Made by a program: the position numbers and the translations under genes | NCBI RefSeq assembly: GCF_002087335.1 | Contig: NZ_MWVJ01000005.1 | Span: 62,001 to 126,000 of the forward strand | Reading direction: 5' to 3' | From: Pseudophaeobacter leonis | GTDB lineage: Bacteria > Pseudomonadota > Alphaproteobacteria > Rhodobacterales > Rhodobacteraceae | Length of the DNA stretch: 64,000 nucleotides | Part shown: positions 1 to 64,000 of the stretch, piece after piece | Position numbering within the stretch: the first letter of the stretch is position 1 | How the letters are laid out: each line of letters begins with the position of its first letter | The notes under the pieces: model-generated | Seen by the model: the letters and a program-made list of their open reading frames with translations, nothing else | What the model was told of the DNA's origin: nothing | Database searches by the model: none

Positions 1-1
1 A

Positions 2-271
2 AATCATGCGGAACCTGAATATTGCGCATTTCGCGGGGGGTTTTGATCGTCGCATGGTGCGCATTATCGCAGCCTTGGCTTTAGCCCCGAGATCATCAGG
101 TCGGCAGGCGCAGGCCGGGATAAAATCAGCCTTGGGCTGTGGGAATACAATGCCGAGGCCTATAACCGCGTCGCCCTGCGCGCAGGAATTTCCCCGGAGA
201 TTTCGCAGCTTTGGTTTGATCTGTCTTTTGGGGGTGCCACGTCCCCGGCGCCAATGCGCATGACGGGGTAA
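2..271 (+). pseudogene. 3' end of an unidentified protein, frame interrupted by TGA
   Basis: I do not recognise this protein. One forward frame is open from about 47 to a TAA at 269-271 and reads like real protein (for example LGLWEYNAEAYNRVALRAGI and SQLWFDLSFGG). The same frame continues to the left edge apart from a TGA at 44-46, just after a run of seven G. Either a single-base error near the G run or a TGG-to-TGA change would explain the stop. The gene starts outside the window, so its length is unknown. It reads in the same direction as the helicase that follows. A 12-bp tandem array begins right behind its stop codon. Confidence 0.4.
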
Positions 272-272
272 G

Positions 273-344
273 GCCGGCCAAAACACCGGCCAAAACACTG
301 GCGCAGAGACTGGCCAAAACACTGGCCAAGAGACTGGCCAAATA
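273..344. repeat. Tandem array, six degenerate 12-bp units
   Basis: Six consecutive 12-bp units run head to tail with the consensus ACTGGCCAAAAC and differ at a few positions each. The array starts one base after the stop codon of the partial gene on its left and ends about 70 bp before the helicase start. It is one of several such arrays in this window that sit at gene 3' ends. Confidence 0.8.
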
Positions 345-412
345 CTGGCGAAGATGCAGGCAGTGGATCGGTTGCTCTGGTGCAGCCGATCCAGCCGCTG
401 TAGGGTCGCGCC

Positions 413-1948
413 ATGACAGATCTGACCGTGAAATTCTCCGATGACCAGGCGGTTGCCTATGGCAGTGTCGCGGCCCTGCTGCGCCAGGCTGGGGTCGATA
501 TGGACGATGGCCTGCTGCAGCCGCCCATGGGGGAGGCTGGGGTCATGGCGGTGATTGGTAAAGCAGGCTCCGGCAAGACCCTGCTGCTCGCAGAGCTTTA
601 TAAGTCGCTGGAGCAGGCTGGCCTTGAGGTGGTTTCAGGCGACTATGAAAGCCGCAAGAAAACAGGCCGGCGCAGCCTGGCAATTCTGGCGCCAACCAAC
701 AAAGCGGCCAGCGTGTTGCGACTGCGCGGCGTGCCGGCCACCACCATTCACCGTATTCTGTACACGCCAGTCTATGACCCCGAATATGAGCGTATTGCCG
801 AATGGCTCACCGGGAACGGCGAGATCCCCGAGGTCGAGGGGCTGACCGAGGAGGCGCTGGCACGCGCGGCGGCGTTTTATGTCAAAAACAAATCCATCCC
901 CGGCGCCCTCGCCGTGGCAGGCTTGCGCGGCTCGGACTTTATCACCGGCTGGAAGCGACGCGAAGACCCTTTGGATGTGGGCTTTGTCGATGAGGCCTCA
1001 ATGCTGGACAATCGCCAGTTCGAGGACCTGAAAGAGATTTTTCCGACTTTGGTGCTGTTTGGCGACCCGGCGCAGCTGGCGCCGGTCAACCAATCGGGCT
1101 CTATGGTGTTTGAAACCCTGCCAGAGCCACGCCAGCTGGTGCTGCACCGGGTGCACCGGCAGGATGCGGACAACCCGATCCTGGATCTGGCCCATGCGCT
1201 GGCGGATCCGGCGCTGGGGTTTGAAGATTTTGAGCGGATGATCGAAGAGACCGCGCGGCGCGATGACCGGGTGGTCTGGGGCCAGCGGGTCGAAGTCGAT
1301 CTGATGGCGCGCAGTCCTGTTCTGGTCTGGCGCAACGCCACGCGCATCCGGCTGATCAATGCCTTTCGTAGCGTGCATGGCGCCCCCGAGGATGCGCTGG
1401 CAGAGGGTGAGCCGCTGATTTGCGACGGTATTGAGTTGCCGATGAAACACCGCAAGAAACGTCTGGATCTGGAGGCGCGCGGCCTGATCAAGGGCGCACA
1501 GGTTGTCTATCTTGGACCTGGGCGCAAACCGGGGTTCTCTAGGCTGCATGTGATGGGCGCGTTGGACCCACAGGTCTCGGCGGCCTCAATTGTCAAAATC
1601 GAAAAACCCGGCGAGGAAGAGCCGTTTATTCCCTATGCCGCCCGAATGGGGGCGACCTTTTTGCACGGGGCGGCGGTGACGATCCACAAGGCGCAGGGCT
1701 CGCAGTGGGACACCACGCAGGTCTTTGGCCCCGACATCCAGGTTGCGGCCCGCATGGGGCGTGTCGAGGCGGGCCAGCCTCTGTGGAAGCGTCTGGCCTA
1801 TGTGGCGATCACCCGGGCGCAGGAGCGTCTGATCTGGGTGGTGCGCAACCGGCTGTCAAAGCCAACTGGCCCGCTGCGGGTGGATGATCTAAAGGCCGCG
1901 CCGGCCGCAGCGCTGACTTTGGAAATACAAGAGGAAGCAATGCTATGA
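413..1948 (+). CDS. RecD-like ATP-dependent DNA helicase
   Basis: This is a superfamily 1 helicase of the RecD/exonuclease V alpha type, 511 residues, expected to use ATP to unwind DNA in the cytoplasm. Walker A is GKAGSGKT at about residues 49-56, followed by the motif Ia region LAPTNKAA near 92. Walker B is FVDEASMLD near 191, and GDPAQLAPV near 217 is the motif III region. The C-terminal helicase half carries VTIHKAQGSQWD and YVAITRAQERL, the UvrD/RecD-like C-terminal motifs. It is shorter than classical RecD and has no obvious nuclease domain. The ATG has only a weak AGGG upstream. The stop overlaps the start of the next gene (ATGA), so the two are probably translationally coupled, although the partner has no evident DNA role. 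Confidence 0.85.
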   Translation: MTDLTVKFSDDQAVAYGSVAALLRQAGVDMDDGLLQPPMGEAGVMAVIGKAGSGKTLLLAELYKSLEQAGLEVVSGDYESRKKTGRRSLAILAPTNKAASVLRLRGVPATTIHRILYTPVYDPEYERIAEWLTGNGEIPEVEGLTEEALARAAAFYVKNKSIPGALAVAGLRGSDFITGWKRREDPLDVGFVDEASMLDNRQFEDLKEIFPTLVLFGDPAQLAPVNQSGSMVFETLPEPRQLVLHRVHRQDADNPILDLAHALADPALGFEDFERMIEETARRDDRVVWGQRVEVDLMARSPVLVWRNATRIRLINAFRSVHGAPEDALAEGEPLICDGIELPMKHRKKRLDLEARGLIKGAQVVYLGPGRKPGFSRLHVMGALDPQVSAASIVKIEKPGEEEPFIPYAARMGATFLHGAAVTIHKAQGSQWDTTQVFGPDIQVAARMGRVEAGQPLWKRLAYVAITRAQERLIWVVRNRLSKPTGPLRVDDLKAAPAAALTLEIQEEAML

Positions 1949-2712
1949 GTACCGCAACACAGGCAAAATCGATACGGGCGAAATCGATCCTGATTACCGG
2001 GGCCAGTTCTGGTATTGGCCGCGCAGTGGCAGAGCTCTGCCTAGAAAAAGGCTGGCAGGTCGGGCTGCTGGCCCGGCGCCAGGAGGCGCTGGAAGAGGTC
2101 GCCATGGGCCATGTAAACGCCACGGTGCTGCCTGCGGATGTCACCGATGCGACGGCCGTGGACCACGCGGTCAACCAGTTTGCCATGGCCACGGGGCATC
2201 TGGATGTTCTGTTCAACAATGCCGGGATTTTTACAGCCGGTGGCACCATTGACGAGATCGCCCTTGAGGATTGGTACGCCTCGGTGAATGTAAACCTCAA
2301 CGGCATGTTTCTGGCCGCTCGGGCGGCCTTTCGTCAGATGCGGCATCAAACGCCTCAGGGTGGCCGGATCATCAACAATGGTTCAATCGCAGCACATTCC
2401 CCGCGGCCCAATTCCGCGCCCTATGCCGCCACCAAATCAGCCATCACCGGCCTGACCCGCAGCCTGTCGCTGGACGGGCGTGCCTTTGATATCGCCTGTG
2501 GCCAGATTGATATCGGCAATGCCAACACGCCTATGGTCGAAGATCTGGCGGCGCGTCAGGCGGCGCAGACCCCTGATGCCGAACCTATGCAGAGCTTCAA
2601 GGTGGAGGATGCCGCCAAATCGGTTCTGTACATGGCGCAGTTGCCTCTTGAGGCGAACGTGCAGTTTATGACCGTGATGGCGACCAAAATGCCCTATATC
2701 GGCCGCGGCTGA
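1945..2712 (+). CDS. SDR family NAD(P)-dependent oxidoreductase
   Basis: This is a 255-residue classical short-chain dehydrogenase/reductase. The cofactor motif TGASSGIG lies at residues 19-26, NNAG at 91-94, the catalytic serine in NNGSIA near 147, and the catalytic pair YAATK at 160-164. The substrate cannot be read from the sequence. The ATG overlaps the helicase stop by 4 bp, so the two are probably co-transcribed. The first dozen residues before the Rossmann strand are polar and may not all be needed. A 15-bp tandem array follows shortly after the stop codon. Confidence 0.88.
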   Translation: MSTATQAKSIRAKSILITGASSGIGRAVAELCLEKGWQVGLLARRQEALEEVAMGHVNATVLPADVTDATAVDHAVNQFAMATGHLDVLFNNAGIFTAGGTIDEIALEDWYASVNVNLNGMFLAARAAFRQMRHQTPQGGRIINNGSIAAHSPRPNSAPYAATKSAITGLTRSLSLDGRAFDIACGQIDIGNANTPMVEDLAARQAAQTPDAEPMQSFKVEDAAKSVLYMAQLPLEANVQFMTVMATKMPYIGRG

Positions 2713-2729
2713 CAGCTGCGGATTAAGCC

Positions 2730-2789
2730 CTGACAGGCGCTGCTGTGACAGGTGTTTCTGTGGCGGGCGTTCCTGTGACGGGCGCGCCT
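2730..2789. repeat. Tandem array, four degenerate 15-bp units
   Basis: Four 15-bp units with approximate consensus GTGACAGGCGTTCCT start 17 bp after the SDR stop codon. Read forward they would give a TGxxV-like repeat, but they lie outside any convincing gene. They occupy the gap between the convergent SDR and TIGR02186 genes. Confidence 0.75.
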
Positions 2790-2849
2790 GCCACTTACTG
2801 CCCCTCGCTGCGGCGGGGCAGGGCTGGCGGGCGGCGCAAACGGGCGAAA

Positions 2850-3659
2850 TCAGCCATTGCGGAGCAGGCGGAAGGCCGCAGAGGCGCCCCAGCCGGCCGC
2901 AATGGCAATTGCCAAAGACATCAGCCCGTAAAGAAACGGCTTCTCGCGCGACATCGCGTAGAGGAACCGCTCCAGCCCGACCTTGCGCACATCGATGTCG
3001 GTCTCAAACTTGGAGACAACTTTTCCATCCCGCGTGAGCAAGATTCGCGCGGTATAATGCCCTTCGGTCAGATCGGACGGCATCTCGATGGCGGTGCGGA
3101 ACAGGGTTTGCTGATCGACCGCGACGGTGTTCTCACGCAGCGAGTAAAGCCCGCGGTCCTCGCGAATGCGCACCACAGCATCGGCAAAATCCTGCGCCCC
3201 CTGGATATTCATCGCAGCGCCAACCGAACGGATGGCACGGGCGATAGAGACACGGTAGCGCAGATCCTCGGTATCAGAGATGACCTCTGAAAAGGGCGCA
3301 CTGGTGGCAATGGCATAAAAGCTGGGCGCGGAATCAACCAAAACACTGTCGGTGTTGACCCAGATGCCGAGCCGTTTGGCCTTGCGGCGCACGGTGACGG
3401 GGGACTGGGGACCAGAGACCGCAACAATAACCTGCAGCGAAGGGCCCTCGGGAATGGGGGTTTCGCGCTTTACCGCGCCAAAAATCAGAATTTCTGAGCC
3501 GTCAAAATCGGCGGTGATGGCAACGCGGTCCTGGCTGAGGCCCAGCACCACTTCTTCTCCGGCTTTTCCTGCAGCCTGCGCATGCGAGGGTAGCGGAGCA
3601 AGGGCGCCCACAGCCAGAGACAGGCAGAGAGACAGCGACTGCAACAGGGGGCGGGTCAT
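2850..3659 (-). CDS. TIGR02186 family membrane-anchored protein
   Basis: This 269-residue protein matches the alphaproteobacterial TIGR02186 family, whose function is not established. It has an N-terminal signal peptide (LSLCLSLAVGALAPLPSHAQA), a mainly beta-rich body that should lie in the periplasm, and one C-terminal membrane segment near residues 243-262 (FLYGLMSLAIAIAAGWG). I chose the ATG at 3659, four bases after the stop of the upstream gene. A TTG two codons earlier would overlap that stop. The family is commonly found beside sulfite exporters, as here, so a role in sulfur-compound export is plausible but is inferred only from context. Confidence 0.82.
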   Translation of the reverse strand: MTRPLLQSLSLCLSLAVGALAPLPSHAQAAGKAGEEVVLGLSQDRVAITADFDGSEILIFGAVKRETPIPEGPSLQVIVAVSGPQSPVTVRRKAKRLGIWVNTDSVLVDSAPSFYAIATSAPFSEVISDTEDLRYRVSIARAIRSVGAAMNIQGAQDFADAVVRIREDRGLYSLRENTVAVDQQTLFRTAIEMPSDLTEGHYTARILLTRDGKVVSKFETDIDVRKVGLERFLYAMSREKPFLYGLMSLAIAIAAGWGASAAFRLLRNG

Positions 3660-3661
3660 GA

Positions 3662-4582
3662 TCAATGTCCTCCCGCCGCGCCAAGGGAATAGAGCTCGGA
3701 AGGCATCAGCAGCAGGTCGAGCCCCAGTTTGGCACAGACCACCATGACCATCAGGGCGAGCAGAATACGCAGCTGCTCAGCCTTGAGGTAGACGCCGATG
3801 CGGGTGCCAATCTGGGCGCCAACCACGCCACCAACCAGCAACAGAACCGCCAGCACGATATCAACCGTGTAGTTGGTGGTGGCGTGCAGCATCGTTGTAA
3901 AGGCCGTTACCAGAATGATCTGAAACAGCGATGTGCCAACAACAACCTTTGTGGGCATGCCAAGAATGTAGATCATTGCAGGCACCATGATAAAACCACC
4001 GCCGACGCCCATGATGGCTGCCAGAATACCAACGGCGACGCCGACCAGGATTGGCGGGATGACCGAGATATACAGCCCGGAGGTGCGAAAGCGCATTTTG
4101 AACGGCAGGGCATGCACCCAGCCACGCTGGCGGCGCGGCGGCAGAGCGCCACCGGCGCGTTTGGACTTGAATATGGCGTTGAGGCTCTCGATGAACATCA
4201 AGGTGCCAACAACGCCCAGGAAGACCACATAGCAAAGGGTCACCAGCAAATCGACCTGTCCGAGGCTTTTGAGGTAGTTAAAGACCACCACGCCCACTGC
4301 AGCGCCGATGAGGCCGCCAACCTGCAGCACCATGCCCATCTTGATGTCGACCGTGCGCCTTCGGAAATGCGCCAGGACGCCCGAAAAAGAGGAGGCGACG
4401 ATCTGGTTGGCCTCGGTGGCGACCGCGACAACGGGCGGGATGCCAATAAAGAACAACAAAGGTGTCATCAGAAATCCACCGCCGACCCCGAACATGCCGG
4501 ACAAAATTCCGACGATGCCCCCGAGGCCCAGCAGGAGGAAGGCGTTGACCGATACCTCGGCGATGGGAAGGTAAACTTGCAT
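3662..4582 (-). CDS. Sulfite exporter TauE/SafE family permease
   Basis: This is a polytopic inner-membrane protein of about 306 residues with roughly eight hydrophobic segments. It carries the duplicated glycine-rich signature of the TauE/SafE family (GVGGGFLMTPLLFFIGIPP in the first half, GVGGGFIMVPAMIYILGMP in the second). Members export sulfite or sulfoacetate, or act as small-anion permeases; the substrate here is unknown. I prefer the ATG at 4582, giving MQVYLPIAEV, over an ATG seven codons upstream at 4603. Neither has a clear ribosome binding site. The gene is directly followed by the TIGR02186 gene, and the two form a two-gene unit. Confidence 0.85.
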   Translation of the reverse strand: MQVYLPIAEVSVNAFLLLGLGGIVGILSGMFGVGGGFLMTPLLFFIGIPPVVAVATEANQIVASSFSGVLAHFRRRTVDIKMGMVLQVGGLIGAAVGVVVFNYLKSLGQVDLLVTLCYVVFLGVVGTLMFIESLNAIFKSKRAGGALPPRRQRGWVHALPFKMRFRTSGLYISVIPPILVGVAVGILAAIMGVGGGFIMVPAMIYILGMPTKVVVGTSLFQIILVTAFTTMLHATTNYTVDIVLAVLLLVGGVVGAQIGTRIGVYLKAEQLRILLALMVMVVCAKLGLDLLLMPSELYSLGAAGGH

Positions 4583-4786
4583 GAATAAGTTAGAGCGCAG
4601 CATTGCAAGAAAAGCAACTGAGGATGCCGCTCTGCAGCGTGCAGGACTGATCAGAGGGCGAAACTGGACCTATAGATGGCAAGAGCGCCACAGGCGGCTG
4701 GGTGGGGCAGGCGCCGTTGGCCTCTGGCCGGGCTTTTGGGGGGCAGGGGGCTGCAAAGAGGCATACAGGGCTGCAGGCCCCAGAGA

Positions 4787-4821
4787 AAAGCCCCGCGCAG
4801 ATGTCAGCTGCGCGGGGCTTT
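4787..4821 (-). terminator. Intrinsic terminator after the BMP-type ABC operon
   Basis: A perfect 14-bp stem (AAAGCCCCGCGCAG paired with its complement) with a 7-nt loop lies 27 bp beyond the stop of the last permease gene. On the minus strand the stem is followed by TTTTCTCT. It probably ends the ABC transporter transcript. Confidence 0.8.
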
Positions 4822-4848
4822 GTAGCCGTTTCTGGCAGGCAGCGCTGC

Positions 4849-5813
4849 TTAGCGCTCTTTCACATAGGGCTCACCACCGGCGCGGGGGGGGACGGCCTTG
4901 CCGACAAAACCCGCAAGGATAACCACCGTCAGGATATAGGGCAGGGCATCCATGGCCTGCACCGGAATGGTCAGTGAGCCCAGCTCGATGTTCTGGAACC
5001 GCAGGGCCACGGCCTGCAGCAGGCCAAAGAGCAGACAGGCTCCCATCGCCTGCCAGGGCCGCCATTTGGCAAAGATCAGCGCGGCCAGCGCGATAAAGCC
5101 ACGTCCGGCGGTCATGTCCTTGACAAAGCCGGCCTGCAGCGCTGTGGCGAGATAGGCGCCGGCAATGCCGCACAACACACCGCAGATCGCCACCGCCGCA
5201 TAGCGCAGGCCGATGACCGAAACCCCGGCGGTATCCACCGCTGCCGGGTTTTCACCAACGGCGCGCAGGCGCAGGCAAACCGGGTGCGATAGAGGATCCA
5301 CCAGGTGGCGGGCACCGCCAGAAAGGCAAAATAGACCAGAATGGAATGGCCCGAGATTAGCTCGGAATAGATGGGACCAAAGACGGGCACATCCTTGACG
5401 CTGTCGGCAAAGGGAAAGGTGATCGGGCCAAAGCGGCCACTGGTGAGCAGCGATGGCGTGCGTCCGCCCTGTTTGAACCAGTCCTGCGCAATCAGCACGG
5501 TCAGGCCTGCCGCCAAAAAGTTGATCGCCACGCCCGAAATGAGCTGGTTGCCACGAAAGGTGATAGAGGCCAGGCCATGCAGGCCGGACAGCACCAGTGA
5601 TGCGGCGATGCCAGCCAGCAGTCCCAGCCAGACATTGCCGGTTACAGCGGCAATCGCAGCCGAGAAAAACGCCGCCATCAGCATCTTGCCTTCCAGCCCG
5701 ATATCAAAGACCCCGGCGCGTTCGGAATACAAGCCCGCCAGACAGGCAAGCAGCAGTGGCGTTGCCAGCCGGACGGTGCTGTCCAGCACCTGAATCAAAG
5801 TAAGGAAATCCAT
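4849..5813 (-). pseudogene. ABC transporter permease, BmpA/NupQ-type (frameshifted)
   Basis: This is the second membrane subunit of a BMP-family importer. The frame is intact from the ATG at 5813 to about 5276. It then shifts, and the remaining half (GVSVIGLRYAAVAICGVLCG and onward) continues in another frame to a TAA at 4849. Restoring one G in the coding strand near 5276, turning TTTGCC into TTTGGCC, rebuilds a continuous protein of about 321 residues with the expected RTRFGLRLRAVGENP loop. The rest of the sequence is well conserved, so a sequencing error or a very recent mutation is more likely than old decay. The start overlaps the upstream permease stop (TGATG). Confidence 0.8.
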
Positions 5814-6907
5814 CAGTTGGCCTCCTTACGCAGGGCAAGGAAGATCTTCTCAAGCGGGATCCGCACCATATTGTCCAATGCACCGGTAAAGAGGATAACC
5901 AGCGCCTGGATCACCACGATGAGCTCGCGCGGGATCTTGGTCCAGAGCGCCAGTTCTGCGCCGCCCTGATACAAGAATCCAAACAGGATCGCGGCCACAA
6001 ACACGCCAAAGGGATGGTTGCGGCCCATCAGGGCAACAGCAATACCAATAAAGCCAGCGCCTTCGGTGGCGTTCAGCACCAGACGTTCGACCTCACCCAT
6101 CACATTGTTGATGGCCATCATCCCGGCCAATGCGCCCGAGATCATCATGGCGATCATGGTGATTTTTACCGGCGAAATCCCGGCATAACGCGCGCCGGGC
6201 TCTGATTTTCCAAAGGCGCGGATCTCAAAGCCCAGAGCGCTGCGCCAGATCCGCAGCCAGACCCCAAAACAGGCGGCAACCGCCACCAGCAGGCTGACAT
6301 TGGCCGGGGCCGATTTGGAAAAGGCGATGCCAAGCGGTGCCAGCAATTCGTGCAGCGAGGGCAGATGCACCGTGTCGCTGAACCGGGCCGAGGCCGGATC
6401 CATCGAGTTTGCAGGCTTCAGCACATTGACCAGCACATAGTTCAGCACAGCCGCGGCGATAAAGTTGAACATGATGGTTGTGATGACGATATGGCTGCCG
6501 CGTTTGGCCTGCAGATAGGCCGGAATAGCGGCCCAGGCGGCGCCAAAGAGCCCGGCCCCAAGGGTGGCAAAGAGCAGCGCCAGCGTCCAGTGCGGCCAGG
6601 GGATGAACAGGCAGATCATGGCAACACCCAGCCCCCCCAGCATGGCCTGACCTTCGCCACCGATATTGAACAGCCCGGCATGGGCCGCCACCGCCACCGC
6701 AAGGCCGGTGAACATGAAATTCGTGGCATAATACAGCGTATAGCCCCAGCCATAGCTGGATCCCAGGGCACCATCGACCATGAGTTTGACAGCCGCAATC
6801 GGGTCCTCGCCAATGGCAAGGATCACCAGAGCAGAGAGGCCAGCAGCGAGAACCAGGCTGATCAGGGGGATCAGCACAACATCGGCCCATTTAGGCATTT
6901 TTTCCAT
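5813..6907 (-). CDS. ABC transporter permease, BMP/nucleoside type
   Basis: This 364-residue multi-spanning protein is the first permease of the importer and belongs to the BPD_transp_2 (NupP/YufP-like) group. Recognisable features are the N-terminal membrane segment (VVLIPLISLVLAAGLSALVIL), the FNIGGEGQAMLGGLG motif near residue 81, and the conserved C-terminal stretch ATEGAGFIGIAVALMGRNHP. Related systems import purine nucleosides. The start ATG directly follows the ATPase stop codon; a second ATG three codons in (MPKWADV) is also possible. It pairs with the frameshifted permease downstream. Confidence 0.87.
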   Translation of the reverse strand: MEKMPKWADVVLIPLISLVLAAGLSALVILAIGEDPIAAVKLMVDGALGSSYGWGYTLYYATNFMFTGLAVAVAAHAGLFNIGGEGQAMLGGLGVAMICLFIPWPHWTLALLFATLGAGLFGAAWAAIPAYLQAKRGSHIVITTIMFNFIAAAVLNYVLVNVLKPANSMDPASARFSDTVHLPSLHELLAPLGIAFSKSAPANVSLLVAVAACFGVWLRIWRSALGFEIRAFGKSEPGARYAGISPVKITMIAMMISGALAGMMAINNVMGEVERLVLNATEGAGFIGIAVALMGRNHPFGVFVAAILFGFLYQGGAELALWTKIPRELIVVIQALVILFTGALDNMVRIPLEKIFLALRKEAN

Positions 6908-8437
6908 CTACGCGGCCTCCCCCGCGACGCCGGCCATCAACAGGCCCAGCTCTTTTTCATCGGTCTGGTTCACGTCGCGTTCGCCCATGATCACACCGTC
7001 AAACATCACCGCCACGCGGTCGGCGAGCGACAGGATCTCTTCCAGTTCGACCGAGACCAGCAGGATGGCTTTGCCCTGATCGCGCAGATCGACAATTTGT
7101 TTGTGAATGAATTCAATGGCGCCAATATCGACGCCACGGGTGGGCTGACCAATCAGCAGCAAATCCGGATTGCGCTCGATCTCACGCGCCACCACGATTT
7201 TTTGCTGATTGCCGCCGGAAAAGTTTTTCGCCGCGAGCCAGGGATCTGGCGGCCGCACATCGAATTTCTGCATCTTGGCTTCAGTATCCGCCCGGATCGC
7301 CGCATTGTCCATCAACAGGCCCTGCTGGTATTCGGGCGCGTGGTGATAGCCAAAGGCGGTGTTTTCCCAGGCGTGAAAGTCCATGAGCAGGCCCTCGCGC
7401 TGGCGATCCTCTGGTACATGGGCCACGTGCGATGCGCGCCGGGCGCGGGCATCCGAGCCAGCGCCGCGCAGCGGCAGATCGCTGCCGTTCAGGCGAATGG
7501 TGCCTTCGCCAATGCGCATGCCACCCAGCACCTCTAGCAGTTCCGACTGGCCATTGCCGGCCACGCCCGCAATGCCGAGGATCTCTCCGGCCCGCACCGT
7601 CAGGTCGATGCCTTTGACGCGTTCCACGCCGGCCTCGTCCATGACCCGCAGGTTTTCAATTTCAAGCACCGGTTTGCCGGGGTTTGCTGGGAGTTTATCC
7701 ACCTGCAGCAGCACCTTGCGCCCCACCATCAGCTCTGCCAGATGCTCGGGGCTGGTCTCGGCGGTTTTGACCGTTGCCGTCATCTCGCCGCGCCGCATCA
7801 CCGAGACCGTGTCGGTGGGTTCCATAATTTCGCGCAGCTTATGGGTGATCAGGATGATGGTTTTGCCTTCGGCGCGCAGCCGGTCGAGAATGCGAAACAA
7901 CTGGTCAGCCTCGGCCGGGGTCAGCACGCCGGTGGGCTCATCCAGAATCAGGATATCGGCCTGACGATACAGCGCTTTCAGGATCTCGACCCGCTGCTGC
8001 ATGCCGACGCCGATTTCATCAATGCGCTTGTCGGGATCAACGTTGAGCTCATACTCGGCAGCGAGCTCTTTCAGGATCTTGCGCGCCTTGGTCAATGAGG
8101 GCATCAGCAGGCCGCCCTCTTCGGCGCCCAGCACGATGTTTTCCAGCACGGTGAAATTCTCCACCAGTTTGAAATGCTGAAACACCATGCCGATACCGGC
8201 CGCGATGGCGGCCTGGCTGTCGGGGATCTCGGTTTTGCTGCCGTTGATCCAGACCTCGCCTTTGTCGGCTTTGTAAAACCCGTAGAGGATGCTCATCAGG
8301 GTGGATTTGCCAGCGCCGTTTTCGCCAATGATACCGTGGATGGTACCGGGTGCGACGCTGATCGAGATGTCTTTGTTGGCTTGAACGGGGCCAAAGGATT
8401 TTGAAATCCCTTTGAGTTCAATGGCGGGGGCGGTCAA
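6908..8437 (-). CDS. ABC transporter ATP-binding protein with two ATPase domains, nucleoside type
   Basis: This 509-residue protein has two tandem ABC ATPase domains, as in RbsA, MglA and NupO. The N-terminal domain has Walker A GENGAGKST near residue 38 and Walker B ILDEPTGVLTP near 164. The C-terminal domain has a degenerate P-loop (GVAGNGQSE near 293), the signature FSGGNQQK and the LIGQPTRGVD box. One site is therefore probably non-hydrolytic, which is usual for this class. It energises the two permeases encoded downstream. Its start overlaps the end of the small SnoaL-like gene by 4 bp. Confidence 0.9.
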   Translation of the reverse strand: MTAPAIELKGISKSFGPVQANKDISISVAPGTIHGIIGENGAGKSTLMSILYGFYKADKGEVWINGSKTEIPDSQAAIAAGIGMVFQHFKLVENFTVLENIVLGAEEGGLLMPSLTKARKILKELAAEYELNVDPDKRIDEIGVGMQQRVEILKALYRQADILILDEPTGVLTPAEADQLFRILDRLRAEGKTIILITHKLREIMEPTDTVSVMRRGEMTATVKTAETSPEHLAELMVGRKVLLQVDKLPANPGKPVLEIENLRVMDEAGVERVKGIDLTVRAGEILGIAGVAGNGQSELLEVLGGMRIGEGTIRLNGSDLPLRGAGSDARARRASHVAHVPEDRQREGLLMDFHAWENTAFGYHHAPEYQQGLLMDNAAIRADTEAKMQKFDVRPPDPWLAAKNFSGGNQQKIVVAREIERNPDLLLIGQPTRGVDIGAIEFIHKQIVDLRDQGKAILLVSVELEEILSLADRVAVMFDGVIMGERDVNQTDEKELGLLMAGVAGEAA

Positions 8438-8706
8438 TCGGGCTCTCCCATGCCTGAAAATCCAATCACACGCAGCAGCCTGTCCTCTGCCAGATCTGCG
8501 AAATACTGCCCGCGCATCATAGCCGTAAACTGGGCAATATAGTCCGAAAAGGCCTCGCGGCCCTGTATGCAGCCCTCAATCGGGTCTGGAGCGTTTGGAT
8601 CGGAGTAGTAAAAAATCGGCCCAATGGCTGCATCTGTCTTGGCAGCACGCTCCTCGGGCGACGGGGCGCCCCAGGCCGAAAACAAGGTATGAAGACACAT
8701 TGTCAT
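8434..8706 (-). CDS. Small SnoaL/NTF2-like protein, probably internally deleted
   Basis: This 90-residue protein lies between the binding-protein and ATPase genes and overlaps the latter by 4 bp. The N-terminal half (LFSAWGAPSPEERAAKTDAA, FYYSDPNAPDPIEG, FSDYIAQFTAMM) looks like the first half of a SnoaL-like nuclear-transport-factor-2 fold protein. The last 22 residues (RGQYFADLAEDRLLRVIGFSG) look like the end of the same family, but the middle strands seem to be missing. The join falls at an ATGATG, so deletion between short repeats is possible. Family recognition is from memory, and a biochemical role in uptake is unknown. Confidence 0.55.
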   Translation of the reverse strand: MTMCLHTLFSAWGAPSPEERAAKTDAAIGPIFYYSDPNAPDPIEGCIQGREAFSDYIAQFTAMMRGQYFADLAEDRLLRVIGFSGMGEPD

Positions 8707-8723
8707 GGCCTGGGGCTTTCTGT

Positions 8724-9722
8724 TTAGAACTTCAGCACAGGGCAGCTGTTGTCCGCATAGTAGGACACAACTTCGATCTCGCCGTCGATGATCTGCTGGC
8801 GGGCCTTATCTACGGCCGCTTTCATCTCATCGCTGACCAGGGCCGCGTTGTTCTCGTCGAGCGCATAGCCAACACCCTCTTCCGCCAGACCCATAGAGAA
8901 GACGCCTGCCTCAATGGATTCGCCTGCGGTCATGGCTTCATAGACGGCAACATCGACGCGCTTCATCATCGAGGTCAGGACTTTGCCCGGGTGCAGGTGG
9001 TTCTGGTTGCTGTCAACGCCGATCGACAGGATGCCTTCGTCAGCGGCGGTTTGCAGAACACCAACACCGGTGCCACCGGCCGCAGCATAGACCACATCGG
9101 CGCCCTGGCTGATCTGTGCTTTGGTCAGCTCAGAGCCTTTGACCGGGTCATTCCAGGCCGCAGGGGTGGTGCCGGTCATGTTGGCAATCACGGTCGCATC
9201 AGGGTTCACCGCTTTGACGCCCTGGGCATAGCCGCAGCCAAAGTGACGGATCAGCGGCACGTCCATACCGCCAACAAAGCCAACAGTGTTGGTTTTCGAG
9301 GCCATCGCCGCCATCATGCCAACCAGATACGAGCCTTCGTGCTCGGCAAAGCCAACCTGACGAATATTTGGTTGATCAAGCCAGGTGACGTCGATCACAA
9401 CAAATTTGGTATCAGGATAGTCGGGGGCAACAGAGCTGAGCGGGTCAGCCATACCAAAACCCATGGTGACGATGGGGTTCGAGCCGGCCTCGGCAAAGCG
9501 GCGCAGGGCCTGCTCACGCTGGGCTTCTGACTGCAGTTCGATCTCGCGGAAGGTGCCGCCAGATTCTTCTGCCCAACGCTGTGCGCCACCAAAGGCGGCT
9601 TCGTTAAAGCTTTTGTCGAATTTGCCACCCAGATCAAAGATCAGCGCAGGCTCGGCCAGGGCGGCACCAGCAGAAAGGGCCAGCGTGGCTGTGGCGCCCA
9701 TCAGGGATTTCATCAGCGTCAT
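8724..9722 (-). CDS. BMP family ABC transporter substrate-binding protein
   Basis: This 332-residue periplasmic binding protein of the basic membrane protein (BmpA/PnrA) family is typically a purine-nucleoside binder. A signal peptide ends at ALA before EPALIFDLGGKFDKSFNEAA, the family's characteristic N-terminal strand with the DKSFN motif. The body has the IDVTWLDQPNIRQVGFAEHEGS and GFVGGMDVPLIRHFGCGYAQG blocks. It is the first gene of the importer operon (binding protein, SnoaL-like, ATPase, permease, permease). The ATG at 9722 or the one three codons later (MKSLMG) could be used. Confidence 0.9.
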   Translation of the reverse strand: MTLMKSLMGATATLALSAGAALAEPALIFDLGGKFDKSFNEAAFGGAQRWAEESGGTFREIELQSEAQREQALRRFAEAGSNPIVTMGFGMADPLSSVAPDYPDTKFVVIDVTWLDQPNIRQVGFAEHEGSYLVGMMAAMASKTNTVGFVGGMDVPLIRHFGCGYAQGVKAVNPDATVIANMTGTTPAAWNDPVKGSELTKAQISQGADVVYAAAGGTGVGVLQTAADEGILSIGVDSNQNHLHPGKVLTSMMKRVDVAVYEAMTAGESIEAGVFSMGLAEEGVGYALDENNAALVSDEMKAAVDKARQQIIDGEIEVVSYYADNSCPVLKF

Positions 9723-9877
9723 TAGGGGTACTCCCGGTTTGTTATTCCCGCAGAGGCCAAAGGAGGTCGGACCAGCCTAGCAAGGATTGTTTTTAAAAGG
9801 TGCGGCAATTTAGCCCTTTGGGCGGGGAGGGGGTCAACTGCTTTTTGACCATATGGTGCGAAATCCGCGCAGGGAGC

Positions 9878-10303
9878 CTAACGTAAGTTCTTTCGCATCA
9901 CGATAGCGTCCACGGATCCGGCATTTTCACGGCTATAGTATCCGGAACGGCGTCCACAAGCCACGAATCCCTCTGCCAAATATAGGTTCTGTGCGGCCGT
10001 ATTGTCGGCGGCGACTTCTAAAAAGGCAGTGTCAGCCCCGCGTGTTTGCGCCAGCTGCTGCCAGGTCTGCATGGTTTTGCGGCCGAGGCCCTGGCGCTGG
10101 TGGGTGGGGGCCGTGGCAATGGTCAGCAGTTCGGCCTCATCGGCGATGACGCGCACCAGCGCAAAGGCACGCGCATCTCCTACGGCAAAGGCCAGGGGAC
10201 TGTCGAGCAGAGAGGCGAATTCATCCTCTGACCAGGGCCGGGACTGCATAAAGGCTGCGGCATGGATCCGCGCCATTGCTTTCGGGGATAAGGTCTCAGC
10301 CAT
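9878..10303 (-). CDS. rimI: Ribosomal-protein-alanine N-acetyltransferase, GNAT family
   Basis: This 141-residue GNAT acetyltransferase carries the acetyl-CoA loop QRQGLGRKTM near residue 85, preceded by the strand AELLTIATAPTH. The later motif is DNTAAQNLYLAEGFVACGRRSGYY, typical of RimI enzymes that acetylate the N-terminus of ribosomal protein S18. The ATG at 10303 overlaps the tsaB end by 8 bp. The tsaB-rimI neighbourhood is widely conserved in bacteria and supports the assignment. Confidence 0.85.
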   Translation of the reverse strand: MAETLSPKAMARIHAAAFMQSRPWSEDEFASLLDSPLAFAVGDARAFALVRVIADEAELLTIATAPTHQRQGLGRKTMQTWQQLAQTRGADTAFLEVAADNTAAQNLYLAEGFVACGRRSGYYSRENAGSVDAIVMRKNLR

Positions 10304-10918
10304 CAATCAATTGCGGTGGCTGATCACGGGCCGGTGCCGCATCTGCGGCGCGCAGATACAGCGGCGCGGGGGAGGCTGTGCAGTGCTGGAAACGCGTGGC
10401 GGTGAGTATGGCAATACGTTGCGCCAAATCTGCGGGAGAGGCCTCAGGCGCAAAGCTCAGCCCGGCGCTGCGGGCGGCGTCGCGGGCTTCAGACTCTGGC
10501 ATCAGACGCGGCGCTTCCCCTGGCAGGGCGGCATAGACCTGCGCCCGAGGGGCAGGCACCGCTGCCAGCGTGCCCGCAGCGTCGCGGGCATCAAAGCCCG
10601 AGATGCCAACGGCCGGAATTCCCAGCCCCAGGGCCAACCCGCGCGCGGCAGAAACCGCGATGCGGATGCCGGTGAAATTGCCCGGACCCACCCCGACCCC
10701 TATGGCGTCCAGATCTGACCAGGTGACGCCTGCCTCCGTCAGGATCTCTTCGAGGAGGGGCATCAAGCGTTCCGCCTGCCCACGCGTCCGTTCCTCAAAG
10801 CGTTCCGCCAGCAGTACATCCCCACGCAACAAAGCAGCCGCGCAATGCGCGGCGGAGGTGTCAAAGCCCAAAACCAGGGGGGCAGAGGCGGGTGGGGCGG
10901 GATGACGGTGTCTGGCAT
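10296..10918 (-). CDS. tsaB: tRNA threonylcarbamoyladenosine biosynthesis protein TsaB
   Basis: TsaB is the dimerisation partner of TsaD in making t6A37 on ANN-decoding tRNAs. The ASKHA-type N-terminus GFDTSAAHCAAALL and the motif GVGVGPGNFTGIRIAVSAARGL are clear. The continuous frame reaches back only to a TTG at 10871, directly before GFDTS. A better start is the ATG at 10918 (MPDTVI). It lies in another frame and would join if one C were restored near 10893, giving a 207-residue protein of normal length. The body itself is intact, so this may be an N-terminal indel error. The gene lies just downstream of the GFA gene and overlaps rimI. Confidence 0.82.
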
Positions 10919-10920
10919 GG

Positions 10921-11364
10921 TCAGATCTTGTTGTTTGGGACGTTCAAAGTGTTGCGGGCCGAGGAGGCAGACCGTTGAAGGTCATCCTCAATATGAAGCC
11001 AGGGAAGTCGCGATGCCGCGTGGCTATGGAGCTGCGGCGGGAGTGCTGCGGCTTGGTCCAGCAGGCCAATAGGCACATATATTTGTCCGGGCAGATAGTC
11101 AAAGCTGGCCGCGAGAGGTGAGCCGCAGTCCGGGCAGTTCCATCGCATGACACCAGGATGGCGTGAAAATCCGCGTCCCAGTTCAGGTGTCACGCTTAGG
11201 TCCTTGGAGGCAAAGGCTGCAAAGGCGCCGACTGGCGCCCCGGTCCAGCGGCGACAGTCGGTGCAGTGGCAATAGGCCACTGTTTTTGGCGCTGCAGCTA
11301 ATCTCAGTTCACATTTGCCACAATAGCAGCGACCAGTGATCGCAAGATTTGCCTCAGACGGCAA
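10921..11364 (-). CDS. GFA family protein (zinc-binding, Gfa-like)
   Basis: This 147-residue protein has the zinc-binding pattern of the GFA family (glutathione-dependent formaldehyde-activating enzyme-like): CYCGKCEL near residue 13, CHCTDCRRWTG near 32 and NCPDCGSPL near 76. Formaldehyde adduct formation has been shown for only a few family members, so I call the family and not the reaction. Its start overlaps the end of nfuA by 11 bp. Together with tsaB and rimI it probably forms one transcript. Confidence 0.85.
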   Translation of the reverse strand: MPSEANLAITGRCYCGKCELRLAAAPKTVAYCHCTDCRRWTGAPVGAFAAFASKDLSVTPELGRGFSRHPGVMRWNCPDCGSPLAASFDYLPGQIYVPIGLLDQAAALPPQLHSHAASRLPWLHIEDDLQRSASSARNTLNVPNNKI

Positions 11365-11917
11365 CTGGACGGACTTCGGTCACTTCCGGGATGTAATGGC
11401 GCAGCAGATTTTCGATGCCCATCTTCAGCGTCAAAGTGGACGAGGGGCAGCCGGCACAGGCCCCCTGCATATGCAGGTAGACCACACCGCGATCAAATCC
11501 GTGAAACGTAATGTCGCCACCATCCTGAGCCACGGCCGGGCGCACACGGCTGTCCAGCAGATCCTTGATCTGGTCGACGATTTCAGAGTTTTCTCCACTG
11601 TGCTCTGCGTGGCCAGAGGACTGCTCTCCACCAGCGTCAACAATGGGTTGACCAGACTGGTAATGCTCCATGATGGCGCCAAGGATCGCAGGTTTGATAT
11701 GGTCCCACTCGATCTCGTCCGACTTGGTCACGGTGACGAAGTCATTGCCAAAGAAGACGCCATTGACGCCTGAGACTGCAAAAATCCGTGTTGCCAGCGG
11801 TGATGTCCCTGCGGTCTCAGAGCTGGGGAAATCAGCGGTGCCAGCGTCCAGAACGGTCTGGCCCGGCAGGAATTTCAGCGTCGCCGGGTTGGGCGTGGAT
11901 TCGGTCTGAATAAACAT
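11354..11917 (-). CDS. nfuA: NifU family Fe-S cluster carrier protein NfuA
   Basis: This 187-residue iron-sulfur carrier has two domains. The N-terminal Nfu domain starts MFIQTESTPNPATLKFLPG and contains GVFFGNDFVTVTK. The C-terminal NifU-like domain has the cluster-binding pair GACAGCPSS near residue 154 within HMQGACAGCPSSTLTLK. An acidic, histidine-containing linker (residues about 98-112) joins them. It accepts Fe-S clusters and passes them to apo-targets. The first gene of the nfuA-GFA-tsaB-rimI series, it starts at a plain ATG. Confidence 0.93.
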   Translation of the reverse strand: MFIQTESTPNPATLKFLPGQTVLDAGTADFPSSETAGTSPLATRIFAVSGVNGVFFGNDFVTVTKSDEIEWDHIKPAILGAIMEHYQSGQPIVDAGGEQSSGHAEHSGENSEIVDQIKDLLDSRVRPAVAQDGGDITFHGFDRGVVYLHMQGACAGCPSSTLTLKMGIENLLRHYIPEVTEVRPVAV

Positions 11918-12030
11918 CTCGGGCCTCCAAATTGCGTCTATGGGATATGCGCTTCAGGGCGCATCAAGTCAAGGTTTAGAATTATTCTAAATTCATCAGG
12001 GCCGCGCTGCAACCCCATTTTTTGGCTCTT

Positions 12031-12105
12031 GAACACTGGACTGTTGAACACTGGCCCCTTGAACACTGGCGCCTTTAGCACTGGCCCCTTGGACACTGGG
12101 CTGTG
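12031..12105. repeat. Tandem array, five degenerate 15-bp units
   Basis: Five 15-bp units with consensus GAACACTGGCCCCTT stand head to tail and end three bases from the stop codon of the universal stress protein gene, that is, immediately downstream of it on the minus strand. The units share the ACTGG core with the arrays at 273-344 and 29157-29204. Confidence 0.85.
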
Positions 12106-12108
12106 GGG

Positions 12109-12564
12109 CTAGGTGATGGCATCCAGCCGTTCCTTTGACAGATCGCCTGGAACAATTGTGATGGGGACGGGAAGGCTGCCTGACGATTTGCTCAGCTGTG
12201 TCACCAGCGGACCCGGGCCCTTGCGATCATTGCCCGCTCCCAGAACCAGGACACCGATTTCGGTATCTGCCTCAATCTGTGCCATGATCTCAGGCACCGC
12301 ATCGCCCTCACGTATGACCAACTCCGGGTCCACACCCTGACGGTCGCGCATCCATTTGGCAAAGACTTCAAAATGGGCATGGATGCGTTCACGGGCTTCC
12401 TCACGCATCACCTCGCCGACACCAATCCAGTGATTGAAATCATCCGGTGGAATGACCGAAAGGATGGCGACCCCGCCTCCGGTTTTGGCTGCGCGCATGG
12501 CAGCAAAACGCATGGCGTTCAAACATTCACGGCTGTCATCCAGTACAACAAGGAATTTGCGCAT
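12109..12564 (-). CDS. Universal stress protein (UspA family)
   Basis: This 151-residue UspA-domain protein begins with MRKFLVVLDDSRECLNAMRFA, a typical first strand with the nucleotide-contacting aspartate. It ends with GAGNDRKGPGPL followed by SGSLPVPITIVPG, which corresponds to the ATP-binding glycine-rich motif. I use the ATG at 12564, preceded by AGAGG. A longer reading from 12603 adds unrelated residues. It stands alone between nfuA and the aminotransferase, with a tandem array directly after its stop. Confidence 0.88.
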   Translation of the reverse strand: MRKFLVVLDDSRECLNAMRFAAMRAAKTGGGVAILSVIPPDDFNHWIGVGEVMREEARERIHAHFEVFAKWMRDRQGVDPELVIREGDAVPEIMAQIEADTEIGVLVLGAGNDRKGPGPLVTQLSKSSGSLPVPITIVPGDLSKERLDAIT

Positions 12565-12721
12565 TTCAGGCCTCTGGTTGCTCCGACAGGGATCATGACG
12601 CAATAGCGCGCGCGCAACAATAGCTTTGACGCAGAAGCCTGTTTTCGCCTGTGACGCGTTTCGCGCGAAAGAGAGAGGCGGAGCGCTCCCGCCTGTTCCT
12701 GGGGATCAAGGATCCCCATTA

Positions 12722-12753
12722 TAGTTGGGCCCGTGACTAGTTGGACCCGTGAC
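12722..12753. repeat. Two direct 16-bp repeats
   Basis: TAGTTGGGCCCGTGAC and TAGTTGGACCCGTGAC follow each other directly, with a shorter third partial copy behind. They lie in the 383-bp gap between the universal stress protein start and the aminotransferase stop. That gap also holds a structured repeat at 12827-12907 and no gene. Confidence 0.7.
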
Positions 12754-12826
12754 AGTTGAGACTGGCGCCGCAGGCGCGGCGCAGGACGCTCATCAAAGCA
12801 CGGTGGCCTCTCTTGTGGTCGCAACC

Positions 12827-12907
12827 GCGCCGTGCCGCTTGGCACGGCGCTATGCCCAACGGGCGATGCGCCGCCTTCTTCAGGCGGCGAGGGCGACGGG
12901 CGGGAGC
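12827..12907 (+). repeat. Dispersed two-hairpin repeat, copy A
   Basis: Hairpin 1 is a perfect 10-bp stem (GCGCCGTGCC paired with GGCACGGCGC, loop GCTT). It is followed by TATGCCCAACGGG, then hairpin 2 (CGCCGCC paired with GGCGGCG), then CGACGGGCGGGAGC. The same order of elements recurs at 14230, 29262, 59535 and 59767 with different stem sequences. No open frame fits it. Confidence 0.75.
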
Positions 12908-12947
12908 AGATGGGAGTTTATCTCATCCGTCTCGTGGGATGTTAATG

Positions 12948-13811
12948 TTAGCTGCGGCTCGCGGCCCAGTCCCAATATAGATCACGCACGCGTTTTGCCA
13001 TCGGGCCGCTCTGGTAGGTGCACTCATCAAAGGCGGTGACAGGGGTTACTTTGCTCATGTTGCCGGACATAAAGATTTCGTCGGCCGCCTCAAAATCCTG
13101 ATAGCCCAACACGGTTTCATGCACTTTGACCCCATCGGCACGCAGGTTCGCGATGTGGCGCGCCCGGGTAATACCTGCGAGAAAGGTGCCGTTTGGCACC
13201 GGGGTAAAGACCTCACCGTCACGCACCATGAATATGTTGGCAGTCGCCGTTTCTGCGACATTGCCCATGGCATCCAGCACCAGTGCATTGGTGAATCCTT
13301 TGGCGCGAGCCTCTCGCAGCATCCGGGCATTGTTTGGGTAAAGACAGCCTGCCTTGGCGTTGACCACGGCACTTTCCAGGATTGGTCGCCGGAAGCGGGT
13401 TCGGTTCAGGCTGGCGCTGGAGGCAGCAGGTGCCATAGGGATTTCCTCCAGGCAAAGCGCAAACTCGGTGCTTTCCGGAGACGGCGCAATCACCGTGTCA
13501 TCGCCGTTGGTGGCCCAGTACATTGGACGAATGTACACGGCCGCCCCCGCATCAAAGCTCTTCAGACCTTCCAGCGCGATCTCCACCATATCGCTTGGCT
13601 GCACGGTGGGAACCATCATCAAAGCCTCGGCAGAGGCATTGGTGCGGGCGCAATGCAGGTCCAGATCTGGCGTCATCCCATCAAACAGTCGTGCGCCATC
13701 AAACACGGATGAGCCCAGCCACATTGCGTGGTCCGCCGCTTTCATCACCGCCAGATCGCCGTCATGCCAGCTGCCTTGAAAATAGGTGCGGATGTTTTTG
13801 CCTACGGCCAT
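12948..13811 (-). CDS. Branched-chain amino acid aminotransferase (class IV)
   Basis: This 287-residue PLP enzyme of fold type IV transaminates leucine, isoleucine or valine with 2-oxoglutarate. The start MAVGKNIRTYFQGSWHDGDL and the following DHAMWLGSSVFDGARLFDG are typical of the short alphaproteobacterial BCAT-like group. The PLP lysine should lie in VVNAKAGCLYPNN, and the phosphate-binding part in VAETATANIFMVRDGEVFTP. I chose the ATG at 13811; a longer frame back to 13913 gives an atypical leader. Related D-amino-acid or aminodeoxychorismate enzymes share the fold, so the substrate is inferred. Confidence 0.8.
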   Translation of the reverse strand: MAVGKNIRTYFQGSWHDGDLAVMKAADHAMWLGSSVFDGARLFDGMTPDLDLHCARTNASAEALMMVPTVQPSDMVEIALEGLKSFDAGAAVYIRPMYWATNGDDTVIAPSPESTEFALCLEEIPMAPAASSASLNRTRFRRPILESAVVNAKAGCLYPNNARMLREARAKGFTNALVLDAMGNVAETATANIFMVRDGEVFTPVPNGTFLAGITRARHIANLRADGVKVHETVLGYQDFEAADEIFMSGNMSKVTPVTAFDECTYQSGPMAKRVRDLYWDWAASRS

Positions 13812-13886
13812 GGTCTTTGCCCTCCTGGTCAGATCTGAGGAGAAACTAGGAGAGAAAAGGTCATAGGGCCAGACCTTTTTGCCCTT

Positions 13887-13922
13887 GGCACCTGCCTGGT
13901 TTGACATGGGCACCTGCCTGGT
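13887..13922. repeat. Direct repeat of about 15 bp in a geneless stretch
   Basis: GGCACCTGCCTGGTT occurs twice with starts about 22 bp apart, and CACCTGG recurs once more downstream. It lies in the 567-bp stretch 13812-14378 between the aminotransferase start and the end of the paa operon. Besides this repeat and the structured repeat at 14230-14314 I see no gene there, and small open frames in it look random. Confidence 0.6.
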
Positions 13923-14229
13923 TGAGTGCCAAAGATGCCTTGGTCAGGTGAGCCACCTGGCAAGCAAGCTGCGAAACCTATTGGGGTGTGCGGCCAAGGA
14001 AAAGAGAAGGGAAAGAGACCTGTCAGGCTCTGCTCATTCTTCCCTTGCGGATGTCATGGATGGGCTCTTTCGTCTCTTGCTATTGCGTCTCATCTTTTGG
14101 TTTATTGAAAGGCATCTGTAATTCAAACGTGCTGAATGCGGCAGAGACACAGCACGCAGATTCCCCCGTCTTTAGGCCGGGACTACACCCCTGCAGCGCA
14201 GAAGGCTGGACTGGCTATATGGTGCCGCC

Positions 14230-14314
14230 GCGCGCGCCGTCAGGCGCGCGCTGGGCCCAACAGGGGCGGTGCATCTTTGATGCGCCTTGTCCCCTGGCGG
14301 GAGGATTTGGGAGG
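14230..14314 (+). repeat. Dispersed two-hairpin repeat, copy B
   Basis: Hairpin 1 is a 9-bp perfect stem (GCGCGCGCC paired with GGCGCGCGC, loop GTCA). The join TGGGCCCAACAGGGG follows, then hairpin 2 (GGTGCATC paired with GATGCGCC, one G-T pair), then CCCTGGCGGGAGG. It has the same layout as the copies at 12827 and 59767 but a more diverged tail. Confidence 0.65.
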
Positions 14315-14378
14315 TGGTCTGCAGGCCTTCTGCTGGCTCCAACAGCTGGCTCGCTGACGGGCCAGTCTACTGACTGGT

Positions 14379-15140
14379 CTACTTGCCGGGCTTCAGGCCT
14401 AGCTTGGCCAGCGTCGCACCGGCTTCGGCCTGCCAGCGGGTGTTCAACTCGCGATTGGGCGTGCGGCGCAGGCCCAGAGATTTCAGCCCGTCGAAGTTAT
14501 CCGAATCCTCGGTGCCAAAACTCACAGAAACCCGCGGCCACCAATAGTTGACCAAGGGTTGCAGATCGCCCGTGCCACTGTCCTCAATCAACCGCTCCAG
14601 CCCCTCTTCGGCCAGTTCCGCATGGCGGGCCTCGATCGGGGCTATGGCGCGAAAGGCTTCGGCCAGGGGCTGATAGGAAATCAGGGAGAACTCGGCCAGT
14701 TGCACCGCCACGGCGCGACCCATCAACAGGTTCATCACCACAGCATCGGCCCAGCCCTGCAGCGGGTAGTTGAATACCGCCAGCCGCATGTCGTGGCCCG
14801 TACGGCTCTGGCCGATGTCGGCATCGCGCTCCAGCCGCGCTGTCCAGGGGTGATGGTCGGCGTAGCGCTCGGTGTCGGCGCCAAACTCACCCATGATCCT
14901 GAGCACACGATCGGCGTTGTCGCTTTTCTCCAGCACGATCTTGGCGGCAGCGATACGGGCCTTGATGCCGGGGCCTGCATTGATGATATCGGCAAAGCCA
15001 GCCGCACCGGCCAACTCGCTGTCAACAAAGGTCGCCATCAGTTTCAGCAAGGCAGCGCGATAGCGCGGTGGCACATTGGCCGGATTGCTCAGCATGCCGC
15101 CCTGGGCAAGATAGCTTTCGATGCTCATGTCCTCGGCCAT
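14379..15140 (-). CDS. Phenylacetic acid catabolic family protein (extra PaaA/PaaC-type ferritin-like protein)
   Basis: This 253-residue helical protein resembles the PaaA/PaaC family (PF05138 type), with a ferritin-like four-helix bundle. Segments such as LMATFVDSELAGAAGFADII, GEFGADTERYADHHPW and FRAIAPIEARHAELAEEGLERL show the family's helix pattern with Glu and His positions that could hold metal, although I cannot align the diiron ligands with certainty. It is distinct from the operon's own PaaA and PaaC. As the last gene of the paa operon, 24 bp after paaE, it may be an accessory or alternative subunit; the role is unknown. Confidence 0.7.
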   Translation of the reverse strand: MAEDMSIESYLAQGGMLSNPANVPPRYRAALLKLMATFVDSELAGAAGFADIINAGPGIKARIAAAKIVLEKSDNADRVLRIMGEFGADTERYADHHPWTARLERDADIGQSRTGHDMRLAVFNYPLQGWADAVVMNLLMGRAVAVQLAEFSLISYQPLAEAFRAIAPIEARHAELAEEGLERLIEDSGTGDLQPLVNYWWPRVSVSFGTEDSDNFDGLKSLGLRRTPNRELNTRWQAEAGATLAKLGLKPGK

Positions 15141-15164
15141 GGAATGTCCTTCCTCTAAAACGCG

Positions 15165-16238
15165 TTACTGATCGTAGTCGACAACGACCCTGTCGGTGAC
15201 AGGAAAGGCCTGACAGGAGAGCACATAGCCCTTTTCGACCTCGTAATCCTCCAGTGCATGGTTGGCGACCATCTCGACTTCACCCTCAATCACCCTGCAG
15301 CGACAGGTCGAGCAAACCCCGGCCTTGCAGGCATAGGGCGCATCCATGGCGTTCTCCAGTGCGGCGTCGAGGATGGAGATGTCTTTGCCCATCTCGATGG
15401 TCTGGGTCGCGCCATCCAGGGTGATCGCGGCCGTCGCCTGATTGCCGCCACTGGCAGTATCTGCGGTGCTCTCCTTGCGTTTGGCGCGACCGGGCTGCGC
15501 CGAGGCAAACAGGTCGAACTTGATCTGTGGATCCGCAAGGCCCGCTGTGCGCAGGGCGGCAGCTATGCCCAGCATCATGGGTTCAGGGCCGCAGATAAAG
15601 GCGGTATCAACGGATTTGATGTCGATCCAGTGCTCAAACAGCTGCGCACATTTTTCTTCCGTCACCAGCCCGGTAAAGAGGTCGATTTCCTGCGCGTCTG
15701 ATTCCAGAATATGGATGACGTTGAAGCGCCCCATATAGGTGTTCTTCAGATCCTCCAGCTCCTCACGGAACATAATCGTGTTCACACCCCGGTTGGCATA
15801 GACCAGCGAGAAAGAGGCGTTTGGCTCGGCCGCCAGAGTGGTCTTGAGGATCGAGAGCACCGGCGTGACGCCGGAGCCGCCGGCAAACCCGAGATAGGTT
15901 TTTGTGCTTGTTGCATCCAGTGGCGTGAAAAAGCTGCCCATGGGGGGCATTGCCTGCAGGGTGTCGCCCACGTGCAGCTCGGTATTGGCCCAGGTGGAAA
16001 AGGCGCCGCCCTCGACCCGTTTGATGCCGACCTGCAGGATGCCATCCTGCTTGCCAGCGCAGATCGAATAGCTGCGGCGCAGCTCTTCGCCATCAAAGTC
16101 GCGGCGAAACGTCAGATACTGGCCCTGGGTAAAATCAAACTCCGCCGCTGCGCCATTCACAGGCTTCAGGGAGACCACAACCGCATCGCGGATGGTCTTG
16201 CGGACTTCGGTAACTTCGAGATCGTGGAAGCGCGCCAT
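15165..16238 (-). CDS. paaE: 1,2-phenylacetyl-CoA epoxidase, reductase subunit PaaE
   Basis: This is the NAD(P)H-dependent reductase that feeds electrons to the PaaA diiron site, 357 residues. The N-terminal FAD domain has RRSYSICAGKQDG. The nucleotide domain has GFAGGSGVTPVLSILKT and ICGPEPMMLG. The C-terminal plant-type 2Fe-2S domain has YACKAGVCSTCRCRV and a distant VLSCQAFP cysteine. The ATG at 16238 (MARFHDLEV) follows a GGAGA ribosome site, and a longer frame to 16325 runs into paaD. It is co-transcribed after paaD with a 10-bp gap. Confidence 0.92.
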   Translation of the reverse strand: MARFHDLEVTEVRKTIRDAVVVSLKPVNGAAAEFDFTQGQYLTFRRDFDGEELRRSYSICAGKQDGILQVGIKRVEGGAFSTWANTELHVGDTLQAMPPMGSFFTPLDATSTKTYLGFAGGSGVTPVLSILKTTLAAEPNASFSLVYANRGVNTIMFREELEDLKNTYMGRFNVIHILESDAQEIDLFTGLVTEEKCAQLFEHWIDIKSVDTAFICGPEPMMLGIAAALRTAGLADPQIKFDLFASAQPGRAKRKESTADTASGGNQATAAITLDGATQTIEMGKDISILDAALENAMDAPYACKAGVCSTCRCRVIEGEVEMVANHALEDYEVEKGYVLSCQAFPVTDRVVVDYDQ

Positions 16239-16248
16239 GCAGGTCTCC

Positions 16249-16722
16249 TCAGATGCACTTGAAATAGTCAAAGGGTTCAAGACAGTCCTGGCAACGCCAG
16301 TGTGCCTTACAGGGGGTGGAGCCAAACTGGCTCACACGGGTCACATTCTTGCTTTGGCAATTGGGGCAGCGCTCGGGGCCGCCTGCGGCCTGCGGCGGCG
16401 CGATGCCATAGTCTTCCAGCTTGGCGCGGCCCTTCTCGGACATCCAGTCGGTGGTCCAGGGCGGCGAGATCTGCGTCTTGAGCTGGATCTTGTCCAGGCC
16501 GTGGTCGCGCAGCGCGGTCTCGATATCGAGATTGATGATCGCCGTGGCAGGACAGCCGGAATAGGTGGGGGTAACAGCCACCTCTAAGGTGTCACCCTGC
16601 CATTGCACGCCACGAATAATACCAAGATCCACCAGGCTGATGACCGGAATTTCCGGGTCCGGCACGGCGTCGAGCCACTCCCAGATCTGGTCTACACTTG
16701 GTTTTTCGATGACTTTCTTCAT
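16249..16722 (-). CDS. paaD: 1,2-phenylacetyl-CoA epoxidase subunit PaaD
   Basis: This 157-residue PaaD protein is needed to mature the epoxidase, probably in Fe-S assembly. The N-terminal MIP18/DUF59-like domain has DPEIPVISLVDLG and VTPTYSGCPATAIINLDIE. The C-terminus carries zinc-ribbon-like cysteines (CPNCQSKN, then CKAHWRCQDCLEPFDYFKC). Start MKKVIEKPSVDQIW at 16722. A 148-bp spacer containing strong hairpins separates it from paaC, which is unusual because the other paa genes are tightly packed. Confidence 0.92.
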   Translation of the reverse strand: MKKVIEKPSVDQIWEWLDAVPDPEIPVISLVDLGIIRGVQWQGDTLEVAVTPTYSGCPATAIINLDIETALRDHGLDKIQLKTQISPPWTTDWMSEKGRAKLEDYGIAPPQAAGGPERCPNCQSKNVTRVSQFGSTPCKAHWRCQDCLEPFDYFKCI

Positions 16723-16762
16723 GCGATCCGTCCTTGGATATGCAGCACCCAACCGAAAGGTC

Positions 16763-16852
16763 GGGCAGCGGCCGTCCGCCCCTGTCGAACCGGAGGTTTG
16801 CCTCCGGCAAAACGGCGGGCGCTTTGCTTCCGCCCGCGGACAGGAGCTGCCC
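16763..16852. repeat. Cruciform-like structured element inside the paa operon
   Basis: Outer arms GGGCAGC and GCTGCCC enclose two perfect hairpins: CCGGAGG-TTTG-CCTCCGG, and GCGGGCG paired with CGCCCGC. CTGTCC-type bases near 16782 can also pair with GGACAG near 16838. It lies between paaC and paaD on the transcribed path. It could act as an mRNA processing or attenuation site, or be a mobile palindromic unit. It differs in layout from the two-hairpin repeat family. Confidence 0.6.
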
Positions 16853-16870
16853 TATGCCTTCACTTTCGAT

Positions 16871-17644
16871 CTACCAGCTGGCGCCGGGATAGGCGCGCTG
16901 CAGCCATTGCATTTGCGTCAGCAGATGACCCAGATGCTCGGTATGCATCGCGCCGGTGCGGCCGCCCTTATGGCCAAAACTGCTCTCGGGGAGGGTCAGT
17001 GTGGCCTCGGTCAGCACGCGGGTAATCAGCGCGTCATACTCACCCCGCAGCGCGGCCGGATCGGGCGCTATGCCCGCCTGAACCATCGCGGCATCCACCG
17101 CATCCGAGCTGAACATCTCGCCAACATAGGGCCAGGGATAGTCGAGGGCTGCCTGCATATAGTCATGGCTTTGCTCGGTGCCATCCCCCAGACCCACAAC
17201 CGTGTCAGCTGAGCGCTCCAGGTGGCAGGCGACCTCTTTAGAGGTCTTGGCGGCGATGGCTGCAATGCGCGCATTCGAGGAGGTCATCAGATGCCCCAGC
17301 TGGATCGAATGCCAGGCGTCAAACAGGAACTGGCGCATCAGGGTGCGGCCAAAATCCTCGTTGGGAACCTCGACCAGCAGCACATTGCGAAACTCCCAGA
17401 CGTCGCGCAAAAAGGCCAGATCATCGGCGGATTTCTCTTCGCCTTGCACTTCGGCGGCAAGGCCCAGCCACATCTGGGTCTGACCAATCAGATCCAGCGC
17501 GGTGTTTGCCAGTGCGATGTCTTCTTCCAGCACCGGCGCATGGCCGCACCATTCGCTGACCCGGTGGCCCAAAATCAGGGTGTTGTCGCCCATGCGCAGC
17601 AGGAACTGAAACAGGGCCTGATCTGCTGTGAGATCCTGCGCCAT
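16871..17644 (-). CDS. paaC: 1,2-phenylacetyl-CoA epoxidase subunit PaaC
   Basis: This 257-residue structural subunit forms the heterodimer core with PaaA in the ring-epoxidising multicomponent oxygenase. The ferritin-like helices are evident in FQFLLRMGDNTLILGHRVSEW, EDIALANTALDLIGQTQMWL and EVACHLERSADTVVGLGDG. PaaC keeps the fold but is non-catalytic in studied systems. It abuts paaB with the stop and start touching at 17644. The C-terminus HTEHLGHLLTQMQWLQRAYPGASW is typical. Confidence 0.93.
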   Translation of the reverse strand: MAQDLTADQALFQFLLRMGDNTLILGHRVSEWCGHAPVLEEDIALANTALDLIGQTQMWLGLAAEVQGEEKSADDLAFLRDVWEFRNVLLVEVPNEDFGRTLMRQFLFDAWHSIQLGHLMTSSNARIAAIAAKTSKEVACHLERSADTVVGLGDGTEQSHDYMQAALDYPWPYVGEMFSSDAVDAAMVQAGIAPDPAALRGEYDALITRVLTEATLTLPESSFGHKGGRTGAMHTEHLGHLLTQMQWLQRAYPGASW

Positions 17645-17928
17645 TACATCGCTCCCACTTCGTCAGGAATGTCAAAGAATGTCGGGTGACGGTAGACTTT
17701 GCTTTCAGCAGGCTCGTACAGCGGGCCTTTGTTGCTGGGCGAGGAGGCGGTGATGTTATTGGCCTCCACCACCCAGATCGACACGCCCTCATTGCGGCGG
17801 GTGTAGACGTCGCGGGCGTTCTTGATCGCCATTTCGGCATCCGGCGCGTGCAAAGAGCCGACGTGGCGGTGGCTTAGCCCGTGTTGACCGCGGATAAAGA
17901 CTTCCCAGAGGGGCCATTCGTTTTTCAT
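17644..17928 (-). CDS. paaB: 1,2-phenylacetyl-CoA epoxidase subunit PaaB
   Basis: This 94-residue small subunit bridges PaaAC heterodimers. The sequence WPLWEVFIRGQHGLSHRHVGSLHA and the later MAIKNARDVYTRRNEGVSIWVV are strongly conserved PaaB blocks. It lies between paaA (58-bp gap) and paaC (1-bp overlap), the standard order. Length matches the family. Confidence 0.94.
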   Translation of the reverse strand: MKNEWPLWEVFIRGQHGLSHRHVGSLHAPDAEMAIKNARDVYTRRNEGVSIWVVEANNITASSPSNKGPLYEPAESKVYRHPTFFDIPDEVGAM

Positions 17929-17986
17929 AGCTCAGTTCTCCTGGCTGTCGCAGGCCTGCCCTGTGGTGCAGGCTGCAAAATCGTTA

Positions 17987-18966
17987 CTATTCGGCGGCGT
18001 GTTTGCGAGCGGCTTTTTTGCGGGCATGCGCCAGCAGGCCATCGCGCACCCATGCACCGTCTTTCCAGGCCTTGTTGCGCGCCGCGAGCCGGTCCACGTT
18101 GCAGGGGCCATTGCCCTGGATCACATCAAAGAACTTGGACCAGTCGGGATCAGAGTAGTCATAGCTGCCGCGCGCCTCGTTCCATTTGATGCCCGCGTCT
18201 GGCAGCTCAAGACCCAGGAATTCGATCTGCGGCACCGTCTGGTCGACAAATTTCTGACGCAGCTCGTCATTGCTGTTCATCTTGATCTTCCAGGCCATCG
18301 ACTGCTCTGAGTGGGTGGACTCCGCATCTGACGGGCCAAACATCATCAGCGCCGGGAACCAGAGCCGGTTGAGCGCATCCTGCGCCATCTTCTGTTGCGC
18401 AGGCGTGCCTGTCGCCATCTTGCGCATGACGTCAAAGCCCTGCCGGGCGTGGAAGCTCTCTTCTTTGCAAACCCGGACCATGGCTCGGGCGTAGGGACCA
18501 AAGGAGGTCCGCTGCAGCGGCACCTGGTTCAGAATGGCCGCGCCATCTACCAGCCAGCCCACCGCGCCCATATCGGCCCAGTTCAGCGTCGGGTAGTTGA
18601 AGATGGAGGAATATTTCATCCGCCCATCCAGCAGCTTTTCAGTGAGCTCATCGCGGCTCACCCCCAATGTTTCGGCAGCACAGTAGAGATACAGCCCATG
18701 GCCGGCCTCGTCCTGCACCTTGGCCAGCAGGATCGCTTTGCGTTCCAGCGTTGGCGCGCGGGTGATCCAGTTGCCTTCCGGCAGCTGGCCGACGATTTCC
18801 GAATGGGCGTGCTGGCCGATCTGGCGGATCAGTGTCTTGCGATAGCCCGCTGGCATCCAGTCCTTGGGTTCGATCTTTTCACCGGCATCAATGCGGGCCT
18901 GAAAGGATCGGCCAGCTTTTCGGGATCATCGGTGCTCGCTTCGGATTTGACCATCTGTGCATACAT
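17987..18966 (-). pseudogene. paaA: 1,2-phenylacetyl-CoA epoxidase catalytic subunit PaaA (frameshifted near N-terminus)
   Basis: PaaA is the diiron catalytic subunit that forms ring-1,2-epoxyphenylacetyl-CoA. The frame starts at the ATG at 18966 ([20 protein letters not shown]). It shifts near 18903, where one T seems lost from a TTTT run, and the rest ([20 protein letters not shown] to the end) is in another frame. Restoring the base gives 326 residues, the usual length. Ligand-bearing segments such as [17 protein letters not shown] and [13 protein letters not shown] are intact. A homopolymer indel in one otherwise perfect gene of a complete operon suggests sequencing error. It is the second gene after the thiolase, 31 bp downstream. 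Confidence 0.88.
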
Positions 18967-18997
18967 GACTTGCTCCTCCCGGAAAGGGGTTACTGGC

Positions 18998-20200
18998 TTA
19001 TACGCGTTCCAGGATCAGGGCGGTGCCCTGTCCCACGCCGACACACATGGTGCACAGCGCATAGCGCCCACCGGTGCGTTGCAATTGATAGGCGGCTGTC
19101 AGCACAAGGCGTGCGCCGGACATGCCAAGCGGATGGCCCAGGGCGATCGCGCCGCCATTGGGGTTCACACGGGGGGCATCATCGGCAAGCCCAAGTTCAC
19201 GCAGGGTGGCAATCCCCTGGCTGGCAAAGGCCTCATTGAGCTCGATCACATCCATTTGGTCAATGGTCAGACCGGTGCGGGCCAGAACCTTGCGGGTGGC
19301 GGGCACCGGGCCAATGCCCATAATGCGTGGCTCAACCCCGGCGGCGGCCATGCCGACAATGCGCGCCATTGGTTTCAGGCCGTTTTTGGCGGCGGCAGCT
19401 TCGTTTGCCATCAGGATGGCAGCGGCCCCGTCATTGACGCCAGAGGCATTGCCTGCGGTCACGGTCTTGTCCGCACCGTTGACGCCTCTCAGTTTGGCCA
19501 GCTTATCAGCGCCTGTGCCGGGGCGGGGGTGCTCATCGGTGTCGACAACCACAGGCTCGCCCTTGCGCTGCGGCACTGAGACCGGCGTGATCTCATCGCC
19601 AAAGATACCCGCCGCATGGGCCTCGGCCCAGCGGGCCTGGCTGCGGGCGGCAAAGGCGTCCTGGTCTTCGCGGCTGATGTTATAGGCCTCGGCGACATTG
19701 TCGGCCGTCTGTGGCATCGAGTCGGTGCCATACATCTGCTGCATCTTCTTGTTGATGAACCGCCAGCCGATGGTGGTGTCATAGATCGCATTGGCGCGAC
19801 TGAAGGCCGAGGTCGCCTTGGGCATCACAAAGGGCGCGCGGCTCATGCTCTCGACACCGCCGGCGATGGCCATGTCATAGTCGCCAGCGCGTATTCCGCG
19901 TGAGGCCATGCCAACCGCATCCATACCGCTGGCGCACAACCGGTTGATGGTGGTGCCAGGCACATCCACGGGCAGACCGGCCAGCAGCGCCGCCATGCGC
20001 GCCACGTTGCGGTTGCTTTCACCGGCCTGGTTGGCGTCGCCAAAGATCACATCATCAATGCTGGCCCAATCGACCTGCGGATTGCGCGCCGCCAAAGCAG
20101 CAATAGGCGCGGCTGCCAGGTCATCGGTACGAACCTGGCTGAGGCCACCACCGTAGCGGCCAATTGGGGTTCGGGTGGCATCGCAGATGAATGCATCCAT
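18998..20200 (-). CDS. Acetyl-CoA acyltransferase (beta-ketoadipyl-CoA type thiolase) of the paa operon
   Basis: This 400-residue thiolase cleaves a 3-oxoacyl-CoA; in paa operons the substrates are 3-oxoadipyl-CoA or its dehydrosuberyl analogue (PaaJ/PcaF). Active residues are the nucleophile Cys in [11 protein letters not shown] near residue 90, the His in [14 protein letters not shown] near 350 and the Cys in [10 protein letters not shown] near 386. The start [14 protein letters not shown] at 20200 has AGGAG upstream. A longer frame to 20581 is leader noise. It is the first gene of the paa operon, so its promoter lies in the divergent region with the TetR operators. Confidence 0.88.
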
Positions 20201-20235
20201 GGTGTTCGCGTCTCCTGGTTTGTCGGCGAAATAAG

Positions 20236-20251
20236 CCGACCGTTGGGTCGG
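20236..20251. promoter_or_regulatory. TetR-type (PaaR-like) operator palindrome
   Basis: CCGACC-GTTG-GGTCGG is a perfect 6-bp-arm palindrome 36 bp upstream of the thiolase start. The ACCGACCG core is what TetR-family PaaR regulators of phenylacetate genes bind in other proteobacteria. No regulator gene lies nearby in the window, so the binding protein is inferred. Confidence 0.6.
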
Positions 20252-20409
20252 TATAACGCAAGTTGTCGATTCGTGGCAAGCGAAACGTAACGAATTTTTC
20301 CCATCTAAAGGAATCCTGTAACGTATGAGGCCGGGCCTTGTGACTTTACGTCGTGGCCAGCCCGCGGCTGTTTTTGGTTGCAGCGCGGCCTTTGCCTGGC
20401 TCACATTAA

Positions 20410-20429
20410 AACAGAACGATTGGTCTGTT
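20410..20429. promoter_or_regulatory. Second TetR-type operator, upstream of the AtuA operon
   Basis: AACAGAACGATTGGTCTGTT is an imperfect palindrome (outer arms AACAGA and TCTGTT) of the ACAGACCGATCGGTCTGT type bound by TetR/AcuR-like repressors. It lies about 90 bp upstream of the AtuA-like gene and is distinct in sequence from the operator nearer the paa thiolase. Confidence 0.55.
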
Positions 20430-20517
20430 GGCTGATTGCGTGGCTCATGGTGAATTTTGCGCCGGTGGTGTCCCTGTGGTGGTATCCTTGGACTGAAACT
20501 GGCGGGATAGGGGGAAT

Positions 20518-22335
20518 ATGGCAAAGCATTTGCGCATCGGCGGTGCCCGTGGGTTTTGGGGAGATGCCACTGCGGCAACACCGCAGCTTTTGGCAGCGGG
20601 CGGGCTGGATTTCATCGTCTATGACTACCTGGCCGAGATCACCATGGCGATCCTGGCCCGCGCCCGGGCCAAAGATGCGCAGTCTGGATTTGCGGCTGAC
20701 TTTGTCAGCGCAGCTATGGCGCCAAACCTGGGCGAGATCGCCCGTCAGGGTGTGCGCATTGTCTCCAACGCCGGAGGCGTCAATCCCGGGGCCTGTGCCG
20801 CGGCCCTGCGGGCTGAGATTGCGAAACAGGGGCTGGCGCTCAGGGTGGCGGTGGTGGAAGGCGATGACCTTTTGGCTGGGCGCGCGGCGGTGGCACAGGC
20901 CGCGCCCCGCGATATGTTTCGCGCCACCACCCTGCCACCCGTAGAGAAGATCGCCAGTATCAATGCCTATCTGGGGGCATTTCCCATCGCGCTGGCGCTG
21001 GATCGCGGCGCGGACATTGTCATCACCGGGCGCTGTGTCGACAGCGCCGTGACACTGGCGGCGGCGATCCATCATTTTGGCTGGGCGAGCACGGATCTCG
21101 ATGCGCTGGCCGGGGGTAGTTTGGCGGGGCATATACTCGAATGCGGCCCGCAGGCGACGGGGGGCAATTTCACCGACTGGCGCGCGGTGGCGGATAATCT
21201 GGCTGACATCGGCTATCCCATCGCCGAGATCCACGCCGATGGCAGCTTTGAGGTGTCCAAACCCGCCGGGTCTGGTGGGCTGGTGTCGCGGGGCACGGTC
21301 GGCGAGCAGATGCTCTATGAGATCGGCGACCCGCAGGCCTATCTTTTGCCAGATGTGGCCTGTGATTTCTCGGATGTGACACTGGTTGAGACCGGGCCTG
21401 ACCGGGTGCTGGTGCAGGGCGCACGTGGCCTTGGCGTGCCCGAGAGCTACAAGACCTGCCTGACCTGGCACGACGGCTTTCGCGCGGGGCATATCTTTAC
21501 CTTTTACGGGCTGGAGGCCGAGGCGAAGGCGCAGCACTTTGCCGAGACCGTGCTGGCGCGCTGCCGCACGGCGCTGCAGCGGATGCAGGCGCCGGATTAT
21601 TCGGATGTCAGTGTTGAGCTGTTGGGCGCTGAAAGCCAGTTTGGCGCGATGCGCCAGACCGGACCCCAGCGCGAGGTCGCGGCCAAGATCGCCGTGCGCC
21701 ACCCGGATGCCCGCGCCGTTGCTCTGTTTCTGAAAGAGGCCACCGGGATGGGCCTTGCAACACCGCCGGGGTTGAGCGGCTTTGCGGGTGCGCGCCCGAA
21801 ACCCTCGCCTGTGATGGCGCTGTTTTCTTATCTCACCCCCAAGGAGCAGGTGCAGATACGCCTGCTGGATGAGGTGGGTAAGCTGCAGTGCCCAGCGGCC
21901 AAAGGTCCAGCTGTAATCGCCGCTCCGCGCCCGCCGCTTCCTGTACAGCCCGAGGCTGAAAATATCACCCAGGTGCCGCTGATAGAGCTGGCCTGGGCCC
22001 GGAGTGGCGATAAGGGCGACATCGCCAATATCGGCGTGATGGCACGCGATCCTGCGCTTATGCCCTGGATCTGGGAAGGCCTGACGCCCGCGCATCTGCA
22101 GCGGGTGTATGGCCTTTTTTTGCCCGATGCCGAACCTGCCGTAAGCGGCGCGATCGAGCGGTTTTACCTGCCCGGAAGTGCCTCGATGAACATCCTGTTG
22201 CATGGCGCGCTGGGCGGTGGTGGCACCTCGTCGCTGCGCAATGACCCACAGGCCAAGGGCTATGGCCAGTTGTTGCTGGCGGTGCCCATCGCGGTAGATG
22301 CCGATCTGCTGGCGCGGCTGCGGGGCAAAGAATGA
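20518..22335 (+). CDS. AtuA family protein with fused ferredoxin-fold domain
   Basis: This 605-residue protein joins the AtuA (DUF1446) domain to a C-terminal AtuA-like ferredoxin-fold domain. The first begins MAKHLRIGGARGFWGDAT and contains GVRIVSNAGGVNPGACAAAL and DIVITGRCVDSAVTLAAAIHHFGW. The second starts around residue 485 with LIELAWARSGDKGDIANIGVMA and ends near LHGALGGGGTSSLRNDPQAKGYGQ. AtuA is required for acyclic terpene (citronellol, geraniol) use in Pseudomonas, but its reaction is not known. It leads an operon with acyl-CoA carboxylase subunits, as in Atu-type clusters. The ATG follows AGGGGGAAT. Confidence 0.85.
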   Translation: MAKHLRIGGARGFWGDATAATPQLLAAGGLDFIVYDYLAEITMAILARARAKDAQSGFAADFVSAAMAPNLGEIARQGVRIVSNAGGVNPGACAAALRAEIAKQGLALRVAVVEGDDLLAGRAAVAQAAPRDMFRATTLPPVEKIASINAYLGAFPIALALDRGADIVITGRCVDSAVTLAAAIHHFGWASTDLDALAGGSLAGHILECGPQATGGNFTDWRAVADNLADIGYPIAEIHADGSFEVSKPAGSGGLVSRGTVGEQMLYEIGDPQAYLLPDVACDFSDVTLVETGPDRVLVQGARGLGVPESYKTCLTWHDGFRAGHIFTFYGLEAEAKAQHFAETVLARCRTALQRMQAPDYSDVSVELLGAESQFGAMRQTGPQREVAAKIAVRHPDARAVALFLKEATGMGLATPPGLSGFAGARPKPSPVMALFSYLTPKEQVQIRLLDEVGKLQCPAAKGPAVIAAPRPPLPVQPEAENITQVPLIELAWARSGDKGDIANIGVMARDPALMPWIWEGLTPAHLQRVYGLFLPDAEPAVSGAIERFYLPGSASMNILLHGALGGGGTSSLRNDPQAKGYGQLLLAVPIAVDADLLARLRGKE

Positions 22336-22404
22336 TCTATCTGTATACTGTATGCCAGCAGCCGTCCTGCAGCGGCCCTGTGGCAGGACCAACCCAATGA
22401 GGAC

Positions 22405-24028
<1,624 letters not shown>

Positions 24029-24045
24029 TGGAAAAGGAGCAGGGT

Positions 24046-26110
24046 ATGACAGGGTTCAACTCAATTCTGGTGGCCAACCGGGGCGAGATCGCGCTGCGCA
24101 TCATGGGCACGGCGCGCTCCATGGGGATCAGATCCATCGCCGTCTATACCGAGGCGGATGCCGCCAGCCCGCATGTGGCGTTTGCCGACCGGGCCATCTG
24201 TATCGGCACCGGGCCGGTCGCGGACAGCTATCTGGATGCGGGCAAAATCCTGGCCGCTGCCAAAGACTCCGGCGCTGAGGCCCTGCATCCGGGCTATGGG
24301 TTCTTGTCGGAAAATACCGATTTTGCTCAGGCCTGCCAGGATGCCGGATTGGTCTTTATTGGCCCCAGCGTTGAGGCGATTGCCCTGATGGGCAATAAGG
24401 CCGCCGCCAAGCGGCGCATGATCGCCGCCGGGGTGCCCTGTGTGCCCGGCTATGAGGGCGCGGATCAGTCGCCGGAAACACTGCAGGCGGAGGCGGACAA
24501 GATTGGCTATCCGGTGATGATCAAGGCGGCCGCAGGCGGCGGTGGACGCGGCATGCGTCTGGTTGCGGAGGCCGCAGGCTTTGGCGATGCGCTGGATCTT
24601 GCCAAAAGCGAAGCTATGGCGGCCTTTGGCTCGGATGAGATGATCCTGGAAAAGGCGGTGATGCGCCCGCGCCCCGTAGAGTTTCAGATCTTTGCAGATG
24701 CCACAGGACATACCATCCATCTGGGAGAGCGCGATTGTTCCGTGCAGCGCCGCCACCAGAAGGTGGTCGAAGAGGCCCCCTGTCCGGTGATGACACCAGA
24801 GCTGCGCGCCGAGATGGGCGCCGCCGCCGTTGAGGCCGCCCGTGCCATCAGCTACCTGGGCGCGGGCACGGTGGAGTTCCTGCTGCAAGAGAGCGGCGCG
24901 TTTTACTTTCTGGAGATGAACACCCGCCTGCAGGTGGAGCATCCGGTCACAGAGATGATCACCGGGCTTGATCTGGTGGCGCTGCAAATTCGTACCGCCA
25001 AAGGTGATGCGCTGGGGTTGGCGCAGCAAGATGTCGTGTTGCGCGGCCATGCCATCGAGGTGCGGCTTTATGCAGAAGATCCGGCGCAGGGTTTCCTGCC
25101 GCAATCCGGGCACATCAGCCGCTGGCAGCCGCCAAAGGGCGCGGGTATCCGGGTCGATGCAGGGATCAGAGCGGGGCAAGAGGTCTCGGCCTTTTATGAC
25201 CCGATGCTGGCCAAAATCATTGTTCATGGTGCCAGTCGCCGCGAGGCGCTTGAACGTCTGATTGCAGCACTTGGCGACACGGTCCTGTTTGGCCCCGCCT
25301 GCAACCGGGATTTCCTGATTGCGGTGCTGTCGCATGACTCCTTTGCCAGGGGCGCTGCGACCACCAGCTTTATTGCCGACCACTTTGACCCAGTGCCACC
25401 GCAGGTGGTATCGAGCGCGGATCTGGCGCTGGCGGCCTGCCTGATCTACCGCGCCGAACAGGCGGATCTGGCGGCACGGGCGCAAACCCCGGCAGAGCTA
25501 TTGGGCTGGTCCAGTCAGGGCCAGCTGCAGGCGCGCATGGTGTTGGACACGGGTGCCGAGCCCGCGACACTGCTGCTGAGCCAGACGCCTGAGGGTATGT
25601 CGGTGCAGGTTGGAGAGGCCCGTTACGGAGGGGCCTGTCACCATGTAACACAACAGGCAATGAGCCTGCGTTTGGATGGTGAGCGGGTTGATCTGCGTCA
25701 GCACCTGCTGCTTGACGACACCCTGTTCATGGCCACAGGCACAGATGCAGCGGCTGACACGGCTGCGCCCCGGAGCAACCCAAGGCACCACAGCGGGCGG
25801 CGGCGAGGTTCGCGCGCCGATGCATGGCAATCTGTTAGAGCTTTGCGTCAAAGCTGGCGACAGGGTGGCGGTTGGCAGCCGTCTGGCGGTGCTGGAGGCC
25901 ATGAAGATGCAGCACGAAATCCTAGCCGAGATGGCAGGCACAGTGTCTGAGGTCGCAGTGGTTGCGGCAAGCCAGGTCAAGGCCGGGGACCTGCTGGTGC
26001 TGATCACGGCGGAAGAAAACACCGGGCAAGACAGCAGCACTGGATCAGACAGCAGCACGGGGCCAGACAGCAGCGCCAAAAAGCCAGCAACAAACGAGGT
26101 GACATCATGA
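24046..26110 (+). pseudogene. Acyl-CoA carboxylase, biotin carboxylase/biotin carrier (alpha) subunit (frameshifted)
   Basis: Biotin carboxylase plus carrier in one chain, about 687 residues when repaired. The start is the ATG at 24046 behind AAGGAG. The N-terminal ATP-grasp carboxylase has ILVANRGEIALRIM, KAAAGGGGRGMRLV and EMNTRLQVEHPVTE. Near 25752 an extra base moves the frame, and the biotinyl domain (APMHGNL, VLEAMKMQHEI with the biotin lysine) reads on in the next frame. The C-terminus after the biotin domain is a TGxDSS tail encoded by three 18-bp repeats. The substrate could be geranyl-CoA, methylcrotonyl-CoA or a related compound; the AtuA gene upstream favours a terpenoid or branched chain. 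Confidence 0.82.
26021..26074 (+). repeat. Tandem array, three 18-bp units inside the carboxylase C-terminus
   Basis: Three units of the type ACTGGATCAGACAGCAGC encode a TGxDSS hexapeptide three times, followed by a short tail and the stop at 26110. They lie beyond the biotin domain and should be disordered. The array resembles the non-coding arrays at other gene ends in the window. Confidence 0.85.
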
Positions 26111-27241
26111 ATTCTGAGCTATGCAGGCGGTTGGGGATCGAGTTCCCGCTTTTTGCCTTTTCCCATTGTCGCGATGTGGGGCGGCTGTCACCAATGCCGG
26201 CGGCATGGGGATCTTTGGCGCCGCAATGATGTCGCCCGAAGAGTTGGAAGAGGAGCTTGCCTGGATTGATGCGCATGTGCATGGCAGGCCTTACGGTGTT
26301 GACCCCATCGTGCCCAATAAATTCGAGGCCAAGGGTGAGGGTATCGCGGATGCCCAGATCCTCGCGATGGTGCCAGAGGGGCATAAGAGCTTTGCCAATG
26401 AGGTGATGCAGGCGCATGGTGTAGAGCCCGGTGATCTGGAGCCACAGCGGGCCGATCGGTTGGTGTTTCGCGAAAACATCAGCGCTGAGGGCGCGCGGCG
26501 GGCTTTGGATGTGGCGTTTTCGCATCCTATTGCGCTGATTGCCAATGCGCTGGGCCTGCCGCCGCAGGATATGCTGGAGCGTGGCAAGGCACAGGGCGTT
26601 GCAGTGGCGGGGCTGGTGGGCACCGCCGAACATGCGCGGGCGCAGGTGGCTGCGGGCGTTGGTGTGATTGTTGCTGCCGGAGGTGAGGCTGGTGGCCATA
26701 CCGGCGAGATTTCGACCATGGTGTTGGTGCCTGAGGTGGTGCAGGCCATTGCGGGCTCGCAGGTGCGGTGCTGGCCGCGGGCGGCATTGCCCCCGGCGCA
26801 CAGATGGCGGCCGCCATGGCGATGGGGGCGGCGGGTGCCTGGTGTGGCTCGGTCTGGCTGACCACCGCCGAGGCCGAGACAACGTCGGTGGTCAAAGAAA
26901 AGATGCTGGCGGCCAGCAGTCGCGACACCGTGCGTTCACGTTCGCGCACTGGCAAACCTTCGCGCCAGCTGGTCAGTGCCTGGACCGAGGCCTGGGAGGC
27001 CAAAGCCGCGCCCAGACCGCTGCCGATGCCGCTGCAGACGCTGGTGTCAGAACCCGCGCTGCACCGCATTGATCAGATGTCGCAAAAGGGCCATGCAGGC
27101 GCGCAGGATCTGGCCACCTATTGGGTGGGGCAGGGGGTTGGCCTGATGAACCAGTCCATGTCTGCGGGGGCCGTGGTGCAGGACTTCAAGGAAGATTTTC
27201 TGAGGGGTTATGAACGCCTTCAAACCGCACTTGAGGGATAG
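26107..27241 (+). pseudogene. Nitronate monooxygenase / 2-nitropropane dioxygenase-like (two frameshifts)
   Basis: This FMN-dependent TIM-barrel enzyme family oxidises alkyl nitronates. The start ATG overlaps the carboxylase stop (ATGA). Two one-base losses break it: near 26179 in a run of four G, and near 26766 where GTGCCGGTG has become GTGCGGTG. Repaired, it is 378 residues: VTNAGGMGIFGAA, VLVPEVVQAIAGSQ, then VLAAGGIAPGAQMAAAMAMGA and the FMN phosphate region. It ends YERLQTALEG. It occurs last in the AtuA-carboxylase operon, where its substrate is unknown; many family members are misnamed and act on other flavin chemistry. Confidence 0.75.
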
Positions 27242-27506
27242 GGCCAGCGCTGTTTCTTAAGCAAAGCAGGCCTGTCGCCCCAGTAAAGATCTTGAGTGTA
27301 GCACAGGCAAGCCAATAGCTGAGCAGAGAGCCGGGCCAGGTGAGACTTTGAGCCAGGACAATTATTCGCGACCAGTTTTGCCCGGTCAATTTTGCCTGAC
27401 CAAATGGAGCAGTCCCACGAGGGAGGCACCGCTTTCTCCTCGCCATTTTGCTTCACCTGTTCAATAGTTGCAGGCAGGGCTTGCAAAGGGGCTGAGGAGG
27501 CAACCG

Positions 27507-29255
27507 ATGAATATTCTTTACATTATGTTTGACCAGTTGCGGTTCGACTACCTCAGCTGTGCGGGCCATCCGCACCTGCAGACCCCGCATATCGACGCGC
27601 TGGCGGCCAGGGGTGTGCGGTTCACCCGCGCCTATGTGCAGTCGCCCACCTGCGGCTCGTCCAGGATGTCGAGCTATACCGGGCGCTACCCGTCCAGCCA
27701 TGGGGTGCAGTTCAACAGCTATCCGCTGAAAGTGGGGGAATGGACCATTGGCGATCATCTGCGCAACTCAGGCATGAGCTGCAGCCTGATCGGCAAGACC
27801 CATATGGTGGCCGATGCGGTTGGGCTTGAACGGCTGGGGCTGGCGCCGGACAGTGTGATCGGGGTGCGGCAAAGCGAATGCGGCTTTGACCCCTATCTGC
27901 GCGATGACGGGCTATGGGCAGAGGGGCCGGATGGCTTTTATGACCCGAAACGCAGCCCCTATAATGAATACCTTAAGGCAAAGGGCTATCCCGGCGACAA
28001 CCCCTGGCATGACTTTGCCAATGCGGGGATTGAGACGGGCGAGGAGGGCAATGACATTGCCTCGGGCTGGTTCATGGTCAATGCCGACAAGCCGGCCAAT
28101 ATTGCAGAAGAAGACAGCGAAACGCCCTGGCTCACCACCAAGGCCATCGAGTTCATCGAGGAGGCGACGGCCAAAGGGGAGGGGCCCTGGTGCGCGCATC
28201 TGAGCTATATCAAGCCGCATTGGCCCTATATCGTGCCCGCGCCCTATCATGATATGTACGGGCCTGAGCATGTGCTGCCGGTGGTGCGCCATGAGGGCGA
28301 GCGCGTCAATGCGCACCCGGTTTTTGGCGGCATGATGAACAATCCGATCGGCAAGGCGTTTAGTCGCGACGAGGTGCGTGAAAAGGTGATCCCGGCCTAT
28401 ATGGGTTTGATCAAACAGGCGGATGATCAGATGGGCAGGCTGTTTGCCTATCTGGAGGCCAGCGGGCGCATGCAAGATACCATGGTGGTGGTGACCTCGG
28501 ACCATGGCGACTATCTCGGCGATCACTGGCTGGGCGAGAAGAACCTGTTTCACGAGCCCTCGATCAAGGTGCCGCTGATCATCTATGATCCACGCGCAGC
28601 GGCGGATGTGAGCCGTGGCACCACCTGTGACGCGCTGATTGAGGCCATCGACCTGGCGCCGACCTTTCTGGAGGTCGCGGGGGGAGAGCCTCTTGGGCAT
28701 ATCCTGTAGGGACGTTCGGTGATGCCTTTGTTGCGGTGAGAAGACCCGGAGTGGCGCGACTTTGCGGTGGCGGAGTCCGACTATTCCACCATGCCGCTCT
28801 GTGCCAAGCTGGGTCTGGAGCCGAAAGACGCGCGCCTGTTCATGATCACCGATGCGCGCTGGAAATTCATGCATGCTGAGGGCGGCCTGCCTGCCATGCT
28901 GTTTGATCTGCAGGAGGACCCACAGGAGCTGGTCGATTTGGGGCGCAGTCCGAAGCATCAGGAGATCCTTGCATTGATGTATGAGCGGTTGCGCCAATGG
29001 GGGCTGCGCATGTCGCAGCGCACCACGGTGTCGGATGCACAGATTGAGGCAGGGCGGGGTAAATCGGCAAAGAAGGGCATCCTGCTGGGTGTCTACGAGG
29101 CCACGGATGTAGCGCCGGAGCTGACAGAGAAGCTACGCGGCTCTGTGCCCCAAACGACCGGGGAGCAAACTGGTGTGCAAACCGGGGTGAAAACTGGGGC
29201 GCAAGATGAAGAGGCGCAGGGTGTAGCAATCAGCCGCGCGCAAAGTACGGAATAG
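27507..29255 (+). pseudogene. Sulfatase-like hydrolase with two in-frame stop codons
   Basis: This is a sulfatase/phosphonate monoester hydrolase family enzyme of 582 codons. The start MNILYIMFDQLRFDYLSC has GAGGAGG upstream. The metal and nucleophile site is PTCGSSRMSSYTGRYPSSHG, where the C-G-S-S-R cysteine would mature to formylglycine; the usual proline of CxPSR is a serine here. DHGDYLGDHWLGEKNLFHE is the second metal motif. TAG at 28707 and TGA at 28731 interrupt one unbroken frame, which resumes with EDPEWRDFAVAESDYS. Both fit single G-to-T changes (GAG to TAG, GGA to TGA). The C-terminus has a TG-rich repeat tail. Confidence 0.8.
29157..29204 (+). repeat. Tandem array, four 12-bp units in the sulfatase C-terminus
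   Basis: Four 12-bp units (ACCGGGGAGCAA, ACTGGTGTGCAA and relatives) encode TGEQ-TGVQ-TGVK-TGAQ, 17 codons before the stop at 29255. Unit length and ACYGG core match the non-coding array at 273-344. Confidence 0.85.
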
Positions 29256-29261
29256 CAAAGG

Positions 29262-29346
29262 GGGGCTCCCGCCCGTCTCGGGGTGTTTTGTCAAAACCCC
29301 CTCGCCCCTTGGGCCCAGCGCCGCGCTTTCGCGCGGCGCTGGGCCC
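29262..29346 (-). repeat. Dispersed two-hairpin repeat, copy C, with a 36-nt perfect palindrome
   Basis: Read on the minus strand it is hairpin 1, then GGGCCCAAGGGG, then hairpin 2 (GGGGGTTTTG paired with CAAAACACCCC), then GACGGGCGGGAGCCCCC. Hairpin 1 here extends to a perfect 16-bp stem (GGGCCCAGCGCCGCGC, 4-nt loop) at 29311-29346. It starts seven bases after the sulfatase stop and could end transcription, although no T run follows. No gene lies between it and the GntR gene. Confidence 0.75.
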
Positions 29347-29539
29347 AAACCCGCCAAGGCTTGGCCAGCAAAGCTGGAAAAGCCTGCGGGAGCGGGAGAA
29401 TTTGGCTGGCTGGAGCAGGGAGGGTGGCTTTCTGCCCGCTATGCGTGCAGGGATCAGGCGCATTTGTTGCCTTGGGCTGTCTCGCTGCTTATGGTGACGG
29501 AAAATCAGATAGCAAGAACAAACAGCAGGGTGCAGGGCA

Positions 29540-30190
29540 GTGGCAGGGCAGACAGAAGGGCTATTGAACGCGATCCTTCAAGATATTGACGCCGGGCAGC
29601 TGAACCCGGGCGATATGCTGGACGAGGCAGGGCTGGCGGCACGCCACGGGGTGTCGCGCACCCCCATCCGCGAGGTCTTTATCCAGCTTGAGGTCGCGGG
29701 CCTCATTCGCCGCCTGCCGCGCAAGGGCGCGGTTTTGTTCAAACCGACGCTGGAAGAGTTTCTCGCTATTCTGGAGGTCCATGCCCAGCTGGAAGGGCAG
29801 GCCGCTGGTCTGGCCGCGCGCCGTATGACGCCTGAACAGGCTGCGGAGCTGGAACAGATCGTGCAGGCCTGTGAGAGGCATGCGGCAGAGAAGGGGGATG
29901 CGGATCCGGACGGATACTATCAGCTGAACCTGCGCTTTCACGGTGCCGTGGCCATGGGGGCGGGCAACCCGTTTCTGGTCGAGATGATCAAGACCAATGC
30001 CCGCAAGCTGATGGCCTACTATCGGGCGCGCTATAAGTACCCCGGATCAATCCAACAATCGGCCAGTGAGCACCGCGACATTGCCGAGCTGATCTTTGCC
30101 CATGACCGCGACGCGGCTGAGGCGCGTATGGCAAGCCATGTGCAGTTTGATCAGGTGACGGTGATGGACCTGCTGGCCGCCCTTGGCTGA
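29540..30190 (+). CDS. GntR family transcriptional regulator (FCD domain, FadR type)
   Basis: This 216-residue regulator has an N-terminal winged helix (residues about 5-65: LLNAILQDIDAGQLNPGDML, LAARHGVSRTPIREVFIQLEVAGLI) and a C-terminal all-helical FCD ligand domain. The FCD domain shows LNLRFHGAVA and SASEHRDIAELI, whose Asp and His residues could bind metal or carboxylate ligands. The given start is a GTG at 29540. An ATG at 29491 (MVTENQIARTNS) in another frame looks like a natural start too and would need a frame correction. It follows the sulfatase and probably controls it or the divergent genes; this is inference from position. Confidence 0.85.
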   Translation: MAGQTEGLLNAILQDIDAGQLNPGDMLDEAGLAARHGVSRTPIREVFIQLEVAGLIRRLPRKGAVLFKPTLEEFLAILEVHAQLEGQAAGLAARRMTPEQAAELEQIVQACERHAAEKGDADPDGYYQLNLRFHGAVAMGAGNPFLVEMIKTNARKLMAYYRARYKYPGSIQQSASEHRDIAELIFAHDRDAAEARMASHVQFDQVTVMDLLAALG

Positions 30191-30241
30191 GGCCACATAT
30201 TCAGTGCAGGACGCTTGCGGCAATGACCGCCACTGTTTAAC

Positions 30242-30946
30242 CTATTTAGCCTGCTCAAAGAACTGCGCCAGGGCTGTGGCAAAGGCAGCCTGATCGGCGG
30301 GCTCCTCAAGGCTGTTGACCGCCTGCCTGTAGAGGCTTTCTCCCAAACTGGGGTGCATTTCTTCCGTGAGGGCGGCGATAAAGCCAGGGCTCATTTCTGG
30401 ATGGCGCTGCGTCGTCCAGATGTGGCGACCAATGGTGAACCCGGCGTTCAGCTCAGTGCTGCGGGCCACCTCCTGCGCCTGCGGTGGGATCTTGTCGACG
30501 CATTCGCTGTGAGAGCCATAAAGTCTGAGGTCTTGCGGCAGGTCCGGCGCCCAGGGCAGGGGCGTGGTGATCTGATTATGTATCAGGCCATGTACCCAGC
30601 CAGCGGGGTTCTGCGCCACGCTTCCCCCCCGGGCAAGCGCGATGGCCTGATGGCCAAAACAGGCCCCAAACAGCGGCAATTGCGCCTGATCCATCGCGCG
30701 GATCAAAACCAGTAAAGGCTCGATCCAGGGCAGGTCACTGCGACTTGAGGCGGGGCTGCCCGTAATGATTACGCCATCAAAGGCGCTGATATCTTGCGGG
30801 AACGCGCCCTCATTCAACTGAAATACCGATGTGTGCCAGTCTGGCCGCGCCATCTGCACAAGACGGGTGAATTTTTCACCATCAAACGGATGTGCCGCTG
30901 CAAAGGCGCTGTTGTCCGTGTTGGTGACCAGGATGGCGAGATGCAT
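30242..30946 (-). CDS. Type 1 glutamine amidotransferase
   Basis: This 234-residue class I glutamine amidotransferase domain protein is stand-alone. The nucleophile cysteine is in FGACFGHQAIALARGG near residue 95, and the catalytic His-Glu pair is in WTTQRHPEMSP near 183. The oxyanion strand is VIITGSPASS near 60. It is closer to the GuaA/YfeJ-like group than to PuuD-type gamma-glutamyl-GABA hydrolases, but a hydrolase of gamma-glutamyl amines remains possible given the glutamine-synthetase-like ligase nearby. Transcribed away from the P450 gene, it shares a 78-bp AT-rich promoter region with it. Confidence 0.8.
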   Translation of the reverse strand: MHLAILVTNTDNSAFAAAHPFDGEKFTRLVQMARPDWHTSVFQLNEGAFPQDISAFDGVIITGSPASSRSDLPWIEPLLVLIRAMDQAQLPLFGACFGHQAIALARGGSVAQNPAGWVHGLIHNQITTPLPWAPDLPQDLRLYGSHSECVDKIPPQAQEVARSTELNAGFTIGRHIWTTQRHPEMSPGFIAALTEEMHPSLGESLYRQAVNSLEEPADQAAFATALAQFFEQAK

Positions 30947-30977
30947 GTCTGACTCGTGAGTTTTATGTTTACATATT

Positions 30978-30996
30978 TATACTCTTACTTAGTATA
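30978..30996. promoter_or_regulatory. Palindrome in the divergent amidotransferase-P450 promoter region
   Basis: TATACT-N7-AGTATA is a perfect 6-bp-arm inverted repeat in the unusually AT-rich 78-bp gap between the divergent amidotransferase and P450 starts. It suits a dimeric repressor such as a GntR protein; the adjacent GntR gene is the obvious candidate, which is unproven. Confidence 0.5.
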
Positions 30997-31024
30997 CATA
31001 AAGAATGTATTCGGGAAGCCCATT

Positions 31025-32283
31025 ATGACCATCTGGACACCACAGGATGACGGCCACGCCGACCTTGCCAGTCATGACACCTTTGCCATGGGCGCGCCGC
31101 ACAATACCTTTGCCCGGCTGCGTCGCGACGACCCGCTGCACTGGACTGAATACGCTGGCGGTGAAAACTTTTGGTCGGTGACCCGCTATGACGACATCAT
31201 CCAGATGAACAAGAACACCGAGGTGTTCTCCTCGGCGCGTGGCATTCGCATGGAAGATCAGAGCTATGAGGAATATCTGGCGCGACGCACCTTTCAGGAG
31301 ACCGACCCGCCAGAGCATTCCAAGGTGCGCATGAAGCTGATGCGGGCGTTTTCTAAAACCAGCATGGCGCAGTATGAACAAGAGATCCGCGACATCTGTG
31401 GCGAGATTTTGGATTCGGTGCTGGAGCAGGGCAGCTTTGACGCCACCAAGGAAATCGCCAGGCAACTGCCGATGCGGATGCTGGGGCGGGTTGTGGGACT
31501 GCCGGAGGCGGATTTGCCCTGGCTGGTGGAAAAGGCGACGCACTGATCGCCAATACCGACCCGGATTTCACCTCGCATGTGATGGACAAACTGCAGACGG
31601 ATGAGTTCCGCCTGATGCCTTTTAACTCTCCTGCCGGTGCCGAACTATACCTCTATGCTAGGGATCTGATGGCCGACAAAGCCCGCAGAGGCGACACGGC
31701 TGGTGTGCTCAATATGATCTTAGAGCCGGCCAAGGATGGCTCGGAAATATCCGAGACGGAGTTTCGCAATTTCTTTTGCCTGCTGGTGGCGGCGGGCAAT
31801 GACACCACCCGCTATTCCATTGCCGCCGGCATTCAGGCGCTGTGTCATCAGCCGGAATTGTTGGCGCAGATGCAGGCAGGTGGTGCGGTCTGGGAGACGG
31901 CGGCGGATGAGATCATTCGCTGGGCGACGCCTGCGATCTATTTCCGCCGCACCGCGACGCGGGATGTCGAGATGCATGACAAGCTGATCCGGGCTGGCGA
32001 CAAGCTGCTCTATTGGTTTATTTCCGCCAACCGTGACGACAGTTACTTTGACGACGCTTTCCGGGTGGGCCTGATGCGCAACCCCAACCGGCATCTGGCC
32101 TTTGGCCAGTTTGGCCCGCATGTCGGCCTGGGCATGTGGCTGGCCCGGCTGGAAGTCACGGTGCTGTTTCAGGAGTTGGCCAAACGGATCAGCCATATCG
32201 AGGCCTCGGGGCCGCAGAAGTTTCTGCGCTCTAACTTTGTCGGCGGCATCAAAGAGCTGCCGGTGCGTGTCACCCCAAGATGA
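31025..32283 (+). pseudogene. Cytochrome P450 (frameshifted, heme cysteine replaced)
   Basis: This is a soluble bacterial class I P450 of about 419 residues when one G is restored near 31535. The start is MTIWTPQDDGHADL at 31025. The I-helix oxygen motif LLVAAGNDTTRYS and the K-helix EIIRW (ExxR) are present. The heme loop reads RHLAFGQFGPHVGLGMWLARLEV, whereas family members have FGxGxHxCxG. The thiolate cysteine is therefore a glycine (GGC where TGC is expected), and the preceding conserved Gly is Phe. With both changes the product should not bind heme normally. The redox partner is not in the window. Confidence 0.82.
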
Positions 32284-32370
32284 AGCCGTGCAATATTCAG
32301 ACAGGACCGACAGGCGTGGTCTATGCTAGAAACGCCTGTCAGGATTTTTGCCTACAGCCATTTTGCCAGT

Positions 32371-32420
32371 CCAGATCTGTCCTGATTTGGCCTGATCTGG
32401 CCCGATTTGGAAGGATTTGA
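32371..32420. repeat. Tandem array, five 10-bp units ahead of the glutamine-synthetase-like gene
   Basis: Five 10-bp units with consensus CCTGATTTGG fill 32371-32420 between the P450 stop and the next start. The last, AAGGATTTGA, supplies the AAGGA that can serve as ribosome binding site for the ATG at 32424. Repeat copy number could therefore change spacing or leader length but not the start. Confidence 0.8.
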
Positions 32421-32423
32421 GCC

Positions 32424-33713
32424 ATGAAGACCCGCCTGCGTGCGATGTTCTGCGACCACCTCAGCATTATGCGGGGGAAATATCTGCCCAACGCAAAGAT
32501 TGGCGATGATGGCACCCGGTTTTGCCGCTCGGTCTTTGGCACCCACTATGATCGCGATCTGCTGGATGCGCCGGGCTCGATGGTGAAACAGGGGATGCCG
32601 GATATGGAGCTGAAGTGGCAGCACGATGATATTCGTGACAGCTGGCATGCCTCGACCAAGGTGGTGCTGGGGGATCTGTATGATGTGGATGGCGCGCCCT
32701 TGTCGCTGTGCCCGCGCGGCGCGCTCAAACGGGCGGTCGCAGGCTGGCAGGCGCGCGGGCTGAGCCCAAAAGTCGGGATCGAGCTGGAAGCCTATGCGCT
32801 GCAGGCGGATGATCGGGGTCGATTGATGCCTTATGACGCGCCGGGGGGCGTGGTCTATGGCACCGGGCCTTTTGCTGATCCCTTGCGGTTTAATGACCGG
32901 ATCTGGGCTATGGCGGATGAGATGGGCTTTTCGCTGGATATGATCACGGCGGAATTCGACAGCCCGCAGTTTGAATACACCCTGACCTTTGCTGATGCGG
33001 TCAAGGCGGTGGATGACATTGTGCTGTTCCGTCTGATGGCGCGTGAGATCGCGCTGGAATATGGCATTGTTCTTTCCTTCATGCCCAAACCCATCGCCGA
33101 GGCCGGTGGCTCTGGCATGCATATCAATTTTTCATTTGTCGATGAGGCCGGCGGCAATGCGCTGTCTTCGGGGCCGCGCGGTGGCCCTGAACATATGAAT
33201 GATCTGGCACGCGGCTGTCTGGCGGGGGTCTTGCATCACCACAAGGGGCTGGCCGGGCTGATTGCCCCAACGGCCAACAGCTATATGCGGCTGCAGCCGG
33301 GGTCTTTGTCGGGCTATTGGCAGAATTGGGGCGGGGATCACCGCAATGTGACGACACGGATCAGCTCGGAAGGTGGCGCCAAAGCGCGGCTTGAGCATCG
33401 CATGGCGGATGCCTCGTCCAATCCCTACACTGCCGTGGCGGCGGTGCTGCAGGCGTCCTTGCTGGGGGTGGAGAAAGGGTATCAGCTGCCGCCGATGGAG
33501 ACTGGCGATGGGTTTGACCGTACGGATGCGCGTGAGGGCACCGCGATTGATCTCAAAGGGGCCGTGGCAGATCTGGAACGCGATACGATTCTGGGCGAGG
33601 CCGTGGGTGCGGATCTTGTGGCCAACCACGCGTTTATGAAGCGCAAAGAGGTGCGCAAAACACGGGACCTGGAAGGCGACGGCATGCGGGATTTCTATGT
33701 TCATTTTATTTAA
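32424..33713 (+). CDS. Glutamine synthetase family protein (gamma-glutamyl-amine ligase type)
   Basis: This 429-residue GS-fold ligase joins glutamate to ammonia or to an amine with ATP. Recognisable parts are GIELEAYAL (metal-binding glutamates), GGSGMHINFSFVDEAGGNA (the HIN/S loop), LAGLIAPTANSYMRLQPGSLSGYWQNWGGDHRNVTTRI and EHRMADASSNPYTAVAAVLQASL. It lacks the adenylylation-site region of GlnA and is shorter, so a PuuA/GlnA3-like gamma-glutamylpolyamine or related ligase is more likely than central GS. The start ATG follows AAGGATTTGAGCC. A class III aminotransferase converges on it from the other strand. Confidence 0.85.
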   Translation: MKTRLRAMFCDHLSIMRGKYLPNAKIGDDGTRFCRSVFGTHYDRDLLDAPGSMVKQGMPDMELKWQHDDIRDSWHASTKVVLGDLYDVDGAPLSLCPRGALKRAVAGWQARGLSPKVGIELEAYALQADDRGRLMPYDAPGGVVYGTGPFADPLRFNDRIWAMADEMGFSLDMITAEFDSPQFEYTLTFADAVKAVDDIVLFRLMAREIALEYGIVLSFMPKPIAEAGGSGMHINFSFVDEAGGNALSSGPRGGPEHMNDLARGCLAGVLHHHKGLAGLIAPTANSYMRLQPGSLSGYWQNWGGDHRNVTTRISSEGGAKARLEHRMADASSNPYTAVAAVLQASLLGVEKGYQLPPMETGDGFDRTDAREGTAIDLKGAVADLERDTILGEAVGADLVANHAFMKRKEVRKTRDLEGDGMRDFYVHFI

Positions 33714-33720
33714 CGAAGCA

Positions 33721-33760
33721 GTCCGCTAGTCCGCTAGTCCGTTAGTTCGCCAATCTGCTA
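33721..33760. repeat. Tandem array, five 8-bp units after the GS-like gene
   Basis: GTCCGCTA occurs twice exactly and three times with one to three changes, starting eight bases after the stop. The stretch 33714-34136 between the two convergent genes holds only this array and the hairpin group at 34020-34115; I see no gene in it. Confidence 0.75.
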
Positions 33761-34019
33761 TTTTTCCAGTCAGTCTGCAGTCCGCCAGAGCCGGGCGCGC
33801 TTTGTGGTTTTATCAGGTTTCGAGTGCGGCTACGTCCCGCAAGATCGACTGCTGTGCATTCTGGAATGATGCCTGGGCGTGATCGGGGTGCATTGTGGAT
33901 GGTGGTCGTGGTGGGAGCAGCCAAAGACTGGTCAGCCAATTGGGGCGCTCACACCGAAAAAGTCAGTGTGCATCGCAATCAACTGAGGGTCTACTACCCG
34001 GCCTCCGGATTTCGCTGCC

Positions 34020-34115
34020 GCGCCGCGTCAGCGGCGCTACGAGAGGCAGCGGGCCCGAAGCATTTGCTTCGGGCCCGCCATGGTATCTGGTGGCAGCCGA
34101 CCAAAGGTCGGCTGC
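34020..34115. repeat. Group of three strong hairpins between convergent genes
   Basis: The stems are GCGCCGC/GCGGCGC (34020-34037), the 13-bp GCGGGCCCGAAGC with loop ATTT (34049-34078), and GCAGCCGACC-AAA-GGTCGGCTGC (34093-34115). The last lies 21 bp beyond the aminotransferase stop and could work as a transcription barrier in both directions. No T run follows, so it is not a canonical terminator. Confidence 0.65.
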
Positions 34116-34136
34116 GGTCGGCGCTTGCTGCCGGGT

Positions 34137-35492
34137 TTAGCTTGCCGCCGCAAAGCCTGCTTCGAGCGCACGGAGAATGCCCTGGACGTCATCTTTAGTC
34201 AGAACCAGCGGTGGAGACAGGATGATGTTGGGGCCGGAAATCCGGACCATGGCGCCGTTGCGATAGGTCACCTCTTGCAGGCGGGCGATCGTCCGTTTGT
34301 CGGGGGCGGATTTGCTGGCGCGATCCGCCACCAATTCCATAGCACACATCAGGCCGTGGCCACCGCGCACATCCCCAATCAGCGCATGCCTTTCCTGCAG
34401 CGCCAACAAGCCCTGATGCAGCTCCTGACCGCGGGCCGCGGCATTCTCGGGCACATTCAGACGCTGTGTCTCCTGCAGGCAGGCCAGGGCCGCTGCTGCC
34501 CCGACGGGATGGCCGGAATAGGTATAGCCGTGGCCAATAGCGGCACGCCCACTCACGTCCTGCTCAAAAACCTCTGCCACGCTTTCGGCGATCATCACTG
34601 CACCAAAGGGAAAATAGCCATTGGTGATCGCCTTGGCGGTACACATGAAATCGGGCTGTACCCCCCAGTGGCGTGAACCGGTCCAGGACCCTGTTCGGCC
34701 AAAGGCAGTAATCACCTCATCCGCGATCAGCAAAATGCCATGTTTGCTGCAGATCTCGCGCACGCCGGGCATAAAGCTATGGTGCGGCGGGATCACGCCG
34801 CCAGCTCCCAGGATCGGCTCCATGATAAAGGCCGCAATGGTGCCTGCGCCCTGAAAGGCGATCTCATCCTCAAGGGCCTGCAGGCACAGCTGCGCCAGCC
34901 GCGCGGGGTCACTCTCGTTAAAGGGGTTGCGATAGGGGTAGGGCGCCGGGATATGGTGACAGCCGGGCAAGAGGGGTTCGTACTGGGTGCGGAAATTGGC
35001 ATTGCCATTCACTGACGCGCCGCCCATGTGGGTGCCGTGATAGCCCTTTTTCAGGCTGAGGAACTTGGTGCGCCCGGCCTCGCCGCGGATCTTGTGGTAC
35101 TGCCGCGCCAGACGCAGCGCAGTTTCCACCGAGTCCGAGCCCCCAGAGGTGAAAAAGGCGCGGCTGAGCCCGTCGGGGGCAAAAAAGTCGCGCAGCAGCT
35201 CTGCCAGCTGGATCACCTGATCATTTGTGGTGCCGCGAAAGGTGGAATAGTAGGGCAAAACATCCAGCTGGGCGGCAATGGCATCCTTGATCGGCTGGCA
35301 AGAGAACCCAAGGTTGACGTTCCACAGCCCGCCGACCGCATCAATCACCTCATGGCCATCGATATCGCTGATCCGCACGCCCTGGGCACCAGTGATGATC
35401 GCGGGCGGATTGGCCAGGCTGTCGGCGGGGTGCGCCATCGGGTGCCACAGGGACCTGGCGTTGTGTTCCTTGAGGAAATTGGCGTCTTTCAT
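34137..35492 (-). CDS. Class III (omega) aminotransferase
   Basis: This 451-residue PLP enzyme of fold I, class III, transfers the amino group of an amine or omega-amino acid, usually to pyruvate. The N-terminus HNARSLWHPMAHP is typical of polyamine/beta-alanine-pyruvate aminotransferases. Other marks are SGGSDSVETALRLARQYH (PLP phosphate), YHGTHMGGASVNG, IADEVITAFGRTG (the Asp contacting PLP) and the PLP lysine in CTAKAITNGYFPFGAV near residue 285. The IclR gene upstream (61-bp gap, same strand) may regulate it. Together with the GS-like ligase it suggests amine catabolism. Confidence 0.87.
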   Translation of the reverse strand: MKDANFLKEHNARSLWHPMAHPADSLANPPAIITGAQGVRISDIDGHEVIDAVGGLWNVNLGFSCQPIKDAIAAQLDVLPYYSTFRGTTNDQVIQLAELLRDFFAPDGLSRAFFTSGGSDSVETALRLARQYHKIRGEAGRTKFLSLKKGYHGTHMGGASVNGNANFRTQYEPLLPGCHHIPAPYPYRNPFNESDPARLAQLCLQALEDEIAFQGAGTIAAFIMEPILGAGGVIPPHHSFMPGVREICSKHGILLIADEVITAFGRTGSWTGSRHWGVQPDFMCTAKAITNGYFPFGAVMIAESVAEVFEQDVSGRAAIGHGYTYSGHPVGAAAALACLQETQRLNVPENAAARGQELHQGLLALQERHALIGDVRGGHGLMCAMELVADRASKSAPDKRTIARLQEVTYRNGAMVRISGPNIILSPPLVLTKDDVQGILRALEAGFAAAS

Positions 35493-35553
35493 CGACTAAA
35501 CTCCTGAGCGGGTCCGCGAGGGGACCTGGGTGTCTTGAGAGGCAAACGGGCCG

Positions 35554-36333
35554 TCACGGCGCATCAGCTTGTGGATAATCAGAGGGCGGGCTGCCACCGA
35601 TCCGATGGGTGAGGGCGGCGCCAGCCCGGCGCAGGGCGGCGCGGATGGTGTCTTGCTGCGCCTGCGACATGCGCGAGGCGGGCGCGGCCACTGCCAGCGC
35701 GCCCAGGGCTTTGTGGTCGGCACCAAAGATCGGCACAGCACAGGACTGCACTTCCAGCTCAAAACTGCCCAGGGTGTTGGAAATACCCGTCTCGCGCACC
35801 TCACGCAGCTTGACGCGCAGCACCTCCGGGTCGACCAGCGTCTTGCTGGTATGCGCTTTGAGAGGACGCGCAAGAACCGCATCGACAAAGCTGGGGTCGG
35901 CATAGGCAAGGATCGCGAGGCCCGAACTGGTGGCGTGATAGGTCACGGTCTGGGCATCCTCCATTGTCACCTTTGTGGCATGGCGTGGCGAGTAGGCATG
36001 GCTGAGGGTCTGCACCCAGCTGTCATGGCCCAGCGAGACATGGGCGGTCTCGCCGGTCTCGTCGCTCAGCTCCCGCAGGATCCGCCGCGACACAGACAGA
36101 ATCGGCGTTGAGGCCTCGCGCAGCGCCGCAAGGTGCAAAGCCTGCGGCCCAAGCCGGTATGCACGGTCGCCATCGCCCTGTTCCACGAACCCCGAATCCT
36201 GCAACTCTGCCATCAGGCGATAGACTGTCGCCTTGTTCATCCCAGAGAGACGCGTCAGGTCGCTCAAGCCGATTTCGCTCCTGTCGGGGGAGAAATAACT
36301 TAACAGTGAAAGGGCTTTACTGACAGTTCCCAT
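35554..36333 (-). CDS. IclR family transcriptional regulator
   Basis: This 259-residue regulator has an N-terminal winged helix (SKALSLLSYFSPDRSEIGLSDLTRLSGMNKATVYRLMAELQDSG, shown here as its key run SGMNKATVYRLMAEL near residues 30-44) and a C-terminal IclR effector domain containing DETGETAHVSLG, TSSGLAILAYAD and SCAVPIFGADHKALGALAVAAP. It is divergent from the tct operon, with a 173-bp intergenic region containing two palindromes. It may control that operon and the aminotransferase downstream; effector unknown. Start ATG at 36333. Confidence 0.88.
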   Translation of the reverse strand: MGTVSKALSLLSYFSPDRSEIGLSDLTRLSGMNKATVYRLMAELQDSGFVEQGDGDRAYRLGPQALHLAALREASTPILSVSRRILRELSDETGETAHVSLGHDSWVQTLSHAYSPRHATKVTMEDAQTVTYHATSSGLAILAYADPSFVDAVLARPLKAHTSKTLVDPEVLRVKLREVRETGISNTLGSFELEVQSCAVPIFGADHKALGALAVAAPASRMSQAQQDTIRAALRRAGAALTHRIGGSPPSDYPQADAP

Positions 36334-36408
36334 GCGCCGGTCCAGGCTCCATTTTGCTTAAAGACGGGGCATGGTTTTGCAAAAACATTCAGCCCGGTTG
36401 ATATTTTG

Positions 36409-36435
36409 TTGACAGATAAGCAGGTGGCCTGTCAA
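36409..36435. promoter_or_regulatory. Inverted repeat with TTGACA, upstream of the tct operon
   Basis: TTGACAG and CTGTCAA form 7-bp arms with a 13-bp spacer. The left arm is also a perfect -35 hexamer for tctC, with a weak AATCTA-like -10 about 19 bp later. A repressor bound here would cover the promoter. Confidence 0.5.
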
Positions 36436-36452
36436 TCTAAATTCAAACCAAC

Positions 36453-36469
36453 GGTTCAAAAAATGAACC
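36453..36469. promoter_or_regulatory. Putative IclR operator GGTTCA-N5-TGAACC
   Basis: A perfect 6-bp-arm palindrome lies 37 bp upstream of the TctC start and 119 bp upstream of the divergent iclR-type gene. Its GGTTC/GAACC arms resemble IclR-family operators in general. It is the most likely target of the adjacent IclR protein, by position. Confidence 0.6.
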
Positions 36470-36506
36470 AAGTAGCTGAGCCATCAGCATCAACCGGGAG
36501 ACTGAA

Positions 36507-37451
36507 ATGAAACTGACCCATCTCGTGAAAGGCGCCGCAGCGGCGGCGGCTCTTGGCCTCAGCGCCGTGGCTGCCCAGGCGGAATATCCAGAGAAGCCGG
36601 TGAACTTTATCGTGCCGTGGCCTCCGGGGGATCTGGAGGATGTGCTGACCCGGATGATCGCTGATGATTTTCAGGCGGAATATGGCGTGGCAGCTGCCGT
36701 GGTGAACAAGCCCGGCGGCGGTGGCGGTCCCTTTCCTGGTGCCATTGAGGTCGCCAATGCGGCGCCGGATGGCTACACGGTGGGGTCATTTGTGATTGGT
36801 GTACCGGTGATGGGGCAGCAGATCGACATCCCGCCACTGACCCCGGAAAAGTTCGACCCGCTGGGGATCTTTCTGACCTATCCCTTTGTGATCGCCACCT
36901 CGGCCGACGCGCCTTATTCCACGATGGCAGAGCTGGCAGCCCACGCCAAGGGGAACGATGTGGCGCTGGGGCATTTTGGCGATGTGCTGACCCCGACCCA
37001 GGTCACCAAGGCCTTTGCCAAGAACGCTGGCTTTGAATGGGGCTCGGATGCGGCCTTTGATGCGCTGGATTGCAACACGCTTGCCTCTGGCGATGCGGAT
37101 GTCATCAATACCACGCTGCGGCTGATCCTGCCCTGCCTGGATCAGGTCAAGGTGCTGGTCTCGATCACTGATGAGCGCATCCCGCTGGTGCCCGATGCAC
37201 CTGCCATTGGCGAGCTGGATGCCAGTCTGAACATCGCCCTGTGGAATGGGCTTTTTGTCACCAAAGACACGCCGCAGGATGTGCGCGACAAAATCATCGC
37301 CGTGGCTGAAAAGACCATGATGAGCGACCGGGCTCAGGCTGTGGCCAAGGAAACCGGGGCGCTGGTCTATTGGCAAAATGCCGGCGACAGCTCGGCGCGG
37401 GTGGCCACGGACATCGCGACCATGGCCAAAATCGGTGCCTTGCTGGACTAG
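36507..37451 (+). CDS. Tripartite tricarboxylate transporter substrate-binding protein (TctC/Bug family)
   Basis: This 314-residue periplasmic solute receptor starts with a signal peptide (KGAAAAAALGLSAVAAQA before EYPEKPVNFIVPWPPGD). The PWPPGD and NKPGGGGG segments and later NAAPDGYTVGSF are the family's ligand-binding loops. It binds a carboxylate (citrate, tartrate, aromatic acid and similar); the ligand here is unknown. A strong terminator-like hairpin follows at 37472, which would favour higher receptor than permease expression. First gene of the tct operon. Confidence 0.88.
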   Translation: MKLTHLVKGAAAAAALGLSAVAAQAEYPEKPVNFIVPWPPGDLEDVLTRMIADDFQAEYGVAAAVVNKPGGGGGPFPGAIEVANAAPDGYTVGSFVIGVPVMGQQIDIPPLTPEKFDPLGIFLTYPFVIATSADAPYSTMAELAAHAKGNDVALGHFGDVLTPTQVTKAFAKNAGFEWGSDAAFDALDCNTLASGDADVINTTLRLILPCLDQVKVLVSITDERIPLVPDAPAIGELDASLNIALWNGLFVTKDTPQDVRDKIIAVAEKTMMSDRAQAVAKETGALVYWQNAGDSSARVATDIATMAKIGALLD

Positions 37452-37471
37452 ATATCCTCTTTGTTGTTTTG

Positions 37472-37504
37472 CCGGGGCCATCCCTGGCCCCGGTGCCTCT
37501 TTTT
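37472..37504 (+). terminator. Terminator or attenuator between tctC and tctB
   Basis: CCGGGGCCA-TCCC-TGGCCCCGG is a perfect 9-bp stem followed by TGCCTCTTTTT. It lies between the receptor and membrane-subunit genes, a usual place for partial termination in transporter operons. Confidence 0.82.
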
Positions 37505-37538
37505 GCCTGAAAAGATCCCCTTCCATGACCAGCGAACC

Positions 37539-38085
37539 ATGACCACCGAACGAGAACGCCGCTTTGTCGGCCCCCGGCGCGGACAGCTGATTTTTGCTCT
37601 GGTCTTCCTCTCGGTGTCAGCGCTGCTTTTGGCCCTGATCGCAGAGCAGACCACCTGGGTGAACAAGACCAGGCTGTTCGCCCAGCCGCGGTTTTGGCCT
37701 GCCGTCAGCCTTGGAGGCATGGTGCTGTTGGGAGGGCTGCATTTTTACTTTCTGCCCTGGCGGCGCGCCTCGCGCTATGACCTCTGGGAGGCACGGCACT
37801 GGGGGCGCAGTCTGGAATATGCGCTCTGGTTCATGGCTTATGTTTTCCTGGTGCCGATTATTGGCTACCTGCCGGTCACGCTGCTGTTCGTGCCGCTGTT
37901 GGCGCGGCGCATGGGGTATCGCAGCCGCGCAATGATGGGCATCTGCCTGTGTTTCGCCCTGGCGGTTGTGGTGCTGTTTAAGGCGGTGCTGTCGGTGAAA
38001 ATTCCAGGTGCTATGCTCTATGAATACCCTGCCGGGCGCGCTGCGCAGCTTCTTTATATTATACTTTTGGCCCCGGGGTTTTTGA
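37539..38085 (+). pseudogene. Tripartite tricarboxylate transporter small membrane protein TctB (frameshifted)
   Basis: This is the small four-helix subunit of the transporter, 181 residues when repaired. The start MTTERERRFVGPRRGQ at 37539 leads into a first membrane helix (LIFALVFLSVSALLLALIAE). Near 38028 TACCTG has become TACCCTG. Removing one C gives YEYLPGALRSFFILYF and a TGA at 38083-38085 that overlaps the TctA ATG, the normal ending. In the sequence as given, the extra base instead runs TctB into TctA in one frame, which would look like a natural fusion. Confidence 0.75.
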
Positions 38086-39703
38086 TGGATCTTCTCCTCT
38101 CTGCACTCGATATCCTGATGCGTTGGGACGTGGCGCTGGCGCTGCTTGCGGGCTCGGTTGGCGGTGTGCTGATCGGGGCGATCCCCGGTGTCGGCCCTGC
38201 GGTGGCGATTGCCATCCTGCTGCCTGCGACCTTTTCCATGGATCCGATTGTGGCCCTCACGGTGCTGCTGGGGATTTACGGCTCCTCCATGTATGGCGGC
38301 GCCATCCCCGCCATTTTGATCAACACGCCCGGAACGGCGGTGAACGCGCTGACCACCTATGATGGCTATCCGATGACCGCGCGCGGCGAGCCGCGCCGCG
38401 CCCTGAGCCTCGCCTATTCCGCCAGCTTTTTTGGCGGCGTCTTTTCCGTCATCTGCCTCATCCTGTTTGCCCCGGTGCTGGCAAAGGTGGCGCCCATGTT
38501 TGGCAGCCGCGAGATCTTTTTAGCAGCGCTTTTGGGTCTCATCCTGGTGGTGGTGGCGCATCGTGGCCAGGCCCTGATTGCCGGAGCACTTGCCTGCTTT
38601 GGCATCTTTCTCAACTCCATCGGCATGGAGCCGGTGAAATATACCCAGCGCTATACCTTCGGGCAGGATTTTCTTGGCGGTGGTGTGAACCTCATCGTGG
38701 TTGTGCTGGGGCTTTTTGCCCTTAGTCAGGCCTTTGTGCTGCTGATGGACGAGGACGAAAAGGTGCATATCACCAAACTGCGCGGCGGTATGTTTCAGGG
38801 GCTGCGCGAACTGGCGCGTCATCCGCGTGTCACGACTGTTTCCGCCGGCTTTGGCGTGCTGATGGGTATGATACCCGGCGTGGGAGAGTTCACCGCCCAG
38901 TTCATGTCCTACACCTATGCGCAAAAGACCTCAAAACGGCCGCAGGATTTTGGCAATGGCTCCTCCGAGGGGCTGATTGCGGCGGAAACCGCCAATAACG
39001 CGGTGCCAGCTGCGGCCATGGTACCGCTTTTGGCGTGGGGATCCCGGGTGAGGCGCTGACCGCAATGATGCTGAGCGTGTTCTATGTGCACAACGTGGTG
39101 CCGGGGCCGGCCCTGTTTCAGAATGACATGGATTTCGTCGTAGCACTTTATCTGGCGCTGCTGATCCTTAATGTGCTGGTGCTGGTTTTTTTGCTCTTTG
39201 CCACCCGGTCGCTGGTGCAGGTGGTGAAAATCCCCAATCGCTTTCTTGGCGTCTGTATCCTGACCCTGAGCTTTGTTGGCGTCTACTCCCTGCGCAATTC
39301 CGCTACCGACTGTCTCATGGCTGCGGGCTTTGGCATCTTTGGGTTTATCCTCAAACGGCTGTCTTTACCGGCGGTGCCGATCATTCTTGGCATGGTGCTG
39401 GGCGGTATCATGGAGGGTAAGCTGCGCGCCGGTATGGCCCGGGTTAAAGAGCCCTGGGACTTTTTCAACCCACCCATATCATTCATCATTTTCACCATAA
39501 TTGTCTTGGTTCTTGCGACACATATTCTGCGCGTCTGGCGTGATCGCAAAGAACTGAAGGAGGCCGAATGGCAGAACAAGAGCTCATCAACCAGCTTCGG
39601 CAAGCTGATGTCGCGCCGCAAAAACTCTTTCTTGAAGGATCGTGGCAAAGAGGTTCGGGGACGCCACTCGAAGTTACTTCGCCGATTGAAGGGGCTGTTC
39701 TGA
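38085..39703 (+). pseudogene. Tripartite tricarboxylate transporter large permease TctA (frameshifted)
   Basis: This is the large permease subunit with about twelve membrane helices: start MDLLLSALDILMRWDVALAL, then GAIPGVGPAVAIAILLP, IYGSSMYGGAIPAILINTPGTA and MIPGVGEFTAQFMSY. A lost T near 39036 breaks PLLALGIPGEALTAMM, and the frame resumes to the C-terminus. A second loss just before 39566 probably removed the stop (GCC-TGA). The frame as given therefore runs on to 39703 inside the next gene with meaningless residues after KELKEAE. The repaired protein would be 494 residues, ending at 39567 directly before the aldehyde dehydrogenase ATG. Confidence 0.78.
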
Positions 39704-41051
39704 CCACGCTTGAAGGCGCCTCTGCAACAGATGTTGAACGCGCTGTCGCCTCGGCGCGGCGGGCCTATGCCGATGGCCGCTGGGCGGCACAGTCCCCCGC
39801 CGCACGTAAAAAGGTGCTGTACCGCATTGCTGATCGGATTGAGGCCGAGGCAGTCGAGCTTGCGGTGCTGGGTGTGCGCGACAATGGCACGGAATTCAAC
39901 ATGGCCCTGAAGGCCGAGCCGGGCTCGGCGGCCGGAACCTTTCGCTATTATGCCGAGGCGCTGGACAAGGTGGCCGGAGAAGTGGCGCCGACGCAGGCAG
40001 ATGTGCTGGGGCTGGTGCATCGCACGCCGGTGGGCGTGGTTGGTGCCATTGTGCCCTGGAGCTTCCCGCTGATGATTGGCGCGGAAGCCTGGCACCGGCG
40101 CTGGCCATGGGCAATTCCGTGGTGCTGAAGCCAGCCGAGACCGCCTCGCTGACGCTGTTGCGTCTGGCGGAGATCTGCGTCGAATGTGGCCTGCCGGATG
40201 GTGTGTTCAACGTGGTGACCGGCAGTGGCGCTGAAACCGGCGCGGCGCTGGCCATGTCGATGGGGGTTGATGTGCTCACCTTCACCGGATCAGGTGGCAC
40301 CGGGCGCAAACTTCTGGAGGCTTCGGCGCGCTCGAACCTCAAACGGTGCTACCTTGAGCTGGGAGGGAAGTCGCCCAATATCGTTTTTGCCGACACGCCG
40401 GACCTTAAGAAAGCCGCCAAGGTCTCGGCCAGGGGGATCTTTCGCAACTCTGGCCAGGTCTGCGTGGCGGGCGCGCGTCTGCTGGTTGAGGCCTCGGTAC
40501 ATGATGAGTTTGTCGCCCTGCTGAAATGCGAGGCTGAGGCCCTGACGGTGGGCGATCCGCTGGATCTGGGCAGCCAGATCGGTGCGGTGAATTCCGAGGA
40601 TCAGCTCAGGCGCAATCTGTCGTTTATGGACATGGCCCGCGCCGAAGGAGGCCAGGTCATCACTGGTGGCGCCCGTATCCTGCAGGAAACAGGCGGCAGC
40701 TATACGGCCCCGACCATTGTGACCCATGTGGCCCGCGATCATGCCCTGTTCCAGCGCGAGGTTTTTGGCCCCGTGCTGTCGGTCACAAAATTTGAGAGCG
40801 AGGCCGAGGCGCTTAGCCTGGCCAATGCCACTGATTTTGGCCTTGCCGCCGGGGTCTGGACCGCGGATCTGTCGCGGGCGCATCGTATGTTTGCGGGCAT
40901 TCGAGCGGGTGTTCTGCCTGTGAACACCTACGGTGGCGCCGACAATACGGTGCCACTGGGCGGGGTTGGTCAGTCAGGCAATGGGCATGACAAATCGCTG
41001 CATGCTTTGGACAAATATGTCGATCTGAAAACGGCCTGGATTCAGCTGTGA
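39568..41051 (+). pseudogene. NAD-dependent aldehyde dehydrogenase (frameshifted)
   Basis: This aldehyde dehydrogenase superfamily enzyme oxidises an aldehyde to the acid. It starts MAEQELINQLRQADVAPQ at 39568 with AAGGAGG upstream. After VGAIVPWSFPLMIGA, near 40085, a net one-base loss shifts the frame; the second half begins AMGNSVVLKPAETASLT. Repaired length is 494 residues. The catalytic pair is present: Glu in YLELGGKSPNIVF and Cys in SGQVCVAGARLL. Betaine-aldehyde-like members are the closest type from memory, but the substrate is not set by sequence alone. It sits in the tct operon, so it may act on the imported compound's breakdown product. Confidence 0.82.
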
Positions 41052-41070
41052 GGATGGTGGGGCGTCTAAA

Positions 41071-41109
41071 CAGGTTTTGCAGGGCAAAACCTGTGGCCTC
41101 CGGCGGAGG
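41071..41109 (+). repeat. Double hairpin, CAGGTTTTGC stem plus CCTCCGGCGGAGG
   Basis: CAGGTTTTGC-AGG-GCAAAACCTG is a perfect 10-bp stem. Directly behind it CCTCC-GGC-GGAGG precedes GTATTTTGAGCAAGATGAAA. The CCTCCGGCGGAGGTATTTT stretch looks like a sequence I have seen often between Rhodobacteraceae genes. It lies between the aldehyde dehydrogenase and the Tm-1-like gene and may be a terminator or a dispersed repeat. Confidence 0.6.
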
Positions 41110-41166
41110 TATTTTGAGCAAGATGAAATCTGGACGCGTGCGGCGTATGAACGAATGGAGGGTGGG

Positions 41167-42405
41167 ATGACGTCTAAAAAGACCATTTTGGTTGCCGGGA
41201 CCTATGACACCAAAGACGACGAGTTGCACTATCTGGCCGAGGTGATCCTTGGTCAGGGTGGCGGCGTTCTGTCGATGGATGTCAGCGTTCTGGGCGAGCC
41301 CAGCCGTCCTGCGGATGTGAGCAAACACGCGGTGGCCGAGGCTGGTGGCGCGACGATTGAGGCAGTAATTGGCTCGGGTGACGAAAATACCGCGATGCAG
41401 ATCATGGGGGCTGGCGCTGCTGCCAAGGCGCTGGAGCTGTACCAGGCGGGACGCATCGACGGGGTGATCGTGTTGGGCGGCACAATGGGGACCGATCTGG
41501 CGCTGGATCTGTGCGCAGCACTGCCTGTGGGGGTTCCAAAATACATCGTCTCCACCGTGGCCTTCTCACCGCTGATGCCACCCGAACGGATCCCGGCGGA
41601 TGTGCAGATGATCCTCTGGGCCGGGGGGCTCTTTGGGTTGAACTCGATCTGCAAGGCCTCGCTTAGTCCGGCCGCAGGCGCGGTGCTGGGGGCTGCGCGT
41701 GCAGTTGAGGCACCACGGCGTGAGCGGCCTCTGATCGGGATGACCTCGTTTGGCAAGACGGTGCTGCGCTATATGGTGACGCTGAAGCCGGCGCTGGAGG
41801 CGCGCGGCTTTGAGGTCGCAGTGTTTCATGCCACTGGCATGGGCGGGCGCGCCTTTGAAAGCCTTGCGGGCGAGGGGGCTTTTGCCGCCGTGCTGGATTT
41901 TGCGCCGCAAGAGGTCTCCAACCACCTCTTTGGTGGCTTGTCGGCCGGGGCGGACCGCATGACCAATGCAGGGCGATCCGGCACGCCGCAACTGGTGGCA
42001 CCAGGATGTTATGATCTGGTGGATTTTGTTGGCTGGCAGGGGGTGCCTGTGCAGCTGGAGGGGCGTCCGAGCCATGCGCACAACCGTTTGCTCTCTCCCG
42101 CAGTGCTGCAGGCCGAAGAGCGCCGCACCGTCGCGCGTAGCCTGTGCGAAAAGCTGGCTGAGGCGCAGGCACCCGTGGCGATATTGCTCCCTAACCAGGG
42201 CTGCAATGAGTGGGATCGTCCCGGTGGGGAGCTACATGATGCTGAAGGGCTTTTGAGTTTTTGCGCTGAGATGCGCCGCGCCCGCCCCGAAAATGCAGTG
42301 CTGCATGAGTTGGACTGCCACATCAATGATGCGGCGTTTTGTACTGCAGTACTGGAGGTGTTTGATGCCTGGGTTGCGCGCGGTGTCATCAGCAAGACCC
42401 TTTAG
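41167..42405 (+). CDS. Tm-1-like ATP-binding domain protein (UPF0261)
   Basis: This 412-residue protein of the UPF0261 group is related to the N-terminal domain of the plant Tm-1 resistance protein. It begins KKTILVAGTYDTKDDELHYL, contains GVIVLGGTMGTDLALDL and VPKYIVSTVAFSPL, and has the second-domain run IGMTSFGKTVLRYM. Bacterial members often neighbour catabolic genes, and some have a TIM-barrel partner, absent here. The ATG at 41167 follows GGAGGGTGGG. Its biochemical role is unknown; it closes the tct-aldehyde dehydrogenase group. Confidence 0.85.
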   Translation: MTSKKTILVAGTYDTKDDELHYLAEVILGQGGGVLSMDVSVLGEPSRPADVSKHAVAEAGGATIEAVIGSGDENTAMQIMGAGAAAKALELYQAGRIDGVIVLGGTMGTDLALDLCAALPVGVPKYIVSTVAFSPLMPPERIPADVQMILWAGGLFGLNSICKASLSPAAGAVLGAARAVEAPRRERPLIGMTSFGKTVLRYMVTLKPALEARGFEVAVFHATGMGGRAFESLAGEGAFAAVLDFAPQEVSNHLFGGLSAGADRMTNAGRSGTPQLVAPGCYDLVDFVGWQGVPVQLEGRPSHAHNRLLSPAVLQAEERRTVARSLCEKLAEAQAPVAILLPNQGCNEWDRPGGELHDAEGLLSFCAEMRRARPENAVLHELDCHINDAAFCTAVLEVFDAWVARGVISKTL

Positions 42406-42593
42406 CGACCAACAATGGGGCCGGGTTTAGGGCAAAAACCTGCCAGACTGAAGCGGGGCATCTGCAGCAGCGGGTGCCCTTTGTGGTATTCTGGCCTGCG
42501 CTTGCAGTTGTGCTGCGCAGCAATGACCTCGGGTCGCGACAGATTCTTGCTTGAATACAGGGGGGCTCTTGCCTAGGGTGCCAGCAATTATGT

Positions 42594-42606
42594 GGAACTA
42601 CGTTCC
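42594..42606. promoter_or_regulatory. Palindrome GGAAC-TAC-GTTCC upstream of the beta-oxidation operon
   Basis: A perfect 5-bp-arm palindrome flanked by TGTGGAA, which is repeated 15 bp downstream as TGTGGAATTTT, lies about 200 bp before the FadJ-like start. The arms suit an IclR-type dimer. It is the only structured feature I see in the 401-bp geneless stretch 42406-42806, which should hold the operon promoter. Confidence 0.45.
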
Positions 42607-42806
42607 GCATTGTGGAATTTTAGGCTATTGCTGCGCCGCCTCCTGGGTGCGCCGGGCGGAGTCGGGGTTATGACGCTAGGTTCTGGACCGAGGTAATCCG
42701 CAGGGGCTTGGCGCTGTGACATGGCCTATGCTGAGATCGAACAAAATATTGCGGGCCAGTCCGGGTGCATGCACCGGGCGCGCCCGACGCGAGAGAGGGA
42801 AAACGA

Positions 42807-44900
42807 ATGACAGATGCCATCGCATATGAGCGCATTGGGGATATGGCTGTTCTGAAGGCGCAAAACCCGCCAGTGAACGCGCTGGGTTTTGATATTCGCG
42901 AGGGCCTGCTGGCCGGAATTGAGCGTGCCGAGGTGGAAGGCGTCAAGGCGGTGCTGATCTACGGCGACGGTAAAACCTATTTTGCAGGCGCTGACATTCG
43001 CGAATTCGGCCAGCCGCCCCGGGGTATCTTTTTGCCGGATCTGTGCGCCCGTATCGAGGCCTCGCCCCTGGTGGTGGTCTCGGCACTGCATGGCACCGCT
43101 CTTGGCGGCGGGCTGGAGGTGGCACTTGCTTCGCATTACCGTATCGCGGTGCCTTCGGCACGTGTTGGTCTGCCTGAGGTTCTTATCGGTGTGATGCCCG
43201 GCGCCGGCGGCACCCAGCGTCTGCCCCGTCTGGTTGGCGTTGAGGCCTCGGTCGATGTGATCACCTCGGGCCGTCAGGTTGGCGCCAAAGAGGCGCTGGC
43301 GCTTGGCATTCTGGATCGCGTCGAAGAGGGAGAGCCGCGCGACATCGGCCTTGCCTATACACAAAAGCTGCTGGACAGCGGCGCAACTCGCCGCCCGGTC
43401 AGCGACATGCCTGCGCCCAAAGCGGTGGATTTTGACGCGCTCTATGACACGGTTCTGAAAAAGGGCCGTGGCCTGTTGGCACCTGCGGTTGCCGTGCGTG
43501 GCATTCAGGCCTGCTGTGAGCTACCCTTTGATGCGGGCATGGCGCGCGAGCGTGAGCTGTTCATGGAGCTGATGGACACGGATCAGCGTCAGGGTATGAT
43601 CCACGCCTTCTTTTCCGAGCGCGCTGTGAGCAAACTGCCCGAGCTGAAAGGCGTGGCGCCACGGGATGTCAACAGCATCGGCGTGATTGGCGGCGGCACC
43701 ATGGGGGCGGGTATTGCCACGGCAGCGCTGCTGGCCGGTCTGCCGGTTGTGATGCTGGAAATGACGCCGGAGGCCGCCGAGGCCGCCAAGGGCCGGATCT
43801 CGGGCAACCTGCAAGGTGCGCTGAAGCGCGGCAAGATCTCTGAGGCGCAGTTCAGCCAACTCACCCAAGAGGCCCTGACTCTGGCCACCGACTATGACGC
43901 GCTGAGCGACGTGGATCTGGTGATCGAGGCGGTCTTTGAAGAGATGAGCGTCAAGAAGGTGGTCTTTGGCAAGCTGGACGCCGTCTGCAAGAAAGGCGCG
44001 ATTCTGGCCTCCAATACCTCCTATCTGGATGTGAATGAAATTGCCGCCTGCACCTCGCGTCCCGAGGATGTGATTGGCTTGCATTTCTTCTCGCCTGCGC
44101 ATGTGATGAAACTGCTGGAAGTGGTGGTTGGCGACAAAACCGCGCTGGACGTGGTTGCGACCGGCTTTGCGCTGGGGCAGCGGCTGAAAAAGATCTCGGT
44201 CCGCGCCGGGGTTTGCGATGGCTTTATCGGCAACCGCATTCTGGCCACCTACCGCAAGGCGGCAGATCACATGGTGCTGGATGGGGCCTCGCCCTATCAG
44301 ATCGACAAGGCGCTGACTGATTTTGGCTTTGCCATGGGGCCCTTTGCGGTGGCCGATCTGGCCGGGCTGGACATCGGCTGGGCTGTGCGCAAACGCAAAC
44401 GGGCTGAAGGAATGGACCCGCGCGAGCGCGACAGCAGCTATATGGACAAGGTCTGCGAAGCGGGGAACTTTGGCCAAAAGACCGGCAAGGGCTACTATGT
44501 CTATGAGGCCGGTAAGCGCGGCGGCACGCCAAACCCTGAAATCACCGATCTGATCGCCGCCGAGCGCGCCGAGCAGGGCATCACGCCGCGCGCCTTCACG
44601 GATGAAGAAATTGTCACGCGCTATATGGCAGCGATGGTCAATGAGGCCGCCAAGGTGGTCGGCGAAGGCATCGCGCGGCGTCCCCTGGATGTCGATATGA
44701 CGCTGCTGTTTGGCTATGGCTTCCCGCGCTACCGGGGTGGGCCGCTGAAATGGGCCGATATTGAAGGTCTGGACAAGGTTCTGGCCACGATCAAGGCGGG
44801 TGCCGAGGACGACGCGTACTTCTGGGACGCCGCACCGCTTTTGCAAAAACTGGTGGCCGAGGGCCGCACATTTGACGATCTCAACAAGGAAAACAGCTGA
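42807..44900 (+). CDS. 3-hydroxyacyl-CoA dehydrogenase / enoyl-CoA hydratase (FadJ/FadB-like)
   Basis: This 697-residue bifunctional beta-oxidation enzyme hydrates enoyl-CoA and oxidises 3-hydroxyacyl-CoA with NAD. The N-terminal crotonase domain has [14 protein letters not shown] (oxyanion hole), [17 protein letters not shown] and [17 protein letters not shown]. The NAD domain begins near residue 292 with [19 protein letters not shown], and [17 protein letters not shown] carries the catalytic histidine. C-terminal hydroxyacyl domains complete the chain. The start ATG at 42807 has GAGAGAGGGA upstream. The stop overlaps the thiolase start (TGATG), so the two are coupled. Confidence 0.9.
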
Positions 44901-46073
44901 TGAAACAAGTCGTAATTGTCTCTGCCGCCCGGACCGGTCTGGCAAAATCATTCCGGGGCTCTTTCCATGACCCATGGGGCGACCATGGGGGGCGCCGCTG
45001 TTGAAGCCGCCGTTGCCCGCGCTGGCATCGAGGCTGCTGAGATCGAAGACTGTATCTTTGGCTGCGGCACACCCGAGGCGGAGACCGGCGCCAATATCGC
45101 GCGTCAGATCGCCCTGCGGGCCGGCATGCCAGTGACCACCTCGGGGCTGACCGTGAACCGGTTCTGCTCGTCGGGCCTGCAGTCGATTGCTCTGGCGGCG
45201 CAGCAGATCATCTGTGAGCGCGCAGGCCCCATGGTTGCCGGTGGTGTTGAGAGCATCTCGATGGTGCAGCCCAAGGCACGTTCGGTCAAGGAAGCCTGGC
45301 TGGCAGAGCATAAGCCCGCAACCTATATGACCATGATTGAAACAGCCGATATCGTGGCGGAACGCTATGGCATCAGCCGTGAAGATCAGGATGCCTACGG
45401 GTTGCGCAGCCAGCAGCGCATTGCTGCGGCGCAGGACGCCGGGCTGTTTGCCGATGAGATCGTCCCCATGACCACCACCATGGCGGTGAAGGACAAGGAA
45501 ACCGGGGAGATCTCCATGAAGGAAGCGCTGGTGGACCGGGATGAGTGCAATCGCCCAACCACCACGCTGGATGGTCTGAGCGGTCTGGCTCGGGTGCGCG
45601 GCGACGGTCACTTTGTCACCGCCGGCAACGCAAGCCAGCTGTCTGACGGTGCCGCGGCTGTTGTTCTGATGGAGGCCAAAGAGGCCGAGAAACGTGGCCT
45701 TGAGGCAATGGGCGCCTTCAAGGGCTTTGCCGTTGCGGGCTGCGAGCCGGATGAGATGGGCATTGGCCCGGTCTTTGCGGTGCCGCGCCTGCTGGAACGT
45801 CACGGGTTGACCGTGGACGATATCGACCTCTGGGAGCTGAACGAGGCCTTTGCCAGCCAGGCGCTCTATTGCCGGGACCGGCTTGGTATTGATGATGAGA
45901 AGTGCAACGTCAACGGTGGCTCTATTGCGATTGGCCATCCCTTTGGCATGACGGGCGCCCGGATGACCGGTCATATTCTGCGCGAAGGCAAGCGTCGCGG
46001 CGCCAAACTGGGCGTTGTGACCATGTGTGTTGGCGGTGGCATGGGCGCGGCAGGCCTGTTCGAAATCTACTGA
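44900..46073 (+). pseudogene. Acetyl-CoA C-acyltransferase (FadA-type thiolase, frameshifted near N-terminus)
   Basis: This thiolase performs the last beta-oxidation step. It starts [20 protein letters not shown] at 44900, overlapping the previous stop. Near 44966 the frame changes (one surplus base, TTCC before ATG), and [20 protein letters not shown] onward is intact. Repaired length is 390 residues, normal for FadA. Active-site elements are [13 protein letters not shown] (nucleophile), [17 protein letters not shown] and [15 protein letters not shown] large hairpin at 46103 lies before the next gene. Confidence 0.83.
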
Positions 46074-46102
46074 GCTAGTAGATTATCACGTTAAACAAGG
46101 AA

Positions 46103-46137
46103 GCGCCCATTCGGCCCATCGAGGGCCAAATGGGCGC
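46103..46137 (+). repeat. Long imperfect hairpin between thiolase and acyl-CoA dehydrogenase genes
   Basis: GCGCCCAT and ATGGGCGC form the 8-bp outer stem and GGCCC/GGGCC the inner one. A second GC-rich hairpin (CCCCGGCTTTGGGCCGGGG) follows. There is no T run, so it may modulate or process the operon mRNA, not end it. Confidence 0.55.
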
Positions 46138-46184
46138 GCCCCGGCTTTGGGCCGGGGGGCGGCTTTCGGGGAGGGAAGCGTAAA

Positions 46185-47383
46185 ATGGTCAGAACTATTC
46201 TGTTGAAGAGCAGGCATTTCGTGTCGAAGTGCAGGAATTCCTGGCGCAAAAGCTGCCCAAGGAGATGTCTGAGGCAATCCGCGTCGGGCGTGAGCTTGGC
46301 AAAGAGGGGCATGAAAAATGGCATGGCATCCTCAACGATCAGGGCTGGCTGGCCCCCAACTGGCCCGAAGAGTTTGGCGGCTGCGAGTGGAACGCGGTGC
46401 AGCGCCATATCTTTGAAGAAGAGTGCTGCCGCGCCCATGCGCCGCGCATTATTCCCTTTGGCCTGAGCATGCTGGCGCCGGTGCTGCAAAAGTTCGGATC
46501 AAAGGAACAGCAGGACCACTATCTGCCGCGCATTCTGTCCGGTGAAGACTGGTGGTGCCAGGGCTATTCCGAGCCCGGCGCCGGATCAGATCTGGCAAGC
46601 CTGAAAACCCGCGCTGTGCGGGAGGGCGACCACTATGTGGTCAATGGTCAGAAGACCTGGACCACGCTTGGCCAATACGCCAACTGGATCTTCTGTCTGG
46701 TGCGCACCGACCCCGACGCCAAGCAACAGTCGGGGATTTCCTTCCTGCTGATCGACATGGACACGCCGGGTATCGAAGTGCGCCCTATCATCCTGCTGGA
46801 TGGCACCCATGAGGTGAATGAGGTCTGGTTCACCGATGTTAAGGTGCCGGTGGAAAACCTGGTCGGTGAAGAAAACATGGGCTGGACCTATGCCAAGTAT
46901 CTGCTGACCCATGAGCGCACAAATATCGCCGGTGTCGGCTTTAGCCGCGCAGGTCTTGACGCGGTAAAGCACATGGCGCGCAGCCAGATGCACCGGGGCA
47001 AACCGTTGACTGAGAACCCGCATTTTGCCGCCCGTGTGGCGCGGGCCGAGATTGATCTGATGGCCATGTCCACCACCAACCTGCGCATCATCTCGCAGGC
47101 AGCCGCAGGCCAGGCGCCGGGTGTCGAGAGCTCGATGCTGAAGGTGAAGGGTACTGAAATTCGTCAGGAAATCAATGACCTGGCGCGCCGTGCCGCAGGC
47201 GCCTATGCGATGCCCTTTGTCTCGGAGGCGCTGGAGGGCGGCAATGAGCCGGAGGTCGGACCCGAGGGTAGTGCCGCCGTGGCACCTGAGTATTTCAACA
47301 ATCGTAAACTTTCGATCTTTGGTGGGTCTAACGAGATCCAGAAGAACATCATTGCCAAGGTCAAGCTGGGAGGTGGGGCATGA
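46185..47383 (+). CDS. Acyl-CoA dehydrogenase (frameshift in first codons)
   Basis: This is an FAD-dependent acyl-CoA dehydrogenase. The long frame reads from GTG 46229 (VQEFLAQKLPKEMSEAI). The natural start is probably the ATG at 46185 with GGGAGGGAAG upstream. One missing base near 46189 separates it from NYSVEEQAFRVEVQEF, and repaired length is 399 residues. Domain blocks are WWCQGYSEPGAGSDLASLKT, GQKTWTTLGQYANWIFCLVRTD and FGGSNEIQKNIIAK near the C-terminus. The N-terminal half resembles the larger FadE-like dehydrogenases used on branched or cyclic acyl-CoAs. Its stop overlaps the next dehydrogenase gene by 4 bp. Confidence 0.85.
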
Positions 47384-48522
47384 ATTTTGATCTGACAGAC
47401 GAGCGCCAGATGCTGCAGGATTCTCTGCGTCGCTTCCTGCGCGACAATCAGGACAAGCTGCGCGCCAGCACCCGCCTGGGCACCAGTGACAATGAGCTGG
47501 GCTTTGATGCCGCCATCTGGGGCAAGCTGGCCGAACTGGGCGTCATCGGTGCTTTGTTCAGCGAAGAGGACGGCGGCTTTGCCGGGGCTGGTTTTGATCT
47601 GACCACGGTGTTTGAAGAGCTGGGACGGGTCGGTGCGGTTGAGCCGCTGCTGGACACAGCTATCCTTGGCGGTGGCCTGATCGCGGCCCTGGGCACGGAG
47701 GCGCAAAAAGAGCTGGTGGAGCAGGTGATCGCAGGGGATCTGCACCTGGCCCTGGCCCATGGTGAGCCAAACAGCCGCTATGATCTGGCGCAGGTGCAAA
47801 CCACAGCCAAAACCGACGGCGATGGCATCGTGTTGAATGGCCGCAAGGCGGTTGTGATCAATGCTGAGGCGGCGGATTATCTGCTGGTGTCGGCCCGTGA
47901 AACCGGGGACGTTGGTGACGAGGCGGGGATCTCTTTGTTCCTGGTGCCACGTGACACAGCTGGCCTCTCGTTGCGCGGCTATGCTCTGTTGGCAGGGGGG
48001 CGTGCCGCCGAGGTCGATCTGGAAAACCTGCGCCTCTCCGCTTCAGCTCGGCTGGGAGAGGCCGGGGGCGCCTATGCCGCCCTCAAACGCGCGACTGTCC
48101 GCGCCGAGGTCGCATTGGCGGCTGAAACGCTGGGCGCGATGGAAGCCGCAACCGAGCTCACGCGGGAATACCTGCTGACCCGGCAACAGTTTGGCCGTCC
48201 CATCGCCAGTTTTCAGGCGCTGCAGCACCGCATGGCCACGCTGCTGATCGAGCTGGAGCAAGCGCGCTCGGCGGTGATCAATGCGGCAGGCCATCTGGAC
48301 ACCAGCCCCAATGAGCAGGCCTTGCAGATTGCAGCCGCCCGCAACCTGATTGGCCGGGCTGGCCGACTGGTGGCAGAAGAGTGCGTTCAGCTGCATGGGG
48401 GTATCGCCATGACCGAGGAATATGCGCTGGCCCATATCGCCAAACGGATCGTGATGGCCGATCACCGGTTTGGCGACACGGACACTCAACTGGAGCGTTT
48501 CATTGACCATAGTGCCGCCTAA
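47380..48522 (+). CDS. Acyl-CoA dehydrogenase family protein (second subunit type)
   Basis: This 380-residue acyl-CoA dehydrogenase homologue is encoded directly behind the first with an ATGA overlap. Blocks include MNFDLTDERQMLQDSLRRFL, REYLLTRQQFGRPIASFQALQHRMA and ECVQLHGGIAMTEEYALAH. The region where the catalytic glutamate is expected is less typical. Paired genes of this kind in steroid and related pathways make heteromeric dehydrogenases, so the two may act as one alpha2beta2 enzyme; this is inference from pairing. Confidence 0.85.
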   Translation: MNFDLTDERQMLQDSLRRFLRDNQDKLRASTRLGTSDNELGFDAAIWGKLAELGVIGALFSEEDGGFAGAGFDLTTVFEELGRVGAVEPLLDTAILGGGLIAALGTEAQKELVEQVIAGDLHLALAHGEPNSRYDLAQVQTTAKTDGDGIVLNGRKAVVINAEAADYLLVSARETGDVGDEAGISLFLVPRDTAGLSLRGYALLAGGRAAEVDLENLRLSASARLGEAGGAYAALKRATVRAEVALAAETLGAMEAATELTREYLLTRQQFGRPIASFQALQHRMATLLIELEQARSAVINAAGHLDTSPNEQALQIAAARNLIGRAGRLVAEECVQLHGGIAMTEEYALAHIAKRIVMADHRFGDTDTQLERFIDHSAA

Positions 48523-49000
48523 ATCCGTGGCCTCTGGTATTGGGCAGCCTGATACTGCGCGGCCTGAGGCTGTGTCGATTGAAAACGACATAGCAGAGGG
48601 CGCGCAGAGTTTTCAGATCGAAGATCCCGGCGTCCAGCAACTGGGGGGCTACAAGACCACGATAGACCGGCGCGATGGCAGCTGCATCGTCACGCTGGAT
48701 CTGGAGCCGCCGCATTTGAACCGCCATGGGATTTTGCATGGCGGTATCGTGGCGACGGTTCTGGATGTGGTCTGCGGCAACACCGCGTCGCAGTTCTTTG
48801 ACCCTGAAAACCACGCAGCCCTGGTGACTGTCTCCCTGACGCTGTCCTATGTGGCCGCGGCCAGGGCAGGCCGTATCACGGCGCGGGCGCGGGTGACGGG
48901 GGGAGGCAAATCAATTGCCCATATCTTTGGCGAGTTGCACGATGAGCAGGGCCAGCTTTTGGCCACTGCAACCGGCGTTTTCAAAAGGATTCGCACATGA
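48512..49000 (+). CDS. PaaI family hotdog-fold thioesterase
   Basis: This acyl-CoA thioesterase of the hotdog fold is about 162 residues from GTG 48512. The HLNRHGILHGGIVATVLDVVCG block holds the HGG and catalytic acid positions, and VTVSLTLSYVAAARAGRITARA and GELHDEQGQLLATATGVFKR follow. The start is uncertain: an in-frame ATG at 48470 lies deep within the preceding gene, and GTG 48512 or TTG 48503 overlap its end. The stop overlaps the enoyl-CoA hydratase start (ATGA). Confidence 0.8.
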   Translation: MPPKSVASGIGQPDTARPEAVSIENDIAEGAQSFQIEDPGVQQLGGYKTTIDRRDGSCIVTLDLEPPHLNRHGILHGGIVATVLDVVCGNTASQFFDPENHAALVTVSLTLSYVAAARAGRITARARVTGGGKSIAHIFGELHDEQGQLLATATGVFKRIRT

Positions 49001-49779
49001 GCCAGCTGGCCAGACTTGACGACCTCGGTGATCGCGCCGTCGTGGTCAATATGAACGGGGCCCGTCGCGGCGCGCTGTCTCCGGAACTGTATGATGCGAT
49101 CAACGCGGCTGTGAGGCTGGCGGAACAGCCACGCATTCGCGCCATATTGCTGACCTCTGAGGGCGGTTTTTTCTGCGCGGGCGGCGATCTCAACGTGCTG
49201 ATCGAACGGCGTGGGCTGAGCGAGGCGCAACGCCGCGGCAAGGTGGACGAACTGCATGGCTTGATCCGGGGTCTGCGGGCTGCACCTGTGCCGGTGATTG
49301 CCGCGGTCGAAGGTGGCGCAGCCGGGGCGGGGCTGTCGCTGGCGCCGGCCGCAGACCTGATCGTGGCCGAGGCAGGCGCGAAATTTACCGCCGCCTATGT
49401 CAAGGCCGGGTTGGTGCCGGATGGCGGGCTGACCTCGTCACTGTCGCGTATCCTGCCACGGCCCCTTGCGATGGAGATGTGTCTTCTGGCCCGTCCTGTC
49501 ACCGCCGAGCGCATGGCAGATCTGGGGGCGGTCAATCTGGTGGTGCCAGCGGATGAGGTGCTGCGCGCAGCCCATGGTCTGGCGGATCGTCTGGCGAAAG
49601 GCCCGCCCGAGGCACAGCGCATCATCCGCCACATGATGGCCGAGGCCTATGAGACCACAGAGGCTGCGCAACTGGATCGTGAACGCGATGCCATGGCTCA
49701 GGCTGCGGCCGCGCCTGAAGCAGGCGAAGGCATCTCGGCCTTTCTGGAAAAACGCGCGCCGCGTTTTGCCGCCGACTAA
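48997..49779 (+). CDS. Enoyl-CoA hydratase/isomerase family protein
   Basis: This 260-residue crotonase-fold enzyme begins MSQLARLDDLGDRAVVVNMNG. The oxyanion-hole segments are EGGFFCAGGDLNVL near residue 55 and AVEGGAAGAGLSLAPAADLIVA near 103. VKAGLVPDGGLTSSLSRILP is the family's third block. The usual second catalytic glutamate position reads as proline-aspartate here (VPDGG), so isomerase or other crotonase chemistry is possible. Co-transcribed with the beta-oxidation genes. Confidence 0.86.
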   Translation: MSQLARLDDLGDRAVVVNMNGARRGALSPELYDAINAAVRLAEQPRIRAILLTSEGGFFCAGGDLNVLIERRGLSEAQRRGKVDELHGLIRGLRAAPVPVIAAVEGGAAGAGLSLAPAADLIVAEAGAKFTAAYVKAGLVPDGGLTSSLSRILPRPLAMEMCLLARPVTAERMADLGAVNLVVPADEVLRAAHGLADRLAKGPPEAQRIIRHMMAEAYETTEAAQLDRERDAMAQAAAAPEAGEGISAFLEKRAPRFAAD

Positions 49780-49841
49780 GCCCCCAGGCCAATGGCTCTG
49801 GGGCGAAAGAAAACAGCACATGACGACAGGGAGACGCGGTG

Positions 49842-51380
49842 ATGACGCTTTGGTATGACCTTTTGACGGCGCAGGCCACGGCCCGCCCCGATGCTGCGGC
49901 CTTTTCTGACAGCCTTGGGGTGCGCTGGAGCTATAGCGCCCTTGCTGCCGCCGCATCAGAGCTGTCGCAGATCCTGACATCAGCAGGCGTGCAGCCCGGC
50001 GACCGGGTGATGGTGCTGGCGGAAAACTGTTGCGCCGTGGTGGCCGCCCTGATGGCCAGCTCGCAGTGCGGTGCCGTTGCTGTGCCGGTCAACGCCCGGA
50101 TGAGCGCCAGTGAAGTTGCCCGGATCCTTGATCACGCGCGGCCGGCTGTTGTGCTGATCTCGACCCAGATCGAGGGCGCCGCGCAGGATCACGCGGTGCG
50201 TCTTGAGGCGACACCCATCACCGGCTGCTTTGGGCAAATGCACATGGCGTGCCCCTACATGAGCTCTGGCGACGCCCCGGCTGAGGTTGCGGTACTGCTG
50301 TATACCACCGGCACCACGGGGGCACCCAAGGGGGTGATGCTGACCCAGGATAACCTGCTGTTTGGCGGCAAGGCCTCGGCCGAGCTGCGCGATATGGTGC
50401 CCAATGATGTGATCTATGGGGTGTTGCCACTGACCCATGTGTTTGGGCTGGCCTCGGTGATGACAGCGGCGCTCTATGCGGGCTCCGAGGTTTGGCTGGA
50501 GGCGCGCTTTTCTGCCGCGAAACTCTATGAGGCACTGCGCCGCGGTGTGACCCGCCTGTCGGCTGTGCCGCAGATGCATGCGCTGGTGATGCAATTTGCC
50601 AAGGAACAGGGGCTGGAGCGGCTCGACAGTTCTGTGTTGCAATATGTCTCGTCCGGGGCGGCGCCGCTGGACCCCGACTGGAAACGCCGGGCCGAGAGCT
50701 TTTACGGGGTCGCGCTGCAGAATGGCTATGGCATGACCGAGGCAACCGCAGGGGTCTGTGCCACCAAAAACAGCACCCCGGGTGATCCGGATATCTCTGC
50801 CGGGCCGCCCCTGCCGGGGGTCGAGATCCGCATTGATGAAAGCGTTTCCGGCGGTGGTGCGGGCATTGGCGAAGTCCTGATCCGCGGTGGCAATGTCATG
50901 CTGGGCTATTATCTCAACCCGGAAGAAACCGCGCGGGTGCTGGACGCTGACGGCTGGCTGCGCAGCGGCGATCTGGGGCGGCTGGATGACAAGGGGTTTT
51001 TGCACATCGAAGGGCGCTCAAAGGAGCTGATCATTCATGGGGGTTTCAATGTCTTCCCCCCCGAGGTCGAAGCGGCGCTGAATGCCCATCCGCAGGTGGT
51101 GCAGTCTGCGGTCGTGGGGCGGCGTAACAAAAGCGATGAAGAGGTGCTGGCCTTTGTGCAGGTCAGCGGCGGTGATCGACCCGAAGTCTCTGATCTTATG
51201 CAGTTTGTGCGAAAGCAATTGGCAGGCTATAAATGCCCGGCGCAGATCATCCTGACCGAGGCACTGCCTGCAGCCCCCACAGGCAAAATTCTGAAACACA
51301 AACTGCTGGAAGAATTTGCCAGTGAGCTGCAGCCCGCTGCAATGAGCGGCAGTGAGGCGCAAACGCCAGAGAAGGTCTAG
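49842..51380 (+). CDS. Acyl-CoA synthetase (AMP-dependent, class I adenylate-forming)
   Basis: This 512-residue ligase activates a carboxylic acid as its CoA thioester. The P-loop-like motif VLLYTTGTTGAPKGVMLTQ lies near residue 155, GYGMTEATAG near 299, the hinge region GRSKELIIHGGFNVFPPEVEA near 389-409, and the catalytic lysine in PTGKILKHKLLEE near 484. The acid is unknown; similarity in style is to medium-chain or aromatic acyl ligases. I chose the ATG at 49842, one codon after a GTG, with AGGGAGA upstream. It is the last gene of the operon and feeds substrate into it. Confidence 0.86.
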   Translation: MTLWYDLLTAQATARPDAAAFSDSLGVRWSYSALAAAASELSQILTSAGVQPGDRVMVLAENCCAVVAALMASSQCGAVAVPVNARMSASEVARILDHARPAVVLISTQIEGAAQDHAVRLEATPITGCFGQMHMACPYMSSGDAPAEVAVLLYTTGTTGAPKGVMLTQDNLLFGGKASAELRDMVPNDVIYGVLPLTHVFGLASVMTAALYAGSEVWLEARFSAAKLYEALRRGVTRLSAVPQMHALVMQFAKEQGLERLDSSVLQYVSSGAAPLDPDWKRRAESFYGVALQNGYGMTEATAGVCATKNSTPGDPDISAGPPLPGVEIRIDESVSGGGAGIGEVLIRGGNVMLGYYLNPEETARVLDADGWLRSGDLGRLDDKGFLHIEGRSKELIIHGGFNVFPPEVEAALNAHPQVVQSAVVGRRNKSDEEVLAFVQVSGGDRPEVSDLMQFVRKQLAGYKCPAQIILTEALPAAPTGKILKHKLLEEFASELQPAAMSGSEAQTPEKV

Positions 51381-51394
51381 GCGACCTCACCGGG

Positions 51395-51421
51395 CCTGCC
51401 ACCCGGCAGGGGATTTGTTTT
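51395..51421 (+). terminator. Probable terminator of the beta-oxidation operon
   Basis: CCTGCC-ACCC-GGCAGG stem followed by GGATTTGTTTT lies 15 bp after the acyl-CoA ligase stop, where it meets the convergent chemoreceptor gene. The stem is short and the T run is broken, so it is of moderate strength. Confidence 0.55.
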
Positions 51422-51439
51422 AGCGCGGGTTTGCGCTGA

Positions 51440-53375
51440 CTAGAAGTCCTGCCACTTGCCCTCACCGCTGGCAGCAGTGGTGCTGGTCTGGGATTGCGGC
51501 GCGTCTCCCCAATCCAGATAGTCTTGGGTGACAGGCTCTGGGGCGGCGGGTTTTTTAGCAGATGGTGACAAAGACACCTTGGAGCCGCCCTGAATTTTGA
51601 ACCCGGCCACCACCTCGGTGAGTTTGACCGCGTCGGCTTTTAGCAGATAGCCTGCGGCGGTGGATTGCTCGACCATCGCGGCGTTCTGCTGGGTCACCTG
51701 GCCAGCTGGGTGACGCCGATATTGATTTCTGCCAGGCCGGTAGATTGCTCCACAGCGCCTTCGGTAATGTCAGAGACCAGTTCGGAGATCTCGTTGACCC
51801 GCCCGACGATAGTGTTGAGCGCCTCGCCTGCCTTGCCAACCAGATCAACGCCCCGCCCAACCTGTTCAGCGCTGGCGTCGATCAGCACCTTGATCTCCAT
51901 TGCAGCCTCAGATGAGCGTTTCGCAAGGCCGCGGACTTCGGCGGCGACCACGGCAAAGCCACGGCCCGCTTCACCGGCGCGCGCGGCTTCGACACCGGCA
52001 TTCAGGGCCAGCAGGTTGGTCTGAAAGGCGATGTCGTCAATCACAGTGATGATTTGCCCGATATGGCTGGAAGAGTTCGAGATTTCAGTCATGGCAGAGA
52101 CGGCGTTCTGCACCACTTCCTCACTGCTTTTTGCCTCTTGTTTGGCCTCGTCCATGGTGCTTTCGACGCTGCGGGCACCATCGGCGGCGGCTTTGACCGA
52201 CACGGTCAGCTGATCCAGCGCCGCTGCTGTCTGTTCCAGTGTGGCGGCCTGACTCTCGGTGCGATGCGACAGATCATCCGAGGCCTGGCTGATCTCTGCC
52301 GCACCGTTGCTGATAGAGCCGGAGGCCTCAATGACCTGGGATACCGTGCCGGAGAGCGTATCGATTGTCAGGTTGAAGTTCTGCCGTAGTTTTTCATGCG
52401 ACCCGGAGAATTCGGCGTCGATGTGCTGGGAGAAATCGCCGCGTGACAGCCTGACCAAACCCGAGCTGAGATGCTGAACAACGTCATGCTGTTCCTGCTG
52501 CAGAGCGGCGCGGCGGTCTTCGCCCTCGCGGGCCTGCAGCAGATCCTGTTGCAGCGTCACCAGAGCTTTGCCGATTTTGCCGATCTCGTCGCCGCGCGTT
52601 GCGGCCCGGATCTCGGTATTCAGTTCGCCCTTTGAAACAGCCGCAATATCGGTGCAGATGCGATCAATGGGGCGGGTGACAGAACGGGCGACTGCGACGG
52701 CGACGACAAGCAGGAGGCTGCCTGCGAGGCCAAAGGCGATCAGGATGTTACGGGACAAAGCCTGGGTGCCCGCAAGGACAGTGTCGACATTGCGCCGCAC
52801 CTCAATAACGCCGCGCAGATCTCCCAGTTGCCAGTCCGTCTTGGGCGATGCAGCATGCGTGTTGTGACAGGGACGCAAACCTCAGAGGTCATGTGATCAC
52901 CTATGGCGACCCGCAGGACGGTGCTGCCATCAATGGTTTCGGTCTGCTGGAATGTAGCGTTGGGATCCTTGGACAGCGCCTCCCAGGCCTCTGTCATAAA
53001 GGGGTCGGTGGGGCGCTCGGCGCGATTGTCAAAGGGGAAGGGGCTGTAGAGCGCCAGACTGGTTTGCGCGCCGGTCAGAAGCGCGCTGACGTCATGGACC
53101 AGAGTGGCAGGCAGGGGAATCACGCTGGGGTCGTCTTGATGCGCGATGCCTGCGGACAGCCCAGCTGCGCCGTTCACATCGCGGATCACATGTTTGGTGT
53201 AGTAGCCACGGATGACCTTGATCTGGTTTGCCGTCTGGGCCGCCGCCTCGGTTGCAGCAACAATGGCATTGTCCCGCAGGGCCCCGGGCAGAAACAGCCC
53301 AGCCAGCAGCAGGCTCAAACACAGACAGAGGGGAATTGGCATCGCCAATTTGAACAGAAGAGAATTTTTATTCAC
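51440..53375 (-). pseudogene. Methyl-accepting chemotaxis protein with periplasmic CxxCH domain (two frameshifts)
   Basis: This membrane chemoreceptor has 645 residues after repair. It has an N-terminal membrane helix (LAMPIPLCLCLSLLLAGLFLPG), then a periplasmic domain of the Tll0287/DUF3365 style. That domain would contain VCVPCHNTH, a CxxCH heme c motif, once a C lost near 52871 is restored. A second membrane helix ([20 protein letters not shown]), HAMP segments and the signalling hairpin ([20 protein letters not shown]) follow. A second loss near 51703 separates GVTQL from [15 protein letters not shown]. The domain suggests redox or gas sensing. AT-rich sequence around 53495-53525 probably holds its promoter. 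Confidence 0.85.
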
Positions 53376-53621
53376 TTAAACGGACCTTCTATACACCCGA
53401 GCGCTACTGCTCGGACCATCTGCCTGTGGGCAGGCCCGAGCATGATTGATCCTGCTCTGATGAGGCAAAACGACAGGGTCAGAGTGACTTGATTCGGTAA
53501 ATTTATTTTTAAATTGAAATATCTTCTTTGAGTTCAACCTGGTCTCATGCTGCGATCTGGGGGGTGTGTCGGGGGCGGATAACGCGCGAAAGGGCAGGTA
53601 AAAACGGCAGGCAATGTGGCA

Positions 53622-53653
53622 TAAAAAAAGGGAGCAGACCCAGTGGTCCGCTC
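53622..53653 (-). terminator. Intrinsic terminator downstream of rpe
   Basis: On the minus strand GAGCGGACC-ACTG-GGTCTGCTC (nine pairs, one G-T) is followed by CCTTTTTTT. It lies about 120 bp after the rpe stop and before the chemoreceptor promoter in the same direction. The gap 53376-53775 holds no gene. Confidence 0.85.
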
Positions 53654-53775
53654 CGCTCAATATTATGGCGCACAGGGGGCGGTCATGAGATTGCTACGCC
53701 GCCAGTGGCCATTGGCCTTGTTGTCCGGTTTTCCTGCGATCTGAGAACTGCGTGGCAGGTCTGCGTAGAAGGTCT

Positions 53776-54466
53776 TTATGCCCAATGACCCTGCGCGGCG
53801 TCGCGGATTTTGCGCATGTTTTCGCCGTAAACCTCAGGGGTCGACACCGACCCGCCTTTGAACACGGCAGAGCCAGCTACCAACACGTCAGCGCCGGCCT
53901 CAACCACCAGCGGTGCGGTTTTGGGATCAACCCCGCCATCAATCTCAATTATGCACGGGCCGGTCGCCAATCATCTGACGCAGCTGGCGTACCTTTGCGG
54001 TCATATCGATGAACTTTTGGCCGCCAAAACCGGGGTTTACCGTCATCACGCAGACCAGGTCCGTGAGATCCAGAAGATGCGCGACCGCCTCGGCCGGGGT
54101 GCCGGGGTTGAGGGCAACACCCGCCTTCATCCCAGCCGCGCGGATCGCCTGCAGGGTACGGTGAATATGTGGACCAGCCTCGATATGGGCCGTGAGCACA
54201 TCGGCGCCAGCATCTGCATAGGCGTCGATATAGGCATCCACCGGAGAGATCATCAGGTGCACATCCATCACGGTTTTGACGTGGGGGCGAAAGGCTTTGA
54301 CGGCCTGCGGGCCAAAGGTGAGGTTGGGCACAAAGTGACCATCCATGACATCCACATGCACCCAGTCGGCACCCTGGGCCTCGATGGCCTGGATTTCCTG
54401 GCCAAAGTTGGCGAAATCAGCTGACAGGATGGAGGGGGCGATCTTGATCTTGCGGTCAAAGGACAT
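53776..54466 (-). pseudogene. rpe: Ribulose-phosphate 3-epimerase (frameshifted)
   Basis: This TIM-barrel epimerase interconverts ribulose 5-phosphate and xylulose 5-phosphate. The start MSFDRKIKIAPSILSADF at 54466 has AAGGAAG upstream. Metal and catalytic blocks are VHVDVMDGHFVPNLTFG and DLVCVMTVNPGFGGQKFI. Near 53950 an extra A (CATAATTGAG for CATATTGAG) breaks the frame just before [13 protein letters not shown], and the last third reads in another frame. Repaired length is 229 residues. Because rpe is normally a core metabolic gene, the break is probably a consensus error. Confidence 0.87.
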
Positions 54467-54651
54467 AGGGCTGCTTCCTTGTGGAAAGGCAAAAGAGGGG
54501 CGTTCAGCCGCCATATAGCCTCTTGCCGACGATATGCACAGGGGCAGTTTGTGGGCCACAAAGCCGCAGAGCTTTACAAAACCTTCATGGCTTCGACACA
54601 AATCGTTTGATTGGCCAGCGTAGTCAGTCCCCGAAACGAAGGGGACCGATT

Positions 54652-55464
54652 GTGCTGCGTATCGACAAACTGACCAAACGCTTTGGCGACAAGATTGCGG
54701 TGGATACCGCGACACTGGATATCGACAAGCCCTGCATGATTGGGGTGATTGGACGCTCGGGGGCGGGGAAATCGACCCTGCTGCGGATGATCAACCGCCT
54801 GTCTGACGCGAGCGAGGGGCGCATCCTGTTTCAGGGGCGCGATATTACCACGCTGAAGGGGCGCGACAAACGGGCCTGGCAGTCGGACTGTGCGATGATC
54901 TTTCAGCAGTTCAACCTGGTGCCGCGCATGGATGTGGTCTCGAATGTGCTGCATGGCACGCTCAATCGCCGCTCCACCTTTGCCACCATGTTCAACCTGT
55001 TCCCGATGGAAGACATCCACACCGCCATCGACATTCTTGACCGGCTGGGGATTGCGGAACATGCCGCCAAACGGGCCGAGGCCCTGTCGGGTGGTCAGCA
55101 GCAGCGGGTCGCGATTGCGCGGGCCCTGATGCAGGACCCCAAAATCATTCTGGCGGATGAACCCATTGCCTCGCTTGATCCGATGAATGCCCAGACCGTG
55201 ATGGAGGCGCTGCGCCGCATCCACGAAGAGGACGGCCGCACGGTGATTGCCAACCTGCACACGCTGGACACTGCCCGACGCTACTGCGACCGGGTCGTGG
55301 GCATGCGCGATGGCCGCATCGTCTTTGACGGCTTGCCTGAACAGCTGACCACCGGCGTTGCCCGCGAGATATATGGCGCCGATGCCACCTTCTCGGAAGC
55401 GGCAACCTCGACCGAGATCGAAACACTGGAACAGACCATTCGTGCCGAGATGGCCGGGGCCTAA
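54652..55464 (+). CDS. phnC: Phosphonate ABC transporter ATP-binding protein PhnC
   Basis: This 270-residue ATPase belongs to the phosphonate importer. Walker A is GRSGAGKST near residue 39, the Q-loop lies in [16 protein letters not shown], the signature is LSGGQQQR near 150 and Walker B is [12 protein letters not shown] near 172. The [19 protein letters not shown] and [17 protein letters not shown] blocks are PhnC-specific. GTG 54652 ([12 protein letters not shown]) is preceded by AAGGGGA, and a longer frame to 54481 runs into the divergent rpe promoter. I saw only a poor match to a Pho box upstream (CTTTACAAAACCTTCAT). Confidence 0.92.
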
Positions 55465-55486
55465 CACCCACTCAAACACCCACTTT
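55463..55486. repeat. Two direct 12-bp units at the phnC stop codon
   Basis: AACACCCACTCA and AACACCCACTTT follow each other, the first starting inside the phnC stop codon. Another case of a short tandem unit at a gene end, here only two copies. Confidence 0.6.
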
Positions 55487-55535
55487 CATCACCCGCACCC
55501 GATGGGGGGACGGGAAACTTAACCGGAGAAATACG

Positions 55536-56438
55536 ATGAAAAAACTGCTGCTGGCCGCGCTGGCCTCTACTGCTCTCACTACGCCTGTCATGGCTGAAGA
55601 AATCACCCAGTTCCGCATTGGCCTGTTGGGTGGCGAGAACGCTCAGGACCGTTTGAACAACAACGAGTGCCTGCGCGAAAAGACCGAAGAACTGCTCGGT
55701 GTTGAAACCAAACTGTTTGCCCCTGCCGACTATAACGGCGTGATCCAGGGCCTGCTGGGCGGTACGCTCGACATGGCCTGGCTTGGCGCATCTGGCTATG
55801 CCAAGACCTATCTTTCGGACCCCGAAGCGGTTGAGCCGATCCTGGTTAAAGTCAACAGCGATGGCGGCTACGGCTACTACTCTGTTGGGTTTGCCCGCAA
55901 GGACAGCGGCATTACCTCGCTTAAAGACATGCAGGGCAAGACCTTTGGCTTTGGCGATCCCAACTCCACCTCCGGCTTCCTGATCCCCTCGATCGAGATC
56001 CCCGAAGTGACCGGCGCCACCATGACCTCGGGTGACTATTTTGGCGAAGTCAAATTCTCCGGTGGTCACGAGCAGACCATCGTTGGCGTCAACAATGGCG
56101 ACTTTGACGCAGGCGTGTCCTGGGCCGATGGTCTGGTCAACTGGGAAGACGGCTACAACTCGGGCGCCCTGCGTCGCGCTGTGGATGCCGGCCTTGTCGA
56201 CATGAACGACCTGGTAAAGATCTGGCAGTCCAAGCCGATCCCCGAAGGCCCCATCGTTCTGCGCAAAAGCCTGCCTGAGGACGTAAAGGTGAAATTCACC
56301 GCCCTGATGGCCTCGCTGCCCTCGATGGATCCAGAATGCGCATACGGTGTGCTCTCGGGTGAGGCCACTGGCGTGATGCCAATCGGCCATGACGCCTATC
56401 AGGTGATCATCGAAGCCCGCCAGCTGAAGTCCAACTAA
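55536..56438 (+). CDS. phnD: Phosphonate ABC transporter substrate-binding protein PhnD
   Basis: This 300-residue periplasmic receptor for phosphonates carries a signal peptide (KKLLLAALASTALTTPVMA) before EEITQFRIGLLGGENAQDR. Ligand-contact regions are FAPADYNGVIQGLLGGTLDMAWLGASGYA and GKTFGFGDPNSTSGFLIPS, the family's YxxVxxAL and STSG-type loops. Ligands may be 2-aminoethylphosphonate, methylphosphonate or phosphite. It follows phnC by 71 bp with GGAGAAATACG before the ATG. Confidence 0.92.
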   Translation: MKKLLLAALASTALTTPVMAEEITQFRIGLLGGENAQDRLNNNECLREKTEELLGVETKLFAPADYNGVIQGLLGGTLDMAWLGASGYAKTYLSDPEAVEPILVKVNSDGGYGYYSVGFARKDSGITSLKDMQGKTFGFGDPNSTSGFLIPSIEIPEVTGATMTSGDYFGEVKFSGGHEQTIVGVNNGDFDAGVSWADGLVNWEDGYNSGALRRAVDAGLVDMNDLVKIWQSKPIPEGPIVLRKSLPEDVKVKFTALMASLPSMDPECAYGVLSGEATGVMPIGHDAYQVIIEARQLKSN

Positions 56439-56546
56439 GGCCTTAGCGATACATTTGCGGGGTTCGGGTGTCACACCCCGGACCCCGTTTCTTGAAGCAA
56501 CTCTGGCTGTGCGCCCGTGTTGCGCATTTTAAAATTCAGGACGGCA

Positions 56547-57419
56547 ATGATGGCAGATCTGACCGCAGCGCCTCTCACGACCGCGGATATTCACGCGCAA
56601 TACGGCGAGATGACCCGGCGCAAGCGCCTCTATGGGGGCATTCTACTGATTCTGTTTGTCGCGCTTATGGCTGCTGGCTTTCGCACCGCTGACAATCGCA
56701 GCGCGGGCTCCTTTCGCGATGGCATCACCCATGTTTTTGACTATCCGGCAGAAGTTCTGAAAGAGGCGGGTGAGAAGCTGGCCCTGTTGCCCGGACATCT
56801 GGTTGATTTCTTCCCGGCTCTGATTGAAACTCTGAACATTGCCGCCGCCTCGACCCTGGTGGGGCTGGTCTTTGGCACCCTGCTGTCGCTGCTGTCGACG
56901 CGGGGCATGGCACCCTGGCCGCGGCTCATTCCGCTGTTTCGCCGTATCATGGACATCTGCCGCGCCATTCCCGAGATCGTCATCGCACTTGTGCTGATCT
57001 TCCTGCTTGGCGGCGGGCCAGTGCCGGCGATGATTGCCATTGCCATTCACACGGCAGGCGCGCTGGGCAAGCTGTTTTCCGAGGTGAACGAGAACGCCTC
57101 GCTGAAACCCGTCGAGGGCTTGGAATCTGCCGGAGCCAGCTGGGGGCAGCGCATGTGGCTGGGGGTGATCCCGCAGGTGGGGCCGAACTATGTGAGCTAC
57201 GCATTGCTGCGCTTTGAGATCAACATTCGTGCCTCGGCGATCCTTGGTTTTGTGGGGGCTGGCGGCATTGGCTACGAGCTGAAGAACGCCATGTCCTGGG
57301 GGCAGGGCCGCTACGACGAGGCCGCTGCCATCTTCCTTTTGTTGTTTATCACCATCACCCTGGTCGATCAGATCTCGGGGCTGTTGCGTGACCGCCTGAT
57401 CCATGGAGCCAAGGCATGA
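56547..57419 (+). CDS. phnE: Phosphonate ABC transporter permease PhnE (first)
   Basis: This 290-residue inner-membrane permease has one N-terminal helix (GGILLILFVALMAAGF) and a core of about five. The EAA-type loop is GLESAGASWGQRMWLGVIPQVGPNYVSY, and the end is RFEINIRASAILGFVGAGGIGYELKNAM. The start is an ATG at 56547 (a second M follows directly). It pairs with the longer permease downstream, overlapping it by 4 bp. Confidence 0.9.
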   Translation: MMADLTAAPLTTADIHAQYGEMTRRKRLYGGILLILFVALMAAGFRTADNRSAGSFRDGITHVFDYPAEVLKEAGEKLALLPGHLVDFFPALIETLNIAAASTLVGLVFGTLLSLLSTRGMAPWPRLIPLFRRIMDICRAIPEIVIALVLIFLLGGGPVPAMIAIAIHTAGALGKLFSEVNENASLKPVEGLESAGASWGQRMWLGVIPQVGPNYVSYALLRFEINIRASAILGFVGAGGIGYELKNAMSWGQGRYDEAAAIFLLLFITITLVDQISGLLRDRLIHGAKA

Positions 57420-58783
57420 CTATTATTGAGGCCACTGTGTCGCCCGTTCTGCTGAAGCAGGATATGGATCACCTGTTTCTGAAAAAGAAGCTGTTCAATT
57501 TTGCCCTGCCAGCGCTGCTGCTGGTCTATCTGGCCTATGTCTTTGTTGCCTTTGATATGGCCGGGCTGTGGCAGCGGGTCAGCTGGCAGAACGCCCAAAC
57601 GCTGGTCAGCGACAGCTACAGCTACAAGACCCATGTGACGCGAAACAACCGCGACGCCTCGGTCTCGGTGGCGATTGAGGGCGAGCGCAAGGGGCGCTAT
57701 CCGACAGGGCAAAGCCCGGAATGGGTAATGCTGGGGGAAACCACAGTGATTGATCTGGAGGGCGGCCATCTGGTGCGCTTTGGGCCCGATGACATTGAAT
57801 ATGACATTCCCGGCTATGGTCTGGTGCGCGCCACGCCCCAGGGCAGCAAGGGCGTGCAGGTTACGCTTCCAGCGGGCGAGGTGCCGGACTGGATCAGCGT
57901 TTCCAAGAACCGGTTGGCAATCAAGACCGAGGCCGGGCGCCTGACTGTAACCCGCAACCGCTCTGAGGTGTTTCGCTACTTTGTCGGCTGGGAGCTGTTT
58001 TTTTTCACCCTCGACAGCCCCTATCACGGGCTGGGCCTGGGAGAGCTGCTGGGCCGTGCCGCCACTGGCGAGGCCGGGGCGATCCTGCATGACTTCTGGA
58101 CCAACAAGATGTGGCGGCATCAGGACGTGGCCTGGGCCATTGCCGAGACCCTGCTGATGGCCTTTCTCGGCACCATTGGCGCGGGCATTGTGGCGCTGCC
58201 CCTGGCCTTTCTGGCGGCGCGCAACTTTAACCCGCTGGGACCTGCGCGCTTTGTCATGCGCCGGATCTTTGATTTTGTGCGCGGCGTAGACTCGCTGATC
58301 TGGACGGTGGTGTTGGCGCGGGCCTTTGGGCCGGGTCCTCTGACCGGGGCACTGGCGATTTTGGTCACAGACACGGGCACCTTTGGCAAGATCTTTTCTG
58401 AGGCGCTGGAGAATGTCGATGAAAAGCAGATCGAAGGGGTCGCCTCGACCGGGGCCAAACCGGCACAGCGCTATCGCTTTGGGGTGATCCCGCAGATCAC
58501 GCCGGTGCTGCTGAGCCAGCTGTTGTATTTCCTCGAATCCAACACGCGGTCGGCCACGATTATTGGCGCCATCACTGGCGGCGGTATTGGCCTGCTGCTG
58601 ACGCAGGCGATCATCACGCAGAAGGACTGGGAAGAAGTGGCCTATTACATCGTGCTGATCATCCTGATGGTGATGCTGATGGATTGGCTGTCTGGCTGGC
58701 TGCGGCGACGTCTGATCAAGGGCGAGGGCGGCAGGGCAAAGCGCAAAAGTCGCGCGGCGGGCAAGGCCTTTTTGTTGCCCTGA
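57416..58783 (+). CDS. phnE: Phosphonate ABC transporter permease PhnE (second, long form)
   Basis: This 455-residue permease subunit has the PhnE core in its C-terminal half (GLGLGELLGRAATGEAGAIL, GVASTGAKPAQRYRFGVIPQ, TRSATIIGAITGGGIGLLL). Between the first helix and the core it has an extra region of roughly 150 mostly beta-rich residues (residues about 55-180), likely periplasmic. This long-plus-short pair of PhnE proteins is common in alphaproteobacterial phosphonate operons. Start overlaps the previous gene (ATGA). Confidence 0.88.
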   Translation: MTIIEATVSPVLLKQDMDHLFLKKKLFNFALPALLLVYLAYVFVAFDMAGLWQRVSWQNAQTLVSDSYSYKTHVTRNNRDASVSVAIEGERKGRYPTGQSPEWVMLGETTVIDLEGGHLVRFGPDDIEYDIPGYGLVRATPQGSKGVQVTLPAGEVPDWISVSKNRLAIKTEAGRLTVTRNRSEVFRYFVGWELFFFTLDSPYHGLGLGELLGRAATGEAGAILHDFWTNKMWRHQDVAWAIAETLLMAFLGTIGAGIVALPLAFLAARNFNPLGPARFVMRRIFDFVRGVDSLIWTVVLARAFGPGPLTGALAILVTDTGTFGKIFSEALENVDEKQIEGVASTGAKPAQRYRFGVIPQITPVLLSQLLYFLESNTRSATIIGAITGGGIGLLLTQAIITQKDWEEVAYYIVLIILMVMLMDWLSGWLRRRLIKGEGGRAKRKSRAAGKAFLLP

Positions 58784-58830
58784 TACCAGTGCCTGAATGA
58801 TCATCTATATTTTCAATCCGCGGCTGTTCC

Positions 58831-59481
58831 ATGAGCACGGCTGCGGCATCTACCGGAGACTGCGTTGTGGCACGATTGTCAGCCGACACCCCGTTCTTTC
58901 ATCCTGACTGCCAGATCAGCGCCAGCAGTTTTGGCGCCTATGTCGAAATTGGCGCGGGCAGCCGCGTCGCCAACAGTGCGTTTGGCGACTATTCCTACTG
59001 CGACCGAGGCTGTGACATCGCCAATGCGGAGGTGGGAAAGTTCTCTAACATCGCCAGTGCAACGCGCATTGGAGCCACGGACCATCCTATGGAAAAGGCC
59101 TCGCTGCACCATTTTCACTACCGCTCGGCCCTTTACTGGGATGATGTGGAGGATGACGCAGACTGGTTTGCCCTGCGTGCCGGGCGCAAAGCGCATATCG
59201 GACATGACACCTGGATTGGGCATGGGGCTTTGATCAAACCAGAAGTGAGTATTGGCCACGGCGCAGTGGTTGCATCGGGAACGGTGGTGACCAAGGACGT
59301 CGCACCCTATACGATTGTAGGCGGCAACACGGCGCGACTGATCCGTCGCCGCTATAGCGAAACGGTGGCCGAGCGCATGATGGCGCTCGCCTGGTGGGAC
59401 TGGGACCACGAGCGCCTGCGGGATGCTCTTCCCGATTTTCGCAGCCTGAGCGCCGAGGCGTTTTTGGAAAAATATTCCTGA
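58831..59481 (+). CDS. Phosphonate-associated hexapeptide-repeat acyltransferase
   Basis: This 216-residue left-handed beta-helix protein has imperfect hexapeptide repeats (ISASSFGAYVEIGAGSRVANSAFGDYSYCDRGC and later IGHGALIKPEVSIGHGAVVASGTVVTK, both in shorter runs), the usual His-containing loop HFHYRSALYWDD, and a C-terminal RYSETVAERMMALAWWDWD. It fits the transferase family found in carbon-phosphorus lyase clusters (TIGR03308 type), probably acetylating an aminoalkylphosphonate or nucleotide intermediate; the substrate is unproven. It follows phnE by 47 bp, and no C-P lyase core gene comes after it. Confidence 0.85.
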   Translation: MSTAAASTGDCVVARLSADTPFFHPDCQISASSFGAYVEIGAGSRVANSAFGDYSYCDRGCDIANAEVGKFSNIASATRIGATDHPMEKASLHHFHYRSALYWDDVEDDADWFALRAGRKAHIGHDTWIGHGALIKPEVSIGHGAVVASGTVVTKDVAPYTIVGGNTARLIRRRYSETVAERMMALAWWDWDHERLRDALPDFRSLSAEAFLEKYS

Positions 59482-59534
59482 AAATGGGTCTGTACCTTCT
59501 GCATGCCTCTGTGTCGTAAACAAGGGCAAGGGGT

Positions 59535-59615
59535 GGGGCTCCCGCGCCTGAAGGGTGAACTGGCTTTGCCAGTGTCCCCCTGTCAGCCTTGGGCCCGGCG
59601 CCGCTTACGCGGCGC
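59535..59615 (-). repeat. Dispersed two-hairpin repeat, copy D
   Basis: Read on the minus strand: GCGCCGC-GTAA-GCGGCGC, CGGGCCCAAGG, hairpin 2 ACTGGC-AAA-GCCAGT, then CAGGCGCGGGAGCCCC. Layout matches the other copies. It lies 54 bp after the hexapeptide transferase stop in the 414-bp geneless stretch 59482-59895. Confidence 0.72.
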
Positions 59616-59766
59616 AAAAGTGACCTGCTGAGACGCTTCTGAAGGGCAGGTATGCCCCACAGAAGCCTTTTTGAGTATACTCTGGCGGAGACACCTCAAG
59701 GGTAAACCCTGCCTGCGGCGGGGCCGCTGGGGCGGCCCTTGCCCTGTCCCCGCCGAAAAGGGAAGG

Positions 59767-59837
59767 GCGCCGCGAAAGCGGCGCTGGGCCCAACGGGAGG
59801 AGAGCCCGCAGGGCGCGACCGACGGGCGGGAGCCCCC
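59767..59837 (+). repeat. Dispersed two-hairpin repeat, copy E
   Basis: GCGCCGC-GAAA-GCGGCGC is followed by TGGGCCCAACGGG, hairpin 2 (GCCC-GCA-GGGC) and GACGGGCGGGAGCCCCCC. It faces copy D, about 150 bp away in the opposite orientation, in the gap between the convergent phn and DUF6505 genes. Confidence 0.75.
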
Positions 59838-59842
59838 CGTTT

Positions 59843-59884
59843 CAGTTTCTCCGCCCCAGCTTCTCGGCCCCAGTCCCTCTTTCT
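59843..59884. repeat. Tandem array, three 14-bp units next to the DUF6505 stop
   Basis: CAGTTTCTCCGCCC, CAGCTTCTCGGCCC and CAGTCCCTCTTTCT are head to tail, with a further partial unit reaching the stop codon of the minus-strand DUF6505 gene at 59896. Confidence 0.7.
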
Positions 59885-59895
59885 CAGCCTTAGCC

Positions 59896-60375
59896 TCAGT
59901 CTTCGGGCGTCACGTGTAGGGCAAATTGCTCCAACCCTGCGGATTGGGCCTCAATGCTGCGATAGCTTTCACGCACACCGGCGTCGCTCAGATCGCGGGC
60001 AACAGTCAGCAGGGTGTTGGCGGTATGTTCGGCGCAAATCTCCTGCATCTGCCGCAGCTCTTCACGGGCTACAGGGCGCGCGGCATCAAGGTCCGGGGCG
60101 CCGTAGACGGAGACAAAATGTTGCGCCAGAAGATCCGTGAGCTGGCTCAGTTCGGTCTCTTCAATTTTGGTCACGGCAACAAAGGTCACCCGCCCTGAGG
60201 TCTCCAGCCCCAACCAGCCATTGGCAAAAGCCTGGCGTTGCTTGCCTGTCAGGTCTGCCTCGCACCAGTTGGAAAATTCAAACCCGCCTGAAATGCACCA
60301 CTCCCCGGTGCGCGCCGGGTTGGCAAAGACGTTCTGATCGCTCTCGTCGAAATGGATGGCGCGGGCCAGCTGCAT
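59896..60375 (-). CDS. DUF6505 family protein
   Basis: This 159-residue cytoplasmic protein begins MQLARAIHFDESDQNVFANPA, with the strongly conserved run GEWCISGGFEFSNWCEADL and GWLGLETSGRVTFVAVTKI. I recognise it as the DUF6505 family, found almost only beside Fe-S/ferredoxin genes of Rhodobacterales and relatives; no function is known. Its start overlaps the previous stop (TGATG). A longer frame to 60528 is out of the family. Confidence 0.82.
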   Translation of the reverse strand: MQLARAIHFDESDQNVFANPARTGEWCISGGFEFSNWCEADLTGKQRQAFANGWLGLETSGRVTFVAVTKIEETELSQLTDLLAQHFVSVYGAPDLDAARPVAREELRQMQEICAEHTANTLLTVARDLSDAGVRESYRSIEAQSAGLEQFALHVTPED

Positions 60376-61079
60376 CAAAGGGTCTCCAATCGTGTGGTCA
60401 GGGGAATGAGGTGGGTGGTGTCCTGGTCGCGTAGCAGCATGCCAAAGTCCTCGTCGACCCCGAGGAAGGTTCCTGTGGCCCCATACCATGTGCCGTCTTC
60501 GCCAAGGCCGTGGGCCAGGCCGCGCCATTCAGCGTGCAGGGGTTCCAGGCCATCTTCTTCCCAGCGGGATATCCAGTGCAGCGTGTGGCGCGCCCAGCTC
60601 TCCAGGAGTGCCGGGGCCTTCACATCGGCGCAGCCTTCGGCATAAAGCGCGGTCTCATCAGGGGTCTCGCCGCCATCTTCGCTAGCGGGCCAGAGCGGCA
60701 ATTGCAGCCCCACCACCAGCCAGTCGGGCACCTCATTGGGGTCGGTGGTGCTGGCTGCAACCCGCAGGGTGCCGCAGCGCGCGCCATTGATGCGCAGCCC
60801 GCCGCCCCATTCCAGATGCACCGCGACCTCGGGCGGGGCCAGCGCACCCAGGGCATTTTGCAACCCGATGCCACAGGTGGGCAGCATGGCCATTGCCTTG
60901 CTTAGGGGCACTTCGGGTGCAAAAACCAGTGCCGCTCGCAGGCAATCGGGGGCCAGGTTGTGGACAACCAAACCCGCATCACAGCCCAGCACGGCCCGCT
61001 GGCAGGCGGTCTCAAAAGGATCCTCCTGCCCGGTCACCGCAAGGCCGGACATCAATGGGGGAAAGGCTGGATCGCTCAT
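60375..61079 (-). CDS. Biotin/lipoate-protein-ligase-like protein (DUF4444)
   Basis: This 234-residue protein resembles the biotin/lipoate ligase A/B fold: HLEWGGGLRINGARCGTLRVAAS matches the region around the ligand pocket, and LLESWARHTLHWISRWEEDG begins the C-terminal DUF4444-like part. Catalytic lysine and RGR-type motifs of true ligases are not obvious, so activity is uncertain. The start ATG at 61079 overlaps the Mrp stop (ATGA), and DUF6505 follows in the same operon. Confidence 0.8.
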   Translation of the reverse strand: MSDPAFPPLMSGLAVTGQEDPFETACQRAVLGCDAGLVVHNLAPDCLRAALVFAPEVPLSKAMAMLPTCGIGLQNALGALAPPEVAVHLEWGGGLRINGARCGTLRVAASTTDPNEVPDWLVVGLQLPLWPASEDGGETPDETALYAEGCADVKAPALLESWARHTLHWISRWEEDGLEPLHAEWRGLAHGLGEDGTWYGATGTFLGVDEDFGMLLRDQDTTHLIPLTTRLETL

Positions 61080-62143
61080 GCAGCGCCCCGCTCTACCAGG
61101 GCTTTTGCCACGTCCAAAAAGGCCTTGGCCTGGGCGCTGTCTGGTTTGGCCGCAACAATCGGCACGCCGCTGTCCGCCGCCAGACGCACATCCAGATGCA
61201 GCGGAATTTCCGCCAGCAAGGGCACGTTGAGCTTTTTGGCCTCTTCGGCCACACCACCATGACCAAACACATGTTCCTCGTGACCGCAGTTCGAGCAAAT
61301 ATGGGTGGACATGTTTTCAATCATGCCAAGGATCGGCACGTTGAGCTTGTTGAACATGTCGATGCCTTTGCGCGCATCAATCAAAGCCACATCCTGCGGC
61401 GTTGAGACGATCACTGCGCCATCCACATGGGTCTTTTGCGCCAGGGTCATCTGCACGTCACCTGTGCCGGGCGGCAGATCAACGATCAGGACGTCCAGAG
61501 CGCCCCATTGCACCTGCATCAGCATCTGCTGCAAGGCACCCATCAGCATGGGGCCACGCCAGACCACGGCCTGATCGTCATTGGTCATCAAGCCAATCGA
61601 CATCATGGTGACACCGTGATTGCGCAGCGGCAGGATGGTCTTGCCATCCGGGCTGGCGGGGCGGCCTGAAACGCCCAGCCTGGGCGGCTGCGAGGGGCCG
61701 TAGACGTCAGCATCCAAAAGCCCAACGCGGCGTCCCTGAGCGGCCAGCGCACAGGCCAGATTGGCGGAAACGGTCGATTTCCCCACGCCGCCCCTGCCAG
61801 AGGCAACCGCCAGAATGCGATCCACGCCCGGGATCTTTTGCGGGCCCTGAGCGGCCGCGGGTTTGTTGGGCTTCAAATCCGGTGGCGGGGCCTTGGCGGA
61901 ATGCCCGGTCAGCATGGCCGAGACCTTGTCGACACCTTCCAGCCCTGTGACCACAGCCTCAGCCTGATCGCGGATTGGCGCATAGATATCTGATTTGGCA
62001 GGATCGATCTCGAGCACAAACAGCACGGATCCCCCTTCAATATTCAAGCCACGCACGATGCCTGCGGCAACGATGTCCTGACCGCTGACGGGGTCAGAAA
62101 TGTTCTTAAGGGCCGCGAGGACGGTTTCTCGGGTGATTGACAC
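61076..62143 (-). CDS. Mrp/NBP35 family Fe-S cluster carrier ATPase (ApbC-like)
   Basis: This 355-residue P-loop ATPase has an N-terminal MIP18-like domain (ALKNISDPVSGQDIVAAGIVRG) and the deviant Walker A ASGRGGVGKST near residue 118. DADVYGPSQPPRLG follows, and the CxxC cluster site lies in THICSNCGHEEHVFG near residue 270. It carries or transfers Fe-S clusters to apo-proteins. Its genomic partner, the multi-cluster ferredoxin upstream, is a plausible client. Start ATG at 62143 gives MSITRETVLAALKN. Confidence 0.9.
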   Translation of the reverse strand: MSITRETVLAALKNISDPVSGQDIVAAGIVRGLNIEGGSVLFVLEIDPAKSDIYAPIRDQAEAVVTGLEGVDKVSAMLTGHSAKAPPPDLKPNKPAAAQGPQKIPGVDRILAVASGRGGVGKSTVSANLACALAAQGRRVGLLDADVYGPSQPPRLGVSGRPASPDGKTILPLRNHGVTMMSIGLMTNDDQAVVWRGPMLMGALQQMLMQVQWGALDVLIVDLPPGTGDVQMTLAQKTHVDGAVIVSTPQDVALIDARKGIDMFNKLNVPILGMIENMSTHICSNCGHEEHVFGHGGVAEEAKKLNVPLLAEIPLHLDVRLAADSGVPIVAAKPDSAQAKAFLDVAKALVERGAA

Positions 62144-62389
62144 GCGGGTCTTGCTCCTTTGTTGGGGGCCCGTCTAGGCGGGCTCTTGTCGGGCTCTGGG
62201 CGGGGAGAGCAGCGGCCTTGCGAGCTGCAGTCTTTCCCGTTTGGTTTTTATCTATCTGATCTGTCGCTTTGGTGCATCTGCCAACTGCTCTGACACGGGA
62301 AATCACAGGGGGAATCATATGGCGCCTTTGGACAGGCCCCGGCGACACAGGCGCAGGCAGAGGCAGTGGCCGCCAGTCCCATGCTGGCT

Positions 62390-64000
62390 CTAGTGATCCC
62401 GCCGTTTGCTCAGATAATCCTCTGTGGTGCGGACCTGCGGACGCTCGGCGCCTGCAAGCGGGCTGTCTTTCTGGTGGAACTGGGCCTGAACCCGGCAATT
62501 GTCACACATCTGGATCATCCGGGCCATCTCGGGGCGGGCGAACATTGCGTGCTTACCGGCCAGTTTTTCGGTGATCTTTTCGATGGTCGATTTCACCCCA
62601 AACAGGGCGCCGCAGTCGACACAGGCAAAAGGCTCCTCTTCGTGCAGCACCACCTGCGACAGGGCCTCTGGTGTGAGGTTCAGGCGTGGCTCATAGGTGA
62701 TGGCATCTTCCGGACAGGTATTGGCACAGATGCCACATTGCAGGCAGGCATCTTCCTGAAACCTGAGCTGCGGCAGATCCGGGTTGTCGCCCAGAGCCCC
62801 CGAGGGGCAGAGCGACACACAGGACAGACACAGGGTGCAGCTATCCTGATTTACCAGCACCGCCCCGTAGGGGGCCTGATCGGGCAACGCCAGGTGTTGC
62901 GCCTCGGGGTGCAGGGTCTGGGCCGCCTGCCGGGTGATCTGGCGGCGCGACCCCTTGGGGCGGATCGGCGTCGAAACTGGCGCCGGGGCGACGGTGTTAT
63001 ACAGGGCGTCCCTCAGGGCATCGGGATCCTCAAGATCCAGCAGCCGGGCACGGCCGGCGCCCGCAATGGCCAGCGCCAGATCCAGTTCGCCCTGTTGTAC
63101 ATCCCGGTCAACCCCGCGGCTAAGCAACAGCGACACATCAGAAAATCCGGCCGCCAGAGCCGCCAGAATTTCGGCATGGCCAAAGGCGTTGAGCGCATCG
63201 ACCTCAATCGGGACCACATCAGCAGGCAGACCGCGGCCAAAGCGCGCCGCAAGGCGGATCATTTCGCTGCCGTGCTCATTGACCACCAACAGACGTGGTG
63301 CCAGGCCACCGGCCTCAAGATAGGCTTTGGCGAGGGTCTGGATGCGGCTGAACTGCGCCTCGGTTGGCGGCGCATCATAGGTGATCGCGCCCGAGGGACA
63401 CAGCGCCGCACAGGCACCACAGCCGGCACAGACCATCGGGTCAATACTGACATGATCGCCTGCGGAGGTGATCGCCGAGGTCGGGCAATGATCGAGACAT
63501 TTGTTGCAGCCCTTTTGACTGGCCCGTGAATGCGCGCAAAGCAAAGGCTCGTGCCGCAGGTAGAGCGGTTTTTCAAAGGTGCCAACCATCTGGCTGGCGC
63601 TGAGGATCGCGTCGGCCACCGCCTGCGGGTTTTTGGGATCGGCGCGCAGATAGCCTTCGCGTTTTTCAGGGGCTGGAAACAGCGGCGTGGTGCCCCTGAG
63701 GTCGAGAATAATGTCGCAGTCCGACACGCCTCCATCCTGGGGCGGCGACCAGGACCACTGCCGCCCGGTGGTGTCGAGCTGTTGCAACGCGTCAAAACTG
63801 ACCTGAAACTGCCCCAGCGCGCCCTGTGCCTGGCGCAAGCGGCCAAGGATTATGTCAAATCCGCGCCCCAGCGCCGTGCCCGTGGCGGGCTCCTGCGCGC
63901 CGCTGCCTTCCAGCAACACAGTGACACCCAGAGACTCCTGCAGGCGTTCAGCAGCCGCAAGACTGAGCTCGGGCGCCCCGAGAATGAGGCAAAGCCCCTC
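62390..64000 (-). CDS. Multi-cluster 4Fe-4S ferredoxin-type protein, partial (start beyond window)
   Basis: A long iron-sulfur protein whose frame stays open to the right edge; 536 codons are visible. Cysteine clusters are CNKCLDHCPTSAI and CAGCGACAALCPSGAI near the middle, and later CTLCLSCVSLCPSGAL and CLQCGICANTCPEDAI. A final CDNC follows. This implies several 4Fe-4S centres and an electron-transfer role. In related genomes it lies beside formate-dehydrogenase accessory genes, but none is seen here. The stop TAG is at 62390, and 246 bp without any gene separate it from the Mrp gene. Confidence 0.87.
   Translation of the reverse strand, partial: EGLCLILGAPELSLAAAERLQESLGVTVLLEGSGAQEPATGTALGRGFDIILGRLRQAQGALGQFQVSFDALQQLDTTGRQWSWSPPQDGGVSDCDIILDLRGTTPLFPAPEKREGYLRADPKNPQAVADAILSASQMVGTFEKPLYLRHEPLLCAHSRASQKGCNKCLDHCPTSAITSAGDHVSIDPMVCAGCGACAALCPSGAITYDAPPTEAQFSRIQTLAKAYLEAGGLAPRLLVVNEHGSEMIRLAARFGRGLPADVVPIEVDALNAFGHAEILAALAAGFSDVSLLLSRGVDRDVQQGELDLALAIAGAGRARLLDLEDPDALRDALYNTVAPAPVSTPIRPKGSRRQITRQAAQTLHPEAQHLALPDQAPYGAVLVNQDSCTLCLSCVSLCPSGALGDNPDLPQLRFQEDACLQCGICANTCPEDAITYEPRLNLTPEALSQVVLHEEEPFACVDCGALFGVKSTIEKITEKLAGKHAMFARPEMARMIQMCDNCRVQAQFHQKDSPLAGAERPQVRTTEDYLSKRRDH

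Follow-up and report, generated by a model that had tools for sequence, protein, structure and literature searches.

A chemoreceptor gene with a predicted periplasmic heme c site

A methyl-accepting chemotaxis protein (MCP) gene lies on the minus strand, from 53375 to 51440, of the 64,000-nucleotide stretch of Pseudophaeobacter leonis DNA that we analysed (the window). We consider it very likely that this gene encodes a membrane-spanning chemoreceptor that carries one covalent c-type heme at a C-V-x-C-H motif in its periplasmic single-Cache domain, which is of the sCache_heme type, and that the frame breaks interrupting the gene are assembly errors. The sequence-only reading of this DNA had proposed a chemoreceptor with a likely heme c site; this is supported by the domains and MCP output of intact orthologues, by a structural model whose nearest match, tied with others, is Tll0287, and by the literature on the family.

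The gene starts with GTG at 53375, as do the seven orthologues from the genus whose first codon lies inside the alignment, and ends with a stop codon at 51442–51440. Two frame breaks divide it into three open pieces, and orthologues of all five relatives that we compared span it in three frames. The encoded order is a transmembrane helix, a periplasmic Tll0287-like domain, a second transmembrane helix, a HAMP domain and an MCP domain. Translation of the first piece gives a hydrophobic (transmembrane) segment, KLAMPIPLCLCLSLLLAGLFLP, recognised by eye at 53286–53351, followed by most of the periplasmic domain, and stays in sense until ...DHMTSEVCV. The second piece, in the next frame, encodes the second hydrophobic (transmembrane) segment (52684–52749, also by eye), a HAMP domain (PF00672; 52537–52692, E 1.7e-10), a second HAMP-like stretch (PF18947; 52354–52467, E 4.3e-10) and most of the MCP signalling domain (PF00015; 51700–52155, E 7.3e-50), in which the conserved MCP hairpin tip is readable. 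The third piece encodes the end of the protein, with KWQDF as its last residues (51443–51457). This W-x-x-F ending resembles what we take to be the tether for the adaptation enzymes CheR and CheB in other receptors. KWQDF is common to 10 of 10 genus orthologues, and a W-x-x-F ending occurs in 11 of 30 more widely sampled relatives that have the MCP tip pattern.

The periplasmic domain (PF11845, sCache_heme; 52795–53270) was detected as a profile match that is split by the first frame break. The two matches are complementary, with profile positions 3–105 in the first piece and 107–142 in the second. Taken singly, they score 16.1 and 17.4 bits, below the curated cut-off of 24.1 bits, whereas intact orthologues score 46.1–64.3 bits. 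The same division was seen with a profile built from the genus orthologues, positions 1–172 of which are covered by the first piece and positions 170–210 by the second. PF11845, HAMP and MCPsignal are all whole in both orthologues that we scanned. Fusion of the sensor domain to hydrophobic segments (called by eye), HAMP and MCPsignal is a feature of signalling-type proteins, and it is present in this chemoreceptor.

The predicted heme c attachment motif is divided by a frame break

The predicted heme c attachment motif, C-V-x-C-H, occupies 52864–52877 on the minus strand, with the first Cys codon at 52877–52875, the second at 52869–52867 and the His codon at 52866–52864, and is found at the same place in all 10 genus orthologues. 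Frame break 1 (52869–52872) lies inside the motif, as had been claimed, such that C-V is read in one frame and C-H-N-T-H in the next. Hence, the earlier claim that the Tll0287/DUF3365-like region of the periplasmic domain contains CxxCH is borne out, with both Cys residues and the His found across two frames. The specific reading CVPCHNTH holds for C-V and for C-H-N-T-H; by contrast, its P was a guess that depends on how the gap is closed. The residue ahead of the second Cys falls inside the break and is unreadable in this sequence, and in the genus orthologues it is A or S. The presence of CxxCH is independent of that residue. Similarly, the single break that had been placed near 52871 was located correctly, but a second break, at 51700–51703, had been missed. 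Breaks are scattered over the window, so the position of this one within the motif appears to be a coincidence.

The sequence-only reading had staked the heme site on homologues keeping CxxCH, and they do: sequence comparison indicates that its occurrence at this place is not due to chance, with the motif present in each of the 10 intact orthologues from the genus and in all 80 of the named relatives that we kept.

Distribution in the genus and family

An intact orthologue is present in 10 of the 11 other genomes of the genus, and all 10 have CV[A/S]CHN. We did not find the receptor in the eleventh genome, G004, where the sole match to the sensor profile is weak (4.8e-4) and falls within a 723-aa frame of a different contig. 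The receptor's usual neighbours, the epimerase-like gene and the transport genes, are still adjacent to each other in G004, and the 12 kb that we read there contains no receptor-like frame of at least 150 aa. The receptor may have been lost or replaced in G004. At its expected place (G004:C21:27000-39000, locus L143), a gene that is SPOR-like by eye adjoins the epimerase-like gene.

A pattern scan of named genomes identified 296 relatives, of which we kept the best 80; eight of these are members of the genus that also enter the genus count. Named genus members among the relatives include Pseudophaeobacter, Phaeobacter sp. and Roseobacter sp. MED193. The peptide patterns used for the search do not include CxxCH; however, one of the two falls just after the motif, which biases the sample somewhat in favour of the family's typical form. 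The MCP tip pattern was seen in at least 30 of the 80 loci, which is a lower bound because some loci are truncated, and output-domain labels were assigned from simple patterns.

In a family-wide draw of 295 genomes, PF11845 matched at E ≤0.001 in 42, with 41 above the cut-off; most of these matches are to other protein types, and P. leonis itself enters this count through a cyclase. No match to PF11845 was found in 14 control genomes. On the profile matches, the domain is patchy in the family and the receptor is near-constant in the genus.

The modelled domain has a Cache fold

Using 30 homologues, we modelled the periplasmic domain of L018, an intact orthologue, with AlphaFold2 and obtained a mean pLDDT of 92.1. 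Residues 140–144 of the model, which form the motif, lie in a helix (138–146) between strands 124–134 and 160–169. The same placement, on a helix set between strands, is described for sCache_heme domains in a 2026 preprint (PMC12889525). Comparison of the model with known structures using VIA-align placed Tll0287 (5b82) first, with a Z-score of 10.8 and an rmsd of 3.7 over 141 residues; heme-free Cache domains came next at Z 10.2, which amounts to a tie with Tll0287, and neither 3b42 nor 3b47, the heme-c chemoreceptor structures from Geobacter sulfurreducens, was among the 50 matches listed. With Foldseek, the first match was to an integrative model of WalK, and matches were found to GSU0935 (3b42; E 1.5e-4, TM-score 0.33–0.45) and Tll0287 (5b82; E 1.7e-3, TM-score 0.51–0.55), with GSU0582 (3b47) absent from the matches listed for the L018 model, an absence that carries no weight. 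This modest fold evidence points to a Cache domain, and it is the motif and the family that support the heme reading.

Profile-profile comparison of the conserved C-terminal part of the domain with stand-alone Tll0287-type proteins gave a probability of 94 and an E-value of 1.2e-7 over 53 aligned columns. A sequence search of the PDB with two receptor profiles matched no heme-binding chains; matches to 7mcc and 7smj, which are AI-designed TIM barrels, were rejected as due to chance, with i-Evalues of at least 17 for the separate stretches. When stand-alone relatives were compared with 5b82 by sequence, L098 matched with an E-value of 2.4e-9 and L092 matched weakly (E 0.46).

Frame breaks are frequent in this assembly

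We compared the genes of the window with open frames in the syntenic stretches of five relatives. An internal frame change was detected in 9 of 44 comparable genes, with each of the nine supported by at least two relatives. Applying the same test with the relatives as subjects yielded 1 of 50, 0 of 44, 0 of 41, 0 of 43 and 1 of 57 genes, which is 2 of 235 overall. Genes were represented throughout, in the window as in the controls, by the relatives' stop-to-stop open frames, and a frame was counted only if at least two relatives saw it, with a best identity of at least 70% and a coverage of at least 80%. The broken genes lie at 4852–5846, 22387–24025, 23932–26035, 26151–27238, 30959–32280, 38028–39700, 38813–41048, 51443–53408 (the receptor) and 53779–54550. 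Based on the difference between the window and the relatives, we conclude that sequence errors of the assembly are the most likely cause of both breaks in the receptor, the one within the motif and the one in the MCP domain. The completeness of the assembly is 92.2%, compared with 99–100% for 9 of the 11 relatives in the genus.

Two breaks in a single 1.9 kb gene could instead mean that real frameshifts have inactivated the receptor in this strain, leaving a genuine pseudogene. We judge this unlikely on the break statistics, since so large a share of the window's genes is broken, including the gene directly upstream of the receptor, which by eye is ribulose-phosphate epimerase-like. Moreover, elsewhere in the same genome (G000:C50:54377-55331) the CcmF match is divided between two frames at profile positions 264–267, probably through another sequence error. 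Substitution patterns also argue against decay, being constrained wherever they could be estimated: relative to the five relatives, dN/dS was 0.08–0.21 for the first piece and 0.06–0.10 for the second, and 0.10–0.19 for the third piece in three comparisons, with the other two not estimable. These values are rough, because synonymous distance exceeded 1, and was thus near saturation, in 12 of 13 estimates, and a very recent loss, which would be invisible to dN/dS, is compatible with them. The apparent constraint on all pieces agrees with the breaks being sequence errors. Overall, the frame breaks in this assembly are no evidence of gene decay and should not be read as biology.

Proposed mechanism and nature of the stimulus

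We infer that heme would be attached covalently to the motif in the periplasm by the Ccm system. A small ligand, most likely nitric oxide (NO), would then bind the heme iron, or the redox or coordination state of the heme would change. Either event would be expected to alter the Cache dimer, and the change would pass through the second transmembrane helix to HAMP and on to the MCP domain, which would control CheA and hence swimming. The P. leonis genome has the CcmF match and a CheA-type dimerisation domain (PF02895); among the 14 control genomes, 5 have a match to CcmF_C and 7 to PF02895. Redox or gas sensing coupled to chemotaxis, which the sequence-only reading had taken the motif to imply, is the published expectation for receptors of this class, and would extend to this one by analogy.

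No Cys outside the motif was found in any of 30 aligned receptor-type domains, a subset of the 80 relatives that we chose ourselves, and in the first piece of the P. leonis gene, up to the break, Cys occurs only in the first hydrophobic segment and in the motif. The axial Cys of redox-type members is thus missing from the receptor-type domains aligned here, and its absence favours ligand sensing. The sCache_heme preprint reports tight NO binding, slow NO release and no stable complex with oxygen for a membrane-anchored member that lacks the axial Cys, which the receptor resembles in this respect, and redox-protein behaviour for a stand-alone member whose heme is ligated by Cys (PMC12889525); these are the only two proteins characterised in that text, which makes it thin either way on the stimulus. 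A six-coordinate heme of redox type could also arise if a different conserved residue, such as His, Met or Tyr, served as distal ligand.

By analogy with these proteins, NO or a similar small ligand is favoured as the stimulus, with redox as a serious rival. That the same heme-c receptor responds to redox potential, through a change in oxidation state accompanied by a ligand switch, is a reading to which we give appreciable weight, though less than an even chance. A review of the Geobacter receptors proposes that GSU0582 and GSU0935 sense redox through a redox-linked switch of spin state and ligand, with Met60 as the distal ligand in GSU0935 (PMC8396549), and neither nirK nor nirS was found above cut-off in the P. 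leonis genome. However, according to the same text these two sensors also bind NO and CO, and it was a signalling-type protein that showed the properties of an NO sensor among the two tested in the preprint (PMC12889525). We consider it far less probable that the Cache domain binds an ordinary ligand and that its CxxCH has arisen by chance or serves something other than heme, such as a metal site. Heme attachment is a prediction here, and the fold is common to ligand-binding Cache domains; however, C..CH is kept throughout the 80 relatives, and the two sources report CxxCH in 99% of sCache_heme members (PMC12889525) and covalent heme in characterised members of the family (PMC12889525, PMC8396549).

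For NO sensing, the source of NO was considered through the two nitrite reductase profiles. A match to NirK (TIGR02376) above cut-off is present in 3 of 12 genus genomes, one of which is G004, the genome in which the receptor was not found; thus, only 2 of the 11 receptor-bearing genomes have it. NirS (PF02239) was above cut-off in none of the 12. The P. leonis genome itself has only a weak sub-cut-off match to each, and a link between the receptor and the organism's own denitrification was rejected as unsupported. Among the 14 control genomes, TIGR02376 matched in 7 (1 above cut-off) and PF02239 in 2 (1 above cut-off). With NirK above cut-off in so few of the genus genomes and NirS in none, gene content does not point to NO of the bacteria's own making as a general stimulus. 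A tentative and somewhat doubtful extension is that the protein is an NO chemotaxis receptor with periplasmic heme c, by which these marine bacteria would approach or avoid NO that they do not make themselves. If so, NO from other organisms, for example algae or neighbouring denitrifiers, would be a cue for nearly the whole genus.

Relation to known heme-c sensors

The preprint defines PF11845 as sCache_heme and lists MCPs among its fusions (PMC12889525). The receptor shares with that family the domain match, CxxCH at the same place, a Cache-type fold and the MCP fusion; we found no feature that separates it, and the part of the preprint used here describes no member from the genus. Periplasmic heme-c domain, HAMP and MCP follow one another in GSU0582 and GSU0935, as described in the Geobacter review (PMC8396549), in the same order as in the receptor. 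The structures of both have been solved and 3b42 is a Foldseek match to the model, but identity to the receptor is 16–17% in the Foldseek alignments. Tll0287 from Thermosynechococcus belongs to the same Pfam family and is the first, tied, VIA-align match; by contrast, it is a stand-alone protein with an axial Cys and Cys/His ligation. DcrA of Desulfovibrio vulgaris, which we set beside the receptor by description only, is likewise a chemoreceptor with a periplasmic c-type heme according to that review (PMC8396549), and differs in being described with an additional cytoplasmic PAS domain.

The family, its heme and the link to chemoreceptors have therefore already been described, and the receptor is an ordinary additional member that changes the field little. 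A limited literature search (Roseobacter and Phaeobacter, with chemoreceptor or heme) found no prior paper on the receptor of this genus. The proposal of NO sensing by sCache_heme chemoreceptors could be addressed with this conserved receptor in a motile strain of the genus, which is marine and of roseobacter type.

Other Tll0287-type proteins

Besides the receptor, the P. leonis genome encodes a membrane adenylate/guanylate cyclase of the Tll0287 type (L001:1276-2952, contig C94). Its motif reads GVSCHN, with the first Cys absent, which may reflect an error in the sequence or a heme site with a single Cys; in other genera of the family, all 7 relatives with the cyclase pattern have CxxCH.

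Among the small stand-alone proteins of the family, nine (L099, L101, L105, L107, L108, L109, L111, L113 and L116) have the motif C..CHN.HKD[ST]P and a common DVMGGVVIRIP ending. These look like a subgroup apart from the proteins with the AI.VCN pattern (L098, L100, L106, L112 and L114).
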